64,000 nt of DNA. Origin: Arthrospiribacter ruber. GTDB taxonomy: Bacteria; Bacteroidota; Bacteroidia; Cytophagales; Cyclobacteriaceae. The notes beneath the pieces are model-generated. The model searched no databases. It saw nothing but the letters and a program-made list of their open reading frames with translations, and was not told the origin of the DNA. Both the position numbers and the translations under genes were made by a program. Each line of letters opens with the position of its first letter. The first letter of the stretch is position 1. Location: the NCBI RefSeq assembly GCF_019343195.1, contig NZ_RPHB01000003.1, forward strand, positions 62,001 to 126,000, given 5' to 3'. This document shows positions 1-64,000 of the stretch, piece by piece.

Positions 1-2
1 AA

Positions 3-599
3 AACACCCTATCTGCACTGTTAGTAATGGTTTTGGCCTCTTGTGCCTCTGTCAATTTCAATTCGCAAAAATTGATCAATCAGGAGAAAACTTACAATTC
101 TCTGTTTGTTCTATTGACCCATTCGGATGATACATTTTATGAATGGGACGAAGACAATTATCAGTATTTATTTTTTGGTAAGTTCAATGACCTTGACCAT
201 GACAGTGACAGAAGGATGCTTTCCAACAGTCTCAAAAGATACCTGAATTCTGTTAACTTAACTTTTGCCAATCAACATTTTCCTATACACAAGCCTGTGC
301 CTTATTCAGAGTTTATGGAAAAAATCGGAGAACTGGATTTTGATGGAATGTTGATCGTGCATACCAGAGAAAAATGGGTAGATGAAGAATATACGGATTC
401 CGGAAGAGTAACCCGGCCTAATTCAGGCTACCACCTTTTTCTTCTGGACAAAGAAGACCTCGAAATAGCATGGTTGGCAAGAACAAACGTAGCAGGTACG
501 GCAATGCATAACTTTCAGGAAATCTATAATTCATTTTCCCGAGAACTTGCCAAAGAAATGCACGAAAAGGGGCTGATTCGTAGACCTTATACTTATTGA
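3..599 (+). CDS. Putative lipoprotein of unknown function, 5' end outside window
   Basis: The frame is open from the first bases of the window, so the gene begins upstream. The visible N-terminal residues (LSALLVMVLASCAS) are the end of a type II signal peptide with the lipobox LASC, so this is probably a lipid-anchored envelope protein. An ATG at 27 exists but lies inside the signal peptide and is not the true start. The mature part is about 180 residues, soluble and rich in Asp, Glu, Tyr and Phe. I do not recognise a family. It is followed by about 160 bp of AT-rich sequence before the next gene. Confidence 0.75.
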   Translation, partial: NTLSALLVMVLASCASVNFNSQKLINQEKTYNSLFVLLTHSDDTFYEWDEDNYQYLFFGKFNDLDHDSDRRMLSNSLKRYLNSVNLTFANQHFPIHKPVPYSEFMEKIGELDFDGMLIVHTREKWVDEEYTDSGRVTRPNSGYHLFLLDKEDLEIAWLARTNVAGTAMHNFQEIYNSFSRELAKEMHEKGLIRRPYTY

Positions 600-756
600 A
601 AAAATAAAAATCAATTGATATTCAAATAGGTTTAAAGTTTATTTTGATATTTTTTTCTATAAGATTTCATATTTTTAAAATGATTATTGAGACAGAATAA
701 TATTTTTATGCGTCAAGGTTGAGTTCATTTATTTTCATTAAAAAAACTAAACGCTC

Positions 757-1701
757 ATGAAAAAATTGAAATTAAACTTTTGGATTTTCTCTGTATTGTT
801 AAATGTTCTGTTTTTTACAGCATGTGACCCTAATGATAAGGAAGGTCCGGTGGATTTTAGGATTACCTCTCAGGAATTTGAAGATGGTATCATGATTGTC
901 CGAATTTCTGAAGATGGCACAACAAGTTTTACTATTGAGACCAACCTTCCTGCTGAATTTTCCATACAGTTTCCGGCAGATGAATATGAAATTTCGCCAT
1001 CCGGTGAGTTTAGCTTTTCCGGATCAAATACGCATATCAATGTTTTTTTTGTTGAAGTGAAAAGAGAAGGATCGGACATTGACAAAAAAATTCTTCCTGT
1101 GATACTGACAAACCGGCCCCAAGAGTACAGAAAAGTGGTCAATTCATTGGTCAATTTTCAGAATCAGAATAAAGAACTGGCATTGGTATTAAGACACATG
1201 GAAGCGGATGTGGGATCGGATAGGGAGGATTCAGGCCTTGATGAATGGTGGACATCCTGTGACCCTGATGTAGCAAGACAGCTAAGTCAAAGCGGGAAAA
1301 ATATGTCTTTACTCATTGGAAATACCATTAAAAAATTAGATATTCCGGTAGGACAAGGTATCAGCAGCCAAATGTGTAGGGCTTCACAATCTTTGGAGTC
1401 CATGGAACTTGGACTTTCCATCTTGAGGCTGAAGGAGCTCAATCCACTGGCCGAATTTGATCCTGAAAATGCATTTTCAAGAGCATCTGACTTTTTACCT
1501 GACTACATGAGTCAAGAAGAAATGCTTCTGGTCGGCGGTCACTTTAATTTAATATTGGGAAACCCTTTCTATGAACAATTTGCTTTTTTCAGGATGGGTG
1601 ATGGCTTTTTGCTGGAGAAAGGTTCACAGGGTCAATTGGAATTGGTGGGAGGAGTTCCCAACGAAATCTGGAGGGCCATGCTGTATTCTGATTTTTATTG
1701 A
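757..1701 (+). CDS. Lipoprotein with histidine-phosphatase-like C-terminal domain
   Basis: A 314-residue protein with an N-terminal signal peptide and a probable lipidated Cys23 (FTAC). Residues 30-120 look like a small all-beta domain. Residues 140-314 resemble branch-1 histidine phosphatases: an RH pair (R146-H147 in LVLRHMEA), a downstream SSQMCRA segment giving Arg208, and a second His262 in VGGHFNLI, matching the R-H...R...H catalytic layout. The usual RHG is RHM here and the spacing is compact, so activity is uncertain. These domains normally remove phosphate from sugars or other small phosphoesters. Here the enzyme would face the periplasm or cell surface. It is a single gene with its own terminator and convergent to the next. 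Confidence 0.65.
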   Translation: MKKLKLNFWIFSVLLNVLFFTACDPNDKEGPVDFRITSQEFEDGIMIVRISEDGTTSFTIETNLPAEFSIQFPADEYEISPSGEFSFSGSNTHINVFFVEVKREGSDIDKKILPVILTNRPQEYRKVVNSLVNFQNQNKELALVLRHMEADVGSDREDSGLDEWWTSCDPDVARQLSQSGKNMSLLIGNTIKKLDIPVGQGISSQMCRASQSLESMELGLSILRLKELNPLAEFDPENAFSRASDFLPDYMSQEEMLLVGGHFNLILGNPFYEQFAFFRMGDGFLLEKGSQGQLELVGGVPNEIWRAMLYSDFY

Positions 1702-1703
1702 TC

Positions 1704-1743
1704 AATCTTGCCAGGTTTTTTTTAAACCTGGCAAGATTTTTTC
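1704..1743. terminator. Bidirectional rho-independent terminator
   Basis: A perfect 15 bp inverted repeat (1704-1718 and 1724-1738) with a 5-nt T loop, followed by a T run. The gene on the left ends at 1701 and the minus-strand gene ends at 1762. The arms begin with A residues, so the structure can serve both strands. Confidence 0.9.
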
Positions 1744-1761
1744 CCATCGGATCATTCAAGG

Positions 1762-2250
1762 CTAAAACTCCAAGATACCTTTTTCCTTACCCTTATACAA
1801 AATCAGGCTTTTGGGTTTTTTGTCCACATAAAAGTTGATGATGTTTTGCTGACCATCAAAATGTGCCAACAATACATCAATTCTGATATTGACCTTTTGG
1901 GGACGGGGAACATTTTTTATCTCTAAATAAAACCAAGCGGCTTCTTCCTCTATTTCATATCCTAAATATTCCGGTTGAATGACCTTTCCGTTGACAGTAA
2001 TTTCATTTTTTGACAACAAGTAAGATTTGACCATCTCTTCAAGTTTATCCTTATCCTCTGGATTTAAGAAGTCAACTTTTGTATTGTGGATATCTCCCAA
2101 AGCTACTTCAAGGTCATCCCAGAATATTTTTTGGGCTATCTCCAGACTTTTCTCTTGTGGGTTGTACCTCACTTCCGTAAGGCTGATATAGAAGGGGTGA
2201 AAAAACACCTTCCATCCCAAAAAGAGCATCAATATGTAATTCAATTGCAT
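1762..2250 (-). CDS. DUF6702 family protein
   Basis: 162 residues. A hydrophobic N-terminus (about 1-18) is followed by HPFYISLTEVRYN and the IFWDDLEVAL segment, typical of the Bacteroidota family DUF6702, whose members are exported beta-rich proteins of unknown function. It is divergent from the HupE/UreJ gene with 87 bp between starts. In related genomes this family commonly neighbours HupE/UreJ membrane proteins and M1 peptidases, the arrangement seen here, so a role in envelope or metal-linked protein handling is plausible but unproven. Family assignment is from memory of the sequence pattern. Confidence 0.75.
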   Translation of the reverse strand: MQLNYILMLFLGWKVFFHPFYISLTEVRYNPQEKSLEIAQKIFWDDLEVALGDIHNTKVDFLNPEDKDKLEEMVKSYLLSKNEITVNGKVIQPEYLGYEIEEEAAWFYLEIKNVPRPQKVNIRIDVLLAHFDGQQNIINFYVDKKPKSLILYKGKEKGILEF

Positions 2251-2337
2251 TTGGATCGCCTAATTTTATTTTCTTTGCAAATTAGACAAATTAACGGTAC
2301 TCCTGAAAATACTTCAGGGAAATAGGTTTAGCAATTT

Positions 2338-2919
2338 ATGGGACAGTTTCAACTGTATTTTCAATTAGGTATTCAGCACATATTAGACCTGGCGGGGTTT
2401 GATCATATTTTGTTTGTGGTAGCGCTCTGCGCACTTTATGTGCTTAGAGATTGGAAAAAAATCATCATCTTGGTAACCGCCTTTACCATTGGCCATTCTA
2501 TCACCCTTGCTTTGGCTACACTCAATGTACTAAAGGTGGATTCTGACCTGATAGAGTTCTTGATTCCAGTCACCATAGTCATTACCGCACTCAGTAATAT
2601 ATTCAAACCTAAGCCGAGTACCGGCAAAGGCATTCAGATCAATTACTTCTTTGCACTCTTCTTTGGTCTTATTCATGGCTTGGGATTTTCCAATTACCTA
2701 AGGTCTCTTTTGGGTAAAGAAGCCTCATTGTTTCAGCCTCTTTTGGCATTCAATCTAGGATTGGAAGTTGGACAGTTGGTAATTGTGGCTATATTTATGA
2801 CTGCCTCAAGTATCTTGATTGGCATAGCAGGGATCAATAGGAAGGATTGGACCTTGGTGATTTCCTCCATTGTCCTGGGAATGGCCTTTATGATGATGCT
2901 AGAAGCTAAGTATTGGTAA
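2338..2919 (+). CDS. HupE/UreJ family membrane protein
   Basis: 193 residues with about six membrane segments. It carries the family's membrane-embedded histidines: FDHILFV near residue 22, GHSITLA near 54 and LIHGLGF near 104. HupE/UreJ proteins are inner-membrane nickel or cobalt permeases tied to hydrogenase or urease in other phyla. Neither enzyme is present here, and in Bacteroidota these proteins usually sit with DUF6702 and M1 peptidases, so the substrate is unknown. A short hairpin (CCTGAA...TTCAGG, 2302-2318) lies about 20 bp before the start. The M1 peptidase follows in the same direction with a 65 bp gap. Confidence 0.85.
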   Translation: MGQFQLYFQLGIQHILDLAGFDHILFVVALCALYVLRDWKKIIILVTAFTIGHSITLALATLNVLKVDSDLIEFLIPVTIVITALSNIFKPKPSTGKGIQINYFFALFFGLIHGLGFSNYLRSLLGKEASLFQPLLAFNLGLEVGQLVIVAIFMTASSILIGIAGINRKDWTLVISSIVLGMAFMMMLEAKYW

Positions 2920-2984
2920 AAAATAAACAGAGCCCAGCAACGGTTAAAAATAGCCGCAACTGGATAAACTTTGAATACATATCT

Positions 2985-5318
2985 ATGAAACACTTATTTA
3001 CCCTCACAGCAATTGTAATGGGATTGCTTTTTAGCTTTCCTGTGGCGGCACAGTGGACCGAACAAAATCATGCCGAAAGGTTTGAGCAGCTAGGGACCAT
3101 GTTGCGCTCCCCGAATGTATACAGAACCGCATCGGGTGCACCGGGCCACATGTACTGGCAGCAGAAAGCGGACCATGAAATTGAAGTTGAACTCAACGAC
3201 GAAAATCAGTCTATCAAAGGCTGGCAAAAAATCACCTACTACAATAACTCGCCGGACCCATTAAAGTACTTATGGATCCAATTGGACCAAAACGAGAGGG
3301 CGGCAGATTCCAATACCCCCAAAATCGCTGAAAGTAGCATCAACCCAAGGATGAACCTCAGACAACTTGAAAATATCCTTTGGCATGATCAGGATCTAGG
3401 CTTCAAGATCCTTTCCGTCAAAGACCTTTCAGGAACAGACATCCCCGTTACCATCGTCAAAACCATGATGAGAGTGGACCTTCCTCAAGCCCTTCAACCA
3501 GGTGAGCAGACAGAGTTCACCATCGACTGGACTTTCAACATCCACGACAGAATGAGTTTCATCGGAGGACGTCCGGGATATGAGTATTTTGAAAAGGATG
3601 GAAACTACCTGTACACCATGGCAGAGTGGTTTCCTAGAATGGCAGTTTATTCGGACTTTGAAGGTTGGCAGCACAAGGAATTTGTTGGCAGAGGAGAGTT
3701 TGCATTGACTTTTGGAGATTATAAAGTAAAAATTACCGTTCCAGCAGACCACATGGTAGGATCTACTGGTGTCTTGCAAAACCCTGAGGAAGTATTGAGC
3801 GCTACAGAATTGGATAGATGGAACCGTGCCAAAACCAGCTTTGACAACCCAGTTATCATCCGTACTCAAGCAGAGGCCGAAAGGTTGGAAAAGCAAAAGG
3901 CAAGAGACAAGAAAACCTGGGTTTTCCACGCTGAAAACGTAAGGGATTTTGCATGGACTTCTTCCAGAAAATTCATCTGGGATGCGATGGCAGTGAAGCA
4001 GGGAGGAAATGACGTAATGGCCATGTCCTATTATGCCAAAGAAGCCAACCCCCTTTGGGAGCAGTATTCTACAAGGGTGGTAGCACACACTTTAAAGTCA
4101 TACGCAGCCAGAACATTTGATTATCCGTATCCTGTAGCCATTTCAGTTGAGGCTACCAACGGAATGGAATACCCAATGATCTGTTTCAACTACGGCAGAC
4201 CTGATGCTGACGGTACCTATTCTGATGCCATCAAGTACGGGATGATTTCAGTGATTATCCATGAAGTAGGACACAACTTTTTCCCGATGATCGTCAATTC
4301 TGACGAAAGACAATGGTCTTGGATGGATGAAGGGTTGAATACCTTCCTCCAATACCTAGCTGAGCAGGAATGGGACAGAGATTATCCTTCCAGAAGAGGG
4401 CCTGCGCACAAAATCGCTCCCTATATGGCCAGTGAAAGACACTTGCTGGAGCCAATCATGACCAATTCCGAAAATATCATTCAATTTGGACCAAATGCTT
4501 ACGCCAAACCGGCTACTGCATTGAATATTCTCAGGGAGACTGTTATGGGAAGAGAATTGTTTGACTTTGCCTTCAAAGAGTACTCTGAAAGATGGATGTT
4601 CAAACACCCAACACCAGAAGATTTCTTCAGGACTATGGAGGATGCATCAGGAGTGGATTTGGATTGGTTCTGGAGAGGTTGGTTCTTTGGAACAGACCCA
4701 GTGGATATTTCTTTGGAAAATGTAAACTGGTACAAATTGGATAACAGAACACCGGCACAGAAAAAAGCGGACCTGCAGAAGGAAGCCGAAAGAGAAGCAG
4801 CTCATATCGGGCAAGAGCGAAATATCAAGGATATTCCACAGTCTGTGGTAGAAGCAGATCCAGCTACCAGGGATTTTTACAATACCTACAATCCATTCTC
4901 TGTTACTCCTGAAGATGAAAAAGAATACAAAGAGTTTATGGACAGGCTGTCCCAAAAAGAGAGAGACCTCCTGAATGCAGGCCTTAACTTCTATGAACTG
5001 ACTTTCCGTAACTTGGGGGGATTGGTCATGCCATTGATCATCCAATTCAATTATACAGATGGAACTTCTGAGGTAGAAAGGATACCTGCTGAAATCTGGA
5101 GACTAAATGAGTGGGAAGTAACCAAAGTATTTGCCAAGAAGAAAGAGGTAAAAAACATTGTCTTGGATCCTTACAGAGAAACAGCCGACATTGATGAATC
5201 CAATAACTACTGGCCACGTCAGTTTACCCCTAGCAGGTTTGAACTGTTTAAAAGTGCCGGAGGTGTAAGAGGTGCTTCCATGGGTGACAATCCTATGAAA
5301 AGAGCAAGAAGAAGGTGA
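2985..5318 (+). CDS. M1 family zinc metallopeptidase (secreted aminopeptidase-like)
   Basis: 777 residues from the ATG at 2985, chosen because it opens a clean signal peptide (MKHLFTLTAIVMGLLFSF...AAQ); an upstream in-frame ATG at 2913 would overlap the previous gene and give no signal. The zinc site is intact: HEVGH (H426, E427, H430) followed 18 residues later by Glu449 in WMDEGLNTF, the gluzincin HExxH-18-E pattern. The substrate-binding GAMEN-like motif is present as NGMEYPMI before the zinc site. M1 enzymes cleave N-terminal residues from peptides; with a signal peptide this one acts in the periplasm or outside. A C-terminal extension of about 250 residues of mixed helix and sheet follows the catalytic part. 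Confidence 0.93.
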   Translation: MKHLFTLTAIVMGLLFSFPVAAQWTEQNHAERFEQLGTMLRSPNVYRTASGAPGHMYWQQKADHEIEVELNDENQSIKGWQKITYYNNSPDPLKYLWIQLDQNERAADSNTPKIAESSINPRMNLRQLENILWHDQDLGFKILSVKDLSGTDIPVTIVKTMMRVDLPQALQPGEQTEFTIDWTFNIHDRMSFIGGRPGYEYFEKDGNYLYTMAEWFPRMAVYSDFEGWQHKEFVGRGEFALTFGDYKVKITVPADHMVGSTGVLQNPEEVLSATELDRWNRAKTSFDNPVIIRTQAEAERLEKQKARDKKTWVFHAENVRDFAWTSSRKFIWDAMAVKQGGNDVMAMSYYAKEANPLWEQYSTRVVAHTLKSYAARTFDYPYPVAISVEATNGMEYPMICFNYGRPDADGTYSDAIKYGMISVIIHEVGHNFFPMIVNSDERQWSWMDEGLNTFLQYLAEQEWDRDYPSRRGPAHKIAPYMASERHLLEPIMTNSENIIQFGPNAYAKPATALNILRETVMGRELFDFAFKEYSERWMFKHPTPEDFFRTMEDASGVDLDWFWRGWFFGTDPVDISLENVNWYKLDNRTPAQKKADLQKEAEREAAHIGQERNIKDIPQSVVEADPATRDFYNTYNPFSVTPEDEKEYKEFMDRLSQKERDLLNAGLNFYELTFRNLGGLVMPLIIQFNYTDGTSEVERIPAEIWRLNEWEVTKVFAKKKEVKNIVLDPYRETADIDESNNYWPRQFTPSRFELFKSAGGVRGASMGDNPMKRARRR

Positions 5319-5438
5319 TTTCCTGATGTGAATTTATGGAAATGGACCAGTAGAATGTTTAATAGCTGCTGATTGGTAAACTTGATACTAATATATATTA
5401 GACAATGACCAATTAAACGAAGTAGGACATTTTATCAA

Positions 5439-5473
5439 CCCCTATCTATCTGGAATAGATGGGGGTTTTTTTA
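5439..5473 (+). terminator. Rho-independent terminator after M1 peptidase
   Basis: Stem CCCCTATCTAT (5439-5449) pairs with ATAGATGGGGG (about 5455-5465), short loop, then seven T residues (5466-5472). It lies 120 bp past the M1 stop codon. The remaining sequence up to 5623 holds no gene that I can support. Confidence 0.85.
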
Positions 5474-5623
5474 TTTGATCATTCCGCCCCAAATCATTTC
5501 AGGAAATGGGTCGAAAATGTACCTACTTACTATTTTTCCCTCATTTATTTGGTGTGTGGTGCAATTGCGGGTATGCATATATCCTGATTTCCCAAAACTC
5601 AAAACCATGGAGAAAAAGCTTTT

Positions 5624-6688
5624 TCAATAATCAATTGGCATCAGGTCAGCTACTTTTTCCCAAGCCATATATCCTTCGATATAAAGATCTCTTGGATTGT
5701 AAAAGCCACCATTGGGATAAAGCATTAGAGAACGACCTTTGAGATGAAGTCTTGAAAACTGATAGTCCCTTGCCCGCCTACCTGATACGGCCTGAAAGCC
5801 CGCTTCTTCCCTTTCATTATCATAGAATACAATAACCGGTTTTCGGTAAGTAAAGACTACCTGATTTAATCTTACCAATAGAGAGTCTGCCTCAAACTTT
5901 GAGGAGCCCAATTGTTCTTCAAAAGTATTGTCGGGGAGTTGTTTCCAAGCAGCTGGATAGATAACAAAACCACTTTCCTCAAGCTCATTCTGGTAAAGAG
6001 TTTTCATCAAATGGTTAATGCTACCATTAAATGCCCTTTCTCTGTTTCTGTTTATCCTTACCATTTGCCGGGCAGGAAGTTCCATTTCTTCAAAATAGGG
6101 ATAACCAAAGTAGGACAGCGTGTTTTCTTTTTCCTGATACTCAAAATTCACTAAAACGAAGGTCAGGTTATAGCCAAGGTTGGGATTTACGATTTTTAGC
6201 GGTTCAATGGCTTTGGCAATCAAAGTACCTGGCTTGCTTATGTCATCCAATATCAGGACTTCAGGATTCAAGATGGAGGCTTTTCTGGCATTAATGCTGC
6301 TGCCTAGAAAAAATTTCTCGAAAATTTTGAGGTTTTTGTACCATTGAGGGTCTCTTTGTGCCTCGACCATCCTTTCTTCCAGCTCTAGATCAGAAGAATA
6401 CAATTCGATGGATAAAAATTGCTCACCCTCCCCGGAATCTATTTTTACGACCTTGGAAGAATATCCCATAAAGCTGACCACCAAGTCAAACTGTCCTGCT
6501 GGAATGGACAGCTCAAATTGGCCTTCCATATCCGTTATGGTTCCTATTGAAGTGTTGCTTACAAAAACCGTCGCAAATTCCACAGGCTCATTGCTCGTAC
6601 CATCAGTGACCTTTCCACGGATGGGAAACTGGGCAAAGACTGACGAACTAATACCCAACAAGACCATTATGATCAATGCTGACCTCAT
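5624..6688 (-). CDS. Carboxypeptidase-regulatory-like domain protein, partner of TonB-plug protein
   Basis: 354 residues. A signal peptide (1-19) precedes a CarboxypepD_reg-like beta-sandwich (about 20-105: IRGKVTDGTSNEPVEFATVFV...GYSS). The remaining 250 residues form a conserved Bacteroidota domain of unknown function with the landmarks NARKASILNPEVLILD, RERAFNGSINH and the C-terminal YIEGYMAWEKVADLMP. The start overlaps the stop of the upstream plug protein by ATGA (6685-6688), so the two are translationally coupled and probably work together in the envelope. It is a paralog of the protein at 11930-13177, lacking that protein's internal insertion. No enzymatic motif is visible. Confidence 0.85.
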   Translation of the reverse strand: MRSALIIMVLLGISSSVFAQFPIRGKVTDGTSNEPVEFATVFVSNTSIGTITDMEGQFELSIPAGQFDLVVSFMGYSSKVVKIDSGEGEQFLSIELYSSDLELEERMVEAQRDPQWYKNLKIFEKFFLGSSINARKASILNPEVLILDDISKPGTLIAKAIEPLKIVNPNLGYNLTFVLVNFEYQEKENTLSYFGYPYFEEMELPARQMVRINRNRERAFNGSINHLMKTLYQNELEESGFVIYPAAWKQLPDNTFEEQLGSSKFEADSLLVRLNQVVFTYRKPVIVFYDNEREEAGFQAVSGRRARDYQFSRLHLKGRSLMLYPNGGFYNPRDLYIEGYMAWEKVADLMPIDY

Positions 6689-9162
6689 TCCTGACTGCTT
6701 ACTTTAAAGCTACCGAAGATAGGCTCACCGGTTTTACTCATTCCTTCCACTATTACCAGAAAATCTGAACTGGCATCTGAAAGGGTAAAGTTCAGTTCTC
6801 CCCTTCCCTCTTCATCGGTCTCCAAATATGGATTCCAGTATATCGTGGATTTCAGGTTGTTTTTAAACGGATCCTTGACCGGCACTCCTTCCGAGATTTC
6901 CCTGAAATTGTTTGCTTGGTGAAAACCTTGGAGTTGAAAGGCCTCTTCCGGTTCAGGTGGGTTAAACCGGGCATATCCCAATTTGGTGATCACGTTGATG
7001 ACACCGGATGCACCCCTGGCTCCATAGGCATTTGCACTTGCGACATTATTGAGTATATCCAATCTATGGACTTGACCCATCGGAATAGCAGCAATCAATG
7101 CCTTGTCTATGACTACCCCGTTCAATAAAAATAAAGCTCCTTGAGCATTTTGTATTCCACCCCCAAAACTGTAATTGTGAACTCCCATTCTAAAAAACAC
7201 CCTTGGCGGATTTCCAAAATCATTTGGGTCTCCTAACATTATCATTCCAGGAACCCTTCCTCTCATGTACAAGAACACATTCATGTGGTCATATCCACGA
7301 TCAGGTATCTCCATGGTTATATCTGCATTTACTCCATATAAATTGGCCTTGTCAGGAATATCTATTCTTTGACGATTGTTTTCTATCTCTACAGTGTCCA
7401 GCAGAATTTCCTTTGCGTTGGCTTCCACTAGCATTCTGTATCGCATTACATCATTGAGGTAGGGATTTTGGGTTTCTTTGGTGCTTTCAAACTGACTTTG
7501 CGCAAAGGTCGGAGGGAGCTGCTCATCCAATACCCTAATGTACCCGGGCTTGACAGGCATTTTTTCTTTTTTACCTTTTTTGTTTTCTATAACCTCCTGA
7601 ATGACAAGGCTGGCAGTATTTTGAAAGTAGAGACCTTTAAGGGTGAAGATTCCTTTTGCATCAGTGCTCACATCCACTGCTTCGGGAACCCCATTTTGCG
7701 GATACACCAAAACTTCCAAGGTTTTGGGCTCAGTTATGGGTTTTCCACCTTCACCTAATATCTGCAATGTCTTTTGGAATCCTGTTGGCAACATCAGCGC
7801 TTCATCGGAAGCAGATTGCAATGCTAAAGTGTTGGCCAGAGAGTTTCTGAGGGGAAAAGCCATGAGCAACATGTCCAGTTTCTGGGCCAATTTCTCATCA
7901 GATTGGTCTAAAACCGGTAAAAAGGCGGTGGAGCCACCATCTAAATAGCTATGTAGCAAAAAGTGGCTGCTCAGGTTGCTCGAAGGAATAGTGCCGCTTT
8001 GCTTGAGGTCAATCACTGAAATAGATAAATCTGCCTCCAGTCCGGCATCAAACTCATCCAAAACTTCCAGGTCAATACTTACTTTTTGACGTGGGCTTGG
8101 TTGTAAGGTATTATTTTCAAAGGTCACTTTCGCCAATGCCTGAGGGTGAAGAAAAACATTCCTTTCTCCCAAAACCTGCCCTGACTCGTCTAGAATTGAA
8201 ATGTTGAATACCCCGGGCAAAAACTTGTCCTTATCCAAAGCCATGGATTGCCGGGCTTCATTCATGTCAAATATCGCTTCATATACCGCTTGCCCTGCTG
8301 ACATGGCAACCATTTGAAACTTTTGATCACGTATCTCCTCGGATTTGAAGAGAGATATCAGGAGTTTTTCAGGATGGGAACTCCAGTCGGTCTGAATCAG
8401 TACTCCTTTTTGAAAAAAGTCAGGAAGCTCGTGTTTTTTCCAATTGCCATCAGGTCCGCTGCCCAGAATAAAGAAAGTTTCCCCCGCAGTGGGCTCAAAT
8501 TCCACCATGCACATACCTTTTTGGTCCATTTGCAGTGGGCAAATTGTATCTGACTTGTTGTTCATCAAATAACCCTTAAATGTATCCAATGGACTTCCGT
8601 TTTCATCTTTGACCAATGCCACGGCTTTATTTTTAATACCGGGAATCAGCAATCCGGATTCCGGATGGAGAGATACCAAAATCTGTTCAGGATTTTTTTG
8701 CTTCATGGCCAGGTTTCCAGGATCTTGGACCACCAGTGGCTTGGTGAAAATGTAATCCTCAGACCAAATTCGCATTAAGTCTGTATAGGCACTTAGGATA
8801 TAATCCCCAGATTCCAGATCTGAAATCAGAAGGTTGGCCGTACCACTGCCATTCTCCATTCTTACAAGTGCCTTTTTCAGAATTTTATCCTCTCCGCTTT
8901 TTCTCAAAGAAACATAAAGCGCGTCGGAATGGAAGTTAGGAGCATCAAAATCAGAAGGAACTGTCCTCGCGTAACCCTTTAGCCAAATTGTGTCGTTGGG
9001 AAAATAATGGGATTTGTCTGTATGAAGATATACTTTTTCAAAAGGTATATTGATCTCTGCCTCTTCAATTTCTACCTCTATGTCCTTTTCAGGTATTTGC
9101 GCTAGCACAGATGAAGTCAAAAAATAGAGAAGGAGATATTGAATTACGGCTTTCATGGGCAT
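6685..9162 (-). CDS. MG2-like / TonB plug domain protein A, no beta-barrel
   Basis: 825 residues. A signal peptide (1-21) precedes an MG2-like domain (about 38-150; EKVYLHTDKSHYFPNDTIWL), a long middle region, a carboxypeptidase-regulatory-like unit (about 470-530), and a TonB receptor plug (about 640-740) ending in the SusC-type landmark ASANAYGARGASGVINVITK. The C-terminal 60 residues (STIYWNPYLETDEEG) are another beta domain. The chain stops where a true TonB-dependent receptor would begin its 22-strand barrel, so it is not a channel alone. MG2 domains occur in alpha-2-macroglobulin-like protease traps. First gene of a coupled pair with 5624-6688. 273 bp without recognisable genes separate it from protein B. 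Function unknown; envelope localisation is inferred. Confidence 0.85.
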   Translation of the reverse strand: MPMKAVIQYLLLYFLTSSVLAQIPEKDIEVEIEEAEINIPFEKVYLHTDKSHYFPNDTIWLKGYARTVPSDFDAPNFHSDALYVSLRKSGEDKILKKALVRMENGSGTANLLISDLESGDYILSAYTDLMRIWSEDYIFTKPLVVQDPGNLAMKQKNPEQILVSLHPESGLLIPGIKNKAVALVKDENGSPLDTFKGYLMNNKSDTICPLQMDQKGMCMVEFEPTAGETFFILGSGPDGNWKKHELPDFFQKGVLIQTDWSSHPEKLLISLFKSEEIRDQKFQMVAMSAGQAVYEAIFDMNEARQSMALDKDKFLPGVFNISILDESGQVLGERNVFLHPQALAKVTFENNTLQPSPRQKVSIDLEVLDEFDAGLEADLSISVIDLKQSGTIPSSNLSSHFLLHSYLDGGSTAFLPVLDQSDEKLAQKLDMLLMAFPLRNSLANTLALQSASDEALMLPTGFQKTLQILGEGGKPITEPKTLEVLVYPQNGVPEAVDVSTDAKGIFTLKGLYFQNTASLVIQEVIENKKGKKEKMPVKPGYIRVLDEQLPPTFAQSQFESTKETQNPYLNDVMRYRMLVEANAKEILLDTVEIENNRQRIDIPDKANLYGVNADITMEIPDRGYDHMNVFLYMRGRVPGMIMLGDPNDFGNPPRVFFRMGVHNYSFGGGIQNAQGALFLLNGVVIDKALIAAIPMGQVHRLDILNNVASANAYGARGASGVINVITKLGYARFNPPEPEEAFQLQGFHQANNFREISEGVPVKDPFKNNLKSTIYWNPYLETDEEGRGELNFTLSDASSDFLVIVEGMSKTGEPIFGSFKVSSQE

Positions 9163-9435
9163 TTCATTTATTTCAATATAAGAAAAACTACACTAATTCT
9201 GAAAATTGGACTCTTTCATACAGTTTATATCACGGAGTGAAGAAGATTTAGTTGGCCTAATCGCCTGATTTTTTGTGGGGTTTTTATAAAAAGGTTCGGA
9301 AGCTTCTTTCAGCGCTTGATTGTCAATAAGCAGAAACCCTATTAAGAGAAGTATTCAAGTATATTTACCCTATAGCTTTTCCGCTTAAGTGCAAAAAGAG
9401 AAGAACCTTTGAAACCGAGTTTGGATTGTGCTATA

Positions 9436-11916
9436 TCACCTTTTGATAGAGAAAGTCCCATAGATAGGCTCCATTTCACTGGATAAGCCTTCCAAAATGA
9501 CCTCAAAGGAATCACTTCCCTCGTTTAGCGGAAATGAAATATTAATTTTGCCATCTTCCTGCGTACTGAGGTTAGGGTTCCAGTACAAAGTAGACCTGAA
9601 GTCTTGGGCAAATGGAGTTCCTTCTTCAAACTTTCCTGAAGGAACATAAAACTCCCTCTTTGTTACATATCCTTTGGTAAATAGCAGATCATTTCCCTGT
9701 CCCAGCCTCGGGTCTTCCTGTAGTTCAGCTCCTGGATTGCCCGTTTTAGTAAGGATATTGATATATGCACTGCCGCTCATCATAGCCCTATTTCCTAAGT
9801 TTGTGATTACATCTATCCTTTCCACATCTATCATATTTAGACTCATAGCCATCAAAACATCGGTTGGTTGGCCATCTATCAAAATTGGATGACTTTGATT
9901 TTGAGGCCTTCCGCTGGCATTTCCTGTAATTATTCCCCCTCTTATAAGTACTCTAGGCGGATCTTGAAAACTAAACACATCTCCTACAACCTGTACTGAA
10001 GGTACCCTATTTCTAAGGAAATGAATGGCATTGGCATATACAAAATCTTCTCTGGTTACAGGGAGGCTAAAGTCTGGCTTGCCTTTGTATAGAATTGTGC
10101 GGGCATCATTTGGTTTTGTCAGGTTACTGGCTTCCACAGTAATTTCCTGTAGCAAAACCTCCTGTCCCAGAACAAACTGTTCCATCATATTTCTGGCTTC
10201 GCCGACCTTGACCACATATTCAAAGTCCAGATCTTCCAAATGCCCCACAGGAATCCCGGAAATCACTTTCTCCGGCCTTCCTTTCAAAACCTTATCATCC
10301 AATTTTATCAGGTTATTTTTCTTGGGGGATTTGTTGATGCCATCAGCTTGCAAATAGGCCTGTACAAACACGGATACTGAATCATAAAAATCTAACTCCG
10401 AAAATAAAAACCGGCCTTCCTTATCTGTTTCCCCCTCGATTACTTGAGGAAAATCATAAGAACTATTTACCATCATGGTTATCTGATGCGGCTCTTCAAT
10501 CGGATTGCCTCCAAGTTGCTCGACCTGACCGCTGAGTTTAAGCCCTTTTTCAAACTCAAAGGGTTTTGCACTTTCATCTGCCAGCCTTTCCCAGCTGAAT
10601 TTTCTCCAGCCTTGCGTCAGCAGCAGGTCGTCTAGGTGCGTTTCAGCCGCTTCATTTTCCACATCAAAATAATAGTATGGGTTTTCAACCAACCCTTTCA
10701 ATTCGGCACCCAGTCTGAAGTGTGAAAAAATATTTGTGGCATGTGGATCTGAAGCAACCTGCTTGGCATCTGTAATGGAAACCGAGAAATCTCCGGCTAT
10801 TGGTGCCCCAAATTCATCCATCACAGTTATGTCCATGTTCACCATGTCTTTTGGGCTATAGGAGACCTTATCGGTAGCGAATTCCAACAGTGCCTGTGCG
10901 TAAGGATGAAGGTAAACCAAGCGTTCTGCTACAGGAAGGCCAGTTTCTTCCATCAGGGTAATCTGTGTAATTCCTGGGGGGAAATCGTCTTTTTCGAAGC
11001 GGACTGTTGCCGATCCATCCTCAAGTTTGAAGCTTTCACTCCAGAAAAACTCCCCTCCGGAAATTCCCACCAGCAACATATTTTTGTCCGTTGATGAGTT
11101 ACTTTTTACTTCAATAATGCCCTTCCCCTCATCTGAAAGTATATCCAGATGCAAAACCTCGCCTTTAGCCTTTGCCCTAGGTAGCAGCACAGGTTTCCAT
11201 TTGCTTTGAAGCGATTTGACATAAGCGCTGTATTGAGCTTCCTTTTCAGGGATAAACTCGAACGAACCCATTCCCAGAGGGTTGGATGCAAACCTCAATA
11301 GCGTGTCTTTTTCATTTTGGAGCAGATAACCATAAAACTCTTCTCCGAGTCCTTTGTCCCCTGTTGCCTTGAACCCAACTTTACTTTTTATTCCTTCCAC
11401 TAATTCGCCTCCTTCAGGGAAGAAACTTACATTCAGGGTTCCGTCCAACTCTGTCCTTGGAATAAAGGCATCTTTTAAGTCTCCTATCCAAATGTCTTTG
11501 GCAAAGAGATACTGTTCCCCTGCTGACTCACTTCTCGATGAAAATGCGATCAGGCTGTAATTTCCAGGGTTGAGTTCTCTTGGCAGGACAAGGTCTCCCC
11601 AACCCATTCCTTCCTCCAACTTGATCGTCTCTTGGACCACAGGCTCTTTATTCAAGTTGCTGTAAAGGTTTATGTACAAAGGAACAGTGGGGGTAGCTTG
11701 AGGAATTTCCATTCCCATTTCCACAGTCCCATAAGCCTTGATCCAGATGGTATCGTTGAGAAGGTAATGGGATTTATCCGTATGCAGGTAGACTTTCTCA
11801 AATGGATTGGACTGTATATGTTGGGTTAATTTTTCCTGTAGTCTTTCAGGAAAATCCTGTGACTTCAATGTGATTGACACTAGCAGAAAAGTGAATGAAA
11901 GCAGATAACGCAGCAT
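9436..11916 (-). CDS. MG2-like / TonB plug domain protein B, no beta-barrel
   Basis: 826 residues with the same architecture as A: signal peptide, EKVYLHTDKSHYLLNDTIWI MG2-like domain (about 38-150), a beta-rich centre, plug remnant (about 640-740; LIDGQPTDVLMAMSLNMIDVERID), and the terminal STLYWNPNLSTQEDG domain. The plug is more divergent than in A: the YGARG landmark is replaced by MMSGSAYINILTK. It is closer to protein C than to A, including stretches of near-identical DNA in the MG2 region (11741-11800 compared with 16020-16080). Its start lies 13 bp after the stop of the carboxypeptidase-regulatory-like protein at 11930-13177, so those two form an operon in the opposite gene order to the A pair. 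Confidence 0.85.
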   Translation of the reverse strand: MLRYLLSFTFLLVSITLKSQDFPERLQEKLTQHIQSNPFEKVYLHTDKSHYLLNDTIWIKAYGTVEMGMEIPQATPTVPLYINLYSNLNKEPVVQETIKLEEGMGWGDLVLPRELNPGNYSLIAFSSRSESAGEQYLFAKDIWIGDLKDAFIPRTELDGTLNVSFFPEGGELVEGIKSKVGFKATGDKGLGEEFYGYLLQNEKDTLLRFASNPLGMGSFEFIPEKEAQYSAYVKSLQSKWKPVLLPRAKAKGEVLHLDILSDEGKGIIEVKSNSSTDKNMLLVGISGGEFFWSESFKLEDGSATVRFEKDDFPPGITQITLMEETGLPVAERLVYLHPYAQALLEFATDKVSYSPKDMVNMDITVMDEFGAPIAGDFSVSITDAKQVASDPHATNIFSHFRLGAELKGLVENPYYYFDVENEAAETHLDDLLLTQGWRKFSWERLADESAKPFEFEKGLKLSGQVEQLGGNPIEEPHQITMMVNSSYDFPQVIEGETDKEGRFLFSELDFYDSVSVFVQAYLQADGINKSPKKNNLIKLDDKVLKGRPEKVISGIPVGHLEDLDFEYVVKVGEARNMMEQFVLGQEVLLQEITVEASNLTKPNDARTILYKGKPDFSLPVTREDFVYANAIHFLRNRVPSVQVVGDVFSFQDPPRVLIRGGIITGNASGRPQNQSHPILIDGQPTDVLMAMSLNMIDVERIDVITNLGNRAMMSGSAYINILTKTGNPGAELQEDPRLGQGNDLLFTKGYVTKREFYVPSGKFEEGTPFAQDFRSTLYWNPNLSTQEDGKINISFPLNEGSDSFEVILEGLSSEMEPIYGTFSIKR

Positions 11917-11929
11917 ATCAATTTATTTT

Positions 11930-13177
11930 TTACGGTTTCAAAGAATAATTAAAAGGCATCAGATCGCCTACCTTTTCCCAAGCCATGTACCCTTCGATCA
12001 TAAGGTCATAGGGATGGAAGTAGCTTCCGTTCTCGAATAGCTGAACAGCATTTCCCAACATCCTGATGGAGGATCTTTGGGCGCTGGTGGATACATCGGT
12101 TTCCACTGCCACCCCACTGGTAAACATTTGAGCATCTTTGTCTATTGAGCTTTTTATGAAGGCCACTTCTTCCACCTCCTCTTTGTAAATCAAGTAAAAA
12201 GGCTTGTCATAAGTAAGAAATGTCAGGCCGTTCCTGGAAACTTCTACCAGATCCTTCCCATACAGCCTCGTTTCTGTGACCTGCTCGATTTCCCGGGTCA
12301 GATCTTTTCTGCGGATAATATTTTTCAGACTGTCCCTGACCAAAGGATTGGGGCTTTTTCTAAGTTCCTGCTGAGCCATGTCGGCCATTTCCTCACTTGT
12401 CAGCTCCGGATTTGGAATGCGCTCAATGGCATAAAGTTCATAACCTTCTTCTTCCACTTTTCCCAAGTATAATGACCTGATAAAATGGGCAATGCTACCG
12501 TTGAATGCCCTTTCCCGGTTTTTTTGTAAACTTCTCTGTCTCCTGCGGGGCACATCCTCTTCAATAAAATATGGGTATCCGGCAAACCGTGCTATTCCAC
12601 TTTCCAAATCCAGCTCAAAGCCTTCGAGAACATATTGAATGGTATAGCCTAGGTTTGGATTTTCAATAAGTACCGTTTCCCGGGCCCTTGCCTTAAGCTT
12701 GCCTTTTTCTGATTCCGCATCCAAGACCAAAACCTCCGGATTGAGGATTTTACATCGCTCAGCATTGATACTCTGTCCCAGGAAATGCACTTTGAATACA
12801 TCCAGATTTCTGTACCAGGTACGGTCTCTTTTGATGCTGACTTCAGTCTCTTCCAGATCAATGGGTTCGGGCAATATCCTGAACTCGTAGCTTTGCATGA
12901 GGTTTTGGGTACTGAAATCATACTTGAATGTCTGATAGCCCATAAAGCTAATTACCAGTTCATGATTTCCGGGGGGAATATTGATTGAAAAATGCCCCTC
13001 GCTGTCCGATACATCTCCAAATGTGGAGTTGTTGATAAAAACTGTTGCAAACTCCACAGGCTCCAAAGTTTCGGCATCAAGCACTTTTCCCTGAATCACA
13101 TATTGAGAAAAGACCTTTGTAGGAGGCAATAAAAACACGAGCAGTAAAAAAAAATATATGGGTTTGAATTTTTGCAT
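11930..13177 (-). CDS. Carboxypeptidase-regulatory-like domain protein, partner of plug protein B
   Basis: 415 residues: signal peptide (1-24), CarboxypepD_reg-like domain (about 26-112; IQGKVLDAETLEPVEFATVFI), then the same conserved domain as its paralog at 5624-6688 (NAERCKILNPEVLVLD, RERAFNGSIAHFIRSLY, IEGYMAWEKVGDLMP). It has an extra charged insertion of about 50-60 residues (around 260-315, rich in Glu, Arg and Lys) that the paralog lacks. It precedes plug protein B by 13 bp on the same strand. 532 bp of repeat DNA separate it from plug protein C upstream, which may originally have belonged to the same operon. Molecular role unknown. Confidence 0.85.
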   Translation of the reverse strand: MQKFKPIYFFLLLVFLLPPTKVFSQYVIQGKVLDAETLEPVEFATVFINNSTFGDVSDSEGHFSINIPPGNHELVISFMGYQTFKYDFSTQNLMQSYEFRILPEPIDLEETEVSIKRDRTWYRNLDVFKVHFLGQSINAERCKILNPEVLVLDAESEKGKLKARARETVLIENPNLGYTIQYVLEGFELDLESGIARFAGYPYFIEEDVPRRRQRSLQKNRERAFNGSIAHFIRSLYLGKVEEEGYELYAIERIPNPELTSEEMADMAQQELRKSPNPLVRDSLKNIIRRKDLTREIEQVTETRLYGKDLVEVSRNGLTFLTYDKPFYLIYKEEVEEVAFIKSSIDKDAQMFTSGVAVETDVSTSAQRSSIRMLGNAVQLFENGSYFHPYDLMIEGYMAWEKVGDLMPFNYSLKP

Positions 13178-13239
13178 GAATTAAGGTTGAGAATTATTTT
13201 ATTTTTAGTTATTTATTCCGAGTATTTACAATTTGGTAT

Positions 13240-13690
13240 TTACAGAAAGGAAATGACAGTCGGGCCTCCGTCATTCTGACGAAGGAAGAATCTCCTACCT
13301 TTTTTATCAAGAGACTCCCCGCAATACTGCGGGACAGGCTTTCGCTTCACTACCATTGACATCGATCGGGGCGACACGTCACTCTGACGAAGGAAGAGTC
13401 TCCCAAAATAGAGGAGATCTCCCGCAATGCTGCGGGACAGGCTTTCATCTCCGCAAGCTCCGATTACCAATGACAGATATGGAGGGATCGTCATTCTGAA
13501 CGCAGTGAAGAATCTCCTACCATGTGGGAGATGCTTCGACTCCGCAAGCTCCGCTCAGCATGACGCGTAATTTTGTCATTACCCTTTCTGAACATTCCCT
13601 AAATGTTAAAATCTCAGGATGACGTACACTAACTGTCATTTCCTTACCGTAAATGTCAATTTTAAAATCTCAGAGTGACGTGCCGCCCCG
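13240..13690. repeat. Repeat cluster 1: tandem hairpin-forming CGTCA...TGACG units
   Basis: At least three divergent copies of a roughly 100 bp unit begin at about 13271, 13378 and 13489 with CGTCA(T/C)TCTGA, continue with AAG(A/G)GTCTCC-type sequence, contain the hairpin CCCGCA...TGCGGG, and end in CTCCGCAAGCTCCG and TGAC(A/G). Similar units occur at 20045-20330 and at the right window edge. The 3' part (13560-13690) carries further TGTCATT fragments. The gap holds no credible gene; a short frame at 13240-13494 is made entirely of repeat sequence. Confidence 0.85.
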
Positions 13691-13709
13691 ATTTATGTCA
13701 ATGGTACTC

Positions 13710-16208
13710 TCAATCAACCTGAATGGTATACCTACCAAATACAGGCTCTTTATTTTCACTTAAACCTTCCAAAATGACCTCAAAGTTTTTGTTGCCCTCG
13801 GAAAGGGGGAAGCTGACCTTGATTTTTCCATCCAAACCGCTTTCCAGTAAAGGGTTCCAATAGACCGTCGGCCGGTAATCGGTGTAATAGGGCTCACCTT
13901 CTATATTTTCATCAGGGACATAGAAATCCCGGTGTAACATATAGCCCTTGGTAAATAAAAGCTCATTTCCCATACCTAGCCTGGGATCTTCATCCAATCT
14001 GGGGTTGGGATTTCCGGTTCTTGTCAGAATGTTCACTGTAGGTCCTCCCAATATAGTCGATCTTGCCAAAGACTTGATTATATCTACTCTTTCAATATCC
14101 ACCATGTTCAGCAACATGGCTGTAACTCTATCAACAGGATGTCCATCTATCCAGATTTGGGCACCGCCCATCTGTTCTCTTCCACTGGCATTTCCGGTAA
14201 CTGTACCCCCTCTTATTTGTACAGAAGGCGGTCTCGAGTAATCATTTACATCCCCAACCACATTCACCCCTGAAAAGCGCCCCCGAATCAACTGATAGAC
14301 ATTTTGGAACATATAGTGTTCTGGCGTGACCGTAACACTTTGTTCGGCAACATTGCCGTAGAGAATAGCTCTTTGATCCGGCTTTTCCATGAGCCTTCTT
14401 GTCTGGATTACCACTTCCGCTAACTCGACTTCCCGTCCCAAAACAAACTGCTCCATCATTTTTTGCGCTTCACCGACCCTGACCAGATAGGTATCATCAA
14501 GCTCCCCATTTCTAAGCCCATCAATACCTGTAATCAGTTTTTCAGGCCTGGGCATTTGAACTTTGTTTTCCAGACTGATTTCATTGGCTTTGTTTATTTT
14601 TGATTCAGCGGCCTTCCGTGTTTTTTCAGTATAGGCTTGCATAAAAACCGCTACAGAATCAAAATAATCAAGATTTTCAAATTTGAAATAGCCTTCATCA
14701 TCCGTGGTTCCCTGCAATACCTCCGGCATAAAGTAAAGTGAGTTAATCATCATGGTGATTTCCCTTGGTTCTTTTACTTCCTTTCCCCCTATTATCTTGA
14801 CATTTCCGGAAATGCTCAGTCCAGACTCAAACCTGGCTTCCGGCCTTGCCCCGTTTTCCAAAACTTCTTTCCAGGAAAACCTCCTCCAGCCCTGGGTAAG
14901 CATCAGGTTGTCCAAGGAACTGAAAGCATCTTCATTTTCGGGATCAAAGTAGTAGTACGGGTTTTCTATGGCTCCCTTGATTTCGGAACTCAATTTGTAA
15001 TGTGAAAAAATATTTTCGGCATGTTTCGGGTGAATCACCTGTCCTGCATCGCTTACTGAAATGGAAAAGTCACCTTTGATGGGCACTCCAAACTCATCCT
15101 GAATCAGTAGGTCAAGTTCTACGATTTCCTTTGGCCTGAAGGATTCTTTTTGGGTGTTGAAGGCAACGGTCGACTGTGCAAAAGGATGCAAAAAAACGAG
15201 CCTTTCGGCAAGAGGAAGAAGTTGATTGTCAAAAAGTGAAAATTGTATGATTCCGGTAGGGAACTCATCTTTTTCCAGCACAAGGCGTGCTTTACCTTGT
15301 TCTACGCGGAGCTCAGTTTCATAGATGAGTTTCCCTTCAGACACTCCAAAAAGCCAAAACTGCTCCGCATCAATGCCTTGTTTTTCAATATTGATTTCAA
15401 ATTCTTCTTTATCCTCCTCCAACAGTACAGAGAGTACGGCTCCGCTTTCCTTTGCAGGGGGAATGGGAAATGCTTTCCACTCCGTATCGGCAGTTTTGAC
15501 AAAGGCCTGGTATTTCCGGTCTTTCTCTGGCAAGAACTTCAGTCTGCCCATGCCCATCATATCTGATTCAAACCTGTCTACAGTATCCCTGGCATCATTG
15601 ACCAGAAACCCGTGAAAGGGAATTCCCAGGCCTTTATCTCCCAGGGCTTTTATACCCACTGTGGACAATAATCCTTCTACCAGGTCACCGCCTTCAGGAA
15701 AGAATTTCACCTCCAGGTTTCCTTCCAGGGCAACTCTTGGGACAAATGCATCACGGACATCTCCTATCCAAATATCCTTGGCAAACAAGTACTCCAGCCC
15801 TTTTTCAACACTGTAGGCTGTATGCGCGGTAAGTAGGTAATTACCGGGACTCAACTCTCTTGGAAGCACAATGTCACCTACTCCCTGGCCATTTTCCAGC
15901 CGTAAGACTTCTTCTACAATAGGTGCTGTTCGGGTATTTTGATAAAGGTTGATATAAAGGGGTACAGAAGCTGTTGGTTCCGGAGTTGCCCCACCCTTTT
16001 CCATTGTCCCATAAGCCTTGATCCAGATGGTGTCGTTAAGAAGGTAATGGGATTTATCCGTATGCAGGTAGACCTTTTCATAAGGCAATTGCTTTTGGAA
16101 TTCCTGAAGCGAGGATTGAAGTTCTGATGGTGGGCTTTGCGCAAAGGAAGCTGGCAGAGACAAAAAAACCGATACAAGTGAAAATAGGGAAAGAAGGGTT
16201 TTCTTCAT
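13710..16208 (-). CDS. MG2-like / TonB plug domain protein C, no beta-barrel
   Basis: 832 residues. Signal peptide (1-23), MG2-like domain (about 40-155; EKVYLHTDKSHYLLNDTIWI), beta-rich middle, plug-like segment (about 640-740; WIDGHPVDRVTAMLLNMVDIERVD) and the terminal PTVYWNPLLESGLDG domain. As in B, the plug end is degenerate (STILGGPTVNILTR instead of a YGARG motif). It is the farthest upstream of the five minus-strand genes in this array and the only plug gene without an adjoining carboxypeptidase-regulatory-like partner; repeat cluster 1 follows its stop codon. A perfect 16 bp palindrome lies 60 bp upstream. An envelope location is inferred from the signal peptide and domain types. Confidence 0.85.
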   Translation of the reverse strand: MKKTLLSLFSLVSVFLSLPASFAQSPPSELQSSLQEFQKQLPYEKVYLHTDKSHYLLNDTIWIKAYGTMEKGGATPEPTASVPLYINLYQNTRTAPIVEEVLRLENGQGVGDIVLPRELSPGNYLLTAHTAYSVEKGLEYLFAKDIWIGDVRDAFVPRVALEGNLEVKFFPEGGDLVEGLLSTVGIKALGDKGLGIPFHGFLVNDARDTVDRFESDMMGMGRLKFLPEKDRKYQAFVKTADTEWKAFPIPPAKESGAVLSVLLEEDKEEFEINIEKQGIDAEQFWLFGVSEGKLIYETELRVEQGKARLVLEKDEFPTGIIQFSLFDNQLLPLAERLVFLHPFAQSTVAFNTQKESFRPKEIVELDLLIQDEFGVPIKGDFSISVSDAGQVIHPKHAENIFSHYKLSSEIKGAIENPYYYFDPENEDAFSSLDNLMLTQGWRRFSWKEVLENGARPEARFESGLSISGNVKIIGGKEVKEPREITMMINSLYFMPEVLQGTTDDEGYFKFENLDYFDSVAVFMQAYTEKTRKAAESKINKANEISLENKVQMPRPEKLITGIDGLRNGELDDTYLVRVGEAQKMMEQFVLGREVELAEVVIQTRRLMEKPDQRAILYGNVAEQSVTVTPEHYMFQNVYQLIRGRFSGVNVVGDVNDYSRPPSVQIRGGTVTGNASGREQMGGAQIWIDGHPVDRVTAMLLNMVDIERVDIIKSLARSTILGGPTVNILTRTGNPNPRLDEDPRLGMGNELLFTKGYMLHRDFYVPDENIEGEPYYTDYRPTVYWNPLLESGLDGKIKVSFPLSEGNKNFEVILEGLSENKEPVFGRYTIQVD

Positions 16209-16267
16209 GTTTTACTTGGGTATATGAACAGATACGGAGTAAAATTTTTATAGTTGAACAAAATATA

Positions 16268-16283
16268 GAATAAAATTTTATTC
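16268..16283. promoter_or_regulatory. Perfect 16 bp palindrome upstream of plug gene C
   Basis: GAATAAAATTTTATTC is fully self-complementary and lies 60-75 bp upstream of the start at 16208, among AT-rich promoter-like sequence (TATATTTTG on the minus strand nearby). It could be an operator. High AT content makes a chance palindrome possible. Confidence 0.4.
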
Positions 16284-16344
16284 AAAAAAAATCAGACTTT
16301 GCGCTGATAAAAAATATACCTGTATTTACAGAAGCAAACAGCAT

Positions 16345-16372
16345 AAAAAAAAGAGTGCCTTTCGACACCCTT
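16345..16372 (-). terminator. Rho-independent terminator, minus strand, downstream of guaB
   Basis: On the minus strand AAGGGTG (16366-16372) pairs with CACTCTT (16351-16357, one G-U pair), followed by a T run (16345-16352). It lies past the guaB stop and repeat cluster 2 and before plug gene C, so it separates these units. Confidence 0.75.
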
Positions 16373-16394
16373 TTAATCCACTATTATTGATTCT

Positions 16395-16600
16395 TGACAC
16401 TGACAAAGAGATTTACGAAGTACGAGGCCTTTTCCATACTCCAATCCATCTTGGTTCTTCGTATTTGGTACCTTTTTCATATCTCGTATCTCACGTCTCG
16501 TATCTTTTATTTACGAAGTACGATTTACGAATTACGAGGCCCATTACTCACTTCAACCCTTCTTTTGTCTAGCGTCTTTAGTCTCGTATCTCAAACCTCA
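16395..16600. repeat. Repeat cluster 2: TACGAAG / GGTACC modules
   Basis: Short modules shared with other intergenic spaces: TTTACGAAGTACGA blocks (16409, 16511), ACGAGGCC, a CATACTCCAA block, and CTTCGTATTTGGTACC / CTCGTATCTCA blocks. The short frames here are composed of these modules and are not genes. The cluster abuts the guaB stop codon. Confidence 0.8.
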
Positions 16601-16602
16601 AA

Positions 16603-18081
16603 TCACATTTTTGCCGAATAATTAGGCGCTTCCCTTGTGATGCTGACATCGTGAGGATGTGATTCTTTGACACCTGCTGCGGTTATTTTTACAAATTTTC
16701 CGTCTTTTTGAAGATCTTCCACAGTTTTGGTGCCACAGTAACCCATACCTGCCTGAAGACCGCCGACCAATTGGTATAGTACTTCTGATACCAGACCCTT
16801 ATAAGCTACACGTCCCACAATTCCTTCCGGTACCAATTTTTTGATGTTGTCTTCGGCATCTTGGAAATAGCGGTCTTTGGATCCTGATTCCATGGCTTCC
16901 AATGAGCCCATACCTCTATAGGTCTTGAATTTCCTTCCTTCGTAGATGATCATTTCGCCTGGTGCTTCTTCGGTACCGGCCAAAAGTGATCCGATCATGA
17001 TCGAACTTCCCCCTGCTGCAATGGCTTTTACCAAATCGCCTGAATACCGGATGCCTCCATCTGCTATCACAGGCACATTTCTACCTTTGAGTGCATGGGC
17101 ACATTCATATACCGCAGACAGCTGAGGTACCCCTACCCCTGCTATAACCCTTGTAGTACAGATTGATCCTGGACCTACACCTACTTTGACTGCATCCGCC
17201 CCTGCATCTGCCAAGGCCAAAGCTGCTTCAGGGGTAGCTATGTTGCCTACTATCACGTCAAGATCAGGAAAAGCTTCTTTGATTTTTTTACAGGCATCTA
17301 TAACTCCTTTGGAGTGTCCATGCGCCGTATCAATGGATATCACATCTACTCCGGCATTTTTGAGCGCTTCAACCCGCTCTACAAGATCCGCCGTAACACC
17401 TACAGCTGCCCCTACCCTCAGTCTTCCATATTCGTCTTTACATGCATTTGGCTTATCCCTTCTCTTAAGGATATCCTTGTAAGTGATCAGACCTGTCAAT
17501 TTATTGTCTTCGTCTACTATAGGAAGCTTTTCGATTTTATATTCCTGCAAAACTTCTTCGGCCTGCTCCAAGGTAATCCCCGCTTTGGCGGTGATCAAGT
17601 TGTCCTTGGTCATGATTTCTTTTATGTCCCTGTTAAGATCTTTTACAAATCTTAGGTCTCTATTGGTGATAATACCTTTAAGGGTCCTGTCCTCATCTAC
17701 CACAGGTATACCACCGATATGGTATTCGCTCATGATTTTTTCGGCATCCTTTACTTTTGCATCTATATGCAAAGTGATGGGATCAAGGATCATCCCTGAT
17801 TGGGAACGCTTTACTTTGCGGACTTGCGCAGCCTGCTTTTCTACAGGCATGTTTTTGTGGATAAAACCTAAGCCTCCCTCCAATGCCATAGCAATGGCGA
17901 GTTCTGCTTCTGTCACAGTATCCATAGCTGCCGAAACGAGCGGGATATTCAGGCGGATGTTTTTGGTAAGTTGGGAAGAAGTGTCGGTGTCGCGCGGAAG
18001 GACTTCTGAGTATCCTGGGACAAGAAGCACGTCATCATAAGTGAGCGCTTCAAAAAGAAATTTATCTGAGTTTCTGTTCAT
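16603..18081 (-). CDS. guaB: Inosine-5'-monophosphate dehydrogenase
   Basis: 492 residues, full length. It oxidises IMP to XMP with NAD+, the committed step of guanine nucleotide synthesis, in the cytoplasm. The catalytic loop GSICTTR carries Cys308. Phosphate-binding glycine stretches ([29 protein letters not shown]) are present, and the flap region contains [10 protein letters not shown]. Two CBS domains occupy about residues 95-205, inserted in the barrel as usual. A good -7 element lies 35 bp upstream and a terminator lies beyond repeat cluster 2, so it is probably transcribed alone. Confidence 0.98.
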
Positions 18082-18115
18082 GGCAAATATTGGTTTGGTA
18101 ACCCTATTTGCCCGT

Positions 18116-18123
18116 CAAAGATA
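18116..18123 (-). promoter_or_regulatory. guaB promoter, Bacteroidota -7 element
   Basis: On the minus strand TATCTTTG matches the Bacteroidota -7 consensus TAnnTTTG exactly, and a TTG lies about 21 bp upstream in place of the -33 TTTG. The predicted transcript start is near 18111, giving a leader of roughly 30 nt. Confidence 0.6.
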
Positions 18124-18221
18124 CTACTAAAATCGTATGCCAATCAACATGGATAAAAAATTATTTTAAGTTTTTGCCAAAAACCTGCTGAAAATTAGAA
18201 TTTTATTCGGCTGAGAAGTAG

Positions 18222-18962
18222 CTATAGGTAGGCAAACCAATATGCCCCTACCGAAAACATAAAATAGACCATGGCAAATATCCAGACCAAAAGTTTTTTT
18301 TGTGGAGCAAAGTACCATGCAAAAAGCGGAATCAGCTGTAAAGCATGCAATCCAAGAAAATGGGCGATCCTCAGGTCGCCGTACTTTTTGGCCCAATTGA
18401 GAAAGAAGATTCCCTCCTGACCATCCGGAGCTCCTACCGTGTGGCTCATTTGGGCCACCATCACGAAGCCCTGAAAGCTGGCAATTACAAAAATCAACAT
18501 GCCGAGTTGTATGCCCAACTTATATCCTTCTGTCAGTGTATTCACTTTTCTGAAAAGAAGGAATGCCCAAAAAACCATTAACGTATTGATGACTATTGCA
18601 GCCCCCATTGTATTGAACAGGGTAATGTTCAACGCGGAAGTAATATTGAAGTGGGAGGTTTCTCCTCTGAGAGATTGACCCGCAATGATGAGTATTTCAA
18701 GGGACATTGCCACCACAATTACCCATGAGATGGTTTTTACTTTTCTAAGCTGCGGCATATAGCCAGTAAACCAAGCCATAGTCCAAGAAAATATCCCTAT
18801 TGATATGGCAAATTTCATTGGCTTGATCCAGAGGTTGATACCCAAAAGCTCCCGGCTATCTACCAGGGAAAAGAGCAGAAAAAGAAGCAAAAGAGCGAAG
18901 TTTACGAGCCCAAACCAAGCTAATAATCTGTTGCGCCGGAAAATCTTGTGTAATGCCGTCAT
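18222..18962 (-). CDS. Conserved integral membrane protein of unknown function
   Basis: 246 residues from the ATG at 18962, chosen because it begins 2 bp after the stop of the upstream ABA4-like gene; a longer frame would overlap that gene. About seven membrane segments. The notable conserved-looking segment INLWIKPMKFAISIGIFSW (about 43-61) lies just before TM2. No catalytic motif is recognised. The tight coupling to the ABA4-like gene suggests a joint membrane function. Confidence 0.75.
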   Translation of the reverse strand: MTALHKIFRRNRLLAWFGLVNFALLLLFLLFSLVDSRELLGINLWIKPMKFAISIGIFSWTMAWFTGYMPQLRKVKTISWVIVVAMSLEILIIAGQSLRGETSHFNITSALNITLFNTMGAAIVINTLMVFWAFLLFRKVNTLTEGYKLGIQLGMLIFVIASFQGFVMVAQMSHTVGAPDGQEGIFFLNWAKKYGDLRIAHFLGLHALQLIPLFAWYFAPQKKLLVWIFAMVYFMFSVGAYWFAYL

Positions 18963-18964
18963 GG

Positions 18965-19399
18965 CTAGATTGAAGTCTGTATGACCGTTTGGGTTTTGAT
19001 TCCTCTGATGATAAAATAAGTCAGCAGACCTACAGGGCCAAGCATAAATGTCAAAAGCAAACAGGGAAGTAACATCCACCTATTTAGGTCTGTTTTCCAA
19101 GCATCCCGTGCAATCCACATCCCTACAAACAGGTCAAATGCCAAATAATGTATCCATCCTGCCAACAAGGCTTCATCGGACCCAAATAGAGACCTGACTT
19201 CTGCCAAACTTCCAAAGCCACCCTCCTCAGCACCGCTAATGCCTTGTATTATAAAATAAAGATAGGTAAGGGCAAGGATGACAAGTACACCTGAAAAAAG
19301 GAGGGTGTATACCCATTTTCCTGAATAAAAAATAAAGAGCAATATCCATGAAATCAAGGCCAAGCTGCTGACTATGCTAAAGACAGTTTCCAATTCCAT
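18965..19399 (-). CDS. ABA4-like family membrane protein
   Basis: 144 residues with about four membrane segments. The segment GWIHYLAFDLFVGMWIARDA (about 81-100) is the signature of the ABA4-like family, named after the plant protein needed for neoxanthin synthesis. The function of bacterial members is not established; a link to carotenoid or membrane lipid chemistry would be inference. It forms a two-gene unit with the membrane protein at 18222-18962. Confidence 0.8.
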   Translation of the reverse strand: MELETVFSIVSSLALISWILLFIFYSGKWVYTLLFSGVLVILALTYLYFIIQGISGAEEGGFGSLAEVRSLFGSDEALLAGWIHYLAFDLFVGMWIARDAWKTDLNRWMLLPCLLLTFMLGPVGLLTYFIIRGIKTQTVIQTSI

Positions 19400-19489
19400 A
19401 AGCTTCAGGTTGAGTTTATGAAATTTACTGAATTTATTTGAATAATAGAGAAAGTAATGATGCCACAGATGTTCTTTTCATGCAAAGAG

Positions 19490-20480
19490 GATAGGGGGAG
19501 TGGTACACAGACCACTGTCTCAACTGTACCGAGGCCTGTCTCAAATCTCACATCTCATATCTTTTATTTACGAAGTACGATTTACGATTGACGAGGCCTT
19601 TTCCATACTCCAACCTTATTTCTGGCGCCTTTGCGTCTTGGCGTGAACCCGTTTTTAATAGCCACGAAGGAACTAAGACACCAAGATGACTTATCCTTGT
19701 CATTTTGAGCGAAGTGAAAAATCTATGTTTGCCTATCATGAACAGACCCCTCCTTCGTCGGGGTGACAAGGTGAAGCCTTTTACATACTCCAACCCATCT
19801 TATGTCTTTTGTCTAGCGTCTTAAGTCTTAAAATGATTTACGAAGTACGATTTACGATTTACGAGGCCTAATTCATACTCCAGCCTTATTTCTAGCGCCT
19901 CTGCGCCTTGGCGTGAACCCATTATTAATAGCCATGAAGGAACTAAGACACCAAGATGACTTATCCTTGTCATTTTGAACGAAGTGAAAAATCTATGTTT
20001 TATTCTGATAGACAGACCCCTCCTTCGTAGCATTGACATAAATTTAGGGATCGTCACTCTGACGAAGGAAGAGTCTCCCAAAATAGGGGAGATCTCCTGC
20101 AATGCTGCGGGACAGGCTTTCATCTCCGCAAACTCCGGTTACCAATGACAGATATGGGGAGATCGTCATTCTGAACGCAGTGAAGAATCTCCTACCATGA
20201 GGGAGATGCTTCGACTCCGCAAGCTCCGCTACCATTGACAGAAACGTACGTCACTCTGACGAAGGAAGAGTCTCCCAAAAATATTGGAGATCCTTCATCT
20301 CCGCAAGCTCCGATTCAGGATGACGTACACCAACTGTCATTCCATTTCTGTAAATGCCAATTTTAAAATCTCGGGGTGACAAGGTGAAGCCTTTTACATA
20401 CTCCAACCCTTCTTGGTACTTGGTACCTTTCTCAAATCTTATATCTTTTGTCCAGCATCTTTGCTTGAACCTTACCCCAG
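19490..20480. repeat. Repeat cluster 3: large mosaic of at least four module families
   Basis: About 1 kb without a gene, between the ABA4-like start and the methyltransferase stop. It holds TACGAAGTACGATTTACGA blocks (19568, 19838), a long duplicated segment (about 19640-19765 and 19900-20032: CGTGAACCC, AAGGAACTAAGACACCAAG, TTGTCATTTTGA(A/G)CGAAG, ACCCCTCCTTCGT), three CGTCA-type hairpin units (20045, 20163, 20248) and a GGTACCTT / CATACTCCAA block at the right. Short frames inside are repeat-derived. Confidence 0.85.
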
Positions 20481-20497
20481 CCAAACACCTTTTATCC

Positions 20498-21688
20498 TTA
20501 GCCCTTTCTTTTGAGCTTGGCAATGTAAAACCCGTCAAACCCACTTTCTTGGGCCAACACTTTGTGATCTTCCATCAATTCAAAATCCTGACCTTTTTCC
20601 GAAGCAAGAAATCGCTCCACCTGATGCTGATTTTCTGTAGGCAGTATGCTACAGGTAGCGTAGACCAAAATTCCTCCGGGCTTTACCATATAACAATAAT
20701 CCTGTATGATTTCCTGTTGCAAGACCTGTACTTTGGCGATGGTTTCCGGGCTAAGTTTCCATTTGGTGTCAGGGTTTCTTTTAAGTACCCCCAACCCTGA
20801 ACAAGGCACGTCTAAGAGCACCCTGTCTGCAGAATCCTTAAGTCTCTTTATGGTCTTGTTCCCCTCGATCAAGCGGGTTTCGATGATACTCACCCCATTT
20901 CTCCTTGCCCGAAGTTTAGTATTGGTAAGTTTCCAGTCTTCCACATCCATTGACAGGATGCGCCCTTTGTTTTCCATAAGGGCTGCTAGATGAAGGGATT
21001 TTCCTCCAGCACCTGCGCAGGCATCTATCACCCGCATGCCCGGCTCCACGTCCAAGGAAGCTGCGACAAGTTGGGATGAAGCATCCTGAATCTCATACAT
21101 TCCTTCCTTGAAGGCAGGATTTTTAAAAATATTTTGCCTTTTAGCCAGTACCAAGGCGTCTTTGTAGCCCTTTGGAGCATAGGTTTCTACACCATCCTCA
21201 GCCAGCCTGTTCATCAATTGCTCTCTGGTAGTTTTCAAAGTATTGACCCTCAATACTACCTGGGCCTGTTGGTTGAGGGTATCTATTTCCTGATCCCAGC
21301 TTTCCCCTAAAAGTTCTTCCCCCATTTGGTCCAGCCAATCGGGGATGGACTGCAACACAGCCCTTTGGGATATGCGGCTCATTTTGGCTTTTACCTCATC
21401 AGGTTTAAGGCTCTTGAATTCCCTCCAGTCAGGCAATTTGTGGCCCTGGAGTATCCAATACGTGCCAAATTTATGGTAAAGGTCTTTGCTGGGGCTCACC
21501 GCCTCTATCAGTCTCCACCACCTTACCATTTCATACACGGACTCAGCGACAAAACCCCTATCCCTTGCTCCCCATTTGGGATTGGACCTTAGGGTTTTTT
21601 CTATCACCTTATCGGCGTATTTGTTGTTGTTGAATATTTCATCTATGGCCGACACGACCCCTCTTACTGTATTTGGAAAAAGCTTCAT
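20498..21688 (-). CDS. RsmB/NOP-type RNA cytosine-5 methyltransferase
   Basis: 396 residues. A SAM-dependent RNA m5C methyltransferase of the RsmB/NOP2/Sun family acting in the cytoplasm, probably on rRNA. The SAM fold begins at VIDACAGAGGKSLHLA. The two family cysteines are present: the catalytic one in YATCSILPTENQ and the product-release one in DVPCSGLG. The N-terminal 140 residues are a helical RNA-binding region. The usual NusB-like domain is reduced compared with E. coli RsmB (429 residues), so the exact target base is uncertain. It is divergent from the zinc-ribbon gene, with an exact -7 element next to the ATG. Confidence 0.92.
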   Translation of the reverse strand: MKLFPNTVRGVVSAIDEIFNNNKYADKVIEKTLRSNPKWGARDRGFVAESVYEMVRWWRLIEAVSPSKDLYHKFGTYWILQGHKLPDWREFKSLKPDEVKAKMSRISQRAVLQSIPDWLDQMGEELLGESWDQEIDTLNQQAQVVLRVNTLKTTREQLMNRLAEDGVETYAPKGYKDALVLAKRQNIFKNPAFKEGMYEIQDASSQLVAASLDVEPGMRVIDACAGAGGKSLHLAALMENKGRILSMDVEDWKLTNTKLRARRNGVSIIETRLIEGNKTIKRLKDSADRVLLDVPCSGLGVLKRNPDTKWKLSPETIAKVQVLQQEIIQDYCYMVKPGGILVYATCSILPTENQHQVERFLASEKGQDFELMEDHKVLAQESGFDGFYIAKLKRKG

Positions 21689-21692
21689 GGCA

Positions 21693-21700
21693 CAAAGATA
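21693..21700 (-). promoter_or_regulatory. -7 element abutting the methyltransferase start
   Basis: TATCTTTG on the minus strand matches TAnnTTTG and ends only 5 bp from the ATG (21688-21686). The predicted transcript start coincides with the start codon, implying a leaderless or near-leaderless mRNA. Confidence 0.5.
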
Positions 21701-21770
21701 GGGAATACTTTGGGCAACTTTTCCTTAGCGAAGCAGGTTCATACATATGTAAACTTTTATATTTTTGGAT

Positions 21771-22055
21771 ATGGGACAAAAGAAATGCCCCCACTGTGGG
21801 GAGTGGTCGAGTTGGACCACCGACATCAACGACAAATGTGATCATTGTGGCAAGCCGCTGGGTGGCAGGGATTTGGAGTATCACGAGAGAAGACAGGAAG
21901 ACATCAAAGCCAACAAAGAACAATGGATTTTTCATATCAAGGAGACTGATGGGCCTTTTATGATAGGATTGAAAAAAGTGGGAAATGTTTTTTATACCAT
22001 TTATATGGCCATCCTCACCTTTTTGGCCTGGCTGATTGCAGTGCTTCCGGGCTGA
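21771..22055 (+). CDS. Small zinc-ribbon membrane protein
   Basis: 94 residues from the ATG at 21771 (a TTG two codons earlier is in frame but less likely). Two CPHCG-like knuckles (CPHC near residue 5 and CDHC near 22) form a zinc ribbon. A charged linker follows, and then one C-terminal membrane helix (about 70-92). The stop overlaps the next ATG (TGATG at 22053-22057). TATTTTTG at 21760-21767 fits the -7 consensus just before the ATG. Function unknown; such proteins may be membrane-anchored adaptors. Confidence 0.75.
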   Translation: MGQKKCPHCGEWSSWTTDINDKCDHCGKPLGGRDLEYHERRQEDIKANKEQWIFHIKETDGPFMIGLKKVGNVFYTIYMAILTFLAWLIAVLPG

Positions 22056-22411
22056 TGACGGTCTTCAAAAACCCTTATTTTCTTCTCGCCTTCCTGATTT
22101 TCTGGATCAATCAGTTTGTGGAAAGGATCCTTGGCATTTTTATTCCTTGGGTACATGCATACCTCGATGACCTGATGGCCATGCCGGTGGTATTGGGCAT
22201 TACCTTGCAGGTTTTCAGGTGGATTCACCCTCAGAAAGACAGGTTTGTTTTTACCAAAATGCAGATTGCGGTAGCCTGGGCATATTACGCGTTTCTTTTT
22301 GAGTACTTGCTTCCCAAATGGTCCGAATCCTATACCGCCGATATCTGGGATGTAGTCTGCTATGCCATTGGGGCCGTTGCATTTTACTTTTTGATCAATA
22401 AAAAGCAATAA
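22055..22411 (+). CDS. Small integral membrane protein of unknown function
   Basis: 118 residues with about four membrane helices and no soluble domain. The start overlaps the stop of the zinc-ribbon protein by one base, and prmC starts 15 bp after its own stop, so the three are likely co-transcribed. The topology resembles small VanZ-like proteins, but I see no diagnostic motif. Confidence 0.75.
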   Translation: MTVFKNPYFLLAFLIFWINQFVERILGIFIPWVHAYLDDLMAMPVVLGITLQVFRWIHPQKDRFVFTKMQIAVAWAYYAFLFEYLLPKWSESYTADIWDVVCYAIGAVAFYFLINKKQ

Positions 22412-22426
22412 CTTTACGCAGAAAAA

Positions 22427-23266
22427 ATGAACATGGGCGCAAGAGAGATCTTCAAGAATTTTGTAGAAAAGCTTTCTCCTCTTTATGGAAAAAATGAAGC
22501 GGAGTCACTTACTTTTTGGCTTTTGGAAGATTTTCTTCAGCTTGGTAGAAAAGAAATCCTGAACAATCAGGAGTTGGACTCCATTCCCGAAGCCCTTGAA
22601 CTGGCCTTAAAGGAAATCTTATCGGGCAAACCCATCCAATATATCACGGGTAAGGCCCCTTTTTATGGTCGGGAATTTTGGGTCAGTCCGGCAGTGCTTA
22701 TTCCGAGAAATGAAACAGAGGAGTTGGTGCATCTCATTATTAAGGAAAATAAAAAGCCCTCATTGCGCATCTTGGATATAGGTACCGGTTCTGGCTGCAT
22801 TCCCATTACTTTAAGTCTTGAAATATTAGGGGCCAAGGTATATGCGGTTGACATTAGTGAGGAAGCTTTGCAAATAGCCGATAAAAATGCCCAGTCTCTA
22901 GAGGCAAATGTGACATTTTCGAAATTGGATATATTAAACGATGACATTCCCTATCCTGACTTGGACATTGTGGTAAGTAACCCGCCATATGTCAGACATT
23001 CAGAAAAAAAGCAGATGCATAAGAATGTCCTGGAACATGAACCCCATTTGGCATTATTTGTCTATGATGAGGATCCGCTTCTTTTTTATAGGCTGATCGC
23101 TGAAAAGTCAAAGAGGGTACTGAAGCCGGGAGGCAGGCTGTACTTTGAAATCAATGAAGCTTTTGGGAAAGAATTAAAGTCATTGGTTGAGAGCAAAGGG
23201 TATTTTGATGTGAATATTCACGCTGACCTTAATGGAAGAGACAGGATATTGTCTGCCCGATTGTGA
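22427..23266 (+). CDS. prmC: Release factor glutamine N5-methyltransferase
   Basis: 279 residues. Methylates the glutamine of the GGQ motif in release factors RF1 and RF2. An N-terminal helical substrate-binding domain (1-80) precedes the SAM fold with ILDIGTGSGCIPITL (about 108-122) and the diagnostic catalytic NPPY motif in VVSNPPYVR (about 183-191). IPRNETEELV is the usual bridging segment. Third gene of a short plus-strand unit, convergent with the thiamine-pyrophosphokinase-like gene (26 bp apart). Confidence 0.95.
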   Translation: MNMGAREIFKNFVEKLSPLYGKNEAESLTFWLLEDFLQLGRKEILNNQELDSIPEALELALKEILSGKPIQYITGKAPFYGREFWVSPAVLIPRNETEELVHLIIKENKKPSLRILDIGTGSGCIPITLSLEILGAKVYAVDISEEALQIADKNAQSLEANVTFSKLDILNDDIPYPDLDIVVSNPPYVRHSEKKQMHKNVLEHEPHLALFVYDEDPLLFYRLIAEKSKRVLKPGGRLYFEINEAFGKELKSLVESKGYFDVNIHADLNGRDRILSARL

Positions 23267-23292
23267 GGAGGCTATCAAAAATAATCTTCATT

Positions 23293-23910
23293 TTATTTTT
23301 TATCCAAAATCTCTCCCACCCAAAAAACTCCTTTACCCTCTAAAGTGGCCAATCCTTCCGGTACATCGACCATAGTGGCATAGACCACCTGCAAGATGCT
23401 GTTGCCTTCCTGCGTTCCAAAAGAGATTAAAGTCCCTTCGGGCGCATGGATATGAACCGAGGTTTCTGGAAACCACTTTTTAATCTTACCGGATTTAACG
23501 GGAAAATACCGCATAGCACCATCAATTACAGTGATATCCAAAAAGGAAAGCTTTTCCTCGAGTGCAAAAACATTCTTGTGGTCAAAGCCTACAATATTAA
23601 CAGCGGTATGCTTGGTCGCTATGAGGTATTGGAATGCTTCTTCCAGGAACTGACCATCACGGACTCCCAAAAACTTCACCGGATACTGTTCTTCCAACAG
23701 CCTGATATTGGATTTTTGAAAATTCAGGTCAGCCAGTATCAGGTCTATTTTGATTCCCCAAGAAATCACCCTATACACCTCTTCCTGCACCACTATCACA
23801 GTAGGTACCCACTCCAGCAAAGGAGCAATCTGATCATAGGAAATCCCCTCTGTACCGAGAATCAAAAGCGCTGGTTCCTGCTGTTCTTTGACAAAATGAT
23901 GGGAAGACAT
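23293..23910 (-). CDS. Thiamine pyrophosphokinase-like protein, divergent
   Basis: 205 residues. The overall plan follows thiamine pyrophosphokinase: an N-terminal Rossmann-like half (about 10-125), in which LILADL and GVRDGQFLEEAFQYL occupy the places of the GD.DS and TD..KA active-site motifs, and a C-terminal beta half (GTLISFGTQEGN, GVFWVGE). The usual aspartates are only partly kept, so either the family has drifted or the substrate differs. It starts 15 bp after the dipeptidase stop on the same strand, suggesting an operon. The assignment is by family resemblance. Confidence 0.55.
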   Translation of the reverse strand: MSSHHFVKEQQEPALLILGTEGISYDQIAPLLEWVPTVIVVQEEVYRVISWGIKIDLILADLNFQKSNIRLLEEQYPVKFLGVRDGQFLEEAFQYLIATKHTAVNIVGFDHKNVFALEEKLSFLDITVIDGAMRYFPVKSGKIKKWFPETSVHIHAPEGTLISFGTQEGNSILQVVYATMVDVPEGLATLEGKGVFWVGEILDKK

Positions 23911-23925
23911 GGACTTGACTTTTGG

Positions 23926-24915
23926 TTAGACAAATAAAGATGAGAAGAATCTCTGGGCATTTTTGAAGGCCAGTTTTTCAAGCTTTTCTTGAGGCAGGTC
24001 TTTGGATAACCTTTCCAAAATAGAAGGATATTTGCTGGCATTTTCCACCAAAGGAAAGTAAAAAGGGAATCGGGACTTGTCCGGGAAATTTTTGGTGTAA
24101 AAGAAATCCGCCCCAAAACACATCTGATCCTCTGCCCCAGCTCCAAAGCCATATAGGATATGTTCAAATACCCTTTCAGGCTCCTCATTGTCCAGAAAGG
24201 CCCTGAGAAAATTGATTCCTATAATTCCTTTTCTTCTGATGATTTCCTGGGCAAATTCATCCGGTAAGTTTCTTTTGTGATCCCAAACCGACCTGAAATT
24301 GCTATGGCTGGCAATGACAGGGATATCCAGGTTTTTTGAATCTATATGATGGAGTATACCTTCTGCCAAAAGGTCGGAAGTATGGGAAAGGTCAATGGCT
24401 ATTTTTCTACCGGAAATGTAATCCAAAAGCCTTTTTCCGTCATCTTTAAGGCCAATTCCTTCGGTATAGTTTCCCCCGCCAAACCTGTTTTCCGTATGGT
24501 GGGTGAGAGAGATATAGGCCATCCTTCCGGTCAGTTTGAGCAAGTTTTCCAACTGACTGAATGCAGCTGCGATGGGTGCTTTTTCATCTGCCAGGCCAGC
24601 AGCATTTTCAATCGCTGTAACCAGGCCGATTTTTTTGCTTTTTTCAATTTCACTTACAAATCCGGCGTTCACTGAAGAAACTTTTTCACCAAACTTCATT
24701 AAGGTCTCCCGAAACATGTATGCCTGCTTGGTAGCAAGCTCCATGCTTCCCGGTCTCACATCGGTGTAAATGGCACAGACCTGCATTTTTACATTCCCGG
24801 CTTCGAGAAGTGGGAAGGCGCAGGCAATGTCTTCAGCCCTGTCAGCAGATGCTTGTGGGACTGTAGCCAGGTAGGAAAGAAGGTCACAGTGGGTATCTAT
24901 AATGGGTAAATTCAT
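23926..24915 (-). CDS. Membrane dipeptidase family (peptidase M19)
   Basis: 329 residues from the ATG at 24915, chosen because it places the N-terminal metal motif IIDTHCDLL right after the start; upstream extension would need a TTG. M19 enzymes are binuclear zinc amidohydrolases that cut dipeptides, including L-D and D-amino-acid dipeptides. Visible metal or active-site elements are DTHCD (about 6-10), a central glutamate in ENAAGL, SLTHHTEN, and IDLSHTS followed by ASHSNFR. No signal peptide, so probably cytoplasmic. Divergent from the 3-hydroxyanthranilate dioxygenase gene. Confidence 0.92.
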   Translation of the reverse strand: MNLPIIDTHCDLLSYLATVPQASADRAEDIACAFPLLEAGNVKMQVCAIYTDVRPGSMELATKQAYMFRETLMKFGEKVSSVNAGFVSEIEKSKKIGLVTAIENAAGLADEKAPIAAAFSQLENLLKLTGRMAYISLTHHTENRFGGGNYTEGIGLKDDGKRLLDYISGRKIAIDLSHTSDLLAEGILHHIDSKNLDIPVIASHSNFRSVWDHKRNLPDEFAQEIIRRKGIIGINFLRAFLDNEEPERVFEHILYGFGAGAEDQMCFGADFFYTKNFPDKSRFPFYFPLVENASKYPSILERLSKDLPQEKLEKLAFKNAQRFFSSLFV

Positions 24916-25010
24916 GGGAATTGAAGCTTTAGCCTCCAAATTTGACGGTTTTTTTAATACTTTTAAAGCTTATTGCTGTTAACCTTTGTATCAACCAAAT
25001 CAGTTTTCTT

Positions 25011-25523
25011 ATGCCAGTGGCAAAACCTATTAATTTTCAGAAGTGGATTGAGGACAACCGACACCTGCTCAAACCGCCCATAGGCAATCAGGTCATGTAT
25101 AAAGGGAATGACGATTTCATAGTAATGGTAGTCGGCGGGCCCAATTCCCGAAAGGACTTTCACTACAATGAAGGGGAAGAGTTTTTTTATCAGGTAGAAG
25201 GAGAGATCACCCTCAAAATAGTAGATGAGGGGGAAGTCAAAGACATTAAGATCGGTCCGGGTGAAATGTTTTTGTTACCGGCAGGAGTGCCGCACTCACC
25301 TAGAAGACCCGCCAACACCATTGGCCTGGTCATGGAAAGGTACAGAAAGCAGGGGGAAAAGGACGGATTTATCTGGCATTGTGAAAACTGTGGCAACAAG
25401 CTTTATGAAGAATTTCATGAGGTCACGGATATTGTCAATCAATTGCCCCCTATTATGGAGCGTTTTTGGAGCAATCCTGAGCATACCAAGTGTAAGCAAT
25501 GTGGTACTGTGATGGAAAAATAG
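25011..25523 (+). CDS. 3-hydroxyanthranilate 3,4-dioxygenase
   Basis: 170 residues from the ATG at 25011, which matches the family start MPVAKPINFQKWIEDN. It opens the ring of 3-hydroxyanthranilate in the kynurenine route of tryptophan breakdown and NAD synthesis. The cupin holds the iron ligands in FHYNEGEEFFYQVEG and LPAGVPHSP, with the substrate arginines near MERYRKQG. The C-terminal second metal site, typical of bacterial enzymes, is complete: CENC (near 125) and CKQC (near 162). No other kynurenine gene is nearby, so the rest of the pathway must be elsewhere. Confidence 0.95.
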   Translation: MPVAKPINFQKWIEDNRHLLKPPIGNQVMYKGNDDFIVMVVGGPNSRKDFHYNEGEEFFYQVEGEITLKIVDEGEVKDIKIGPGEMFLLPAGVPHSPRRPANTIGLVMERYRKQGEKDGFIWHCENCGNKLYEEFHEVTDIVNQLPPIMERFWSNPEHTKCKQCGTVMEK

Positions 25524-25534
25524 TCCACAGGCGA

Positions 25535-26085
25535 CTGTCCTCTAACCACTGACCTCCGTTGCAGGACTTTCCAATTGTGATTTACGAAGTACGATTTACG
25601 AATTACGAGGCCTAATTCATACTCCAACCTTTTATTTCTAGCGCCTTTCCTTGTTGTCTGGAGGCTGTGCCTTCGGACTTCTGGTAAAGGAGTTTGCAAC
25701 TCCGATCCTGCCTTTATTGTTTCTGCGCTACTTCGCGTGAACTTCTAATGCCACGAAGGTACTAAGACACCAAGAAGGCTTCGGCTTGTCATTTTGAACG
25801 AAGTGAAAAATCCATTTTTGCCCACAATGAACAGACCCCTCCTTCGTCGGGGTGACAAGGTAAATCCGTTTCCATACTCCAACCCATCTTGGTACTTTGT
25901 ACTTGGTACTTGGTACCTTTCTCATATCTCGAATCTCATGTCTCTTCTCTTTTAATTACGAAGTACGATTTACGAGGGCTAATTCATACTCCAAACCTTC
26001 TTGGTTCATCGTACATTGTACTTGGTACCATTTTCTTCTCTGCGATCCTTGGCCCCTCTGCTACCTTTGCGTGAACCACCTTTTC
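25535..26085. repeat. Repeat cluster 4 between convergent genes
   Basis: About 550 bp of modules between the dioxygenase and metallophosphoesterase stops: TTTACGAAGTACGATTTACGA (25580 and, in shorter form, 25957), CATACTCCAACC (25618, 25874), a CTAGCGCC / GCGTGAAC block, TTGTCATTTTGAACGAAGTG (25788), ACAGACCCCTCCTTCGTCGG (25831), and several CTTGGTAC / GGTACC copies (25891-26030). All short frames here are repeat-derived. Confidence 0.85.
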
Positions 26086-26090
26086 TCCGC

Positions 26091-27224
26091 TCAAGCATAA
26101 AAAAACATCTTTTGAAGTTCTTCCAAAGGTAACTCTTCCAGGATTTCTCTTTCTGATTTTCCTTTTTCGGTATAATGCCACCTGACCAAGCGAAATATCC
26201 CGTCTTTGATTTCTATTCCCGTGATGCTGCCATCATCATAGCAACAGCATCCCGCATTGAAATAGGTAGGTTTGTACTTTGGTAAAGCAGCTTTCTCGTC
26301 CTCACATTGACTGGGATGCCTTTCTATCTGCTCCAATAGTGCCTTTTCCTTTTCCTTATCACCTGCTTCTTTTGCTTCTTCCAAGCTTGCCTTTAGGTAT
26401 TGGATATGACTGTAAGAATGAAAAATAGGCTGATGGGTATGCCCGGTGATCAGGACCACATTTTCCTGTTGCTGACTCCATTCGTACATCAGGCGGTTGT
26501 GGAGGGTTTTTTCGGACTGTACCACCGCCGGAGTATTGATATTGATGCCCAAAAAACCCTGCAACGGGCCCCAGATGTAGGAAACAAACCACACGGAAAA
26601 CTTATTGCCATCACTCCTCCGGTCACCTTGATGCCCATGAGTACAGAATACATCAATGTGCCTGCCTTCATCATAATGTACCCGTATGACTATTCCTCCA
26701 TATATCCTGATGGTCTCACCATAGAGTTGCCAAAGGAACATATTGGCAAAAGGGTCGATCTTCCAAAAAAGGTCATGGTTGCCATAAACCTTGTAAAAAG
26801 CCTTTCTTGAGACGAATTTCTTTTCAGCTTCAAAATTCTTTTTATTGTGCTGCATGATCTGGAAAATATTGAACTTCCAGAACTCCTCAGAGTCGCCCAG
26901 GTTGATATAATTGGCCTGATGGGTGTTGTAGTATTCCAATGCTGCCAGGTAATTGCCTTCGGCATGCCTGAATTCATCCCTACGTCCTTTGTTGCCTTTG
27001 TGGAGGTCGGAAAATATGATAAAGTTATTGTCCCTGAAATCTTTGGTATAAAGGTTACCATACTTGGATTTGGGATTGGAAATGATATCCTCATATACCT
27101 CTGAGAGCCTTTCAAAGACCTTTTCCCTGTCCGGAGAGGAAGCCACTTTTTTGGCAAACCATAATACAGGTCTTCTCAATAAAAAAACAATTGGTCGCTT
27201 AAGCAATTTCAAAAAATTTCTCAT
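26091..27224 (-). CDS. Calcineurin-like metallophosphoesterase
   Basis: 377 residues. Five-motif metallophosphoesterase: IIFSDLHKGNKGRRDEF (D-x-H), INLGDSEEFW (GD), VYGNHDLFW (GNHD), a central histidine near CTHGHQGD, and the closing GHTHQP. It is expected to bind two metals and hydrolyse a phosphomonoester or diester in the cytoplasm; the natural substrate is not deducible. The N-terminal 60 residues are basic and helical. The C-terminal part carries a cysteine cluster (NAGCCCYDDGS). Divergent from aguB across 190 bp that hold two inverted repeats. Confidence 0.88.
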   Translation of the reverse strand: MRNFLKLLKRPIVFLLRRPVLWFAKKVASSPDREKVFERLSEVYEDIISNPKSKYGNLYTKDFRDNNFIIFSDLHKGNKGRRDEFRHAEGNYLAALEYYNTHQANYINLGDSEEFWKFNIFQIMQHNKKNFEAEKKFVSRKAFYKVYGNHDLFWKIDPFANMFLWQLYGETIRIYGGIVIRVHYDEGRHIDVFCTHGHQGDRRSDGNKFSVWFVSYIWGPLQGFLGININTPAVVQSEKTLHNRLMYEWSQQQENVVLITGHTHQPIFHSYSHIQYLKASLEEAKEAGDKEKEKALLEQIERHPSQCEDEKAALPKYKPTYFNAGCCCYDDGSITGIEIKDGIFRLVRWHYTEKGKSEREILEELPLEELQKMFFYA

Positions 27225-27261
27225 ACTAATTTTCTTTTCCTGAAAGTATTACTTTCCAAAT

Positions 27262-27285
27262 ACATTCACAAATAGATGTGAATGT
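27262..27285. promoter_or_regulatory. Inverted repeat, candidate operator
   Basis: ACATTCACA, six bases, TGTGAATGT: a perfect 9 bp inverted repeat, 38 bp upstream of the metallophosphoesterase start and in the divergent space with aguB. It overlaps a consensus DnaA box (TGTGGATAA, 27283-27291). The symmetry suits a dimeric regulator, whose identity is unknown. The half-site order is the reverse of a CRP site. Confidence 0.5.
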
Positions 27286-27367
27286 GGATAAAGTGGATTT
27301 TAGTCTGTTTAGGCACCAAAAATTTTTTGCGAGAACTGGGATTTTTTCAATCCATTATCAGTTTTTT

Positions 27368-27383
27368 GGTTTATTTTTAAACC
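27368..27383. promoter_or_regulatory. Small inverted repeat in aguB upstream region
   Basis: GGTTTA TTTT TAAACC, a perfect 6 bp stem with a 4-nt loop, 28 bp upstream of the proposed aguB start. A TTTTTTG directly before it could be the -33 element. Role uncertain. Confidence 0.35.
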
Positions 27384-27411
27384 ATATTTTCATCTTTTGA
27401 CAAATTTTACC

Positions 27412-28284
27412 TTGAAGAGACTTGTAAAAGTAGGCTTAGTTCAGAATTCCTGCAGTGCTGATCTTGCTTCCAACTTCCAAAAATCAGTACAAGGCATCCG
27501 GGAAGCAGCTGCCAAAGGTGCCCAAATTGTATGCTTACAGGAACTTTTCGGTTCCCTTTATTTCTGCGATATAGAAGACCATGGCAATTTTGAACTGGCA
27601 GAAAAAATCCCGGGACCTGCAACAGAACAGTTTAGCCAGCTTGCCAAAGAACTCGGCATAGTAATCATCGCCTCCCTTTTTGAAAAACGGGCTGAAGGCT
27701 TGTACCACAATACCACTGCTGTATTGGATGCAGATGGAAGCTATTTAGGGAAATATAGAAAAATGCACATTCCGGACGATCCCGGCTATTATGAGAAGTT
27801 TTATTTTACCCCGGGAGACCTCGGTTATAAAGTTTTCAAAACTAAGTTTGCGACCATCGGAGTATTGATCTGTTGGGACCAATGGTACCCTGAGGCAGCC
27901 CGTATCACTGCCTTGATGGGAGCCGAACTCCTCTTTTATCCTACCGCCATCGGTTGGCACAAAGATCAGGATGAAGTCACCAACAAGGAACAATATCATG
28001 CTTGGCAAACCGTCCAAAAATCCCATGCAGTGGCCAATGGAGTTCCTGTAATTTCTGTCAATCGTGTAGGAATAGAAGGTGATATGAAATTTTGGGGAGG
28101 TTCTTTTGTTACCAATGCTTTTGGTTGGGTGACCTATCAGGCAGACCATGAAAATGAGCTGGTGCATGTGGAAACCATTGACATGTCCCAATCTGATAGA
28201 TACCGGACGCATTGGCCATTCCTCAGAGACCGCCGTATCGAAACTTATACCCCCATCCTCAAACGATTTATCGATGAAGACTGA
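27412..28284 (+). CDS. aguB: N-carbamoylputrescine amidase
   Basis: 290 residues from a TTG at 27412, giving the family-like start MKRLVKVGLVQNSC; another TTG lies at 27397, and no ATG exists between the upstream in-frame stop (27310) and the conserved region. Nitrilase-fold enzyme that hydrolyses N-carbamoylputrescine to putrescine, CO2 and ammonia. The catalytic triad is visible: Glu in QELFGSLYF, Lys in KYRKMHIPDD and Cys in GVLICWDQWYPE. It overlaps aguA by 11 bp, so the pair forms the agmatine-to-putrescine route. Confidence 0.93.
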   Translation: MKRLVKVGLVQNSCSADLASNFQKSVQGIREAAAKGAQIVCLQELFGSLYFCDIEDHGNFELAEKIPGPATEQFSQLAKELGIVIIASLFEKRAEGLYHNTTAVLDADGSYLGKYRKMHIPDDPGYYEKFYFTPGDLGYKVFKTKFATIGVLICWDQWYPEAARITALMGAELLFYPTAIGWHKDQDEVTNKEQYHAWQTVQKSHAVANGVPVISVNRVGIEGDMKFWGGSFVTNAFGWVTYQADHENELVHVETIDMSQSDRYRTHWPFLRDRRIETYTPILKRFIDED

Positions 28285-29323
28285 GGTTAAAACCCCAAAA
28301 GCATTTGGATATAGGTTCCCCGCAGAATTTGAACCGCATCTGGCTACCTGGTTGAGTTGGCCCCACAAAGAAGCATCTTGGCCTGGGAAAATTGATAGTA
28401 TTTTTCCCGCTTATGCGGAATTTATCCAATTGCTAACGGAAGGAGAGGAGGTACATATCAATGTTGGCAATCAGACCATGGAAAACTTTGCACTAAAGCA
28501 CTTAGAACAGGCAAAAGCGGATATGGATCAGGTTTTTTTCCATCAATTCTCCACCAACGATGCTTGGTGCAGGGACCATGGGCCAGCATTTTTGGTAAAT
28601 GAACAAGCCGAGCACCGCAAAGCCTTGGTCAAATGGAATTACAACGCATGGGGAGGAAAATACCCGCCCTTCGACCTGGACAACGAAATCCCTTACCACA
28701 TAGCACGGTATAGGAATATCCCAACTTTCAGTCCGGGCATCATTATGGAAGGTGGATCCATAGAGGTCAATGGAAAAGGTACCTTGATGACCACTGAAGC
28801 CTGTCTACTCAATCCCAACAGAAATCCACATCTCTCCAAATCCGAAATTGAATTTTATCTACAGGAATATTATGGAGTGGAAAATATTTTGTGGTTGAAG
28901 GATGGAATCGTTGGTGATGACACGGATGGTCATATTGATGACCTGACCCGTTTTGTAAATGCAGATACCGTGGTGACAGTAGTAGAGGACGATAGCTCCG
29001 ATGAAAATTACGAGGAACTCAAAGAAAATGTGGAATTGCTTGAAAAGATGACCTTAGAAACAGGGAAATCTCTGAACATTGTGGAACTACCCATGCCAAA
29101 GGCCATTATCTTTGAAGATATGCGTCTGCCAGCTTCTTATGCAAACTTCTACATTGCCAACACATCTGTAATCGTCCCAACCTTCCGTGACAGAAATGAT
29201 GACAAAGCACTTTCCATTCTCCAATCCTGCTTCCCCGACCGAAAAGTAGTTGGGGTAGACTCTTGGGACCTGATCTGGGGCTTGGGAAGCTTCCACTGCT
29301 TGAGTCAGCAAGAACCGGTGTAG
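28274..29323 (+). CDS. aguA: Agmatine deiminase
   Basis: 349 residues from the ATG at 28274, which overlaps the aguB stop and matches the family N-terminus (FGYRFPAEFEPHLATWLSWP). Converts agmatine to N-carbamoylputrescine and ammonia. Guanidine-modifying fold landmarks: NDAWCRDHGPAF, GIIMEGGSIEVNG, DDTDGHIDDLTRF (catalytic Asp-His region), and the catalytic cysteine near the C-terminus in GLGSFHCLSQQEP. The product feeds AguB directly, and the translational overlap supports coupled expression. A longer upstream frame exists but would run through aguB. Confidence 0.95.
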   Translation: MKTEVKTPKAFGYRFPAEFEPHLATWLSWPHKEASWPGKIDSIFPAYAEFIQLLTEGEEVHINVGNQTMENFALKHLEQAKADMDQVFFHQFSTNDAWCRDHGPAFLVNEQAEHRKALVKWNYNAWGGKYPPFDLDNEIPYHIARYRNIPTFSPGIIMEGGSIEVNGKGTLMTTEACLLNPNRNPHLSKSEIEFYLQEYYGVENILWLKDGIVGDDTDGHIDDLTRFVNADTVVTVVEDDSSDENYEELKENVELLEKMTLETGKSLNIVELPMPKAIIFEDMRLPASYANFYIANTSVIVPTFRDRNDDKALSILQSCFPDRKVVGVDSWDLIWGLGSFHCLSQQEPV

Positions 29324-29340
29324 GAAAGGAGGAAGCCTGT

Positions 29341-29400
29341 CCGACTGGTCGTCCAGTCGGAGAGGAAGGAGGAAGGAGGAAGGAGGAAGGAGGAGGGATG
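29341..29400. repeat. Hairpin followed by GGAAGGA tandem repeat
   Basis: A perfect 8 bp stem (CCGACTGG, loop TCGT, CCAGTCGG; 29341-29360) lies 17 bp past aguA and may stabilise or end its mRNA, although no T run follows. Immediately after it, 29361-29398 is a purine tract of about five copies of a 7 bp GGAAGGA unit. The rest of the gap up to 29591 is AT-rich with no gene. Confidence 0.75.
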
Positions 29401-29591
29401 AAGGATGAATAAGTGATTGTAAGGTAGATGAGACGGGGGACAAATCTACCTGGACACTGAACAGTGTTTAGTCTTGATAGCTTTAATCCATTATATAAAT
29501 GGGCAGAATTGAAAAATTTTTTTTGCTCGATGTTTTAAACTTTGCCCTTCCATTTCCACCTTCCTCTTCCTATTTTTGAAAAACCTCAATT

Positions 29592-32500
29592 ATGCCTTTA
29601 TCCAAAACAGAACTTAACCACGCAGACAATTTTTTATATTATATCAACAAGTCTATAAAGCAGAAAGGCTATATGCTGTACCAATCCGGAGGGGTCAGGT
29701 ACAGGTACTTTGATCCGGATACTCAAAACCTTCATTTCCAGGTAAAGGGAAATGTTGAGGAGTCATATCAGGTGCAGATCAACCTTAGCCTTTCACCCGA
29801 ACCTGATTTTTTTAGCGATTATGATGAGGAAGAGGATTCCAGTTGCGAATGCATCTACTTCGAACAGGAACTTGAATGCAAGCATGTAGCCGCTGCGCTT
29901 TATTTTATTCTGCACAACAAGAAAAGTGATTTCAAAAAAATCCTTTCTGATGAGCCCAAAGACCAAAAAAGCGATAAAATCACTGCTTTCCCCATTAGCA
30001 TTCCTTGTTCTTTGGAGGAGATGGATAAGTTTCACGAGCTTATCCCGGATGATCCCAATAACAACTATTACGATGCGAACCTGAAGAGCGTCAAATTCCT
30101 GGAAAACGGCATCATCTATTATGTCTCGGGCTATTCCTACATGGATGAGCTGTCTGTCACCTACGACGAGGGACAGGTCACCATCAATGGCAGCATTAAA
30201 AGACCCCACCTGGTAAGGGCTGGCCTCAAGTGGCTTAAAATAAGATTTGAGGGAAAGGACAAGAGGGAATTGGGCCTACTTACCAGAGAACAAAGGGAAA
30301 AAATGATTTTGATGGAAGTGGAGGAAATGGGCCTGAAAGAGCAGCTGAAAGACCCGCTCAGTGCCATGGATTTTGTCCTGCATGACCAAAGGATTATTAT
30401 GATCAGCTCGGGCGAGTTGAATGGCTTGGTCAACCTGGACCAATACAAAAGTAATTTTACACATTACCTAAACCAAGCAAAGATAAAAAGCCTTGGCATG
30501 GGATCCTTCCAAGACACCAAGGAAGTGGACATTGGTACTTACAATGTGGCTTTTGCCTTTTGCTATAACCAATGGGGTAGCTTTACTGAAATCATACCTT
30601 TTATGGCCAAAGGTTCCAAAAAGGACCCGGAGGCTTTCTCCGTAAAGTTTGAGCGGCTGGATGATCCTCATGATATCCGCTTAAAAAGAAATCAGGATCT
30701 TGAGCGCATTTTATTCCTTAGGGACAGGTTCCAAAAGTCATTGCTCAACAAATCCAGCATGAATCCTTTTGATCAGTTCAGGGAATTTTATATAGCAGCC
30801 AAAGAATATCCCCTTTTTGTGTTTAAGGGCTTTCAGTATGAAACCCATAAAATCCGAAAAGCGCACTTTGATAAGCCCTTGGAGGCATTCAAAGCCAATG
30901 CCCAGTTGTTGATAGATAAAGGAGGTGTTATATACAATATCAGGACCATCATTGAATTTGGAGATAATAAATATGATTTGGCTGAATTGCAGGATCAGAT
31001 CATTTTTACCCAGGTTTTTGCCGTGTACAAAAATCAGGCTTTGTTGCTTTTTGATAGCGAGCGCCTATTAAAATTACTTGCCTTTCAAATGAAGAACAGC
31101 TTTATCCAAGTGTTGGATAAGGAATTTGACCAATACTTCAAACATATCCTATTGCCTATGGCCTCTTTTATAGAAATCTCGGATAAAACCGGTACCCTCA
31201 AAGAATCCGAAAACCCGGGACCGCTTCAAAAGCAATTGTACATTTCTGAACTGAATGGCCTTATCCTGCTGCGCCCGCAGGTGAAATATGCTGAATCTGC
31301 TTTTTCCAACCCATTGGAACAAAGTACCATTATCGATGCAGACAACAAAGCCATATACCTGCGGGATGAAGATTACGAAGATGAATACGTAGAATTTTTA
31401 AGGAAGCTCCATCCCAATTTCAAAAATGCCGGAAGTCAGGGACTTTTTTACCTGAATCAGGACAGTTTTATGAAGGATCTTTGGTTTTTCAAAGCTTTTG
31501 AAAAACTCAAATCAGAACAGGTGCGGGTCTTTGGGTTGGAAAAAATCAAAATCAAAAAGTACAACCCCTTCCCTCCAGCCATTTCCATGGAGTTTGGCTC
31601 CACACAGGACTGGTTTGAAGTCAGCGCCAAAGTGGCTTTTGGGGATCAAAAGGTCAAGTTGAAGGACATCAAAAAGGCCCTGGATCGAGATCAGGAATTT
31701 GTAGAATTGGCAGATGGAAGTATTGGGGTATTGCCACAGGAATGGGTCAAAAAATTCAGCAAGCTGTTCCGCTCCGGAGAAGCCGAGAAAGAAGGGCTGA
31801 AAGTACCCAAAACCCTTTTCCATGTGTTGGACGAATTTGAAGAGGCCCAAAGCTTCCCAGAGGTCATCCGTGAATTGGAGGAAAAAAAGGCCAAGCTCGC
31901 GGAATTTACCCAAATCAAAACTGCCAAAATACCTAAGAAACTGAAAGCCGAACTGAGAAAATACCAGCATACAGGCCTAAACTGGCTCAATTTCCTCCAG
32001 GAATATCAATGGGGAGGAATCCTCGCAGACGATATGGGCTTGGGCAAGACCCTTCAGATGATTGCCCTGATCTGTAAGCTGATCGAGCAGAACAAAAAGG
32101 CGAAGGTACTGGTAGTCGCCCCGACCACGCTCTTGTTCAACTGGAGAAATGAACTGGAAAAATTTGCACCCCACCTGGGTTATTTTGTCCATCATGGCAA
32201 TAGGTCTGACTCTTTGGAAGAGCTCAGCCAACATCAGGTGATCCTGACAAGCTATGGCCTGGTCATCAATGACCTGCCACTCCTCCAGCAGATACATTTT
32301 GAAGCCATCATTGCGGACGAATCCCAAGCCATCAAAAACACCCAATCACAGCGGTACAAGGCCATTACCAAGTTAAAAGGAAAGGTCAAAATGGCCATGA
32401 CAGGAACACCTATAGAAAACAGCCTGGCTGAGCTTTTCGCACAGATGAACTTTGTCAATCCCGGATTTTTCCTGTCTTTCAAAAGTTTCAAGGACAATTA

Positions 32501-33332
32501 CCTCAAGCCGCTCAAAAACGGTGACAGGGAGATTCTCAGTGAATTGCAGCACAAAATCAAGCCTTTTGTACTGAGGAGAACGAAGGAAGAGGTACTGACC
32601 GAACTCCCAGACAAAACAGAGGAATACCTGTATTGTGTGATGAAGCCTGCCCAAAGGAAGATTTATGATGCCTATAGAAATGAATACCGGGACTACCTGC
32701 TCAAGAAATTTGAGGAGGAGGGAGCCGAAAACTCCAAAATGTATGTGCTGGAAGGCCTGACCAAACTCCGGCTGGCCTGTGATGCCACCAACTTAGTACA
32801 GCATACCGAAGCTGCCAATGAATCGGTGAAAATTGAAATGCTGCTGGAACATATCCTGGAGAAAACCGGTAAACACAAGATATTGGTATTCAGTCAGTTT
32901 GTAAAAATGCTGGCATTGGTGCAGGAAAAACTGGAGGACAACCTGATAGAATATGCCTATCTCGACGGGAAGACTTCCCTGAAAGAACGTGAAAATGTGG
33001 TGCAGCAATTTCAGCAGGATGAGAAGAAAAGGGTGTTTTTGATCAGCCTTAAAGCCGGGGGAACCGGCCTAAATCTTACTGCCGCAGACTATGTGTATGT
33101 ATTGGATCCCTGGTGGAATCCTGCCGTAGAAAATCAGGCCATAGACCGCTGCTACCGCATGGGGCAGGAAAAACATGTCATCGCATACAGGATGATCTGT
33201 AAAGATACTGTGGAAGAAAAAATCATGCAGCTGCAGCAAGCCAAAAGTAAATTGGCCAAAGAAGTCATCTCTGAGGGTGACAGCTTCTTGGGGGCCTTGG
33301 ATAGGGAGAGTATGTTGGCGTTGTTCGAGTGA
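29592..33332 (+). CDS. SWIM zinc finger and SNF2-type helicase protein
   Basis: 1246 residues. The N-terminal SWIM zinc finger has the pattern CxC(x8)CxH (C85, C87, C96, H98), a nucleic-acid or protein contact module. About 700 residues without a recognised fold follow. The C-terminal SNF2/Rad54-type ATPase has Walker A DDMGLGKT (Lys819), DESQ box (909-912), and lobe 2 with ILVFSQF, AGGTGLNLTAADYV and DRCYRMGQ. Such proteins remodel protein-DNA complexes; in bacteria they are often RapA/HepA-like and linked to transcription or repair. It is convergent with the exonuclease-RecQ-UvrD fusion. No toxin or methylase partner lies nearby. Confidence 0.92.
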   Translation: MPLSKTELNHADNFLYYINKSIKQKGYMLYQSGGVRYRYFDPDTQNLHFQVKGNVEESYQVQINLSLSPEPDFFSDYDEEEDSSCECIYFEQELECKHVAAALYFILHNKKSDFKKILSDEPKDQKSDKITAFPISIPCSLEEMDKFHELIPDDPNNNYYDANLKSVKFLENGIIYYVSGYSYMDELSVTYDEGQVTINGSIKRPHLVRAGLKWLKIRFEGKDKRELGLLTREQREKMILMEVEEMGLKEQLKDPLSAMDFVLHDQRIIMISSGELNGLVNLDQYKSNFTHYLNQAKIKSLGMGSFQDTKEVDIGTYNVAFAFCYNQWGSFTEIIPFMAKGSKKDPEAFSVKFERLDDPHDIRLKRNQDLERILFLRDRFQKSLLNKSSMNPFDQFREFYIAAKEYPLFVFKGFQYETHKIRKAHFDKPLEAFKANAQLLIDKGGVIYNIRTIIEFGDNKYDLAELQDQIIFTQVFAVYKNQALLLFDSERLLKLLAFQMKNSFIQVLDKEFDQYFKHILLPMASFIEISDKTGTLKESENPGPLQKQLYISELNGLILLRPQVKYAESAFSNPLEQSTIIDADNKAIYLRDEDYEDEYVEFLRKLHPNFKNAGSQGLFYLNQDSFMKDLWFFKAFEKLKSEQVRVFGLEKIKIKKYNPFPPAISMEFGSTQDWFEVSAKVAFGDQKVKLKDIKKALDRDQEFVELADGSIGVLPQEWVKKFSKLFRSGEAEKEGLKVPKTLFHVLDEFEEAQSFPEVIRELEEKKAKLAEFTQIKTAKIPKKLKAELRKYQHTGLNWLNFLQEYQWGGILADDMGLGKTLQMIALICKLIEQNKKAKVLVVAPTTLLFNWRNELEKFAPHLGYFVHHGNRSDSLEELSQHQVILTSYGLVINDLPLLQQIHFEAIIADESQAIKNTQSQRYKAITKLKGKVKMAMTGTPIENSLAELFAQMNFVNPGFFLSFKSFKDNYLKPLKNGDREILSELQHKIKPFVLRRTKEEVLTELPDKTEEYLYCVMKPAQRKIYDAYRNEYRDYLLKKFEEEGAENSKMYVLEGLTKLRLACDATNLVQHTEAANESVKIEMLLEHILEKTGKHKILVFSQFVKMLALVQEKLEDNLIEYAYLDGKTSLKERENVVQQFQQDEKKRVFLISLKAGGTGLNLTAADYVYVLDPWWNPAVENQAIDRCYRMGQEKHVIAYRMICKDTVEEKIMQLQQAKSKLAKEVISEGDSFLGALDRESMLALFE

Positions 33333-33545
33333 TGGGATTTATGCGGATGTGAAATTTGTTGGGTTAAATCTGCCTATCCATCCACCTTTGGAATAGTACA
33401 TCATAGACGCCATAGTATTCTTTAACATCGTTTTAGCATGGATAGAACACTCCGGGTTTCCACTTCCCTGTCGCAGAAATATTCAGGACCAAAATAGCCA
33501 GTGGTAGGAAAAGGACTGATAGGTTGCATGGTAAAAGTGAGTTTG

Positions 33546-33590
33546 ATTTACAAATTGTAATTTACAAAATGTAATTTACAATTTGTAAAT
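33546..33590. repeat. 45 bp near-perfect palindrome between two helicase genes
   Basis: Two 21 bp arms (33546-33566 and 33570-33590) around a central AAA, complementary at 20 of 21 positions and built from repeated TTTACA / TGTAAA words. It lies in a 383 bp convergent gap between the stops of the SNF2 and RecQ-fusion genes. There is no terminal T run, so it is not a classical terminator. Nothing else recognisable is in the gap. Confidence 0.8.
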
Positions 33591-33715
33591 TGATTTGGTA
33601 TATTATTTAGTCCTGTTCTGTAAAAATATTGGATCAGGTCAAGCCTGCCTGTTTTTTGAACCAAAATGGATTTAATTTTTATCACTTCAGAATAAAAATT
33701 GGAGGATTTTTCTAA

Positions 33716-36700
33716 TCACAAGTTTCTTTTATCTAAATCAGTGTCCCCACTCACTTCACTTTTGCCAAAAACCACCTCTGGCAACACCACCAAAGCTTCC
33801 TTTCCCGTATCGGAATCCGTCCAATACACCATCCAATTGACCTTGACGCTTTTCAGCAGGTAATTTCTCATTGCAAGCTGCTCAATGGTTTTTTGGAAAG
33901 CAAATGAAAAACGAAGTATAGGCTGTCCTTGGGCATTAAGGCAATCCTGCCCGTTAAACCTGAGCTTTTCCCCAGGTCTGAGTCGGGAAACCTCCCGCTG
34001 TCGGCTATGAAAAAAACTTAGAAAGATATCCTTATGCAACAGCTGCATGATCAGGGTATCGGTATCTTCGAATAGATTGGATTCCTCTTTGAATTTCATC
34101 TGATTAACTTTCAATGTGTCCAAATACTGACCTTGGTAATGAATGGAAAGCAGACTTTTTGCCCTCGTCATCCCCACATAAAGCAATCGCTTTTCTTTTT
34201 CTTCTCTGATCTGCTTCTGTTGAAGCATCAGAAATACCTGATCAAATTCTTTTCCCTTGGCCTTGTGAATAGTGGAAACCAATATGCTTTCAGAAGACAA
34301 TCTGTAAAAATCCTCGATTCGGGACTCCAAGATGAATGTTTCCAGGTCACTTTTAAACCTGACCTTGGGATAGATCTTTTCAAAATCCTCCAACATGTTG
34401 CTGACCCAATCGAAGTGGGTACTGTGACCAAATTCCTTTATCAAAACCTCTTTGGCATAATTCCATTTCTCTTCCAGAATGGTGTATTCCCCAGGCTGAA
34501 GTTTAAGTGCTTTGAAAAATATCCGAACCTCATATAGGTTAAGCAGATTGAAAAGATCATTGCTTTGGACCAAGCTTGCAGGAAGGCCATTCTGAATTAG
34601 CAAACTTACTATTTTGTGGGCTTCTTCGTTGGTTTTGGTCAGTACGCCGACAGTACCGTTCAGGTCTGTGGATAAAACCTCATCCACCAAAGGCCTGACC
34701 ATAAAATCCCCAATATGCTTTGTGAGCCTGAGCTCACCGGGACTTTGGTCCTTGGCCATGATGGGAGTATGCTTTAGTCTTTGGGCAATGGTTTCCACCC
34801 ATTGGTTGCTGAAGTCCACGAGATTGCTCTTGCTTCTGAAATTTTCCACCAACTCATACTTGACGGCTTTCTTTTCTGTGATAAACCTTTCCAAATACTG
34901 GGAGCTTGATCCCCGGAATTCGTAGATGTTCTGGTCATCATCGCCTACGGCAATGACCCTCATTTCTTCATTTTGATCCATCAGGGCTTCTACCAAAGCA
35001 TATTCTTCTGCACTCATGTCCTGGGCTTCATCGATGACCAACACCGTCTTGGTGATTTCTTTGATCTCTGCTTTGTTTTCCCTGATGAGTTTGGTGGCCT
35101 GTGCGATAATCTCATCTGATTTTTCCAAAGTCCCCATTTTTCCCAAGAGGTCAAAGCAATAGGAATGAAAGGTCTTGATGTCCAAATACAAGGCAGCATT
35201 TCCGATCAGGTCCATCAGCCGCTTCTTAAATTCAGTCGCCGCCGCCCGGGAAAAAGTAAGCATCAGCAACTGTTCCTGCTTGACATCTTCCATCAAGAGA
35301 AGGGCTGCCAGTTTGTGGACAAGTATGCGGGTTTTGCCGCTGCCAGGACCCGCCGCCACCACGATATACTTGGAGTCTTTGTCCTTAATGATTTTCAATT
35401 GGGCAGGTGACAGTTCACCGAAAAGTTGCTTGAATTTGGCCGGGGTGATGTTCTGGCTGATCTCTTTTTGTCTCTCGCCTTTAAAATATTTGTTGAGAAA
35501 TGCGGAATAATTCATCTGAAAGTAATCTTCGACAAAGCGCAGGGCATCCTGATAATCGGCGATCATCTTTTTGGCATATTCTCCTACGATATGGATCTGC
35601 TGCACCTTGTTTTCGTAAAATTTCTCCAATTTCTGATAGTCCTCCTGCTTATAACGGGAACGAGTGTCTTCTATGGTTCTTTCTACTGTCAGCCTGTTAT
35701 AAAGAACGAGAAATCCACCTTCTATTTTTAGAGATTCTATTCGGGAGAGGTAAAAAAGGGCATCCTCCACCTCTGCTGAGGTACAATTTTTTACAAAAAG
35801 ACTTGAAGAGGCTCCGAAACCTTCTTTGAGTTCCTGAACAGAAAAATCCACTGACATCTCCCCGGAGAATAGCGGCAGATCATTGTCCGGAGAATCGGCA
35901 TGTTCAAAAAGGTAATGGATGATAAATTTAGCAATTTCATGTCTTTGGTGAAACTTCTCCTTCAACTCTTCCAAGGGCAGGTTCAATTTGAGTTCCACGT
36001 GGTTTTTGGAGGTTTTGGAAAACCTTTTGTCCACCCAATTTTTGATGCTCCAATAATTGAATACTGAGCGTATAAGGGCCGGAGTGACCCCTTGCAAGCC
36101 TTCTAACTCAGCAGCATCATTCAGGGCTTTGAGGTTATACACTTCTGCCTTTTGGGATAAAAGCGGAAGTAAAAAATTTTCCAAACGTCCAAAGGAATCC
36201 ACAATTTCCAAGGAGCGGTTGATATTTTCGGATTTACGGACAAAGGCTTTTAGGTCTTTGGCATCCGCAAGGATTTTCTCTTCCCTGAGCAATTGAATGA
36301 TTTCGATTACATCCTCCCTGACCATGCCCAGATGATCTGCGATGTAGTCGACCCTTGCCTCTGCTTCTTCGTCTTTGGCTTTTTTTCGACTTTTGGAGGA
36401 GAAAAGTTTTTTGATGATCCGGACTGCTTTTTCTTTTTGCTTTTCCGAAAACATTGTGGACAATTCAATTTTGGAAATGGCTTCTTGCGCAGTTTTGGTC
36501 TGAATGCTGCTGGCAAAAATTTTGGGCATGTTCTGACCTCTTTTTAAATACCCAGCATCTTCCAAAGCAGCTATAGCCGTGGTCACCCGGGTTTCCAGAT
36601 CCATGATAGAATCGTCCCAACCCGCCTTTCTTGCAATTTCCAAAGCAGAATTGGATACCTGCTTACGGTAGCGTGTAAGTTCCTTTATGGCCTTCCACAC

Positions 36701-38557
36701 CTGCTGAATTTCCTTGATAGTAAGTTTGGTCTGATTGAGCAGGATAAAATGCTTGCTGAGGTCTTCTTCATCAAACAGTACAAAGCAGTCCGCTTCAATG
36801 TTTTCATCCCGGCCTGCACGGCCTGCTTCCTGTACATAGTTTTCCAGTGAATCTGAAATCTCATAATGAACCACAAGCCCCACATCCTTTTTGTCCACAC
36901 CCATACCAAATGCCGAAGTGGCGACCATGATGTTCACCTCTCCTGAAATGAAGGCATTCTGGTTTTCGGTCTTTTCCGCTTTATCCATTTTACCATGGTA
37001 GGCCCTTGCCTGAAAACCGTCTTTATTCAGCCTTTCTGCCAGTAAAAAAGCCCTACGCGTCCTGGAAACATAGATGATGCTGGGGCATTGTTTGGCCTCC
37101 AATAGGTCACGGAGAGCGGCATACTTCTCATCCTCTCTATTTCTTTCCACCACCTCAAATTTCAGATTTGTCCGGGATACCGTAGAGCGGAAAATTTCTA
37201 GGTTCAAGCCTAGCTTTTCCTGGAAATATTTTCGGATATCTTCAATTACTTTTTGTTTGGCAGTGGCCGTAAAGCAGGAAATGGGAATTGGATCTTGCAA
37301 TCTTTTCTTTTGCTCAAGTGAACGGATAAAATCTGCGATATACAGGTAATCAATCCTGAAGTCCTGTCCCCATGAAGAAAAACAATGTGCTTCATCGATG
37401 ACAAAGCGGTTAATTTTCCTGCCCAGCAATAAGCGTTCAATAGTATTGGAACGAAGTGACTCCGGAGAAATATAAAGCAGGGAAGCGGAACCATCTTCTA
37501 CTCTTTCAAAGGATTTAGCCCTTTCAATAGGGTCGAGGAGACCATTGATCGTGACTACTTCGGTGATGCCCATAGTTTCAAGATTATCCACTTGATCTTT
37601 CATAAGGGATTGTAAGGGGGAAATTACCACTGTAAGCGCCATTTCATTTCTTCCGGCCATCAGTGCGGGCAATTGGAAAGTGATGGATTTACCTCCACCT
37701 GTAGGGAAAATGGCCAATAAAGATTTACCGTCCATCGCAGCCTGTACAGCCTTTTCCTGCAAAGGCTCCCCACCGTATGACCGGAACCTATCAAAGCCAA
37801 AAATCTGCTGCAAACCCAAGTGGATATCATGCTTTTCATTACAATAAGTACAGCCTTGCAAACAAGGTCTGCCTCTCAAAAGGGTCAAAAGCCTGTCTGT
37901 GTCAGGGAATTGACGAAGAACCCAGGGCGGAGTAATGCTATTGCGGTCCCCACTGTGGATAAGTGATAAGGCATAGGCCAAAGAAAGAGGCTTTTCACCG
38001 ACCATTTTCTCCAGTTCCGAGTGAGAGCAGAGCAAACCTTTAAATTTTTCACGGACCAATTTCGCAGGCTTATCCACATTTTTTTTGAAATTCAGAAATT
38101 CAAAAAACCCCTTAAAAGCGTCGGTTTGATTCAATAGGGCATAAAAAATCTCCTGAATACCTTCATCCAAGGACCTGAAAGCACTTAGCTCATCAAAAAA
38201 CAGTGCTTTAGCTTTTAGGGCATCATTGAAAGGGTTATTGAGACTGTCAGATTGTAGTTTATCATCCTTGACCAAATGGTGATAGGGCTGTTTGGGAAAA
38301 AGCAGTGGTGATAGGTAAAGGGTATCGATGATATGGGGAAAAACAATTCCAATCTTTTCGAAATAAACGTTATCATGACCGAGTATATTATGGCCGCAGA
38401 AAAATGAGGAGTCTTTTATGAAATCCAGAAAATCACCCGTATTTCGGGAATGAAAGGTGTTTCCATCGGAATTGACTGCTCCAATATCCAATATCTTTCC
38501 ACTATTGGGTTCTACTTCAATATCGATGAAAGTGATCTTTTTATTCGACTCCTTCAT
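33716..38557 (-). CDS. DEDD exonuclease - RecQ helicase - UvrD helicase fusion
   Basis: 1613 residues with three modules. Residues 1-120: a DnaQ/DEDD-type 3'-5' exonuclease domain (FIDIEVE with D12 and E14; NILGHDNVY with D62; NNPFNDALKA with D112). About 230-250: a Cys cluster (CLQGCTYCNEKH). About 265-620: a RecQ-type DEAH helicase (Walker A FPTGGGKS near 287, VIDEAHCFSSWGQDFR near 388, SRTNLKFEVVERN), followed by a winged-helix-like region; no HRDC domain is visible. About 1060-1500: a second helicase of UvrD/PcrA type (AAGPGSGKTR near 1070, VIDEAQDMS near 1175, GDDDQNIYEFRG, TIHKAKGKEFDQ, LYVGMTRAK near 1465). The C-terminal 80 residues are a small beta domain. It presumably resolves or degrades recombination or stalled-fork DNA. 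Confidence 0.92.
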   Translation of the reverse strand: MKESNKKITFIDIEVEPNSGKILDIGAVNSDGNTFHSRNTGDFLDFIKDSSFFCGHNILGHDNVYFEKIGIVFPHIIDTLYLSPLLFPKQPYHHLVKDDKLQSDSLNNPFNDALKAKALFFDELSAFRSLDEGIQEIFYALLNQTDAFKGFFEFLNFKKNVDKPAKLVREKFKGLLCSHSELEKMVGEKPLSLAYALSLIHSGDRNSITPPWVLRQFPDTDRLLTLLRGRPCLQGCTYCNEKHDIHLGLQQIFGFDRFRSYGGEPLQEKAVQAAMDGKSLLAIFPTGGGKSITFQLPALMAGRNEMALTVVISPLQSLMKDQVDNLETMGITEVVTINGLLDPIERAKSFERVEDGSASLLYISPESLRSNTIERLLLGRKINRFVIDEAHCFSSWGQDFRIDYLYIADFIRSLEQKKRLQDPIPISCFTATAKQKVIEDIRKYFQEKLGLNLEIFRSTVSRTNLKFEVVERNREDEKYAALRDLLEAKQCPSIIYVSRTRRAFLLAERLNKDGFQARAYHGKMDKAEKTENQNAFISGEVNIMVATSAFGMGVDKKDVGLVVHYEISDSLENYVQEAGRAGRDENIEADCFVLFDEEDLSKHFILLNQTKLTIKEIQQVWKAIKELTRYRKQVSNSALEIARKAGWDDSIMDLETRVTTAIAALEDAGYLKRGQNMPKIFASSIQTKTAQEAISKIELSTMFSEKQKEKAVRIIKKLFSSKSRKKAKDEEAEARVDYIADHLGMVREDVIEIIQLLREEKILADAKDLKAFVRKSENINRSLEIVDSFGRLENFLLPLLSQKAEVYNLKALNDAAELEGLQGVTPALIRSVFNYWSIKNWVDKRFSKTSKNHVELKLNLPLEELKEKFHQRHEIAKFIIHYLFEHADSPDNDLPLFSGEMSVDFSVQELKEGFGASSSLFVKNCTSAEVEDALFYLSRIESLKIEGGFLVLYNRLTVERTIEDTRSRYKQEDYQKLEKFYENKVQQIHIVGEYAKKMIADYQDALRFVEDYFQMNYSAFLNKYFKGERQKEISQNITPAKFKQLFGELSPAQLKIIKDKDSKYIVVAAGPGSGKTRILVHKLAALLLMEDVKQEQLLMLTFSRAAATEFKKRLMDLIGNAALYLDIKTFHSYCFDLLGKMGTLEKSDEIIAQATKLIRENKAEIKEITKTVLVIDEAQDMSAEEYALVEALMDQNEEMRVIAVGDDDQNIYEFRGSSSQYLERFITEKKAVKYELVENFRSKSNLVDFSNQWVETIAQRLKHTPIMAKDQSPGELRLTKHIGDFMVRPLVDEVLSTDLNGTVGVLTKTNEEAHKIVSLLIQNGLPASLVQSNDLFNLLNLYEVRIFFKALKLQPGEYTILEEKWNYAKEVLIKEFGHSTHFDWVSNMLEDFEKIYPKVRFKSDLETFILESRIEDFYRLSSESILVSTIHKAKGKEFDQVFLMLQQKQIREEKEKRLLYVGMTRAKSLLSIHYQGQYLDTLKVNQMKFKEESNLFEDTDTLIMQLLHKDIFLSFFHSRQREVSRLRPGEKLRFNGQDCLNAQGQPILRFSFAFQKTIEQLAMRNYLLKSVKVNWMVYWTDSDTGKEALVVLPEVVFGKSEVSGDTDLDKRNL

Positions 38558-38645
38558 TTTTGGTGATTTAAAACAGCATTAAAATGCAGGCATTCCACAC
38601 AATAATATTTAATTTAGTTGATACTTTAACCTTATCCATTCAGGT

Positions 38646-39650
38646 ATGCATAAATTTTCATTTTGTATCACCATCATACTGATCTTTCTTATGTCTTGTA
38701 CTTTTACTCCCACCAAAGAAAATGCCTTTATAGAAATCTTTGATGACAGGGCCTTGGAACTGATTGATCCTGAAACGCCTTTGATCATTCTGGCTGAGGG
38801 GCATGACTGGACCGAAGGGCCACTGTGGTGGGAAGCCGAACAGGCATTGCTATACACAGACATTCCCCAAAACTCCATTTTCAAAGTGGACATGCAAGGA
38901 AATAAAAGCCTGTACCTCAAACCATCCGGATATACCGGGGATACCGATCGGGGAGGCGAAGTGGGTGCAAATGGGTTGGTATTCTCACCCGAAGGACGCT
39001 TGGTCATGTGCCAACATGGGGACCGTAGGATGGCCTATATGGACAGCCCCTTGGATGAGCCCAAAGCTTCATTTGTGACATTGGCAGACCGCTATGAGGG
39101 AAAACGGCTCAATAGCCCCAATGATGTGGTTTATGATGCTATGGGTAGAATGTATTTCAGTGACCCTCCATATGGATTGGAAAAAAACATGGACGATCCT
39201 GCCAAGGAGCTGGATTTTCAGGGATTGTATGTACTGAGAAATTCGGGTGAACTGCAGCTTCTTGACCGGCTTACAAGACCCAATGGACTGGCCTTCAGCC
39301 CGGATCAGAGCTTGTTGTACGTGGCAAATTCCGATCCCGATCTGGCCGTGTGGTATGTGTATGAGGTGGATATGGATGGAAATCTCAACAGTAGAAACCT
39401 GTTTTTTGATGCCACTGACAAAGTAGGTCGGGATGGGTACAAGGGCTTGCCTGATGGCATGAAAGTGCATACCTCCGGTGTGATCTTTGCCACAGGTCCC
39501 GGAGGAGTCTGGGTTTTTAGCCCAGAAGGAGAGGCCTTAGCCAGAATTCATACCGGGGAGGCCACCTCCAATTGTGCTTTTTCTACTGACGAAAAGACCT
39601 TGTTTATGACAGCGGACAGTTACGTGCTGAAGATGGATCTAAAGTTATAA
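38646..39650 (+). CDS. SMP-30/gluconolactonase-like lipoprotein
   Basis: 334 residues. Lipoprotein signal with lipobox LMSC (Cys18). The rest is a six-bladed beta-propeller of the SMP-30/gluconolactonase/LRE family: EGPLWWEAEQALLYTDIP, GGEVGANGLVFSPEGRL, LNSPNDVVYDAMGRMYFSDPPYG, RPNGLAFSPD and LPDGMKVHTSGVIFATG. The metal-binding Glu, Asn and Asp of the family sit in these segments. It hydrolyses a sugar lactone, probably outside the cytoplasm. It converges on the GMC oxidoreductase gene and shares the palindrome TTATAA (39645-39650) as both stop codons. A GMC oxidase or dehydrogenase can produce the lactone that such an enzyme opens. Confidence 0.88.
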   Translation: MHKFSFCITIILIFLMSCTFTPTKENAFIEIFDDRALELIDPETPLIILAEGHDWTEGPLWWEAEQALLYTDIPQNSIFKVDMQGNKSLYLKPSGYTGDTDRGGEVGANGLVFSPEGRLVMCQHGDRRMAYMDSPLDEPKASFVTLADRYEGKRLNSPNDVVYDAMGRMYFSDPPYGLEKNMDDPAKELDFQGLYVLRNSGELQLLDRLTRPNGLAFSPDQSLLYVANSDPDLAVWYVYEVDMDGNLNSRNLFFDATDKVGRDGYKGLPDGMKVHTSGVIFATGPGGVWVFSPEGEALARIHTGEATSNCAFSTDEKTLFMTADSYVLKMDLKL

Positions 39651-41348
39651 GTTCTTCATGGCATGGTGCGCCGCCCTGGCAGCGAAGGCCATGTACGTCA
39701 ATGATGGGTTCTGTGTAGCTGTGGAAGTCATGCTAGCCCCGTCTGTAACATATACGTTTGGCACGCTATGTAGCTGATTATCTCCATTCAGCAAGGAAGT
39801 CGCTGGGTCTTTACCCATTCTCACGCCTCCCATTTCGTGAATATCAAGCCCAGGTGCACGGTGGTCATCCCTGGTTCTGATATTGACAAATCCTGCTTTT
39901 TCAAACATTTCAGAAGTCTGCTCCAAATAATCTTTGATCATCTTTTCGTCATTGTCATCATAGTCCACGTTGATTTTGAGCTGAGGTATGCCCCATTCAT
40001 CCTTAAGACTGTTGTCCAAAGCCACATAATTGGACTCTTTTGGGATGGTTTCGCCCATCATGTGTGAGCCTATTCTCCACGGCCCCCATTTGTCGGGGTT
40101 GAGTATATTTTCCTTTAATTCCATCCCAATACCATTTTGATCGGCATAAGGTCCTCTATTGGCACTGAAGCCTGCTGCGTAACCTCTGAGAAAGTCGGTT
40201 TCCTGCTTTTCAAGATTCCTGAACCTTGGGAAATATCCCGAAGTCGGTCGGCCTCCCTCAGTGGTGTATTCCAAATGTCCTTCATAATCCGCCGATACTC
40301 CGGCCCTATAGTTGTGGAAAGCCACATATTTGCCCAACAAGCCATTGTCATTGCCAAGTCCGTTTGGAAACCTGTTGGAAGTGGAATTCAACAGGATCAG
40401 GTTGGTATTCAGGGCTGCGGCATTGACAAAAATCACATCTGCATAAAACTCCTCCATCTCTTTGCTCAATCGGTCTATGACCCTTACACCTGTGGCTTTT
40501 CCTTTTTCTTCATCATAAATGATAGAATGGACTAAAGAATCCGGTCTGAGGGTAAGGTTACCGGTCTTTTCGGCCCAAGGAAGTGTGGAGGCATTGGCAG
40601 AAAAATACCCTCCAAATGGACATCCCCTCTGGCATAAGTTCCTGCTTTGGCACTTTGCCCGTCCCTGCTGGGCGTAGTAATCAAAATTACCGTTGATATG
40701 GGCACAGCGGGCCAAAATCATGTGTCTGCTGTCACCATAGTGTTTTTTGAGCTGATGCTGAAAGTGCTTTTCCACTACATTGAGCGGATAGCCGGGCAGA
40801 AACTCCCCGTCAGGCAATTGCGGAAGTCCATCTTTGTTGCCCGATACCCCGGCAAATTTTTCCACATGGCTGTACCAAGGGGCCAGGTCTTTGTACCGAA
40901 TAGGCCAATCCACCGCAAAACCATCTCTGGCAGGTCCATCAAAGTCAAAATCAGACCATCGCTGCACCTGTCTTGCCCAAAGCAAGGACTTGCCTCCCAC
41001 CTGATAGCCACGTATCCAGTCAAAGGGCTTTTCCTGAACGTATGGATGCTCTTTGTCTTTCACAAAAAAATGCTGGGCATCTTCCCGGAAAGCATAACAC
41101 CTGCTCACTACGGGATTTTCTTTCCTGACTTCTTCTGTGATCTGCCCTCTGTGCTCAAATTCATAAGGCAGCATATTCGTGGTAGGGTAATCTTTGATAT
41201 GCTTGACATCCTTTCCTCTTTCCAGTACGAGGGTCTTCACCCCGTGTTCGCACAGTTCTTTCGCTGCCCAACTGCCACTGATTCCCGAACCGATCACTAT
41301 GGCCTGATAAGTACGGTCCTGCTTTGCGTCTATATTGAAATTAGCCAT
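39645..41348 (-). CDS. GMC family oxidoreductase (large subunit of sugar dehydrogenase)
   Basis: 567 residues. FAD-dependent glucose-methanol-choline oxidoreductase. N-terminal dinucleotide fold AIVIGSGISGSWAAKEL (about 17-33) with LVLERG; substrate and flavin segments include CQRGCPFGGYFS; the C-terminal GMC domain has HEMGGVRMG and NPSLTYMAFAARAA. It has no signal of its own and starts 8 bp inside the end of the subunit-3-like gene, whose Tat-like signal could carry both across the membrane as a complex. Characterised relatives with this partner oxidise sugars (gluconate 2-dehydrogenase, glucoside 3-dehydrogenase); the substrate here is not deducible. Confidence 0.9.
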   Translation of the reverse strand: MANFNIDAKQDRTYQAIVIGSGISGSWAAKELCEHGVKTLVLERGKDVKHIKDYPTTNMLPYEFEHRGQITEEVRKENPVVSRCYAFREDAQHFFVKDKEHPYVQEKPFDWIRGYQVGGKSLLWARQVQRWSDFDFDGPARDGFAVDWPIRYKDLAPWYSHVEKFAGVSGNKDGLPQLPDGEFLPGYPLNVVEKHFQHQLKKHYGDSRHMILARCAHINGNFDYYAQQGRAKCQSRNLCQRGCPFGGYFSANASTLPWAEKTGNLTLRPDSLVHSIIYDEEKGKATGVRVIDRLSKEMEEFYADVIFVNAAALNTNLILLNSTSNRFPNGLGNDNGLLGKYVAFHNYRAGVSADYEGHLEYTTEGGRPTSGYFPRFRNLEKQETDFLRGYAAGFSANRGPYADQNGIGMELKENILNPDKWGPWRIGSHMMGETIPKESNYVALDNSLKDEWGIPQLKINVDYDDNDEKMIKDYLEQTSEMFEKAGFVNIRTRDDHRAPGLDIHEMGGVRMGKDPATSLLNGDNQLHSVPNVYVTDGASMTSTATQNPSLTYMAFAARAAHHAMKNL

Positions 41349-41895
41349 TGATTTTTTCTGAGTTTAATGATGAGATCAACACTTCTCCCTGATAGTCTCC
41401 AGGAATGAGTGAGTAGGGTTTGATTTCTGTCTGAATGTATTCAGATAATAGGAAGCCCTGAACGGTGAATCTTTTGGTGGTACCTAAAAAAGCCCTTAGC
41501 TCATTTTTGTCTTCCGACTCTTCCTGAAGCCCTGTCAGGACCACTTCCTCCCTTTGCTTGTTGTCCAATTCTCCGAAGGCTGATCCGGATTTGCTTTTTG
41601 CATAATCTTCAAATCCATTGAAGCCATTCATAAATGACTTTTGGGCATTTTCATCCAGGCAGTCATTGACCATGACCAGAATAAAGTCCGGCACCTCAAG
41701 GTCTGCTGCTCCTTTGATTTCTCCGGGAGGGATGATGGTATCGGCAATTTTTGCCAATAGAGACTTCATGGAAGGGGTGACCTTGAGCCTGTCATATGCC
41801 TCGAGAATATCCTCTTGGGAAAAATCACATGAAGGTACCAATACAAGTCCGCCTGTCACCAAAGCCAGACTTCGTAGTGCGTCTCTTCTATTCAT
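41341..41895 (-). CDS. Gluconate 2-dehydrogenase subunit 3-like protein
   Basis: 184 residues. N-terminus MNRRDALRSLALVTGG is a twin-arginine signal, followed by LVPSC, a possible lipobox. The body matches the small helical gamma subunit (gluconate 2-dehydrogenase subunit 3 family) with LAKIADTIIPPGEIKGA. It normally escorts and anchors a GMC-family catalytic subunit, which is the next gene and overlaps it by 8 bp (41341-41348). A cytochrome c third subunit is absent from the neighbourhood. Confidence 0.88.
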   Translation of the reverse strand: MNRRDALRSLALVTGGLVLVPSCDFSQEDILEAYDRLKVTPSMKSLLAKIADTIIPPGEIKGAADLEVPDFILVMVNDCLDENAQKSFMNGFNGFEDYAKSKSGSAFGELDNKQREEVVLTGLQEESEDKNELRAFLGTTKRFTVQGFLLSEYIQTEIKPYSLIPGDYQGEVLISSLNSEKING

Positions 41896-42044
41896 GGGTG
41901 TATTGTTAATGGTTTGAGTAATATTGGTTTTCCGGTATACTTATCCAGAAAACTTTACAGCGGAAAAAGGTACTAGGTTAATTTCAAAATTCATAAAACA
42001 ATTATTTGCTTGGTGAAAAAATAGGGTTCGAATAGGGAGGAAGA

Positions 42045-42185
42045 AAGGGTTCACGCTAAGGCGCCAAGTATCGCAGAGGAGAAAAAGGTACCAAGTACAA
42101 AGTACGAAGAACCAAGAAGGGTTTGAGTGTGGTCAAGGCCTCGTAAATCGTCAATCGTACTTCGTAAATCAATGATATGAAATAG
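42045..42185. repeat. Repeat cluster 5 upstream of sheath gene
   Basis: A short cluster in the 414 bp divergent space: TTCACGCTAAGGCGCC, AAAAAGGTACCAAGTACAAAGTACG, AACCAAGAAGGG, AAGGCCTCGTAAATCG and GTACTTCGTAAATC. The modules are reverse-oriented relative to clusters 2-4. The remaining sequence on either side (41896-42040 and 42186-42309) must hold the promoters of the flanking genes, but I see no exact consensus element. Confidence 0.8.
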
Positions 42186-42309
42186 GACAGATGGCGATGG
42201 ACCCTCGACTTTTCACCCAATAACCCCCTCAATACCTGGCAAAGCAACTCTTTTTTATCCCTTCTATAAAATCCTTAACTTTATTCAACCCTAACAAACC
42301 TTTGCTGCT

Positions 42310-43710
42310 ATGACCAAACCGAATCCCTTTTTTAAAAATTTCAGAAGCCCTGGGGTCTATGTAGAAGAGGTTTCCTTGGCCCCTACCCATATTGCAGAAG
42401 TAGAAACAGCCATACCTGCATTTATTGGATACACACAGTGCTCCGGGGAAAATTCAGGAATTGACCTGACTGGGGTTCCAAAAATGATCTCCTCTCTTCA
42501 AGAATACAGCACATTTTTCGGATCAGCCGGACAGGAACAAGGTATTTCCCTTGAAATCAATTTGAATACTACCCCTACTTTTCATGCACTGGTGAACAAG
42601 CCCAATGCATGCCTGCTATATTACGGAATCCAGTCCTTTTTTGAAAATGGAGGAAAAAATTGCTTTATAGTTTCTATAGGGAAAACCGGGGGCAATGCGA
42701 AGTTAGGAGACTACCTGAGTGGACTGGAAGAAAGTCGCAAGGAAAAAAGGATATCACTTCTATCCTTTCCGGATGCTGCCGGCCTTTTGGGAAAAAGTGC
42801 TAATTACCAACTTTTGGCAAAGGCAACAGCGCAATGTGCCGAATTGCGTACTCGCTTTTTGTTGGTAGATGTTCCCAGAGAAGACACGACCTGCCTGGAT
42901 ATGTTGACAGATTTCAGAAATGGGATATTGCAAAGCAATGGGTTGAGCTTTTCTGCTGCGTATTTCCCTCATATCATTAGTAAGTTGAATTATGCTTTTC
43001 AACCATCTGAAGTTGCTGTTTCACTAATTGATGAAAGCGGTAAAAAACAAAATTTGACTTTAGCTGAGCTTCTTAGGCAAAATCCAAGACATTTTAGAAC
43101 TGCGATAGTAGAAATTGGGAAATTGAGACCCATACTTCCTCCCTCTACTTTTGTAGCAGGGGTATTTGCTGATATGGATGCCCGTCAGGGAGTTTGGAAA
43201 GCTCCAGCCAACGTTTCCCTTCAGGGAATTAAAAGCTTGACTTCAGCCATTTCACAGAGTGAACAGCAACATTTCAATGTGGACATTTTAAATGGGAAAT
43301 CAGTAAATGTGATCAGAGAGTTTCCAGGAAGAGGTTTCTTGCTTTGGGGCGCCAGGACATTGGCGGGCAATGACAACGAGTGGAGGTTTGTTCCTGTACG
43401 TCGCTTGGCAATTATGGTAGAAAGCTCCGTGAAGGAGGCCTTGGAAAAAGTGGTTTTCGAGCCAAACAACCCCAATACATGGACCAAGGTCAGGGTAATG
43501 ACAGAAAATTTTTTGCAGATGTTATGGAGAAAAGGTGCGCTTCAGGGGAGTACTATAGAAAATGCTTTTTACGTAAGGTGCGGCTTAGGCCATACCATGA
43601 ATCAGCAGGATGTATCTGAGGGAAGGCTAGTGCTAGAATTTGGAATCTCCATGATGAGGCCTTCTGAATTTACAGTTTTTAGGCTTATTCAGAATTTGCA
43701 AAGTAGCTAA
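42310..43710 (+). CDS. Contractile tail sheath protein, lone gene (eCIS/phage-tail type)
   Basis: 466 residues. N-terminus SPGVYVEEVSLAPTHIAEVETAIPAFIGYT is the hallmark of sheath proteins of contractile tails and extracellular contractile injection systems; the subtilisin-like insert domain spans the middle (YYGIQSFFENGGKNCFIVSIG). The C-terminal sheath domain ends in FYVRCGLGHTMNQQDVSEGRLVLEFGISMMRPSEFTVFRLIQ, which is the handshake region. Length and both domains look complete, so it is not an obvious fragment. No tube, baseplate, LysM or AAA+ gene lies within the window; repeat clusters border it on both sides. Either an isolated remnant or a sheath used with parts encoded elsewhere. Confidence 0.88.
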   Translation: MTKPNPFFKNFRSPGVYVEEVSLAPTHIAEVETAIPAFIGYTQCSGENSGIDLTGVPKMISSLQEYSTFFGSAGQEQGISLEINLNTTPTFHALVNKPNACLLYYGIQSFFENGGKNCFIVSIGKTGGNAKLGDYLSGLEESRKEKRISLLSFPDAAGLLGKSANYQLLAKATAQCAELRTRFLLVDVPREDTTCLDMLTDFRNGILQSNGLSFSAAYFPHIISKLNYAFQPSEVAVSLIDESGKKQNLTLAELLRQNPRHFRTAIVEIGKLRPILPPSTFVAGVFADMDARQGVWKAPANVSLQGIKSLTSAISQSEQQHFNVDILNGKSVNVIREFPGRGFLLWGARTLAGNDNEWRFVPVRRLAIMVESSVKEALEKVVFEPNNPNTWTKVRVMTENFLQMLWRKGALQGSTIENAFYVRCGLGHTMNQQDVSEGRLVLEFGISMMRPSEFTVFRLIQNLQSS

Positions 43711-43734
43711 GCTTGCCCAGATTTTTTATGGGAG

Positions 43735-44165
43735 GATGAAAGAGAGGAAAAAGGTACCAAGTACAAAGGACGAAGAACCAAGAGGGGTTGGAGTATGGAA
43801 AAGGCTTTTCCTTGTCACCCCGACGAAGGAGGGGTCTGTTCATGATAGGCAAAATGGATTTTTCACTTCGTTCAAAATGACAAGGATAAGTCATCTTGGT
43901 GTCTTAGTGCCTTCGTGGTATTAAAGGTTCGCGCCTAACCTGTCCCGAAAATCGGGAGGCGCAAAGGCGCCAGAAATAAGGTTATAGTATGGGAAAGGCC
44001 TCGTAATTCGTCAATCGTACTTCGTAAATAAAAGACGTGAGATACGAGATATGAGAAAGGTACCAAGTACGAAGAACCGAGAGAGGCTGGAATATAAATT
44101 AGGCCTCGTAAATCGTACTTCGTAAATCACAAATGGAAACAGGCCTGTAACATTGGACTGAGGTC
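43735..44165. repeat. Repeat cluster 6 downstream of sheath gene
   Basis: Modules in reverse orientation: AAGGTACCAAGTACAAAGGACG, GTTGGAGTATGG, CCCCGACGAAGGAGGGGTCT, TTTTTCACTTCGTTCAAAAT, AAGTCATCTTGGTGTCTTAG, then a nested hairpin (CCTGTCCCGA AAA TCGGGA) inside a GGCGC block at 43935-43970, and two GTACTTCGTAAAT blocks. The hairpin appears to have inserted into the GCGCC module. No gene. Confidence 0.85.
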
Positions 44166-44179
44166 TGTGGACCTAAGTA

Positions 44180-44444
44180 GGGCTTGCTGAAAAAGTCTCA
44201 GGTATGCCAGATTCAAAGCGGGCGAATGAAGATGTATGCTTATACTTCGAGTGAGCCCAATGAAGAAGATGGTATGCCTGAGGCTAGCCTTAAAATTTCG
44301 AATTTTAAAATTTTATGGAGCACGGAAATCAAGCTATAACATTTAAATAAGCGTGCACCTGCTTAAAAAGAAAATACCTGACAATCGGGGTATTCATCAA
44401 AATTTAAAGCATTTATTCTCCAGTTGGCGTTTTTCAGCACGCCC
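44180..44444. mobile_element. 265 bp MITE with terminal inverted repeats and 6 bp target duplication
   Basis: Left end GGGCTTGCTGAAAAAGTC (44180-44197) and right end, read inward, GGGCGTGCTGAAAAACGC (44444-44427) match at 15 of 18 positions. The direct repeat TAAGTA flanks the element (44174-44179 and 44445-44450). It has no coding capacity. A subterminal 12 bp stem (CTCAGGTATGCC with GGTATGCCTGAG, two G-T pairs) could fold in RNA. It fits a non-autonomous relative of a DDE insertion sequence; the family is not identifiable by eye. Confidence 0.75.
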
Positions 44445-44498
44445 TAAGTAAGCATAATCTTCAATAACCCTTACATCATTGCGACTTCCTAAGAAACC

Positions 44499-44921
44499 TC
44501 ACTCCACTGCTTTCACATTTATCTCAATATTGCCTTTTACGGCTTTAGAATACATGCAGTGCTTGTTGGCAAGATCGGCCAATTTCTGTGCCTCTTCCAC
44601 CGAAGTAGCTTGGGGAATCTTGACCAAAATATCCGCAGCCAATCCATAACCTCCGTTTTCTGCCTCTCCCGAGTGTACCTGCACGCTGATTTTGGCATCA
44701 TCCGTATTTACTCTTTTGGAAACGGCTCCCAAAGCTCCTGCAAAACAAGATGACCAGGCTGCTGCAAATAGCTGTTCCGGGTTGGTCTTGCCGCCTGCCC
44801 CGCCAATCTCTTTAGGCATGGCCAATTGAATATCAAGCATGCCATCATCGGTTTTGACTTGTCCGTTTCTACCACCGGTATTGGTGGCTGTAGCCGTGTA
44901 GCTTTTCGTTATTTTCTCCAT
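44499..44921 (-). CDS. ohr: Organic hydroperoxide resistance protein (OsmC/Ohr family)
   Basis: 140 residues. Thiol peroxidase that reduces fatty-acid and other organic hydroperoxides, cytoplasmic. Both catalytic cysteines are present: Cys59 in AAAWSSCFAGALG and Cys122 in ANKHCMYSKAV; the catalytic arginine is Arg18 in GGRNGQV. NPEQLFAAAWSSCF is the Ohr rather than the OsmC signature. It starts 4 bp after the MarR-type regulator, so the two form one operon. Confidence 0.94.
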   Translation of the reverse strand: MEKITKSYTATATNTGGRNGQVKTDDGMLDIQLAMPKEIGGAGGKTNPEQLFAAAWSSCFAGALGAVSKRVNTDDAKISVQVHSGEAENGGYGLAADILVKIPQATSVEEAQKLADLANKHCMYSKAVKGNIEINVKAVE

Positions 44922-44925
44922 AGAA

Positions 44926-45357
44926 TCAAGATGCGTTAAAAGTAGAAATAAGTTTTTCAGTCAATGACCTCAACTGTTTCAACTCTTTTTCTTCCCAGTT
45001 GTTGAAAATCTCCATGGCTTTTGTGTGGATTTCTTGTGCTTTTCTCTGCAGGTTGCTTCCAGGATAAGTCAATTCGATTTCTACCCTTCGCTCATCGGAC
45101 TCCGACCTGACCCTTTTGATCAGGTTGGCTGATTCCAGCCTTTTAAGCAAGGGTGTCAAGGTACCTGAGTCCAACTGAAGGGCTTGACCAATCTGGGAAA
45201 CCATCTGACCATCCTTTTCCCAAAGTACCATCATGACCAAAAACTGTGGATAAGTGAGTCCAATTTCCGCTAAAGGCTCCCTATAAGCTTGGGAAAATAG
45301 CCTTGAGGCCACATAAAAAGGAAAACTCGGATCTTCTGATAATTTGGCCATAAGCAT
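44926..45357 (-). CDS. MarR-family regulator, OhrR-like but without cysteine
   Basis: 143 residues from the ATG at 45357 (a second ATG is at 45351; a TTG further up is unlikely). Winged-helix MarR fold: helix 1 DPSFPFYVASRLFSQAYREPL, recognition segment LQLDSGTLTPLLKRLESANLI, and wing RVRSESDERRVEIELT. This is the OhrR pattern, and ohr lies directly downstream. OhrR normally senses peroxide through one N-terminal cysteine in a CF(P/A)LYAASR segment; here that position is Ser11 (codon AGT) and the whole protein lacks cysteine. It should still bind DNA, but sensing must differ or be lost. Confidence 0.88.
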   Translation of the reverse strand: MLMAKLSEDPSFPFYVASRLFSQAYREPLAEIGLTYPQFLVMMVLWEKDGQMVSQIGQALQLDSGTLTPLLKRLESANLIKRVRSESDERRVEIELTYPGSNLQRKAQEIHTKAMEIFNNWEEKELKQLRSLTEKLISTFNAS

Positions 45358-45370
45358 ATATATATTTGTG

Positions 45371-45385
45371 AACAATTAAATTTAT
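45371..45385. promoter_or_regulatory. Candidate OhrR operator
   Basis: AACAATTAAATTTAT agrees at most positions with the classical OhrR box TACAATTAAATTGTA and lies just upstream of the regulator start at 45357. This suggests autoregulation of the ohrR-ohr operon. The local sequence is AT-rich, so support is moderate. Confidence 0.5.
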
Positions 45386-45399
45386 AAATAAAGATACGA

Positions 45400-45785
45400 G
45401 ACATTAGGCGTAAGACAAGAGATTTGAGAAAGGTACCAAGTACCAAGTACGATGAACCAAGAAGGGTTGGAGTATGGAAACGGCTTCTTCAATCATTTTA
45501 AGACAAAAGACGCTAGACATAAGATATAAGAAGGGTTGGAGTGAGTAATAGGCCTCGTAAATCTTATTTCGTAAATAACAAACATGAGGCGTGAGATACG
45601 AGATATGAGAAAGGTACCAAGTACCAAGTACGATGAACCAAGAAGGGTTGGAGTATAGTCAAGGCCTCGTAAATCGTAATTCGTACTTCGTAAATCATTT
45701 TAAAACTAAAGACGCTAGACAAAAGACACAAGATGAGTTGGAGTATGGTCAAAGCCTCGTAAATCGTACTTCGTAAATCTCAATT
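45400..45785. repeat. Repeat cluster 7
   Basis: Three successive copies of a roughly 110-140 bp block: GAGAAAGGTACCAAGTACCAAGTACGATGAACC, AAGAAGGGTTGGAGTATGG and AAGGCCTCGTAAATCG, then TTCGTAAAT, starting near 45425, 45607 and (partial) 45725. The first two copies share a nearly identical 50 bp core. Reverse orientation relative to clusters 2-4. No gene. Confidence 0.85.
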
Positions 45786-45807
45786 AACTTATTCACCAAT
45801 CGCTCAC

Positions 45808-47001
45808 TCAATAATACCTCCCAATCATAGGATGATCTACAATTGCCCTTTTCAATTCCAGAGGCTTTATTTCTCCCATTACTTTATGGGCAATATTTCC
45901 TCCAGGCTCAATAAGAAGGGTAATGGGCAAGCTTCCGTCCCAATCTTTTCCTACTACATCTATGACAGCATATTTGTCTTCCGTGTCTATTAGGTAATTA
46001 GGTACAGCAGAGTATTTGCTTTTCAGGAATTTCAACACTTTATCCTCTTGGTTGGGATTGTCCATGCTTAGGCTGACAAACTGAAAATCCCTGCCCCCAT
46101 ACATGCGCTGTATTTCTATAAATTCAGGATATTCCACCACACATGGTCCACACCAGGTTGCCCAGAAATTGATCAACAGGAGCTCATCGGTCTCGTTTTT
46201 GAGCAATTGTGCCAAGCCTTCCGGAGAGATTTTCTCTACTTCTACAGGCTTTTGCTTCCATTCTTCATTTACTTTCTTGGTGTATTCATTTTTCCAGGCC
46301 CATTTGGTGGAGCATCCAAATGCAGGTGTAATGGCCTTATCTTCCGCCAATGCTTCTCCTGCCAAAGTTTTGTCAATGGCATTCCGAAGGTCCTCCGCAT
46401 TGGCTGTCCCGGGCTTTTCCGAAGCATCCAGCCTCCCTGAATAGCTCAGCTTTCTTTCCTTGTCAAATACAAAAACATGTGGAGTGGCCGTAGGCCCATA
46501 GGCCAAAGAATATTCGTGCACATCACCGTCATAGAGATAAGGGAAATTGTAGTCCATATCCCTGTACCGGATCTGCATGGCTTCGAAATCATCGCTCAGA
46601 TCGGTATAGCCCAATTCCTCTGGCAGCAATCCTATGGGGCTATTGGGAGAAATGGCCACAAAAGCAACTCCTTTGTTTTTGTAATCATCTACCAAATCGA
46701 TAAAGCGCTCCTCATAAGCTTGGGCTGTGGGGCAATGGTTGCAGGTAAAATTGATGACCAAAACATCTGAATCCTCAAAATCATCTATGGACACATAACT
46801 TCCATCTACATTGGGAAGCCGGAAAAAAGGAGCTTTATCTCCAATTGCCAGTTTGGGAACTTCCTTTTCAGGGAGTTCTTGGGGATTAGGTACAAATGTC
46901 TCTTGGCCTTCTGATTCTTGTTGCTTTTCCTCCTGACTGCCGCATGCTAGGAGTAGCAGAATGGTCAAAGAAAGAAGTGTGGATAAGTGTAGCTTTTTCA
47001 T
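45808..47001 (-). CDS. Lipoprotein with two thioredoxin-fold domains
   Basis: 397 residues. Signal peptide with lipidated Cys20 (LLLAC). The first thioredoxin-fold domain (about 48-200) is peroxiredoxin/AhpC-like, with CNHC (C87, C90) in VLVINFTCNHCPTAQ. The second (about 255-390) is TlpA/ResA-like with CGPC in LLINFWATWCGPC (near 283-286). Two different active-site dipeptides in one chain suggest internal electron relay or two client sets in the periplasm. It begins 13 bp after the GH78 gene and is the last gene of a four-gene minus-strand operon. It probably supports disulfide chemistry of exported proteins. Confidence 0.88.
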   Translation of the reverse strand: MKKLHLSTLLSLTILLLLACGSQEEKQQESEGQETFVPNPQELPEKEVPKLAIGDKAPFFRLPNVDGSYVSIDDFEDSDVLVINFTCNHCPTAQAYEERFIDLVDDYKNKGVAFVAISPNSPIGLLPEELGYTDLSDDFEAMQIRYRDMDYNFPYLYDGDVHEYSLAYGPTATPHVFVFDKERKLSYSGRLDASEKPGTANAEDLRNAIDKTLAGEALAEDKAITPAFGCSTKWAWKNEYTKKVNEEWKQKPVEVEKISPEGLAQLLKNETDELLLINFWATWCGPCVVEYPEFIEIQRMYGGRDFQFVSLSMDNPNQEDKVLKFLKSKYSAVPNYLIDTEDKYAVIDVVGKDWDGSLPITLLIEPGGNIAHKVMGEIKPLELKRAIVDHPMIGRYY

Positions 47002-47638
47002 AATGAAATAGGTTTTACCATTTTATGGTTTGGTTTCCGGGATTCAAGGCATGGGATTTTCCCTGCCAGATAAATTCACCTGTTAGGTTTTCGGGAAGGC
47101 TGATTTCCGCATATTGCTCAGAGAAATCATACTTCACCTCTATAGGGCCATTGGGATGTGGCATCACACCCTCAAATGTGGATAAGTGCCCTGGATTGGG
47201 AGCGATCAATACTTCCTTAAAGTGCTTGGATTTGGGTTGTATGCCACATACAGTGTGGATAAACTCAAAATTGGGACTAGCACTCCAAGCATGGCAGTCC
47301 GACCTGGTTTTGTTTTCATGCTCTGCAAAAGTGCTCAGTCCTTCCATCAACATGTTTTCCCATGTATCCAGGTTGTTGATAAAGTAATCTCCATTGCCGG
47401 ATTTTTGAGCTGTCCGGGTAAGGTAAAAGCGGAAATAGATATTGGCCTTGGAAATGTCCTCCTCCGCAATGATCCGCTGGAATAAGGATTTATGCTCTGC
47501 CTCGGGAACTGTATTGGTCAAAATACCGAAAATATTGGCATGTTGGCTGAAACTGCTTTTATCCACCCTATCTGCCAACATTTGCCTGCTTTCATCCCAG
47601 GCATTTTGGTAGACGGAAGCTTTGATTTTTGTGGATAA
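46978..47638. other. Cluster of four consensus DnaA boxes
   Basis: Perfect TTATCCACA 9-mers (all on the minus strand) at 46978, 47177, 47254 and 47630, with a fifth at 45245 inside ohrR. They lie within coding sequence in different reading frames, so codon preference alone does not explain them. Other copies in the window are at 27283, 34667, 37954, 38070 and 58334. Confidence 0.45.
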
Positions 47639-49384
47639 GTCTGAGAAATACTGCACAAATAAGTCTTTGCCAAATGCTTCCAAAATCGGCAGTGCCTCTT
47701 CTATGGCATAGACGAATTGCAAAGTCATCACCACCGAACCGCCCTCTTTAAAGCCCGGTGGTGAGGCCATTTCCCATCCGGTAACGTCTGTGTAAGACCA
47801 CCATGGCATAGGACCAAGAAGGTGGTTACTTTCCATCTTATTTTCAAACCAAAACAAAATGGACAAAATCTTTGGAATGTAGTCCTCGACAAATTGTGGA
47901 TCATCCCTGTGCATAAAGTAATCATGCAGCATATTGATCCAAAACAGGGAATATGGAGGGATCATCTGCCGAAGGTTGGATGGGTATCTGCTCTGTGCAA
48001 TGCCTTCATCTGTGATCGAATGGGCAAATTGCCGCAGGGAGTTTTTCATCAAGCGGTCATCCCCCGCTGCATATAGAGAAATCAAAGCCTGTACCCTTGT
48101 ATCTCCTATGTATTGCAATTGCTCATAATAGGGACAGTCCATGTAGGTCTCATCTGCACAAAGCAAAGCCGTTCGCCATCCTGTTTCCCATATTTGCTCA
48201 TGTATTTCAAAGGGTGTTTCGAACTTACCAGCCTGTTGAAAAGGATAAATAAATTTGTGCGCAATATAATTGTCCCATTTTAATGATGTACCTCCCGTTT
48301 TGATTTTGACCTGTATGTACCGCCAAGTTCGGGGAAGCAACTGGGTAAACACCCTGCCATCACCTCCATCGAGAAGGTAGCGGTCCATCTGTCCAATAAA
48401 CCGTTTGCCTTCTATTTCATCTCTGTGCCCTTGGCTATTGTCTTCATAAAACAGGGTTTCGGCATAGCCTACTTCCACTATAGCATTTTCTCCCCCGGAA
48501 AAAGTAAATTGCGTATGCCCTTTGGTAAGGTAAGATTGATCCAAAAGCAGGGTGGTTTCGGTATTGGCAGGAAACTCCATTGATTCACCTTTGCTCCATC
48601 TTTCCAAATTCTGATCATCCCAAAACCCCTCGGTTTTCCGGATTTTGGGTTTGCTTTCTTCTCCCTCATCCATCATGGGAATCTCCCTTCGGCTTAGGCT
48701 GATTTCAGCATGTCCATAGCTATGTGTGTGGCCATAAGGAATGCCCCTGTCTCCTGCCCTTGCCTGCTTCCAGTCACTATCTGAAAAAGAAGCCTCCATC
48801 CAACCCCAGGGATATGCAGCCCCATTAATCTGCTCGCCACCACCCATGGCGAAATAGCCCAGCACATCGAAATCCTTGCCTCTAAAAGTAGCTTCATATG
48901 AATTGTCCACCCAGACTTTCCAGTCGGCAGTCCCAGTGTTCAATTGCTGTTCGAAGGCTTTTTCCTGACTCCTTAGAATAAACCTCAAACCAAGGTCATG
49001 GTACCTGACCGGGTTCATTTCTCCAAGAGAAAAGACCGTTAGCCCGATCACATTTTTTCCTTTCTGAAGGTAGGTAGCCAGGTTGTAGCTGTCATAGGAA
49101 TAATGCTCCAGGTCATTATTGGCTGGGCCCTGACCTACATAGGTCCCATTGACATACAATTTGTACCTTATCACAGCAGAAAGGTCCACATTAAGTTCTT
49201 CAGGCACTTCATCGAGCGTCATGACATTTCTGGCATGTACCACCGCATAATCCGGCAATTCCGAGGCAGGCAAGGAAAGCCATCGGGCTTCCCAAAATTG
49301 CTGTGCATTGGAGGGAGCGTAAAAAAAGCAAACCAACCCCAAAAGCATCAGGGTTGGTTTGAGGTATTTTTTTGAGGACATCAT
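47015..49384 (-). CDS. GH78-type glycoside hydrolase (alpha-L-rhamnosidase-like)
   Basis: 789 residues with a signal peptide (about 1-27). N-terminal beta domains with a carbohydrate-binding-like fold (SAVIRYKLYVNGTYVGQGP) precede an (alpha/alpha)6 barrel with the family landmark DETYMDCPYYEQLQYIGDTR (about 408-427), which holds the catalytic acid region, and WWSYTDVTGWE; a C-terminal beta domain closes the chain. GH78 members remove terminal alpha-L-rhamnose, but this subgroup differs from the DCPQRDERLGW form, so the sugar could differ. Third in an operon behind a MocA oxidoreductase and a sugar isomerase, all exported. Confidence 0.82.
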   Translation of the reverse strand: MMSSKKYLKPTLMLLGLVCFFYAPSNAQQFWEARWLSLPASELPDYAVVHARNVMTLDEVPEELNVDLSAVIRYKLYVNGTYVGQGPANNDLEHYSYDSYNLATYLQKGKNVIGLTVFSLGEMNPVRYHDLGLRFILRSQEKAFEQQLNTGTADWKVWVDNSYEATFRGKDFDVLGYFAMGGGEQINGAAYPWGWMEASFSDSDWKQARAGDRGIPYGHTHSYGHAEISLSRREIPMMDEGEESKPKIRKTEGFWDDQNLERWSKGESMEFPANTETTLLLDQSYLTKGHTQFTFSGGENAIVEVGYAETLFYEDNSQGHRDEIEGKRFIGQMDRYLLDGGDGRVFTQLLPRTWRYIQVKIKTGGTSLKWDNYIAHKFIYPFQQAGKFETPFEIHEQIWETGWRTALLCADETYMDCPYYEQLQYIGDTRVQALISLYAAGDDRLMKNSLRQFAHSITDEGIAQSRYPSNLRQMIPPYSLFWINMLHDYFMHRDDPQFVEDYIPKILSILFWFENKMESNHLLGPMPWWSYTDVTGWEMASPPGFKEGGSVVMTLQFVYAIEEALPILEAFGKDLFVQYFSDLSTKIKASVYQNAWDESRQMLADRVDKSSFSQHANIFGILTNTVPEAEHKSLFQRIIAEEDISKANIYFRFYLTRTAQKSGNGDYFINNLDTWENMLMEGLSTFAEHENKTRSDCHAWSASPNFEFIHTVCGIQPKSKHFKEVLIAPNPGHLSTFEGVMPHPNGPIEVKYDFSEQYAEISLPENLTGEFIWQGKSHALNPGNQTIKW

Positions 49385-49389
49385 GCAGC

Positions 49390-50250
49390 TTATTTTACGA
49401 ATGAAGCACTTTTGAGGTATTCAAAGCTCTTTTGAACACTTTCTATGGGTTCGTAATTGTAACGTTCTACTTCTACAAAAAAGTCTTTCATTCCATGCTT
49501 GTAAGCGGTTTCGAAGATTTCCTTAAAATCCATTTCTCCACTTGCTCCGATTTCTTCCTCGTCCTTAATGTGCAACACAGGGAACCTTTTCGGATATTTA
49601 TTCAGGTAATCAACAGGATCCTGACCTCCTTTTTGTGCCCAATACACATCCAGCTCATAGAAAACCAGTTTTTCATCCGTATTTTCTATCATGTGATCCA
49701 TCATGATTTTACCCTCGATCTGTTCAAATTCCCTGGCATGATTATGAAACCCAAACATCATCCCGCCCTTTTTGGCTACTTCTCCTATGGCATTGTAGTA
49801 ATCGCACCATTCATTGAGTTCGCTGATACTGGTAGGAATGGGCATAGAAGGCTTGATGATGTACTTGGCACCAGTGGCTTTGTGGTCAGAAACTGCTTTT
49901 TTCCACCAATCCAGAATTTCGTCTTTTTTGGATTTCTCATATCTGGGACCACCCACATGGGCACTTCGCATTTTCAGCCCTAGGTCTTCTATGTATTTCC
50001 TGAAGAATACCGGCTCCATTCCATAAATCTGCCCCTCATTGTAATTGGCAGTCTCCAGGTTTTTGTAGCCAATAGACGCCACGAGACGAAGGGTATTCTG
50101 GGGGTCTTCCCGCATATCCGCTCTAAGTGAGTACAATTGCAACCCTATGGCTTTTTTGGCCAAAGGCATGGCCAATATCCCTGATGGCTTCAGCATGGCA
50201 CCCAAGGCCAAAGCACCTGTTGTTTTTAAAAATAATCTTCTGTTTTTCAT
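49390..50250 (-). CDS. Exported sugar phosphate isomerase/epimerase-like TIM barrel
   Basis: 286 residues from the ATG at 50250, chosen because it opens MKNRRLFLKTTGALALGAM, an export signal with a Tat-like NRRLFLK motif. The body is a xylose-isomerase-like TIM barrel (IGLQLYSLRADM, YKNLETANYNEG, FGFHNHAREFEQ, YELDVYWAQKGGQDPVDYL, FPVLHIKDEEE, FVEVERY) with the His, Glu and Asp metal ligands of the family. Export means it acts on free sugars or glycosides rather than sugar phosphates. It begins 11 bp after the MocA gene, and the GH78 gene follows 5 bp later. Confidence 0.85.
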   Translation of the reverse strand: MKNRRLFLKTTGALALGAMLKPSGILAMPLAKKAIGLQLYSLRADMREDPQNTLRLVASIGYKNLETANYNEGQIYGMEPVFFRKYIEDLGLKMRSAHVGGPRYEKSKKDEILDWWKKAVSDHKATGAKYIIKPSMPIPTSISELNEWCDYYNAIGEVAKKGGMMFGFHNHAREFEQIEGKIMMDHMIENTDEKLVFYELDVYWAQKGGQDPVDYLNKYPKRFPVLHIKDEEEIGASGEMDFKEIFETAYKHGMKDFFVEVERYNYEPIESVQKSFEYLKSASFVK

Positions 50251-50261
50251 GGTTTTAGGGT

Positions 50262-51569
50262 TTAAAGTGAATAGCCGTTTTCGTAGTTGTAATGCAACCG
50301 CGATTGAGCTTCCCAATCATGGGGAAAATTCTGTTTTTCAGGATCCCAGTCCAGTGGCCTGCCCAGCTCATTGGCAATATTTCCTATGGTACAAATGACA
50401 CAGGTGCTGTGCCCCACCTCTACAGGGACAATAGGGTCTTTTCTTTTCAAAACAGAATCGATAAAATCAAAATAATGGGGAGAGTATTCCGGTCTTGACC
50501 TATCCATGTCAGGGATCAGGCTTTTGTCAGACGAATCAAACTGGCCTCTGGACACTTTGATCCAGCCTTTTTCACCAATGAATTTTACCCCCTGTCTTCC
50601 ATCATCAAAGGGTCCGACCACCATTTCCGCACCATTGGCATACTTATAGGTCAAAGGAGAACTGTCTGTTCCTGGCATGACCTTTACAGGTCCACTTCTG
50701 TCCATGCCCAAACCCCATTGGGCAATATCAAACATGTGTGCTCCCCAGTCGGTCATGTAACCGCCTCCGGTCTCTTTAAACCAACGCCATGCTCCCCAAA
50801 GTTTTTCGTCCTGTGCGGGATCCAGAGTAATGGGCGGATTGAGATTTTCGTTGAAATGCATGTATGGCAGAGGACCCAGCCAGGCTTGCCAGTCCAGGCC
50901 TTGAGGAACAGCTTGTTCTTCCAGGTCATAGGGCTTAGGGTGTTCCGGCTGGCCTACATGCACCAATACCTGATTGATCTTACCGATTTTTCCACGCAAA
51001 GCCATCCTGGCAGCATGCTGGAAGTTATGCTCAGACCGCTGCTGACTGCCTACGGCCAATACTGTCCCGTTTTTCCTTACCACCCTGACCAATTCCTGCC
51101 CTTCTTTGATGGTAAGGGTAAGCGGCTTTTCGAGGTAGACATCTTTTCCTGCATTACAGGCATCTATAGCCATCAGGGCATGCCAATGGTCCGGAGAGGC
51201 AATTACTACCGCATCAATGTCCTCTCTTTTGAGGAGTTCTTTGTAGTCGGCATAAGCTTCCGCCTTTGGGTCGTTTTTGCCCAATTCCTGGCTGATGCGG
51301 GTAACGCGCTGCTTGAACCGCTCCCTTTTGATCTCATATACATCGGCACAAGCCAAGACAGTGACTCCGGGAATCCTCATCATGCCATTTAGAATGCCCA
51401 TGGCTTGTCTTCCTACTCCGATAAATCCTAGCCGGATTTCGTGGTGGTCTTCGAAAAATTGTGGAGATGCAGCCAGTCCGGTTTTAGGTAAAAAAGATAA
51501 GCCTGCTGCACTCAGCAGGGACGTCCCGAGAAATTTCCTTCGGGAAAAAGTGCTTTTGTTGTTTTTCAT
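50262..51569 (-). CDS. Tat-exported Gfo/Idh/MocA family oxidoreductase
   Basis: 435 residues. Twin-arginine signal TFSRRKFLGTSLLSAAGL (about 6-23). NAD(P)-binding fold IRLGFIGVGRQAMGIL, then DAVVIASPDHWHALMAIDACNAGKDVYLEKPLT with the family EKP motif (catalytic lysine), and a C-terminal alpha/beta substrate domain. Exported members usually keep a tightly bound nicotinamide cofactor and oxidise or reduce sugar hydroxyls in the periplasm. First gene of the operon with the isomerase-like protein, GH78 and double-thioredoxin lipoprotein. Divergent from the ribokinase operon across 191 bp. Confidence 0.88.
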   Translation of the reverse strand: MKNNKSTFSRRKFLGTSLLSAAGLSFLPKTGLAASPQFFEDHHEIRLGFIGVGRQAMGILNGMMRIPGVTVLACADVYEIKRERFKQRVTRISQELGKNDPKAEAYADYKELLKREDIDAVVIASPDHWHALMAIDACNAGKDVYLEKPLTLTIKEGQELVRVVRKNGTVLAVGSQQRSEHNFQHAARMALRGKIGKINQVLVHVGQPEHPKPYDLEEQAVPQGLDWQAWLGPLPYMHFNENLNPPITLDPAQDEKLWGAWRWFKETGGGYMTDWGAHMFDIAQWGLGMDRSGPVKVMPGTDSSPLTYKYANGAEMVVGPFDDGRQGVKFIGEKGWIKVSRGQFDSSDKSLIPDMDRSRPEYSPHYFDFIDSVLKRKDPIVPVEVGHSTCVICTIGNIANELGRPLDWDPEKQNFPHDWEAQSRLHYNYENGYSL

Positions 51570-51760
51570 CTGACAATGGGTTTAAGGTTAATATAGTCTA
51601 TCAGGTAAATTTTCCTTTGGTCATAGGATAATTTGTTACTTTTCAGATAGTACAGTATAATATTACTTTAATTTGAGCTTTATTGAAAGTTAAGAAAGTT
51701 AAAATCAGCCAGTCCCGAGATTTAGTTTGATAAAAGGCGCAAAAATTTATTTGTAAGGTA

Positions 51761-52666
51761 ATGATCAAAAAACCCAAAATTCTGGTGGTCGGCAGTTCCA
51801 ATATGGACATGGTCATTCAGACAGGACACTTTCCCAAACCCGGAGAAACTATCATAGGGGGCGAGTTTTCTCTAATACCGGGAGGAAAAGGAGCCAATCA
51901 GGCCGTTGCAGCTGCAAGACTTGGCGGGGACGTTAGTTTTGTTTCACAAATAGGAAAAGACGTATTCGGCGACAGCAGTCTCGAAAATTTTATCAAGGAA
52001 GGAATTGATATCAGCTATGTAAGACAAAACCCAGAGCAATCCACCGGAGTGGCCCTGATCACAGTGGATGAAAGTGGGGAAAATACCATTATAGTTGCTC
52101 CGGGTGCCAACCACCATATCAGCAAGGAGGACATCGGCAGGGCAGAGAAGGTATTTGCCGAAGCTAAGGTAATATTGGTGCAGCTGGAAATACCCATGGA
52201 GATAGTAAAGGCATGCTTGTCTTTGGCCAAGAAGCTGGGCAAAAATGCCATTCTGAACCCAGCACCGGCTGCAGATTTGGGAGGAGAAATTTTGGAAGGG
52301 CTGTTTTTGATCACACCCAATGAAACAGAAGCGGAGCAACTTACAGGCATCAGCATATTGGACGAGGCCTCTGCAAGAACTGCTGCAACTGCACTGATTT
52401 CCAAAGGTGTGGAAAATGTGATCATTACCTTGGGAGCTTCAGGTGCTTACTGCCACAGTAAGGATTTTCAGGGAATACTTCCCACCCAAAAGGTAAAAGC
52501 AGTAGACAGTACTGCTGCCGGAGATACTTTCAATGGGGCACTGGCTGTAGCTCTAGGTAATAAACATAGTATGGAAGAAGCAGTCCGTTTTGCTTTGAAA
52601 GCGGCCACCCTTTCGGTACAGAAAATGGGGGCGCAGTCTTCTATACCCTATTTGAAGGATCTCTAA
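51761..52666 (+). CDS. rbsK: Ribokinase
   Basis: 301 residues. PfkB-family sugar kinase that phosphorylates ribose to ribose 5-phosphate in the cytoplasm. Signature 1 GGKGANQAVAAARLGG (about 43-58) and signature 2 DSTAAGDTFNGAL (about 248-260, with the catalytic Asp of AAGD) are intact, as are LNPAPA and TPNETEAEQLTG. First gene of a plus-strand operon with a DUF1593 protein, a nucleoside hydrolase and a permease, which points to ribose released from nucleosides as its substrate. Confidence 0.93.
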   Translation: MIKKPKILVVGSSNMDMVIQTGHFPKPGETIIGGEFSLIPGGKGANQAVAAARLGGDVSFVSQIGKDVFGDSSLENFIKEGIDISYVRQNPEQSTGVALITVDESGENTIIVAPGANHHISKEDIGRAEKVFAEAKVILVQLEIPMEIVKACLSLAKKLGKNAILNPAPAADLGGEILEGLFLITPNETEAEQLTGISILDEASARTAATALISKGVENVIITLGASGAYCHSKDFQGILPTQKVKAVDSTAAGDTFNGALAVALGNKHSMEEAVRFALKAATLSVQKMGAQSSIPYLKDL

Positions 52667-52701
52667 GCTCCTTTTCCTAAAAGCATTAAAAACCCAAACC
52701 T

Positions 52702-54204
52702 ATGAAAACCAACTTGCTTCTTATTCTTTGTTTGATTTTGGGGGCCAATTTTCATTGCCAGCCAAAAATCGAGCAGCCCCAGCATGAACTAAGTGAAAAA
52801 TACAGGACGGTAATCCTCACAGACATGACCCATGATGATGGAAATTCCCTGATCCGCTACCTTTATTATGCCTCTCACTTTGACCTGGAAGCCATGATCA
52901 TTACCAATCAGCTTCCCGATTTCAACCATGATGATACAGGTCCCTGGGACAAGGCCATGTCCATTTTGAATGCTTATCAGGAAGAACTGCCACAATTAAG
53001 GAAGCATGATCCTGCCTTACCCGCTTATGAAGAATTGCTGGCGATCACCAAAAGAGGAAGAGGCGCACTGCCTATTATTTGGCTGACCAATACCCTGGAA
53101 TTTTCGGACAATATTGCGGATAGATATGTGACAAGCTCTTGGGATTCGGTATATTACCATCATTGGATCGGAGAAGGCCTGACTCCAAAAGGAGAACCCA
53201 AAGACTCCGAGGGCAGTGATTTTTTGGTGGAGGTTTTTGAAAAGGAGGACGACAGGCCCATCTTCATTCAGGCCTGGGGAGGTACCATTACTTTTGTACA
53301 GGCTTTGCATCGCTATAGGGAAAAACACGGTCAGGAAAAGTTCAGACAATTGCTTCCCAAATTGCACCTGTTTGGAATACTCTTTCAGGACATCTCTTTT
53401 GAGTTTTTTGCGGATTTTCTCAAAATGCAGGAAGAAACCTGTGCAGACTTTGGAACGGCTATTCCGACCTACGGCCAAGAACCTGTTACATTGGGTTCTG
53501 TAATGTATGATAATGGCCATTTCTGGCATTACGTGTGGAGTAGAGATCCGGATTGGCAAAAACCGATCGGGCCCAATGAAGTCAATGGGCATGGACCAAT
53601 GTCGGAGATTTATGATAACGGAGGTGAGGGTGACAGTCCTTCCTATTTTTACCTCTTGAGTTCAGTCTTTGGATTGAATGATCCGCTAGACCCCACTCAG
53701 GGAAGCTGGGGATCTAGGTTTGAGCAAATGGGTGATGGTTTTCCCGAAAATTACTATTCTACCTGTGGCATCCCTCAGACCGAACTCAGCCGTTGGGATA
53801 AAGCCGTCAACAACAGTTTTAAAAACCGCCTGCTGTGGTCAGTAAAAGAGCCCGGCGAAGTCAACCGGGAGCCTCATGCGGTCATCACTGGCCATCCCTC
53901 GGGACAGGTCATACACATGTCAGTAAGGCCCGGCGAAGTAATTACCTTAGATGCCAGTGCATCCGCTGACCCTGATGGAGATACGCTTTCCTTTAACTGG
54001 TTCAGGTACGACATGGCAGATGGCTATACAGGCAACTTTGAAATCCAGTATCCTTCCCAGGCGAAACAAGAATTCATCATACCCAAGGATATTGGAGAGG
54101 ACAGTATCCACTTGATATTGGAGGTAAAGGACCATGGAACTCCTTCCCTCACTGCTTACAGAAGAATAATAATCAAATCAATGAAACAAACCCAAAAGCT
54201 ATGA
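52702..54204 (+). CDS. DUF1593 / nucleoside-hydrolase-like exported protein
   Basis: 500 residues. Hydrophobic export signal (1-19) ending near a cysteine (FHC, not a canonical lipobox). The nucleoside-hydrolase-like domain (about 34-390) has the aspartate-rich start TDMTHDDGNSLIRYLYY in place of the DTDxxxDD calcium loop, and the C-terminal Ig/PKD-like domain (about 395-495; ITLDASASADPDGDTLSFNW) fits the Sde182-type architecture. Expected to hydrolyse a glycosidic bond outside the cytoplasm; substrate uncertain. It follows rbsK by 35 bp and overlaps the next gene by ATGA. Confidence 0.85.
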   Translation: MKTNLLLILCLILGANFHCQPKIEQPQHELSEKYRTVILTDMTHDDGNSLIRYLYYASHFDLEAMIITNQLPDFNHDDTGPWDKAMSILNAYQEELPQLRKHDPALPAYEELLAITKRGRGALPIIWLTNTLEFSDNIADRYVTSSWDSVYYHHWIGEGLTPKGEPKDSEGSDFLVEVFEKEDDRPIFIQAWGGTITFVQALHRYREKHGQEKFRQLLPKLHLFGILFQDISFEFFADFLKMQEETCADFGTAIPTYGQEPVTLGSVMYDNGHFWHYVWSRDPDWQKPIGPNEVNGHGPMSEIYDNGGEGDSPSYFYLLSSVFGLNDPLDPTQGSWGSRFEQMGDGFPENYYSTCGIPQTELSRWDKAVNNSFKNRLLWSVKEPGEVNREPHAVITGHPSGQVIHMSVRPGEVITLDASASADPDGDTLSFNWFRYDMADGYTGNFEIQYPSQAKQEFIIPKDIGEDSIHLILEVKDHGTPSLTAYRRIIIKSMKQTQKL

Positions 54205-55232
54205 AAAACCATTTCTTTTTTACACTTATCTGTGCAATTCTGCTTTTCTCCTGCAAAGCGGAGAAGACGGAGTCAGAAGTCGTAGCAGATAAGGAGAAAG
54301 CCAAAATCCGGTTGATCTACGATACTGATGCCAATAATGAATTGGATGACCAGTTTGCCCTGATGTACATTTTGGTCAATGGGCCAACATTTGACCTGGA
54401 AGGTGTGACAGTAAATGCCACTTGGAGTGGTGGCAATATCGATGAACATTATGAAGAGGCCAAACGAATTCTTCAGCTGGGTAAGCGCTATGGGAAAATA
54501 CCGCTTTTGAAAGGTGCAGATGGTTCATTTGATGCTATCAGGGATCAAGTTGGCGCGATTGATTTTGACGGAAAGGCAGGTGTTGATTTCATTATTGAGC
54601 AGGCAAACCGGGATACCGGGGAGGAATTGATACTGCTTGCAGTAGGCAAACTGACCAATGTGGCACTGGCTTTGGAAAAAGATCCTTCCATCGCTGAAAA
54701 GATGCGGGTGGTTTGGCTGGGTTCCAATTATCCAAAGCCCGGAGAATACAATCAGGACAATGACACAGTTTCTATGAATTATGTGCTCAACACCAAGGTG
54801 CCATTTGAAATGGTTACAGTTCGGTACGGAGAGCCTAGCGGAACGGATGCAGTGAAGGTAACACAAGCCGAAATCAATGAACGAATTCCCGGCATGGGGC
54901 CCAAAATACAGCAGCCCATTACAGGTAGGCATGGAGGTGAGTTTCACACTTTTGGTGATTATGCAGTGAGTCTGTTTGAACATATAGATTATCATGGTGA
55001 TCCTCCTTCCAGGGCCTTGTTTGACATGGTTGCAGCGGCAATATTAAAGAACCCAAACTGGGGTGAGAAATCTGAGGTTCCAGCCCCGATTTTAATTGAC
55101 AATCAATGGGAGGAAAGGCCTGAAAACCCAAGAAAGATATGGGTTTGGGAAAACTTTGATAGGGATGGCGTGATGGCCGACTTTTATCAAACGCTGGAAG
55201 ATTATGAGCTCGTTCAACCCAAAAATCCATAG
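54201..55232 (+). CDS. Nucleoside hydrolase lipoprotein
   Basis: 343 residues. Lipobox LFSC (Cys18). Nucleoside hydrolase fold with the calcium/ribose site DTDANNELDDQFAL (about 36-49) and the second-half segments LLAVGKLTNVALALEKDP and VWLGSNYP. Splits ribonucleosides into base and ribose; the lipid anchor places it in the periplasm or on the surface, unlike cytoplasmic E. coli homologs. It overlaps the DUF1593 gene by 4 bp and ends 2 bp before the permease, so the three are co-translated. Confidence 0.92.
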   Translation: MKNHFFFTLICAILLFSCKAEKTESEVVADKEKAKIRLIYDTDANNELDDQFALMYILVNGPTFDLEGVTVNATWSGGNIDEHYEEAKRILQLGKRYGKIPLLKGADGSFDAIRDQVGAIDFDGKAGVDFIIEQANRDTGEELILLAVGKLTNVALALEKDPSIAEKMRVVWLGSNYPKPGEYNQDNDTVSMNYVLNTKVPFEMVTVRYGEPSGTDAVKVTQAEINERIPGMGPKIQQPITGRHGGEFHTFGDYAVSLFEHIDYHGDPPSRALFDMVAAAILKNPNWGEKSEVPAPILIDNQWEERPENPRKIWVWENFDRDGVMADFYQTLEDYELVQPKNP

Positions 55233-55234
55233 CC

Positions 55235-56233
55235 ATGTACATTATCGAATCATATTCCTTAGCGGTGATCTTCTGCATTATCACCATGCTTTGCTGGGGC
55301 TCTTGGGCCAATACCCAAAAACTGGCCGGTTCAAAATGGCGCTTTGAACTTTTCTACTGGGATTATGTATTCGGAATTGTGATCCTAGCATTGGTCTTTG
55401 GGCTGACACTAGGCAGCACAGGGGATGCAGGAAGGAGTTTTTCGGAGGATCTGTTCCAGGCTGATTCCAAAAGCTATACTTTGGCCTTTTTAGGTGGAGT
55501 AATTTTTAATTTGGCCAATATACTGATTGTTGCAGCGATTGCATATGCGGGGATGTCTGTGGCTTTTCCTGTCGGCATTGGATTGGCCTTGGTCTTGGGA
55601 GTCATCGTCAATTATGTATCCGCTCAAAAAGGAGATCCTTTGCTGTTGTTTTTGGGAGTAGCATTGGTGGTTATGGCCATTGTGATGGATGCTTTTGCGT
55701 ATAAGAAGCTTGCACAGACCAAGCAAAAAAGTCCAAGAACGGGTTTGATGTTGGCATTGGCAGGAGGATTTTTGATGTCTTTCTTTTATTTCTTTGTGGC
55801 ACAGTCCATGTCACTGGATTTCAGCAATCCCGAGGGCGGCAAGTTCACCCCTTACGGAGCGGTATTTGTATTTTCCATAGGGATCTTAATGAGCAATTTT
55901 GTGTTCAATACTATTCTGATGAGAAAGCCTATAGAAGGTCGGCCTCTAAATGCCACAGATTATTTCAAAGGAAGTCCTTGGGTTCACTTTGTGGGGATTT
56001 TGGGAGGAATTATCTGGTGTATTGGAATGTCCTTTAGCATCATTGCAGCGGAAAAGGCAGGTCCTGCGATTTCTTACGGATTGGGTCAGGGGGCGACCAT
56101 GGTTGCGGCATTTTGGGGAGTGGTTATTTGGAGAGAATTTAAGGAAGCACCCAAGAGCACCAACACCCTACTTGGTGGGATGTTTTTGCTTTTCCTTATT
56201 GGATTGACGCTGATTGTCTATGCGGGGAGTTAA
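55235..56233 (+). CDS. DMT-superfamily permease (ureide-permease / GRP sugar-transporter type)
   Basis: 332 residues, about ten membrane helices in two five-helix halves. The opening MLCWGSWANTQKL and the central FPVGIGLALVLGVIVNY match the ureide-permease/glucose-ribose-porter group of the drug/metabolite transporter superfamily. Given the upstream ribokinase and exported nucleoside hydrolases, ribose is the most likely cargo, with nucleobases or nucleosides as alternatives. Last gene of the operon; repeat cluster 8 starts right after it. Confidence 0.85.
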   Translation: MYIIESYSLAVIFCIITMLCWGSWANTQKLAGSKWRFELFYWDYVFGIVILALVFGLTLGSTGDAGRSFSEDLFQADSKSYTLAFLGGVIFNLANILIVAAIAYAGMSVAFPVGIGLALVLGVIVNYVSAQKGDPLLLFLGVALVVMAIVMDAFAYKKLAQTKQKSPRTGLMLALAGGFLMSFFYFFVAQSMSLDFSNPEGGKFTPYGAVFVFSIGILMSNFVFNTILMRKPIEGRPLNATDYFKGSPWVHFVGILGGIIWCIGMSFSIIAAEKAGPAISYGLGQGATMVAAFWGVVIWREFKEAPKSTNTLLGGMFLLFLIGLTLIVYAGS

Positions 56234-56332
56234 AGGAATTGAGTGAAAGTACCAAGTACCAAGTACCAAGTACGAAGTACTAAGAAGGGTTGGAGTGGAT
56301 ATGAGACGGTAGACATGAGATTTGAGATTTGA

Positions 56333-56463
56333 GAAAGGTACCAGGTACAAAGTACGAAGAAGGGTTTGAGAATGAAAAAGGCTTCTCCTTGTCACCCCGA
56401 CGAAGGAGGGGTCTATTTATCACAATTAATCATAGATTTTTCACTTCGTTCAAAATGACAAGG
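56333..56463 (+). repeat. Exact 131 bp direct repeat, copy 1
   Basis: Identical base for base to 57113-57243, exactly 780 bp away, with similarity continuing about 15-20 bp on both sides with single mismatches. It contains GGTACCAGGTACAAAGTACG, CCCCGACGAAGGAGGGGTCT and TTTTTCACTTCGTTCAAAAT modules, so a composite of several modules was copied as one piece. Confidence 0.95.
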
Positions 56464-57112
56464 TGAAGCCTTCTTGGTGTCTTAGCGCCTCCCGATCTTT
56501 GGGACAGGTTCGTGGCTATTAAAAATGGGTTCCCGCCAAGACGCAAAGGCGCGAAGTAGCGCAGAGACAATAAAGGCAGTGCCGGAGTTACAAACTCCTT
56601 TACCAACAGTCCGAAGGCACAGCCTCCGGACAACTTGTGAGTATTTGAAACCTTCAAATTAGAATAACCTTGCCATGGAAATTAGGAGGGGAGGAAGGAA
56701 AATGGACCGGGCCAGCGTAAGCCTTGCGCGCTGATAGAGCCTGTCCCGATTTTTTCGGGAATTCCATTTTCTTGATCTTTTTGGTTACTTTTTGTATCAA
56801 AGCCTGTCCCGAACGTCGGGAACAAAAAGTGACTAAAGAAACTGATCTTAAATTTAGCGTTATGCTGAAGAATCCTTTAATTAATGGATAAATCACCATT
56901 AAACATTTTGCTTTTAGCATTTGCGTAGTAGCGAGAAATCAGATGTCTCATTGCATTCGACATGACAAGGTGAAGCATTCTTGGTGTCTTAGCGCCTTAG
57001 TGGCAATAAAGGTTCACGCGGAGACACAAAGGCGCTAGACATGAGGTTGGAGAATGAAAAAGGCCTCGTAACTCGTAAATCGAATCTCGTAAATAAAAGA
57101 TATGAGATTTGC

Positions 57113-57243
57113 GAAAGGTACCAGGTACAAAGTACGAAGAAGGGTTTGAGAATGAAAAAGGCTTCTCCTTGTCACCCCGACGAAGGAGGGGTCTATTTAT
57201 CACAATTAATCATAGATTTTTCACTTCGTTCAAAATGACAAGG
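57113..57243 (+). repeat. Exact 131 bp direct repeat, copy 2
   Basis: Second copy of 56333-56463. The 649 bp between the copies hold other modules, including the CCCGA hairpin segment. Identity over modules that elsewhere differ freely indicates a recent duplication or gene conversion. Confidence 0.95.
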
Positions 57244-57639
57244 CGAAGCCTTCTTGGTGCCTTGATGTCTCATTCGTGGCAATAAAGGTTCACGCGAAGG
57301 TCCAAAGGCGCTAAACATAAGGTTGGAGAATGAAAAAGGCCTCGTAACTCGTATTTCGTAAATCATTTTAAGACTTAAGATGCTAGACATAAGACACAAG
57401 ATGGGTTGGAGTGAGTAGAGGGCCTCGTAACTCGTAAATCGTATCTCGTAAATAAAAGATATGAAATTTGAGACATGAGAAAGGTACCAAGTACCAAGTA
57501 CAATGTACTAAGAAGGGTTGAGGTGAGTAGAGGGCCCCGTAATTCGTCAATCGTACTTCGTAAATTGAAACTAGAGACAGGCCTGTGGCAGTGGACGGTC
57601 GACTGTGGACCAATCACCCAATCACCGTCGAATCCAAAC

Positions 57640-58677
57640 TCAAAAAGCTTCCTCCACATCATACTTCCAAAGGTAAAAAAATGCCCTTTCCACCCCTTCA
57701 AATGACCTTCCCGGATTGGTTCGGATGGTGACCCTTTTACCTTCATCATCCGCCAATTTTACCATCTGATGGCTTCCAAAATAGGAGATTTTGACGATTT
57801 TTCCTGTGAGTTGCTGCCCGTCCCGCTGTACTACTTCCCCGTGTTCGGGGCGGAACATCAGCTTCACTTTGTTTTTGTATTTTTTGGCCTCTGGATCTGA
57901 GATGAATCCAAAAGAAGTATGCCATCCCTCCTGAAGTGGAGTAGCCATGATTTCGTTTCTTTTTCCAAAGAAGTTGGCCACATAGGGATTCACCGGGGTT
58001 TCATATAGGTGTTTAGGGATATCGATCTGCTGCAAATATCCTTTATGCAAAATTGCTATCCTATCAGCTGTTGACAAAGCATCTTTGGTATCATGGGTCA
58101 CAAAAATGGCTGTAATCCCTGTTTTTTTGATGATCTGCCGGATTTCTTCCCTTACCTGATCCTTGAGCATGGCGTCAAGGTTGCTGAAAGGCTCATCCAT
58201 CAATAAGATCTTTGGATTTGGCGCAATAGCCCTGGCCAAAGCTACACGCTGCTGCTGCCCACCGGAAAGCTGATGGGGGTATTTTTGGTAATCTTCATGA
58301 AGTCCCACGAGCTTTAAGGTATCCCGTGCAATTTTATCCACATCACCCATACTCTTTTTCAACCCAAACTTGATGTTTTCTAAAATGGTCAAATGGGGGA
58401 AAAGTGCATAATCCTGGAAAACCATTCCCACTTTTCTTTCATGGGCAGGAACGGATTTTTTTCCGGACACGATTACCTGCCCTGAGAGGGAGATACTTCC
58501 GGAATCAGGATGCTCAAGACCGGCAATCAGACGGAGTACGGTAGTTTTTCCGGATCCGCTTTCTCCCACCAAGGCAAGGATCTCTCCTTCCTCCACTTCA
58601 AAGGAAACGTCGCTGACAGCGAAATCCTTGGCATCTTGGTACTTTTTATGAATGTTTTGGAGTGATAAAATCCTCAT
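57640..58677 (-). CDS. fbpC: Ferric iron ABC transporter, ATP-binding protein
   Basis: 345 residues. ABC ATPase of the FbpC/CysA-PotA type: Walker A GESGSGKTT (about 37-45), signature LSGGQQQRVALARA, Walker B LLMDEPFSNLDA and switch FVTHDTKDA. The C-terminal TOBE-like regulatory domain (about 240-345) contains FFGKRNEIMATPL and LMFRPEHGEV. It energises uptake of Fe3+ from the periplasm. Third gene of the fbpABC order, 11 bp after the permease. Confidence 0.9.
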   Translation of the reverse strand: MRILSLQNIHKKYQDAKDFAVSDVSFEVEEGEILALVGESGSGKTTVLRLIAGLEHPDSGSISLSGQVIVSGKKSVPAHERKVGMVFQDYALFPHLTILENIKFGLKKSMGDVDKIARDTLKLVGLHEDYQKYPHQLSGGQQQRVALARAIAPNPKILLMDEPFSNLDAMLKDQVREEIRQIIKKTGITAIFVTHDTKDALSTADRIAILHKGYLQQIDIPKHLYETPVNPYVANFFGKRNEIMATPLQEGWHTSFGFISDPEAKKYKNKVKLMFRPEHGEVVQRDGQQLTGKIVKISYFGSHQMVKLADDEGKRVTIRTNPGRSFEGVERAFFYLWKYDVEEAF

Positions 58678-58688
58678 CCTGTTTCCAC

Positions 58689-60326
58689 CTAGGGTTCTCT
58701 TTTTTTGATCAGTTTATTGAGGAATATGATAGGGATGATACCGGTAAGGATAATGATCAGTGCAGCGTTGGCTGATTCTGCAATCATCTCGTTGGTAGCC
58801 ATATCAAATGCCTTAGTGGCCAATGTCTGGTAGTTGAACGGGCGCAGGATCAAAGTTAAGGGTAATTCTTTCAATACATCCACAAAAACCAACAATATGC
58901 CCGAAATGAGGCTGGTTTTGATCAATGGTAGATCGATTTTCCAGAGCGTCTTTGTGCTTCTTGCTCCCAAGAGCCTGCTTGCCTCATTGACATGTATTCC
59001 TATTTTTTGGAAACCTGCTTCCACCGGATTGTAGCCTACCGCCATAAACCTGACTATATAAGCAAATACTAGGGCAAATAAAGTTCCCGAGAAGAACAAT
59101 CCTGCGGCTTTGGCAGAAATAAATGTACTGTAGATCCATTTGTCCAAAGAAAGCAATGGAATCATGATGCCGACAGCAATGACTGCCCCCGGAATGGCAT
59201 AGCCTAGGGTGGCTACTTTGGTGATGTTTTTTACCCACCTGAATGGACTCAAGCGAAGGGTGTAGAGTAAAATCACTGAAAGCGCTACTATCAATGCCCC
59301 GCTCACTGCCGCCAGCCCAAAGCTCCTATAGACCAAAAGCCAAAAGTCAGTATTGATCACTTTATGGTAGGTAAGGCTTACCCAATGGAGCAATTGCAGG
59401 AAAGGAAAAAGAAAACTCAAAAAGAATACTGTCCCGCAGATCAGGGTATATAAAACCTGCTTACCTATGATAGGCTTGATCCTTACCAAGGGCTTGTGAA
59501 TGTCCTTGCCAGAGGCATATTGCCTGTTGCCGCGCTGCAAAGATTCCAGGTATAGGATCACAAACACAAAAACCATCAGGATGGCTGCCAGATATATGGC
59601 TGTACCAGCGTCTCCGAGCGAAAACCAAGCCCTGAAAATTCCTGTCGTAAAGGTATTGACCCCAAAATACTTTACCGTTCCATAATCGTTGAGCACTTCC
59701 ATAGAGGCCAATGCGATACCGGCCACTATTGCCGGTCTAGCCATAGGTAAGGCTACTTTGAAAAAGGTCTGAAACCTGTTTTTTCCCAAAAGAAAAGAGG
59801 CTTCCTGTAAGGTCTTGGACTGCTGTACAAATGAAGACCGTGTAATAAGAAAAACATAGGGAAACAAGGTGATCGAAAGAATGAAAATGGCACCGGGCAG
59901 GTTCATCAGGTCCAGCAGGCTTCCTTTGACATGAATGTCAAATGTATTTCTTAAAAAAACCTGGATGGGACCTGTATAATCGAGCATTCCCACATAGGTA
60001 TAAGCCATGATGTAGCCCGGAAATCCCAAAGGAAGAATCAAGAGCCACTCGAAATATTTTCTTCCTGGAAACTCATAATTGGAAACTAGCCAGGCTGTAC
60101 TTACTCCCAACAAAAAAGTCATAACTGCCACGCCGAGGAGCAGCAAAATGGTATTCTGGAAATAACCGAAAAGGAGATTGTTGGCAATGTGCTGCCAACT
60201 ATCTCCGGGTCGGTCAAATAGCTTGAAGAATATGGTAAACAGTGGGGTAGCTATCAAAAGCAAGATCAGCAATGAATAGCCTGTCCACTTGTTCCACCAA
60301 TAATAATTGCTTTTTACTATGCTCAA
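58689..60326 (-). CDS. fbpB: Ferric iron ABC transporter, fused permease
   Basis: 545 residues, about twelve membrane helices; two homologous halves each carry the cytoplasmic EAA-type loop (LQEASFLLGKNRFQTFFKVALPMARPAI and VNEASRLLGARSTKTLWKIDLPLIKTSL). The double-length permease is typical of FbpB. The channel works with FbpC and with the binding protein 7 bp upstream. Confidence 0.9.
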   Translation of the reverse strand: MSIVKSNYYWWNKWTGYSLLILLLIATPLFTIFFKLFDRPGDSWQHIANNLLFGYFQNTILLLLGVAVMTFLLGVSTAWLVSNYEFPGRKYFEWLLILPLGFPGYIMAYTYVGMLDYTGPIQVFLRNTFDIHVKGSLLDLMNLPGAIFILSITLFPYVFLITRSSFVQQSKTLQEASFLLGKNRFQTFFKVALPMARPAIVAGIALASMEVLNDYGTVKYFGVNTFTTGIFRAWFSLGDAGTAIYLAAILMVFVFVILYLESLQRGNRQYASGKDIHKPLVRIKPIIGKQVLYTLICGTVFFLSFLFPFLQLLHWVSLTYHKVINTDFWLLVYRSFGLAAVSGALIVALSVILLYTLRLSPFRWVKNITKVATLGYAIPGAVIAVGIMIPLLSLDKWIYSTFISAKAAGLFFSGTLFALVFAYIVRFMAVGYNPVEAGFQKIGIHVNEASRLLGARSTKTLWKIDLPLIKTSLISGILLVFVDVLKELPLTLILRPFNYQTLATKAFDMATNEMIAESANAALIIILTGIIPIIFLNKLIKKREP

Positions 60327-60333
60327 AACAGCC

Positions 60334-61365
60334 TTATTTCCACCCTACTTTATCAAAGATGACTACTGCATCACTGTTGTTGTCTCCCAAAACGGATAGA
60401 TTGAGTTCATCAGACTTAAAGTCTCCCCAACTCTTCAGCAAGTCGGAGAAGTCTACATTTGGGTTTACAGGATACTCAAAGTTGATATTTGCCAAGAACT
60501 CCTGAGACTCCTGATTGGACAAAAACTCAAGCAGTTTTACGGCATTGTCTTTATTGGGGGCATATTTGGTTACTCCTGCTCCTGAGATATTGATGTGCGT
60601 GCCTCTGTCTCCTTGATTGGGAAAGAAAATGCCTACTTTCTCAGCAGCTTTCCTTTCTTCTTCATTGGAATCATTGAGCATGATGCCGATGTAGTAAGTG
60701 TTGACGATAGCCACATCTCCTTCACCTGAGGCAACTGCTTTGACCTGGTCTCTGTCCGATCCTTTTGGATCCCTTGCCATATTGGCCAATAGACCAGCAG
60801 CCCACTGTTCTGCTCCTTCTTTGCCATGGTGTGCAATGATAGACGCCAAAAGCGATTGATTATAGATATTTTCGGATGACCTGGTCAAAACCCTTCCTTT
60901 CCACTCTTCTTCTGTCAAAGCTTCATAAGTGCTGAGGTCCTCTGGGTTGACGCGGTCTTTGCTGTAGGCAAAAATCCTAGCTCTATAAGTCAGTCCAAAC
61001 CAATTTCCCTCAGGATCACGATATTTGGAAGGGATGTTGGAATTGAGGGTTTCTGAGCTGACACCCTGCAAAAGATCTTTGGTCTTGGCCCTGTGCAACC
61101 TTCCGGCATCCACAGTGATCAATACGTCAGCAGGAGAACTGGCGCCTTCAAGCTCCAGTTTTTGGATAAGTTCGTCAGCAGATGCTGAAACCACATTTAC
61201 CTTGATCCCGGTCTCTTCGGTAAATTTATCGAAAAGCTGCTGATCTGCTTCGTAGTGTCGATGGGTATAGACGTTGACGACGTCATCCTGAGAGCTTCCT
61301 CCGCAAGACAACAGGATGCTTCCGGTCAGGACCAATAATGCTGATTGTAGGATATTCTTGATCAT
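60334..61365 (-). CDS. fbpA: Ferric iron ABC transporter, substrate-binding lipoprotein
   Basis: 343 residues. Lipobox LLSC (near Cys21). Periplasmic binding-protein fold (VVNVYTHRHYEADQQLFDKF) with the paired tyrosines of the FbpA/FutA iron site in VAIVNTYYIGIM. It captures Fe3+ and delivers it to FbpB. First gene of the minus-strand operon. A palindrome overlapping its -7 element suggests control by an iron-dependent repressor, and oxyR is divergent 134 bp away. Confidence 0.9.
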   Translation of the reverse strand: MIKNILQSALLVLTGSILLSCGGSSQDDVVNVYTHRHYEADQQLFDKFTEETGIKVNVVSASADELIQKLELEGASSPADVLITVDAGRLHRAKTKDLLQGVSSETLNSNIPSKYRDPEGNWFGLTYRARIFAYSKDRVNPEDLSTYEALTEEEWKGRVLTRSSENIYNQSLLASIIAHHGKEGAEQWAAGLLANMARDPKGSDRDQVKAVASGEGDVAIVNTYYIGIMLNDSNEEERKAAEKVGIFFPNQGDRGTHINISGAGVTKYAPNKDNAVKLLEFLSNQESQEFLANINFEYPVNPNVDFSDLLKSWGDFKSDELNLSVLGDNNSDAVVIFDKVGWK

Positions 61366-61399
61366 AGTTCACATTAATTTGGTGGCGAAATTAATCATT

Positions 61400-61418
61400 A
61401 TTTAAATCAAATCTAAAT
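61400..61418. promoter_or_regulatory. fbpA promoter with overlapping palindromic operator
   Basis: ATTTAAATCAAATCTAAAT is an imperfect 19 bp palindrome whose half-sites (ATTTAAAT and, on the other strand, ATTTAGAT) resemble DtxR/IdeR-type iron boxes. On the minus strand it contains TAGATTTG (61415-61408), an exact TAnnTTTG -7 element 43 bp before the fbpA start. A repressor bound here would block the promoter. Confidence 0.55.
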
Positions 61419-61435
61419 AAAAAGAAAAAGATTTT

Positions 61436-61443
61436 TATATTTG
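61436..61443 (+). promoter_or_regulatory. oxyR promoter -7 element
   Basis: TATATTTG matches TAnnTTTG exactly, 57 bp before the oxyR start; no clear -33 TTTG is present at the expected distance, as often for regulated promoters. Confidence 0.5.
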
Positions 61444-61499
61444 CTCCGAATCCAAAAAATGGGTTTTGACATCAGTTTGGGCGTTTTTTTATAATTATT

Positions 61500-62432
61500 A
61501 TGACCATTCAGCAATTGGAATATATCATAGCGGTGGACAAGCACCGGCATTTTGGGCATGCTGCGGAATCTTGTTTTGTGACGCAGCCGACCTTGAGTGC
61601 ACAAGTCAGCAAGTTGGAAAGAGAGTTGGATGTCATCCTTTTTGACCGGTCCAAAATGCCTGTGATTCCTACAGAAATCGGTATTCAGGTCATAGACCAG
61701 GCGAAAAGGGTAGTGTCGGAAAGCAAAGGCATCTATGAACTGCTTGCCCAGCTGAAGGGTGATGTAAGTGGAGTCATAAAGCTGGGAATCATTCCCACCC
61801 TTGCTCCCTATTTGCTACACAGGTTTATCAAATCTTTTTTGGAAAAATATCCCAACGTAAAGCTTCAGGTAGAAGAAAATATCACAGAGGAAATTCTCAG
61901 AAAACTGAAAAATGATGAGCTGGATCTGGGAATTGTGGTCACGCCGCTTTCCGAACCTGGAATTGTGGAAAAGCCTATTTTTTACGAAAAATTCTATGCC
62001 TACCTTTCAAAGGACCATGGGTTGCTTCAACAAGAAAAGATTTCCCTTCCGGACTTGGAAAAGGAAGACATGTGGGTATTGCAGCAAGGGCATTGTTTTA
62101 GGGATCAAGTACTCAACTTATGCAAGCAAAACAAGTTTGAAAGAATGAATTTCCACTACGAAAGTGGTTCTCTGGAAGGGCTTAAGAACATGGTCAATCA
62201 ATACACTGGGGTCACCCTGTTACCTGAACTGGCCACGTTTTCCCTGAATGAAGAGGAAAAGAAGCGCTTGAGGAAATTTTATCCTGAAGAACCTACAAGG
62301 GAGGTGAGCATAGTCCTGACCAGGAGTTTTCTGAAGAAAAAACTGGTAGAGCTGCTTTACAAAGAAATCTCTGAGACCATTCCACAGGAAATGACTTCCA
62401 AAGCACATGGGAAAGTGGTGAAGTTCAAGTAA
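61500..62432 (+). CDS. oxyR: Hydrogen-peroxide-inducible regulator OxyR
   Basis: 310 residues. LysR-type N-terminal helix-turn-helix (QLEYIIAVDKHRHFGHAAESCFVTQPTLSAQVSKLE) and a periplasmic-binding-like sensor domain. The peroxide-sensing cysteines are in GHCFRDQVLNLC: Cys199 and Cys208, the same numbers and spacing as E. coli OxyR. It activates antioxidant genes on disulfide formation. Its divergence from fbpABC fits joint control of iron uptake and peroxide stress, which share the Fenton problem. Confidence 0.95.
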   Translation: MTIQQLEYIIAVDKHRHFGHAAESCFVTQPTLSAQVSKLERELDVILFDRSKMPVIPTEIGIQVIDQAKRVVSESKGIYELLAQLKGDVSGVIKLGIIPTLAPYLLHRFIKSFLEKYPNVKLQVEENITEEILRKLKNDELDLGIVVTPLSEPGIVEKPIFYEKFYAYLSKDHGLLQQEKISLPDLEKEDMWVLQQGHCFRDQVLNLCKQNKFERMNFHYESGSLEGLKNMVNQYTGVTLLPELATFSLNEEEKKRLRKFYPEEPTREVSIVLTRSFLKKKLVELLYKEISETIPQEMTSKAHGKVVKFK

Positions 62433-62497
62433 AGAAAATGAGGTGAATTTTAGCCTAATCCCAACTTTGGAACTACATTTCATGTTTGTAGCATGAT

Positions 62498-63628
62498 ATG
62501 ATCAGATCTCTATGTTTTTCTTTGATTTTTCTAATGGGAAGCGCCGGCTTTCTACAAGGGCAGGATTTTTTTACCCGCTATGTCAATAGCCTGCTCAATG
62601 ACACCTCCGATATCAGCAGACCGCAGTTTTTGATTTACCCCACTTTGGCCTATGCTCCTGAGACAAGCTGGGAAATTGGGCTTTCTTCCCTATATGTGTA
62701 TTATGCCAATAGGGACTCAAGCAATAGGCTCAGCGAGGTAAACGGCTTCACCTTTGTCACCTTGGAAAACCAATATGGGCTGTGGTTTGACCATGCGGTA
62801 TATACGGACAAGGACAAGTGGTTCTTTTTGGGCAGGATCAGGATTCAGAGTTTTCCGCTCAAGTATCACGGTATTGGTATGGACAGTCCAAAAGAATACC
62901 TTTCTCTGGTGGATGCCAATCAGATATTGATCAAGGAAAGGGTGCTAAGGGAGCTGAGAAAGAATCTGTACTTTGGATTGGAGGCTGATTTTCAGAGGAT
63001 GTCCTCAGTGAGTTTCAACGATTCGCCCGAAGCACCTGCATTTGAAATGCCCTTGGGTAATGAAGGTTCCAATAATCTTGGCTTGGGCTTGGGTTTGGTT
63101 TATGACGATCGGCACAATGTGCTGAATGTCCGCAAGGGGAATTTTTCTGAATTGGCTTTTCTAAAGTATGCAGGAGCCTTGAGCACCTTTGATTTTTCCA
63201 CGGTGATATCTGATACGAGGATCTTTCGACCGATAGGACAGTCCAATGTGCTGGCGTTTCAATTTCTTGGACAGTTCAATTTTGGGGATGTTCCTTTCAA
63301 TCAGATGGCTTTGATGGGGGGAGACAGCATGATGAGGGGATATTATCTGGGTAGATTCAGGGACAGGCATCAGTTGGCCAGTCAGGTGGAATACAGGATG
63401 CTTCCCCTTCCTTTGGGGTTTACGGACAGGATCGGTGCGGCAGCATTTGCCGGTGCGGCGACGGTATTTCCTGATTTCTCTTTGGCCTCAATCCATAAGG
63501 TGGTGTGGTCTGCGGGAGGAGGCTTGCGTTTTTTGCTTTTTCCGAAAAAGGACATTTATACGAGGTTTGATGTTGCATTTACCCAAGAGGGAACAGGGTT
63601 TTATTTGTTTATTGGAGAAGCGTTTTAG
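62498..63628 (+). CDS. BamA/TamA-family outer membrane barrel, no POTRA
   Basis: 376 residues with a signal peptide (1-20). The chain is one beta-barrel of the surface-antigen (Omp85-like) type: YDDRHNVLNVRKGNFSELAFLKY, LGQFNFGDVPFNQMALMGGDSMMRGYYLGRFRDRHQLASQVEYR, which includes the RGY-type motif, and a C-terminal aromatic residue (EAF). There is no POTRA region, so it is unlikely to be the essential BamA; roles in surface assembly or as a channel are possible. 65 bp downstream of oxyR on the same strand. Confidence 0.85.
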   Translation: MIRSLCFSLIFLMGSAGFLQGQDFFTRYVNSLLNDTSDISRPQFLIYPTLAYAPETSWEIGLSSLYVYYANRDSSNRLSEVNGFTFVTLENQYGLWFDHAVYTDKDKWFFLGRIRIQSFPLKYHGIGMDSPKEYLSLVDANQILIKERVLRELRKNLYFGLEADFQRMSSVSFNDSPEAPAFEMPLGNEGSNNLGLGLGLVYDDRHNVLNVRKGNFSELAFLKYAGALSTFDFSTVISDTRIFRPIGQSNVLAFQFLGQFNFGDVPFNQMALMGGDSMMRGYYLGRFRDRHQLASQVEYRMLPLPLGFTDRIGAAAFAGAATVFPDFSLASIHKVVWSAGGGLRFLLFPKKDIYTRFDVAFTQEGTGFYLFIGEAF

Positions 63629-63679
63629 AGTGTGGATACTATTGTTTCTCGCAAGGACGCTAAGGGGTTTTGGGTAAGA

Positions 63680-64000
63680 AGTTAGCTGTGATTTAAGAGG
63701 TACGATCTACGATTTACGAGGCCTAATTCATACTCCAACCTTATGCCTAGCGCCTTTGCGTCTCCCGATTCTCGGGACAGGTTAGGCGCGAACCTTTATT
63801 CCCCCTAAGAGACCAAGTTGACTTCGCCTTGTCATTTTGAACGAAGTGAAAAATCCATGTTTGTATTTAATAAACAGACCTCTCCTTTGTACCAATGACA
63901 GATATGTGGGGATCGTCATTCTGAGATTTTAAAATTTTGCATTTACAGAAAGGCAATGACAGTTGGTGTACGTCATCCTGAATCGGAGCTTGCGGAGATG
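63680..64000. repeat. Repeat cluster 9 at right window edge
   Basis: Forward-oriented modules: TACGATTTACGAGGCCTAAT, CATACTCCAACC, CTAGCGCCTTTGCGTCTCCC with the hairpin CCCGATTCTCGGG, GGCGCGAACC, TTGTCATTTTGAACGAAGTG, ACAGACCTCTCC, and at the end CGTCATTCTGA / CGTCATCCTGA hairpin-unit fragments. It continues beyond the window. No gene. Confidence 0.8.

Follow-up and report, generated by a model that had tools for sequence, protein, structure and literature searches.

A DEDD-fold exonuclease, a RecQ-like helicase and a UvrD-like helicase fused in one chain form a widespread, patchily inherited family

We found that one gene in a 64,000-nucleotide stretch of Arthrospiribacter ruber DNA (the window) encodes a fusion of a DEDD-fold exonuclease, a RecQ-like superfamily 2 (SF2) helicase and a UvrD-like superfamily 1 (SF1) helicase, and that this fusion is a real, widespread and patchily inherited family. 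The architecture, both ATPase motif sets and four acidic nuclease residues are conserved across the family, whose inheritance is patchy and loss-prone. Fusions of nucleases with helicases play central parts in DNA repair and in defence against phages, and an SF2 RecQ-like motor, an SF1 UvrD-like motor and a DEDD nuclease in one chain are an unusual combination. Since the family spans several phyla, the plain annotation "RecQ family" hides a distinct enzyme. No description of such a fusion came up in the full-text literature searched, which leaves out most subscription papers and does not speak for everything in print; nor do the parts of PMC5512222, PMC9122126 and PMC12458937 that were available describe one.

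The open reading frame lies on the minus strand, starts with ATG and encodes 1613 residues (Table 1); strand, length and the placing of all modules in one chain were thus read correctly in the first-pass annotation. Pfam matches above the cut-offs were DEAD (265–440), Helicase_C (477–583), UvrD-helicase (best stretch 1050–1141) and UvrD_C (best stretch 1382–1474). Our searches as a whole found the exonuclease, RecQ and UvrD modules, none being absent, and the fusion stands.

Table 1. Features of the fusion gene and its locus (positions in the window)
Feature	Position	Strand	Basis
Exonuclease–RecQ–UvrD fusion, whole gene, 1613 aa	33716..38557	-	ORF reading, Pfam, NCBIfam, homologs
DEDD-fold exonuclease domain, residues 1–130	38168..38557	-	D12, E14, D62, D112; N107 at the DEDDh His position
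Linker, mostly helical, residues 131–245, with C177 and CxxxCxxC (232/236/239)	37823..38167	-	Four co-conserved cysteines, likely metal site
CxxxCxxC motif, residues 232–239	37841..37864	-	Sequence and 88-row alignment
RecQ-like SF2 helicase core, residues 246–612	36722..37822	-	GGGKS, DEAH, TAT, QEAGRAGRD
Middle region, residues 613–1040	35438..36721	-	Weak sub-threshold HTH match 737–764; predicted helix-helix-strand units
UvrD/Rep/PcrA-like SF1 helicase core, residues 1041–1490	34088..35437	-	Pfam, structure, motifs
C-terminal domain, residues 1491–1613	33719..34087	-	pLDDT mostly about 90, falling in the last residues
Segment missing from the near-identical G432 locus	33667..38573	.	4-nt AAAA microhomology at junction; edges counted from printed flanks

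The RecQ-like core belongs to the RecQ superfamily, scoring 273.5 bits against TIGR00614 (cut-off 219.8), and its model (240–613) matched the RecQ catalytic core 1oyy with a VIA Z of 27.4 (344 aligned, rmsd 2.3). The aromatic-rich loop of the RecQ superfamily, which follows DEAH, is also present: region 392–405 carries W396, F400, R401, D403 and Y404 in 88 of 88 rows. The bacterial RecQ equivalog TIGR01389 gave 311.1 bits against a cut-off of 640.2, and HRDC had no Pfam match at E 1, a level at which a divergent HRDC could escape. Two further RecQ-like genes are present in the host's own genome (G000). The SF1 core exceeded the Pfam cut-offs for PF00580 (115.2 bits versus 23) and PF13361 (70 versus 25.6) and matched Deinococcus radiodurans UvrD (4c2u_A) with a VIA Z of 35.4 (439 aligned, rmsd 5.2; model 446–894, that is, residues 1045–1493). 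Because it reached 116.4 against the UvrD equivalog TIGR01075, whose cut-off is 1144.45, we call it UvrD-like and not UvrD. In both helicases the Walker A, Walker B and further motif residues are conserved in 87–88 of the 88 rows at most positions checked; the less conserved include G288 and A578 (85 rows each), A1178 (82), M1463 (77), I1430 (75) and G1462 (20). The RecQ and UvrD families both consist of 3′–5′ motors, and the suggestion that their activities might be opposing found no support.

The middle region gave only the sub-threshold HTH match with Pfam, and by sequence it matched nothing credible among solved structures (best E 0.039, SUMO). In the model its helix-helix-strand units look like repeated winged helices, with low confidence at residues about 600–677 and 950–1015. 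The C-terminal domain had no Pfam match at E 1. Structural comparison covered mainly residues 240–623 and about 1041–1496; no exonuclease entry is found among the matches listed, because helicases fill the list, and the named matches listed from a viral structure library were also mostly helicases.

Recognition of the exonuclease rests on family profiles and conserved residues. The N-terminus had no Pfam match even at E 1, and 17 family members compared singly with Pfam pointed to no convincing exonuclease family (best DNA_pol_B_exo1, E 0.023, in 1 of the 17). The family profile of residues 1–130, in a single comparison with DEDDh proteins of the host's own and related genomes that had been picked by PF00929, gave an hhalign probability of 97.8% and an E-value of 9e-13. 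With a 17-row profile of residues 1–245, the top PDB matches (E 3e-4 to 2.5e-3) were named exodeoxyribonuclease III, entries which we take to be TREX-like DEDDh enzymes; two Ceg4 entries (0.03) came next, then, with chance-like E-values, DnaQ (0.056) and a DEDDh entry (0.49). The model of the domain has a pLDDT of about 90 over most of its length and below 50 at residues 94–101. Of the 88 aligned rows, 85 keep D12, 85 keep E14, and 86 each keep D62 and D112, with two gaps at each position; the single odd letters at positions 12 and 14 probably stem from N-terminally truncated frames.

The fifth catalytic position departs from both DEDD subgroups. Five residues before the last Asp, where DEDDh enzymes have His, stands N107 (83 N, 3 S and 2 gaps), and none of the 86 rows with a letter there has His; four residues before it, at the DEDDy Tyr position, residue 108 is N in 82 rows and D in 4, with 2 gaps. 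Read by eye, the last exonuclease motif is N-x4-D in a Deinococcus relative and H-x4-D in two distant split relatives on Hymenobacter and Rhodobacter plasmids, for which the profile alignments end before the motif. On this small sample, Asn in place of the DEDDh His is characteristic of the fused family. The first-pass annotation had described all three modules as having intact motifs; this holds for both helicases, but with Asn or Ser at the His position it is too strong for the nuclease. Replacement of the catalytic His across the whole aligned family makes nuclease competence uncertain. The substitution raises the question of whether the general base of DEDD nucleases is replaceable. It would also fit a dead or weak DEDD fold that senses 3′ ends, in a protein that is a dual translocase remodelling DNA or stripping proteins from it without degradation, and the H-x4-D of the two split relatives agrees with this. 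Against such a reading, which we consider improbable, D12, E14, D62 and D112 are near-invariant, which would be unusual in a dead domain, and the conserved His 93 (85 of 88 rows) could, speculatively, participate.

A second peculiarity lies between the nuclease and the RecQ core. The CxxxCxxC cluster formed by C232, C236 and C239 is indeed N-terminal to the core, as had been noted; that description was incomplete, since C177 is a fourth partner, and 86 of 88 rows have all four cysteines. In the remaining two rows, from Aliarcobacter and Nostoc, the cluster and C177 are both missing, although one of them has a lone aligned Cys at 239, and in proteobacterial rows the spacing is C-x4-C-x2-C. This pattern suggests a putative tetra-Cys metal site, for zinc or iron–sulphur, in the linker that joins the nuclease to the RecQ core. 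Between residues 592 and 1133 no Cys is kept in more than 80% of the 88 rows, and the usual RecQ zinc module after the core is therefore absent.

The fusion is not an accident of one genome. Among the best 80 of 175 homologous genome loci, which match at 56–90%, 75 have a single frame of at least 1587 aa. That homologs might be split genes and the fusion a frameshift or local artefact, a possibility raised with the first-pass annotation, is thus ruled out, and splits were seen only in distant relatives. The five shorter frames are those of L013 (1542 aa), L053 (1492), L086 (1492; the match runs to the contig end), L087 (1472; the match begins near the contig start) and L014 (1292), which probably corresponds to the G395 gene with its one TAG. 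By title, the 80 loci are mostly from Bacteroidota, with a few from Bacillota, Fibrobacterota, Lentisphaerota and Thermodesulfobacteriota, and several are metagenome-assembled genomes.

More distant versions, 29–33% identical, are carried on plasmids of Proteobacteria, Campylobacterota and Cyanobacteria, and in 4 of 72,556 plasmid records one place covers at least 80% of the query. Profiles of the exonuclease, RecQ, middle and UvrD segments matched 8 of 8 full-length plasmid homologs tested (L090–L095, L208 and L209), of which L208 and L209 are the only independent tests, since the source alignment of the profiles includes L090–L095. Plasmid homologs are annotated as "RecQ family ATP-dependent DNA helicase" and distant ones as "UvrD-helicase domain-containing protein". 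One Deinococcus relative (L202) retains exonuclease, RecQ and UvrD; in another (L203) the frame examined holds RecQ and UvrD, with no exonuclease match there. On the Hymenobacter plasmid (L200) the modules lie in two overlapping genes with the break inside the RecQ core, where a sequencing frameshift is possible. The Rhodobacter plasmid (L201) has an exonuclease gene, one small gene and then a RecQ–UvrD gene, and the trio therefore stays linked when unfused; this exonuclease gene also shows a weak cold-shock domain (25.6 bits versus a cut-off of 27). A single narrow scan of viral contigs, made with the first 245 residues, says little: it gave 5 pattern matches and 0 confirmed. Matches to 147 phage records all fall short of 80% query coverage, those listed lying in the RecQ part. 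An origin in phages is thus unsupported.

Within Bacteroidota the gene is scattered. Residues 1–240 found matches in 15 of 395 genomes sampled from the phylum and in 31 of 148 from the host's family (own genome included). Four of these 31 are fragments in frames of at most 103 aa (G413, G484, G444 and G417), and an internal stop interrupts the gene in two of the remaining 27 genomes (G490 and G395). In G413 and G484 the remnants lie near the SMP-30 gene and join residues 1–36 to 1425–1597 (1425–1586 in G413). Genome G432 has the same locus at ~95% DNA identity (SMP-30 protein 97%, SNF2 protein 96%) with the fusion gene cleanly absent, the missing segment (Table 1) having AAAA at both edges. 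Since close relatives keep the gene near SMP-30 (L009, L010, L012, L014, L017 and L084, six Cyclobacteriaceae loci, with a shortened frame in L014), we read the empty state of G432 as a loss. A transposon-like insertion does not fit the empty site, which shows neither target-site duplication nor flanking inverted repeat, just the 4-nt microhomology. Elsewhere near this locus G432 carries a 957-bp insertion. In a protein tree of 80 rows, made by a quick method and with 21 of 77 inner branches open, four family labels took 10 changes against a minimum of 3, more than one change being no proof of transfer; we infer that transfer between lineages has occurred. The gene behaves as an accessory, loss-prone one. 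As a lone gene that near-identical loci either have or cleanly lack, it lends itself to a direct test of defence against phages or plasmids.

This distribution bears on a role in repair, in which the protein would be an accessory enzyme acting in DNA repair or on recombination intermediates. It would be the functional counterpart in bacteria of WRN or MrfAB, and would unwind and trim 3′ ends where forks stall, at D-loops or at lesions. RecQ helicases, UvrD helicases and DEDD exonucleases are repair families, and the same place near SMP-30 in the loci of six close relatives would suit such an enzyme. Pairs of a helicase and a 3′–5′ exonuclease are known in repair, as MrfAB is in the parts available of PMC12458937, and DinG is a bacterial exonuclease–helicase fusion according to those of PMC12525004. 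However, most of the relatives examined are without the gene, it has been lost cleanly or left as remnants, and the host has its two other RecQ-like genes. We regard a repair role, the main alternative to the reading favoured below and close behind it, as possible, though not probable.

The neighbourhood hints at defence in part. In the window the fusion gene adjoins genes for an SNF2-like helicase and an SMP-30 protein, and the flanks are otherwise ordinary metabolic genes; with these two as its flanking genes, no OLD-type GajA partner stands beside it. The SNF2/SWIM helicase (29592–33332) was rejected as an obligate partner: within flanks of up to 10 kb in L009–L095 and L141–L146, a full-length copy is found in L009 only. 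A short SNF2 tail adjoins the fusion gene in G414, and in G432 SNF2 is present without it. Nor did any obligate partner emerge when 272 proteins encoded up to four genes away, from 36 regions, were grouped by similarity: the largest group comprised 5 regions.

We compared the neighbours with PADLOC families, taking two genes on each side, dropping L165 and L181 (duplicates of L167 and L180) and proteins below 100 aa, and using as control 130 proteins drawn at random from carrier genomes, in 16 regions (20 were sought; three were absent and one of 95 bases was dropped). At E 1e-15, 159 families were matched in 130 neighbour proteins versus 16 in the 130 control proteins, these being counts of families, not of proteins. 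At E 3e-82 or better, among the matches listed, there were nine names (HNH, MTase_I, Specificity_I, PDC-S02, PDC-S36, DpdE, Orf5, ZorD and AbiEi) versus one in the control (PDC-M16A); a single SNF2 protein of L161 accounts for both DpdE and ZorD, and L154 supplies the best MTase_I match. On an Allochromatium plasmid a type I restriction-modification operon lies one gene away from the fusion gene. The neighbourhood hints at being defence-rich and is no proof of it.

One pair of neighbours recurs, an HNH_4 protein with a methyltransferase-HIT protein after it, and accounts for the largest similarity groups among the 272 proteins. The pair directly adjoins the fusion gene in L160, L162 and L164 and lies 3–4 genes off in L180. 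In G519 (L164) all three genes are co-directional, with 27 bp between matches; in L160, from another class, the pair and the fusion gene are convergent and 17 bp apart. In the family sample methyltransferase-HIT occurs in 14 of 148 genomes, 11 of which have the fusion gene or a remnant (expected 2.9; hypergeometric 1.6e-6), or 9 when remnants are set aside (7e-5), chances that are too small as stated, since the genomes are related and the association is inflated by the shared ancestry of the SMP-30 locus. In this sample, the two genes lie on the same contig within 15 kb in 8 cases, 5 of them within 4 kb. In the phylum sample 2 of 16 methyltransferase-HIT carriers have the fusion gene (chance 0.12), and in one of these the genes are 1.5 Mb apart. 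The host's own genome has no match to methyltransferase-HIT at E 1e-40, and PADLOC matches none of the pair's two proteins strongly. We read the pair as another set of island genes, often a companion of the fusion gene and not a required part.

Other neighbours would suit a gene that serves mobile elements, in the replication or establishment of plasmids or integrated elements: the fusion gene lies beside ParA/ParB and replication genes on an Aliarcobacter plasmid, and in Bacteroides ParA and SSB genes are no more than 12 kb from it. We think this very improbable, because so few plasmid records (the four mentioned above) cover the query in one place and no constant replication or transfer partner appeared in the 36 regions.

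Weighing these observations, we tentatively favour, at slightly less than an even chance, a self-contained nuclease/dual-helicase, accessory and loss-prone, that acts on foreign or aberrant DNA (phage, plasmid). Its RecQ-like SF2 and UvrD-like SF1 motors, from 3′–5′ families, would open or clear the DNA and might pass the 3′ end to the N-terminal DEDD-fold 3′–5′ exonuclease module, which the four-cysteine metal site may tether to the helicase; the middle region, possibly made of winged helices, may bind DNA. As the product of an accessory gene, the protein would work without an obligate operon partner, and its likeliest role would be attack on such DNA. The earlier picture of a self-contained unwinding and trimming machine agrees with the anatomy and with the lack of an obligate partner; the trimming is the doubtful part, given the replaced His.

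A role in defence, which we likewise advance with a confidence just below even, is favoured by the modules in one frame, the linkage of the unfused trio, the near-invariance of both ATPase sets, the patchiness, the family changes in the tree, the remnants and the clean absence in G432, carriage on plasmids, the PADLOC neighbours and the HNH_4 pair. Against it stand the ordinary flanks in the window, the counting of PADLOC matches by family against a control of 16 regions, the failure of the pair association in the phylum sample and the His-to-Asn replacement, which may mean a dead nuclease. The constant place near SMP-30 in six Cyclobacteriaceae loci would equally fit a vertically kept repair gene with losses, and the protein's own PADLOC matches (DpdF, PsyrT and GajB) may reflect generic helicase similarity. 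A more specific proposal, which we think rather unlikely as a whole, is a single-gene immune system without an obligate partner, whose dual motors work in one chain with a DEDD exonuclease that, having Asn for His, would act weakly or conditionally before the motors have engaged DNA that is foreign or damaged; the four cysteines before the core would replace the RecQ zinc domain, and in some lineages the gene would work beside HNH and methyltransferase-HIT.

Known systems share parts of this architecture. The RecQ-like core is related in sequence to PsyrT (RqlH) and DpdF (PADLOC, 281 and 319 bits), but the matched stretches cover only residues 242–695, and the DpdF equivalog NF041063 gave 217.9 bits against a cut-off of 550. 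The UvrD-like motor is related in sequence to GajB of Gabija (PADLOC), which has no RecQ or exonuclease and needs GajA. AdnAB, AddAB and RecBCD, all three among the structural matches of the SF1 part, likewise combine a UvrD-like motor with a nuclease, but their nucleases are of the RecB type and they have no RecQ motor. To our knowledge, DinG-type enzymes and MrfAB have no SF1 motor. They resemble the fusion in joining or pairing a DEDD or 3′–5′ exonuclease with an SF2 helicase, which, in the parts available of PMC12525004 and PMC12458937, is XPD-like or YprA-like where the fusion has RecQ. Like the fusion, WRN of animals has in a single chain a DEDD exonuclease at the N-terminus and a RecQ core after it, and the WRN helicase is among both the sequence and the structure matches. 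WRN is a RecQ helicase with a DEDDy exonuclease and with RQC and HRDC domains. The fusion departs from this plan of exonuclease, RecQ core, RQC and HRDC: it is without the RQC zinc site, has an extra UvrD motor and four cysteines before the core, and carries Asn as the fifth exonuclease residue.

The SNF2-type helicase that converges with the fusion gene carries a match to the SWIM zinc finger, barely above the cut-off, and its counterpart in G432, a related genome in which the fusion gene is missing, is 96% identical to it. In the intergenic region, three tandem units form a near-perfect inverted repeat, which may serve as a two-way terminator of the two convergent genes. The insertion in G432 has one frame open across 319 residues, and, judged from its sequence, the product looks like a P-loop ATPase. 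Three further stretches of the window are 73-94% identical to the same places of L258 (a G432 locus), and may belong to a dispersed repeat family. A scan of ten window genes, which make up part of those nearby, revealed no tail protein other than the tail-sheath-like one.

Locations of the features discussed
Feature	Location	Remark
SNF2-type helicase	window 29592-33332	1246 aa; convergent with fusion gene
Tandem repeat	window 33546-33590	three 14-nt units; between SNF2-type helicase and fusion genes
Insertion	L258:8965-9921	957 bp; G432, adjoining empty site
Phage tail-sheath-like protein	window 42310-43710	PF04984, PF17482
HNH_4 + methyltransferase-HIT two-gene unit	L162:13040-14997; L164:5607-7495; L160:5609-7581; L180:15202-17114	
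Distant exonuclease-RecQ-UvrD system	L201:4985-12497	Rhodobacter sp. CZR27 plasmid
Distant exonuclease-RecQ-UvrD system	L200:4314-12471	Hymenobacter swuensis plasmid
Short stretches matching L258	window 13215-13705; 20140-20381; 63893-64000	

Within the Cyclobacteriaceae a two-gene unit, HNH_4 plus a methyltransferase-HIT fusion, is often found next to the fusion gene, and in the Bacteroidota sample the methyltransferase-HIT gene mostly occurs without the fusion gene. PADLOC matches of this unit were limited to weak HIT-family ones (ThsC).

Of the distant plasmid versions, that of Rhodobacter encodes the exonuclease separately, upstream of RecQ-UvrD, and that of Hymenobacter is divided over two genes, with the break inside the RecQ core. 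Both have H-x4-D in the exonuclease, in contrast to N-x4-D in the fused family.
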